Assembly (NCBI GenBank): GCA_020216965.1 | Contig: JAIWOJ010000175.1 | Location: 1-5,607 of the forward strand | Reading direction: 5' to 3' | DNA: 5,607 nt | Origin: Prosthecobacter sp. | Lineage (GTDB): Bacteria > Verrucomicrobiota > Verrucomicrobiia > Verrucomicrobiales > Verrucomicrobiaceae | Shown here: positions 1 to 5,607 of the stretch, one piece after another | Layout of the letters: each line of letters starts with the position of its first letter | How positions within the stretch are numbered: position 1 is the first letter of the stretch | Program-made: the position numbers and the translations under genes | Notes under the pieces: model-generated | Told to the model about the DNA's origin: nothing | Database searches by the model: none | What the model saw: the letters and a program-made list of their open reading frames with translations, nothing else

Positions 1-426
1 GCCCCGGCTAGCTGGGCGGTATTCCTTTTCATCACCCAGGTGCCACTTGCCAAAGATACCCGTCGTATAGCCCGCGCTACGCAGGACTTGAGCGATGGTC
101 ACCGCCTTAGGGTCCATGCGCTCGCGTTCCAGAATGGTATGCGTGACCCCGTTGCGAAACTCATGCCGCCCTGTCAGGATGGCGCTGCGTGTGGGGGCAC
201 AGGTGGGGCTGACGACGAAGTCGCTAAAGCGCACGCTTTCAGCACGCAAGCGGTCCAGGTTAGGCGTCTTGAGGATGGGGTTGCCGTGTGCCGAGAGATC
301 GCCGTAACCTTGGTCGTCTGTGAGGATGAAAAGGATGTTGGGGCGCTTGCCTGTCAGTTCAGCGAAAAGCGCGCCTGGTGCCAGAAAGAGAGAGACGAAG
401 GTGAAGAATAGAGGCAGTCGGGGCAT
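1..426 (-). CDS. Secreted formylglycine-dependent sulfatase, N-terminal part (runs off left edge)
   Basis: Translating the minus strand from ATG 426 gives 142 codons with no stop before the window edge, so the gene is partial at its 3' end. Residues 1-22 form a signal peptide: a short basic start, a hydrophobic stretch rich in L/F/V, then a likely cut after LFA. The mature part begins like alkaline-phosphatase-fold sulfatases, with RPNILFILTDDQGYGD at residues 28-43; D37 and D38 are the expected metal ligands. The sulfatase signature C-x-P-x-R is CAPTR at 76-80, where C76 would be converted to formylglycine, and GKWHLG follows at 126-131. The family hydrolyses sulfate esters, often on polysaccharides, in the periplasm or outside the cell; the substrate cannot be told from this fragment. 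An in-frame ATG at 459 would add 11 residues, but 426 places the signal peptide at the N-terminus. The gene lies 68 bases after dhaK on the same strand. No sulfatase-maturation gene is visible. Full-length relatives usually have about 450-550 residues. Confidence 0.93.
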   Translation of the reverse strand, partial: MPRLPLFFTFVSLFLAPGALFAELTGKRPNILFILTDDQGYGDLSAHGNPILKTPNLDRLRAESVRFSDFVVSPTCAPTRSAILTGRHEFRNGVTHTILERERMDPKAVTIAQVLRSAGYTTGIFGKWHLGDEKEYRPASRG

Positions 427-494
427 GGTGGGAATGGAGCCCGTCAAAACGTGTCCCATGCCCTGACTTTTCAGCGAGAATCAAGCCCGAGGTC

Positions 495-1505
495 TCACAG
501 CTTGGTGTAGCCCACGCTTTCGCAGGGCAGATCCCACAGCCGCTTCAACTCCGCATCCAGCTTGGTGATGCTGAAGCTCACCCCGGCCATCTCTTGGCAG
601 GTGACGATGTTGTCCACGATGGTCTGATGCACCTTTAGGCCGCGAGCCTCCAGGATGGGGCGCGCGGCGCGCAGCAGGATTAGCAGCTCCATCATGTGGG
701 TGGAACCCAGGCTATTCACAAAGAAGATGATTTCATCCCCGGCATTTAGCGGCAGATCATCGCCAAAGAGAATGTCAAGCATCTTGGGGGCAAGTTCATC
801 CGCCGTGCACATCGGGATCAGGCCCACGCCCTTTTCCCCATGGATGCCCATGCCAAGGCCGATCACGTCGTCTGCCAGATCAAAGGTCGGCGCGCCTGTG
901 GCTGGGATGGAGCCTGGCTTCGTGGAGACCCCCACCGTGCGGGTCATGTCGTTGGCTTTCTGGGCGATGCGGGCCAGCTCATCCAGTGTGTCCACCTGGG
1001 TGGCAGCAGCACCGGCCAGTTTGACGATAGGGACAAGGCCAGCAACGCCGCGGCGGTTCTGCTTTTTATCCGGGGGGGCTGAGGCGACATCATCATTGAT
1101 GATGACGGTTTTGACCGTGATGCCCTCATCGGCAGCCAGCTCAGCACCGATGTCAAAGTTCATCACATCCCCAGCATAGTTGCCATAGAGGTAGAGGACG
1201 CCCCTGCCACGGTTCACGGCTTGGGTGGCCTCCAGCACGATGTCTGGCGGGGGAGCGGCAAAAATATCGCCGACAGCGGCACCATCTGCCATGCCCTTGC
1301 CCACCAGGCCGTGGTAGATGGGTTCATGCCCAGCACCACCGCCGACGAGCAGGGCAGGCGCATCAGGGCGCAGGTCATTCATGACGATGGAGCGTTTGCC
1401 GACTCGGCGTGCCTTGCCATCGTAAGCCAGGACGAGCCCCTCAAACAGCTCGTCAGCGCACTTCAGGGGGTCATTGATGATCTTTTTGGCGGGGTTGGTG
1501 CTCAT
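495..1505 (-). CDS. dhaK: Dihydroxyacetone kinase subunit DhaK (DAK1 domain protein)
   Basis: From ATG 1505 the protein has 336 residues, close to the E. coli DhaK length of 356. It starts with the family-like KKIINDP (7-13). Other DAK1 hallmarks are GGGAGHEP (55-62), GNYAGDVMNF (108-117), RRGVAG (151-156) and GIHGEKG (220-226). By alignment from memory with E. coli DhaK, H222 matches the histidine that binds dihydroxyacetone covalently, and H60 and D113 match the other active-site residues, so substrate binding looks intact. DhaK binds dihydroxyacetone or a related short ketose; phosphate transfer needs a DhaL domain (ATP- or PTS-fed) in the cytoplasm. No DhaL or DhaM is visible in the window. 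The reading frame stays open up to an ATG at 1604 that shares one base with the prmC stop (TGATG). That would add 33 Ala/Pro-rich residues unlike the family, so I prefer 1505, although neither start has a clear ribosome-binding site. Confidence 0.93.
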   Translation of the reverse strand: MSTNPAKKIINDPLKCADELFEGLVLAYDGKARRVGKRSIVMNDLRPDAPALLVGGGAGHEPIYHGLVGKGMADGAAVGDIFAAPPPDIVLEATQAVNRGRGVLYLYGNYAGDVMNFDIGAELAADEGITVKTVIINDDVASAPPDKKQNRRGVAGLVPIVKLAGAAATQVDTLDELARIAQKANDMTRTVGVSTKPGSIPATGAPTFDLADDVIGLGMGIHGEKGVGLIPMCTADELAPKMLDILFGDDLPLNAGDEIIFFVNSLGSTHMMELLILLRAARPILEARGLKVHQTIVDNIVTCQEMAGVSFSITKLDAELKRLWDLPCESVGYTKL

Positions 1506-1548
1506 GGGGCGGCGGGTGGGTTGGCTTGGGTGGGAAACAGGGGCGCAA

Positions 1549-1577
1549 GCCATAGCGGGCGGCCTGCGACCTGTCAA
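1549..1577 (-). promoter_or_regulatory. Possible sigma70-type promoter for dhaK
   Basis: The minus strand carries a perfect TTGACA (1577 to 1572), then exactly 17 bases, then TATGGC (1554 to 1549), a weak match to TATAAT. Transcription would start near 1542, about 37 bases before the preferred dhaK ATG at 1505, which fits that start rather than the one at 1604. It lies in the 98-base gap after prmC and could uncouple dhaK from prfA-prmC. The -10 match is poor and the region is GC-rich, so this may be chance. Confidence 0.3.
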
Positions 1578-1603
1578 AGCAGGAAGCGCGGGGGCAGCCA
1601 GCA

Positions 1604-2452
1604 TCAGCCCAGGACGGCAGAAACAAAGCGGGGAATGCCCGCTAGGTCGGGGAAGATCTCAGGATTCTGAAAGCCATGCTCCCGTGCCATCTGCGCCGTG
1701 GCCGCACCTTGGTCATGCCCGACCTCTAGCACCACCCGTCCGGCAGGCTCCAGGTGGGCGGGGGCCTGCTCTAGGAAGCGGCGCACGATCTCCAGCCCAT
1801 CTGCGCCGCCATCCAGCGCGGTGATAGGATCACGCCGCACTTCACGGCTAAGCGTCGGCACCTCTGCCGCAGGGATGTAGGGCAGGTTTGCCACGATGAG
1901 GTGCCAGCGTCCGGGCAGTTTTTCAAAGAGATCACTACGGCGGAAGTGGAGGTTTTGCAGCCCGAGGCGTGAGGCATTCAACTGCGCAAGATCCAGCGCA
2001 TCCTCGGCAATGTCTGCCAGGGTCACTTGGGCGGTCGGCCAGGCGGCAGCTAGGGCGAGGCCGATGCAGCCTGAACCTGTGCCCATATCCAGTACCGTCA
2101 TTGGCTGGGGAGATTTCCCTGCGGAAACTTGGCGAATCAAGGTGTCCACAAGGTGCTCTGTCTCTGGCCTGGGGATGAGGGCACGGTGATCGCAAACTAG
2201 CTCATGCCCCAGGAAGTCCACCGTGCCTAGCAGGTGCTGGAGGGGGACGCCCTCTCCCCGGCGACGTAGCAGATTGCGCAGGGGCAGCAGGTCAGGCTCA
2301 TGCAGAGTCTCTTGAAAACGCAGGTACAGATCGAGTCTGCGGCAGCCCAATACATGGGCCAGCAGGTGCTCCATGTTCAGCCGTGCCTCCTCCACGCCAC
2401 GCTGTTCTAAATAGGCAGCACCTGAGGTGAGGACTTCGAGGAGCTTTTTCAT
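1604..2452 (-). CDS. prmC: Peptide chain release factor N5-glutamine methyltransferase PrmC (HemK)
   Basis: This 282-residue protein has the usual PrmC length and two-domain layout. The helical N-terminal domain (about 1-80) is followed by the linker motif IPRPETEHLV (93-102). The Rossmann methyltransferase domain has the SAM-binding loop LDMGTGSGCIGLALA (121-135), D147 as a likely SAM ribose ligand, and DPITALDGGADGL (208-220) near the end of the fold. PrmC transfers a methyl group from S-adenosylmethionine to the glutamine of the release-factor GGQ motif, which improves termination. The substrate-glutamine motif is normally NPPY but here reads NLPY (189-192); asparagine and tyrosine are kept. 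The start ATG at 2452 lies 8 bases after the prfA stop, the classic prfA-prmC arrangement, which supports both calls. The stop TGA overlaps a possible upstream dhaK ATG. No strong Shine-Dalgarno sequence precedes the start. Confidence 0.95.
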   Translation of the reverse strand: MKKLLEVLTSGAAYLEQRGVEEARLNMEHLLAHVLGCRRLDLYLRFQETLHEPDLLPLRNLLRRRGEGVPLQHLLGTVDFLGHELVCDHRALIPRPETEHLVDTLIRQVSAGKSPQPMTVLDMGTGSGCIGLALAAAWPTAQVTLADIAEDALDLAQLNASRLGLQNLHFRRSDLFEKLPGRWHLIVANLPYIPAAEVPTLSREVRRDPITALDGGADGLEIVRRFLEQAPAHLEPAGRVVLEVGHDQGAATAQMAREHGFQNPEIFPDLAGIPRFVSAVLG

Positions 2453-2460
2453 CGGTGGGT

Positions 2461-3537
2461 TTAGCGTAGCCCCGCCTCCGCGAGGCGCTCTTCTAGGTCG
2501 CTGGCCAGCAGTTTGTCTAGCATCTCTTGGATGCGGCCCTCCATGAAGGTATCCAGGCTGTAAAGCGTGAGGTCGATCCGGTGATCCGTGACGCGGTTTT
2601 GGGGGTAATTGTAGGTGCGGATCTTTTCCTCACGACCGCCGCCGCCAATCAGGGAACGGCGGTGTGCGGAATATTTCGCGGCCTCCTCCTGCTGTTTTTT
2701 CTCCAAAAGCCGGGCGCGCAGGATGTTGAGGGCTTTTTCCTTGTTTTTGATCTGACTGCGCCCGTCTTGGCAGCGCACGATGATACCTGTGGGCAGGTGC
2801 ATGACCTGCACGGCGGAGTCTGTCGTATTCACACCCTGACCTCCTGCGCCTGAGGAGCGGCAGACCTCAATGCGCACCTCGTCGGGTTTTAGTTCCAGAT
2901 CCACTTCTTCCGCCTCTGGCAGCACGGCCACCGTGGCGGTGGAGGTGTGGATGCGGCCTTGGGCCTCCGTGGCTGGCACGCGCTGCACCCGGTGCACACC
3001 GCTTTCGTAGCGCAGGCGGCGGAAGACCTCCTCCCCGCTGATTTTGACCACGACTTCCTTAAAGCCACCGACTTCTGATGGGCTGGACTCGAGGGGCTCC
3101 ACCCGCCATCCCTGGGCCTCTGCAAAGCGTGAGTACATGCGCAGCAGGTCAGCCGCGAAGAGAGATGCCTCATCCCCGCCCGTGCCTGCACGCAGCTCGA
3201 TCAGGGCATCACGACCCTCCAGGGGATCTGGCGGCACGATAGCGGCCTGCACCGCCTTTTCTAGCACGGCCAACCGCTGTTCGATCTGTGGGATCTCCGC
3301 CTGGGCCATGGCGGCAAACTCCTCATCGCCTGAGTTCACCATCTCTCGGCTGTCCTCCAGTTCACGCAGTTGTTTCTGGTAGGCTTCCCAATCTTTCAGC
3401 AGGGTGCCCAGCCGTCGATGCTCGCGGGTCAATTCCCCGGCCTTTCTTGGGTCATCGAAGAATCCTTCCTGGCCCATGAGCTCCTCCAAGAGTTCAAAAC
3501 GGGCCTTTTTCGTGCGAATGATGCTGCTGTAGTCCAT
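2461..3537 (-). CDS. prfA: Peptide chain release factor 1 (RF1)
   Basis: From ATG 3537 the protein has 358 residues, the normal RF1 length. Numbered from that start, the coiled helical domain 1 spans about 1-100. The anticodon-like tripeptide is PAT (188-190), which marks RF1 (UAA/UAG) rather than RF2 (SPF). The catalytic GGQ is at 232-234 within SGAGGQGVNTTDSAV. Both motifs fall within a residue or so of their E. coli positions. It recognises UAA and UAG stop codons in the ribosomal A site and triggers peptide release. The residue after GGQ is glycine where most RF1 proteins have histidine; I recall this variant in other phyla. An in-frame TTG at 3543 would add two residues; ATG 3537 aligns better with the family. 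The start is preceded by a terminator-like hairpin and T-run rather than a clear ribosome-binding site. prmC, whose product methylates the GGQ glutamine, follows after 8 bases. Confidence 0.97.
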   Translation of the reverse strand: MDYSSIIRTKKARFELLEELMGQEGFFDDPRKAGELTREHRRLGTLLKDWEAYQKQLRELEDSREMVNSGDEEFAAMAQAEIPQIEQRLAVLEKAVQAAIVPPDPLEGRDALIELRAGTGGDEASLFAADLLRMYSRFAEAQGWRVEPLESSPSEVGGFKEVVVKISGEEVFRRLRYESGVHRVQRVPATEAQGRIHTSTATVAVLPEAEEVDLELKPDEVRIEVCRSSGAGGQGVNTTDSAVQVMHLPTGIIVRCQDGRSQIKNKEKALNILRARLLEKKQQEEAAKYSAHRRSLIGGGGREEKIRTYNYPQNRVTDHRIDLTLYSLDTFMEGRIQEMLDKLLASDLEERLAEAGLR

Positions 3538-3540
3538 GAA

Positions 3541-3569
3541 CAAAAAGGCCGGGCGGCTTCCCTCCCGGC
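3541..3569 (-). terminator. Terminator-like hairpin with T-run directly before prfA
   Basis: Read on the minus strand, GCCGGG (3569 to 3564) and CCCGGC (3553 to 3548) form a perfect 6-bp GC stem around a 10-base loop. One C and five Ts (3546 to 3542) follow, then GTTC and the prfA ATG at 3537. This is the shape of an intrinsic terminator. It could end an upstream minus-strand transcript, or act as an attenuator or translation-blocking hairpin in the prfA leader. The T-run is short, so efficient termination is not certain. Confidence 0.5.
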
Positions 3570-3693
3570 TCGGTCAAATATCCAGAGTCCTCAGCATGAA
3601 GCAGGGCGCTCTCAGGTCAACCACCACACGGAGATTCCATGGATTTTTCGTCGGGCAATTCGCAAAAGCCTGGATTTCACAGGGCATCGCCCT

Positions 3694-3727
3694 GGAGCCA
3701 AGGCTAGCATGGCTAGCCATCGGCTCT
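3694..3727. repeat. Extended inverted repeat (hairpin) in the prfA leader region
   Basis: GGCTAGC (3702-3708) and GCTAGCC (3712-3718) are a perfect 7-bp inverted repeat around ATG. After a small internal loop (AA against ATC) the pairing resumes with GAGCC (3695-3699) against GGCTC (3722-3726), plus a G-T pair outside. About 13 pairs in total would make a stable hairpin in RNA from either strand, or a protein-binding palindrome in DNA. No T-run follows on either side, so it is not a terminator. Confidence 0.6.
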
Positions 3728-3739
3728 GAGTGGAACCCA

Positions 3740-3753
3740 GACGCCGAAGCGCC
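3740..3753 (-). repeat. Short hairpin with UUCG tetraloop
   Basis: On the minus strand GGCGC (3753 to 3749), TTCG (3748 to 3745) and GCGTC (3744 to 3740) form a 5-bp stem, including one G-T pair, closed by C-UUCG-G, one of the most stable RNA tetraloops. The loop has this form only in minus-strand RNA, hinting that the structure belongs to the prfA leader. It is short enough to arise by chance in GC-rich DNA. Confidence 0.4.
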
Positions 3754-3862
3754 GACTGACAAGAATGTCCCCAGCTAAGGGAACGGGGGCTTCCGAGACC
3801 AAACTGAAGTTAGTAAAATTATCTGATTTGGAAATTATGAAAAGTTAATATTCGTTCAATAC

Positions 3863-3891
3863 TGGACATTACCATGATGTAAGATTATTGT
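3863..3891 (+). promoter_or_regulatory. Possible promoter of the pseudokinase gene
   Basis: TGGACA (3863-3868, five of six matches to TTGACA), a 17-base spacer and TATTGT (3886-3891, four of six matches to TATAAT) form the best plus-strand sigma70-like pair in the AT-rich block. Transcription would start near 3898, giving a leader of about 88 bases to ATG 3986. AT-rich DNA yields such matches by chance. Confidence 0.3.
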
Positions 3892-3899
3892 ATTTTACA
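3878..3899. promoter_or_regulatory. Dyad TGTAA-N12-TTACA, possible operator
   Basis: TGTAA (3878-3882) is the inverse of TTACA (3895-3899). Inside, after one mismatch, AT pairs with AT, so seven of the eight outer positions are symmetric. The dyad covers the candidate -10 of the rightward gene, where a repressor could act. It matches no operator consensus I can name, and AT-rich dyads of this size are not rare. Confidence 0.25.
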
Positions 3900-3985
3900 G
3901 AAATTATTTGCAGACTTGCGCCACAGCTTTTAGAATTTGAGAATGAAACGTCTTCCTGCCATCTTGACGGAGCCTTACCTGGCTC

Positions 3986-5607
3986 ATGATGATGGCACCG
4001 TTTCCGCTCCTCACATCCCCTGCTGCCATGGTTCCTGAAATCGAAAATTTCGGCCACTTGAAGCTCTCCCGCCGGGCTGGCGGTGAGACGGTCAAGCTCG
4101 TCCGTTCACCCGAGGAATTGGTGCTGCTTGCGTTTGATACGCAGATCAAGCGCTTGGTCGAGCTGCACCTCCTGCGCGGTGGGCAGCCCATGGAAGGAGC
4201 CGCGAAGAAATCCGCTATAGACCGTGCTCAGCAGGCATCGGAGATCCGTGGCCCGACCTTCATGCGCATCCTGGAGGTGGGTGAGGACGAAGGCGTGGTC
4301 TTTTACACGAGCAATCTCAATGAAGGGGAATTCGCTACTGACTATGTGACCCGGCGCGGTGCAATGCCACCGGCCACCGTCTTCTCACTCCTCTTGCAGT
4401 TGATGGATGATGTGATGCTTCTTGGGGATCGCCATCGCTTGATGCCCAACCTGCGCTTAGACAGGGTGATGATCACGACGGTGGAAGACACCTTTCTGCA
4501 GCTCAGACTCTACGACTACGGGCTTGGCGATGCTGACCGCTCAGGCAAGGACAATTCCCGTCAAGTCCTCCAAGTCTGCCAACTGATCTTCCTCCTGCTC
4601 ACAGGCAAGCCCTACGCTGCCGGAGAAAACCCAGACCGCTACCCAGCGCTCACGGCCCTGCCCATGAGCCTGCGGACGACCCTGCGTGCCTCGCTCGCAG
4701 ATCCGCACAATTCCCCCGTCTCGATCGAAAAGCTGCGGGATGAAGTGCGTGAGGCATTCAGCGCCCTCGTCAGTAGCATCCAGGCACGCAACACACGCAA
4801 GCAGCTCGTCGTCACCCCATCCCTACAGCCGCATTCCCAATTGCAAGACCTTCTCTTGGAGGGGGTGCCTGTCGAGCGCGTCTTAGGCACCCGCTTTCGG
4901 GTCGAAGATGAGGAAAATGCCCGCCGACTGCCTTTCTCCATCCCTTGCGTCAATGTCAAAACGGAGAACCCGATCACGGTGCATCTCCTGCCGCCTTCGC
5001 GTGTCGTGGATAAGACACAGTATGAGGCCGTGCCGCTCCAGAGCTGGCGCTTTAACCCTGACAAGCATCCGAACATTCTTCGTAGCCTGAGTGTCTGGGA
5101 AAGCCCGGAATGGAGCTTCCTGACAGAGGAACGGGAGCCTGGATTCTCTCTCAGCCGACTTCTCACGGAGCGCCTCACCCTCAATCCATCGGAGGTCGTG
5201 GTGGTCTTGCGGCAGGTACAGGCCGGCATTGAGCAGGCGCTGGATTGTGGCGTGCAGCGGCTGGAACTGCACCCTTCCAACCTCTTCCTCCGCGTCGGTA
5301 AAAATGGCCCCATGCTCGTGCGGGAGCATGAGCGGCTCATGCAGAAGCGGCTAGATGCCTGGCCGCCATTTCAGGTCAAAGTGCGCGCCCACGTCACCAT
5401 GCGCCATCTCTATGAGCCACCGCTCACCGAGCCGCCTGATCTAAGCAAATTTGAGAGTGATCACCTTGCAGATCGTGAACATCGCGCCCGCGCTTTTGTT
5501 GCCTTGGCAGCCTATCTACTGACGGGGCAGCGCCAGATCGGGGATGAGCCCGTCTTTACAGAAGCCGTGCCGGAAGGCTTAGCCGCCTACGTCCGAACCA
5601 CGCTAGA
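3986..5607 (+). CDS. Tandem pseudokinase: two degenerate Ser/Thr protein-kinase domains (runs off right edge)
   Basis: The frame is open from a stop at 3965 to the window edge, giving at least 540 residues from ATG 3986 (ATG also at 3989, 3992 and 4028). Two kinase-like domains can be read. Domain 1 (about 22-260): a beta3 region FDTQIKRLVELHLL (50-63) with H61 in place of the VAIK lysine; RILEVGEDEGVVFY (94-107) like the hinge-side strands; MPNLRLDR (153-160) where HRDLKPxN belongs; DYG (177-179) for DFG; LLTGKPY (204-210); and a normal C-lobe end. Domain 2 (about 297 on): H333 replaces the lysine; HPNILRSL (361-368) is typical; RLELHPSN (425-432) replaces HRDLKPxN; EHE (447-449) replaces DFG; and LLTGQ (511-515) marks the C-lobe. 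With lysine and catalytic aspartate gone in both, phosphotransfer is unlikely; a scaffold, sensor or regulator role is inferred. No signal peptide or membrane helix is visible. GGAG (3969-3972) lies 13 bases before ATG 3986; the start could equally be 4028. Confidence 0.82.
   Translation, partial: MMMAPFPLLTSPAAMVPEIENFGHLKLSRRAGGETVKLVRSPEELVLLAFDTQIKRLVELHLLRGGQPMEGAAKKSAIDRAQQASEIRGPTFMRILEVGEDEGVVFYTSNLNEGEFATDYVTRRGAMPPATVFSLLLQLMDDVMLLGDRHRLMPNLRLDRVMITTVEDTFLQLRLYDYGLGDADRSGKDNSRQVLQVCQLIFLLLTGKPYAAGENPDRYPALTALPMSLRTTLRASLADPHNSPVSIEKLRDEVREAFSALVSSIQARNTRKQLVVTPSLQPHSQLQDLLLEGVPVERVLGTRFRVEDEENARRLPFSIPCVNVKTENPITVHLLPPSRVVDKTQYEAVPLQSWRFNPDKHPNILRSLSVWESPEWSFLTEEREPGFSLSRLLTERLTLNPSEVVVVLRQVQAGIEQALDCGVQRLELHPSNLFLRVGKNGPMLVREHERLMQKRLDAWPPFQVKVRAHVTMRHLYEPPLTEPPDLSKFESDHLADREHRARAFVALAAYLLTGQRQIGDEPVFTEAVPEGLAAYVRTTL

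What the first reader, a model, noticed from the sequence alone, without database searches (positions are those of the whole stretch)
3986..5607. Tandem pseudokinase with both active sites dismantled
One protein contains two successive kinase-fold domains, each still showing the family's landmarks (beta3 strand, HPNI or equivalent, a catalytic-loop position, LLTG in the C-lobe) while losing the residues needed for catalysis. HRD-K-N becomes MPN-R-R in domain 1 and RLE-H-N in domain 2; DFG becomes DYG and EHE. Retention of the fold without catalysis over 500 residues suggests selection for binding, as in the JAK JH2 or tandem pseudokinase regulators of eukaryotes. Bacterial proteins with two dead kinase domains are little described. 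The family assignment is motif reading by eye.
Basis: partly seen in the sequence, partly recalled or inferred. Interest (0 to 1): 0.72.

Follow-up and report, generated by a model that had tools for sequence, protein, structure and literature searches.

The report
Tandem pseudokinase of bacterial tubulin operons
A freshwater bacterium carries a protein with two predicted kinase-shaped domains that both lack key catalytic residues; in many relatives its gene sits directly in front of the bacterial tubulin genes, so it likely helps anchor or control bacterial microtubules.

The parts
3986..5607 (+). tandem pseudokinase gene (TPK), 540 codons then cut by the contig end; full-length orthologues are about 730-920 aa; likely start codon at 4028
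4043..4771 (+). kinase-fold domain 1 (residues 20-262)
4166..4168 (+). His61 in place of the beta3 Lys, D1
   Evidence: 127/127; Arg in one further 26% paralogue
4442..4465 (+). degenerate D1 catalytic loop, residues 153-160 (MPN-x-R-x-x-R)
4514..4522 (+). D1 DYG, residues 177-179; the DFG Asp is kept
   Evidence: Asp 127/127; Asn in G356 among the further rows
4883..5605 (+). kinase-fold domain 2 (residues 300-540, end of C-lobe missing in the window)
   Evidence: orthologue alone
4982..4984 (+). His333 in place of the beta3 Lys, D2
   Evidence: 124/127
5258..5281 (+). D2 catalytic-loop equivalent RLELHPSN (425-432); Glu427 here, Asp in 100/127
5360..5392 (+). most conserved segment of the family, W459-P460-x-F462...R467-x-H469, at and before/after beta8 of D2
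   Evidence: W, P, F, R 127/127; W, P, F, R kept in all groups

Best explanation
The gene encodes two successive predicted kinase-fold domains that have each lost catalytic residues, and its orthologues lie immediately upstream of btubA-btubB-bklc in 27 of the 40 genomes that hold both, so it is likely a non-catalytic membrane-anchored scaffold of the bacterial tubulin system. Shown by calls: the sequence changes, their conservation, the predicted folds, the linkage, the co-occurrence, and a TPK-Bklc gene pair in a genus without tubulin. Inferred: the N-terminal tandem heads lie in the cytoplasm (more Lys+Arg before than after the predicted helix in 113 of 118 orthologues), bind Bklc and/or Btub filaments, and the helix and the tail hold that assembly at the inner membrane. 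The conserved MES-x-GSVSDF-acidic segment before the helix would be a docking or phosphorylation site for the genome's active Hanks kinases. In the window's own clade the gene has left the tubulin locus but would do the same job in trans.
For: Fold and motif loss. Purifying selection. Linkage: TPK next upstream of btubA, same strand, in 20 of 48 genus genomes and in 7 of 8 tubulin-bearing genomes of other genera of the family; the eighth contig starts 252 bp before btubA. The block stands in 7 different upstream contexts (21 loci) and 10 downstream contexts (20 loci). Co-occurrence over 68 family genomes, incomplete ones included: both 40, TPK only 8, tubulin only 2, neither 18, Fisher p 1.7e-8; on a prfA tree, 11 independent pairs, same way 8.1, opposite 0.0, no difference 2.9, median p 0.008. 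Three genomes of genus g16 have no BtubA match but have TPK directly followed by Bklc; their Bklc falls in the Bklc clade (support 100). Against G356, g16 has PrfA 79-80% but Bklc 37-39% (ten others 54-63%) and TPK 39-40% (others 47-54%); a paralogous TPR protein shows no such drop (57% vs 45-52%). G030: btubA gone, btubB in broken fragments, TPK end and bklc intact. Topology and segment. Published: Bklc binds Btub filaments and membranes (PMC5372463, abstract and passages).
Against: In 12 genomes with both, all of the window's Prosthecobacter clade, TPK is elsewhere in the genome or on another contig; for the window's own genome linkage is unknown. TPK persists in 8 genomes without intact tubulin; in four of them (G003, G006, G010, G024) only the generic TPR paralogue and no Bklc was found, and G010's copy is interrupted. 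G013 kept Bklc alone. A control goes against the divergence argument for TPK: the 26% TPK paralogue, not tied to tubulin, is also lower in G276 and G128 (41 and 44% to G293) than in three Prosthecobacter (58-60%), a drop as large as TPK's own (37-38% vs 48-59%), so TPK's divergence in g16 may be lineage-wide; Bklc's is not mirrored. That paralogous family exists in nearly all genomes and in other families of the order, so the architecture is not tubulin-specific. Gaps of 134-265 bp in nine loci separate TPK and btubA, so co-transcription is untested. With genomes >=90% complete only, the tree test has 8 pairs, 4.8 same, 0.1 opposite, median p 0.0625. No binding data.
Confidence: 0.47

Rival explanations
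1. TPK is a general cell-envelope signalling scaffold of the MviN type that recruits phospho-binding partners at the membrane; the tubulin linkage is hitch-hiking and not functional.
For: Same layout class (pseudokinase plus membrane anchor); the MviN/Rv3910 domain 3uqc is among the Foldseek matches of both models; paralogous tandem pseudokinases occur without tubulin; TPK is unlinked in the window's clade; the TPK paralogue diverged in the g16 lineage as much as TPK did.
Against: Linkage survives 7 upstream and 10 downstream contexts; co-occurrence on the tree; the TPK-Bklc pair is kept next to each other in three genomes without tubulin.
Confidence: 0.29
2. The two domains still bind nucleotide or catalyse an unusual reaction, each keeping part of a site (DFG Asp in D1; HRD Asp and Asn in D2).
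For: Asp177 127/127; position 427 Asp 100/127 and Asn432 123/127.
Against: No beta3 Lys in either domain in any of 127 sequences; no GxGxxG loop visible in the window's sequence; D1 lacks the HRD Asp and the Asn; D2 lacks DFG; the 26% paralogues lost D2's Asp and Asn too.
Confidence: 0.12
3. TPK is a decoy or regulatory subunit that binds and tunes one of the genome's active Hanks kinases, like JAK JH2, and the tubulin link is through phosphorylation of Btub or Bklc by that kinase.
For: 18 PF00069 matches in the window's genome, 16 over the cut-off, of which 11 distinct ones have full HRD...DFG motifs; conserved Ser-containing acidic segment.
Against: No kinase-like gene was seen to recur beside TPK; neighbours were clustered and read by eye, not all identified. 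No partner kinase identified.
Confidence: 0.1

Closest known systems
MviN (Rv3910) pseudokinase of Mycobacterium tuberculosis, ActPs3 family
   Same: Bacterial Hanks-type pseudokinase domain on a transmembrane protein, scaffold for a phospho-binding partner (PMC12599244, passages); fold match 3uqc
   Different: One pseudokinase domain on a peptidoglycan-synthesis membrane protein; no tandem arrangement, no tubulin link; different motif losses (VALT / LSIDHPSR / Y--, Table 1 passage)
btubA-btubB-bklc operon of Prosthecobacter
   Same: TPK is the next gene upstream of this operon in 27 genomes
   Different: The operon is described with three genes (PMC5372463, PMC3232192, passages); TPK is not among them
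'putative serine/threonine kinase' in a figure of bacterial tubulin neighbourhoods (Yutin and Koonin 2012, PMC3349469; legend seen, figure not held)
   Same: Possibly this gene in one or more Prosthecobacter species; the legend does not say on which side or in which species
   Different: Named only in the legend; the passages found do not discuss catalytic loss, tandem domains or conserved linkage
PknB/StkP-type Hanks kinases
   Different: Catalytic residues missing; duplicated; no PASTA match in nine orthologues scanned with Pfam
JAK JH2 and eukaryotic tandem kinase-pseudokinase proteins
   Same: Two kinase folds in one chain (recalled)
   Different: In JAK one of the two is active (recalled); here neither looks active; no evidence of descent from JAK

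Membership tests
Protein kinase fold (PKL) | bilobal kinase fold in each half | tested here: met
   predicted models; hhalign
Active Hanks-type Ser/Thr kinase | beta3 (VAIK) Lys | tested here: not met
   His in 127/127 (D1) and 124/127 (D2, rest Glu 2, Gln 1)
Active Hanks-type Ser/Thr kinase | HRD Asp, Lys and Asn of the catalytic loop | tested here: not met
   absent in D1; D2 keeps Asp in 100/127 and Asn in 123/127 but has His for Lys in 122; the window has Glu
Active Hanks-type Ser/Thr kinase | DFG Asp | tested here: inconclusive
   kept in D1 127/127; replaced in D2 wherever it is placed (R-A-H by predicted secondary structure, R-E-H by hhalign)
Active Hanks-type Ser/Thr kinase | Pfam PF00069 gathering score | tested here: not met
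   24.6 bits against 31.7; 21.3-28.9 bits in 9 orthologues
Pseudokinase | fold kept, at least one canonical catalytic motif lost and the loss conserved | tested here: met
Pseudokinase | no phosphotransfer | not testable with these tools
   needs an assay
MviN/ActPs3 family | family-specific residues and domain layout | not tested
   fold match only (3uqc); layout differs
Btub system component | conserved gene linkage with btubAB-bklc | tested here: met
   27 of 40 genomes with both; not so in the window's clade, unknown for the window's genome
Btub system component | phylogenetic co-occurrence with tubulin | tested here: met
   Fisher; tree, median p 0.008; median p 0.0625 when restricted to genomes >=90% complete
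Btub system component | physical interaction or phenotype | not testable with these tools
   needs bench work

The most novel reading that the evidence does not exclude
Bacterial microtubules have an overlooked fourth core component: a membrane-anchored tandem pseudokinase that partners with the kinesin-light-chain-like protein Bklc to anchor or organise Btub filaments at the membrane, and that pair can outlive the tubulins themselves.
Probability: 0.4. Interest if true: 0.86.

Novelty: new variant of a known kind. Interest (0 to 1): 0.71.

Why it matters
BtubA/B are bacterial proteins close to eukaryotic alpha/beta-tubulin (PMC9871819, passages), and how their microtubules are placed near the membrane is only partly explained by Bklc. 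A conserved fourth gene with a predicted membrane anchor, present with tubulin in several genera, gives a direct candidate to test. It would also tie a pseudokinase to a tubulin cytoskeleton in bacteria; the review of bacterial pseudokinases that I searched for terms (PMC12599244) has no hit in its main text for tandem, tubulin, cytoskelet or Verrucomicrob.

Tried and rejected
Rejected: (a) No kinase fold or local misalignment: refuted by models and profiles. (b) The 46% paralogue as partner of a second tubulin locus: in the six paralogue loci read with flanks, no tubulin gene was found. (c) Tubulins inserted into an older TPK-Bklc pair: the trees put g16 near tubulin-bearing G356 for PrfA, TPK and Bklc, so tubulin loss fits better; but the TPK and Bklc trees are quick ones, support is 84 and 93, and the g16 branches are long, so this is not settled. 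(d) 'DFG to EHE' in D2: rejected on predicted secondary structure only. (e) Pfam and NCBIfam gave no function beyond weak kinase matches and a few weaker chance-like ones. The phylum search with an alignment scored at most 4 candidates per genome, so its 8 of 288 is a lower bound.

Led nowhere: the 2007 gene-walking paper and the 2017 mini-microtubule paper are not held, so I cannot say what they print about this neighbour. PMC7203096 is held only for its first 300,000 of 769,434 characters, where the terms do not occur. PMC1845146 has no hit for kinase or upstream. Literature searches. PDB sequence search gave only weak kinase matches (best E 0.018).

Mistakes corrected: the prfA tree had four rows on the wrong strand; one search failed; one search replaces both (the Fisher test does not depend on the tree). 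My first tally missed TPK in G020 and the linkage in G015, found by tail fragments. Two of the 12 kinase rows (L076, L077) are the same segment.

Full report
What is there. The window is the whole of contig C60 (5,607 bp) of a fragmented, 68% complete genome. Its last gene, 3986-5607, starts a protein whose first 540 residues are present; the rest lies beyond the contig end. A search scored 7,997 candidates (a cap) and found 287 proteins at E <= 0.001, of which the best 120 were listed; most have no name, and those named are Prosthecobacter or Verrucomicrobiota. Named genome records with relatives are titled Prosthecobacter, Verrucomicrobiaceae or Verrucomicrobia, apart from one MAG titled Akkermansia muciniphila. 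The most identical full-length one, P0002, is 828 aa and 92% identical. I call the family TPK (tandem pseudokinase).

What is lost and what is kept. In 127 sequences (window, the 120 listed homologues, six paralogues or relatives) the beta3 Lys is His in D1 in 127 and in D2 in 124. D1 has no HRD (Asp at that position in one 26% paralogue only); its Asn position is Arg in 116. But D1 keeps the DFG Asp in 127, as DYG or DFG. D2 has Asp at the HRD Asp position in 100 and Glu in 23, the window among the latter; Asn432 is kept in 123; the Lys is His in 122. Among the further rows, G356 has Asn for the D1 Asp and one 26% paralogue has Arg at the D1 beta3 position. This placement is inferred; the hhalign global alignment would put DFG near 446-448. 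The most constant stretch is W459-P-x-F...R467 (127/127), kept also in distant paralogues. So each domain keeps a different remnant of a site and neither has a full one. dN/dS against three relatives is 0.07-0.14 for D1 and 0.06-0.09 for D2, with dS saturated.

The rest of the protein. Of the 120 listed homologues 118 have at least 700 aa; of these 115 have MES-x-G-x-VSDF (or a close variant), 110 a hydrophobic stretch that I take for a transmembrane helix after residue 540, 105 the tail motif IRxAIxPT..E, and in 113 Lys+Arg are more frequent before that stretch than after it (5 ties). The inferred layout is cytoplasmic tandem heads, acidic linker, one helix, periplasmic tail. The MES-x-GSVSDF segment survives even in the most divergent relatives read (two of the three g16 proteins), which end at the helix.

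Tubulin linkage. In one search the next gene downstream of many orthologues proved to be BtubA, followed by BtubB and Bklc. Among 48 genomes of the genus, TPK (>= 56% identity to the window, or its tail beside btubA in G020) is in 38 and BtubA in 34. TPK is next upstream of btubA, same strand, in 20 of the 48: 18 read directly, and G015 and G020 from the tail fragment beside btubA. Among the 20 genomes of other genera in the family, 8 have BtubA; in 7 TPK is next upstream, and in the eighth (G347) the contig starts 252 bp before btubA. The block has 7 upstream contexts among 21 usable loci of 22 and 10 downstream contexts among 20 usable loci (in L038 and L196 the contig ends inside the block). 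So the block stays together while both flanks change.

Co-occurrence. Over 68 family genomes, incomplete ones included: both 40, TPK only 8 (G003, G006, G010, G024, G030, G276, G361, G363), tubulin only 2 (G005, G347), neither 18; Fisher p 1.7e-8. On a prfA tree of 62 rows, with the two outgroups and G347 left out (59 rows), 11 independent pairs that differ in TPK differ the same way in tubulin in 8.1, the opposite way in 0.0, and not in 2.9 (mean of 200 pairings), median p 0.008; pairs chosen by tubulin give 7.3, 0.0 and 3.7 of 11, median p 0.016; with the 45 rows from genomes at least 90% complete, 8 pairs, 4.8, 0.1 and 3.1, median p 0.0625. Eight of the 68 genomes are not in the tree: no PrfA match was found for G010, G021, G023 and G066, only a distant one for G065, and pieces for G025, G353 and G067. 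It is a single-gene tree.

Natural losses. Genus g16 (G276, G361, G363, the last a single 8.2 Mb contig) has no BtubA match but has TPK directly followed by a Bklc homologue. That homologue falls inside the Bklc clade against the TPR paralogue found in most genomes (support 100), next to the Bklc of tubulin-bearing G356 (93); its TPK also groups with that of G356 (84), in line with prfA (quick trees, long branches). Compared with G356, g16 has PrfA 79-80% (ten other genomes 70-72%), yet TPK 39-40% (others 47-54%) and Bklc 37-39% (others 54-63%); the TPR paralogue stays at 57% (six others 45-52%). A second control is less kind: against G293, the 26% TPK paralogue is 41% in G276 and 44% in G128 but 58-60% in three Prosthecobacter, a drop like TPK's own (37-38% in g16, 48-59% in others). 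So the loosening of Bklc where tubulin is missing stands out, while TPK's may be partly lineage-wide. In G030 btubA is gone and btubB is reduced to broken fragments between an intact TPK end and an intact bklc; the body of its TPK is on another contig. In G013 bklc alone remains, 98% identical.

Against. In the window's clade TPK is elsewhere or on another contig in 12 genomes with both. For the window's genome the question is open: its btubA-btubB-bklc lie on C285, cut inside btubA, and its TPK is cut too; G057, the relative with both that is nearest by TPK identity (81%), has them on different contigs. TPK without tubulin or Bklc exists in G003, G006, G010 and G024, and G010's copy is interrupted. 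A paralogous tandem family at about 26% identity runs through nearly all family genomes and other families of the order, so tandem dead kinases with a membrane anchor are wider than tubulin; TPK was presumably recruited from them.

How it most likely works (inferred). TPK holds two binding heads at the cytoplasmic face of the membrane. Bklc binds Btub filaments and lipid vesicles (PMC5372463, abstract and passages), and Btub tubes run parallel to the membrane, almost always in the stalk or its transition zone (PMC3232192, passages). The pairing of TPK with Bklc even without tubulin suggests that Bklc is the direct partner, with TPK as the integral anchor or organiser and the acidic Ser segment as a control point for the genome's active kinases (18 PF00069 matches, 16 over the cut-off). 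Confidence 0.47 for a non-catalytic scaffold of the tubulin system.

Prior knowledge. The operon is described as three genes. A 'putative serine/threonine kinase' is named in the legend of a neighbourhood figure (PMC3349469, legend and passages; figure not held). The 2007 paper that sequenced the flanks is not held; from memory its abstract says the environments of the operons are always different. The searches showed no analysis of this gene in the listings and passages that I saw.

Noticed in passing
G293, G347-G350, G354-G356 (L170, L194-L200): BtubA/BtubB/Bklc genes occur in 8 genomes of six genus-level groups outside the window's genus, at 79-87% BtubA identity; bacterial tubulins are usually reported from Prosthecobacter.
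   Followed up: partly
L241:5150-6931, L242:6625-8556, also G050 (L243): Genomes of another family of the order (f4) encode a 590-645 aa protein with a Pfam Tubulin/FtsZ GTPase domain (PF00091, E 7e-13 and 1e-20) and, in one, a weak helix-turn-helix match at the N-terminus; 30-32% identical to BtubA over about 250 residues. Not beside their TPK-like genes.
   Followed up: partly
L064-L066, L172, L173, L177; P0124, P0128: A second tandem kinase-like family (about 26% identity, about 780 aa) is nearly universal in the family; in D2 it has Glu at beta3 and Lys/Arg at the HRD Asp position. Distant relatives (f3, f4) sit in other families of the order.
   Followed up: partly
L028, L057-L059, L061-L063: A third, 44-47% identical TPK paralogue occurs in 8 of 48 genus genomes, beside a PIG-L-like and an esterase-like gene (names by reading), not beside tubulin.
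   Followed up: partly
L191 (G030), L190 (G013), L025/L049 (G010): Natural decay: btubB remnants with TPK end and bklc kept; bklc alone kept; TPK interrupted in a genome without tubulin.
   Followed up: yes
L020/L041 (G032), G017:C440 (L162), G012:C74: TPK is split into two ORFs near its tail in G032; G017 holds a second partial TPK copy; btubA of G012 is interrupted.
   Followed up: no
   Followed up: no
L221-L240: A kinesin-light-chain-like TPR paralogue of Bklc (about 300 aa, 30-40% identity) is present in most genomes of the family, tubulin or not.
   Followed up: partly
window 1-3543, - strand: Upstream genes, by Pfam: sulfatase (cut), Dak1 (dihydroxyacetone kinase subunit), PrmC methyltransferase, release factor 1; ordinary housekeeping and catabolic genes.
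   Followed up: yes
L036:6179-7720 and equivalents (cluster c2): A 500-540 aa protein with no Pfam match and a TM-like stretch by reading lies next upstream of TPK in the commonest linked context; not identified.
   Followed up: no
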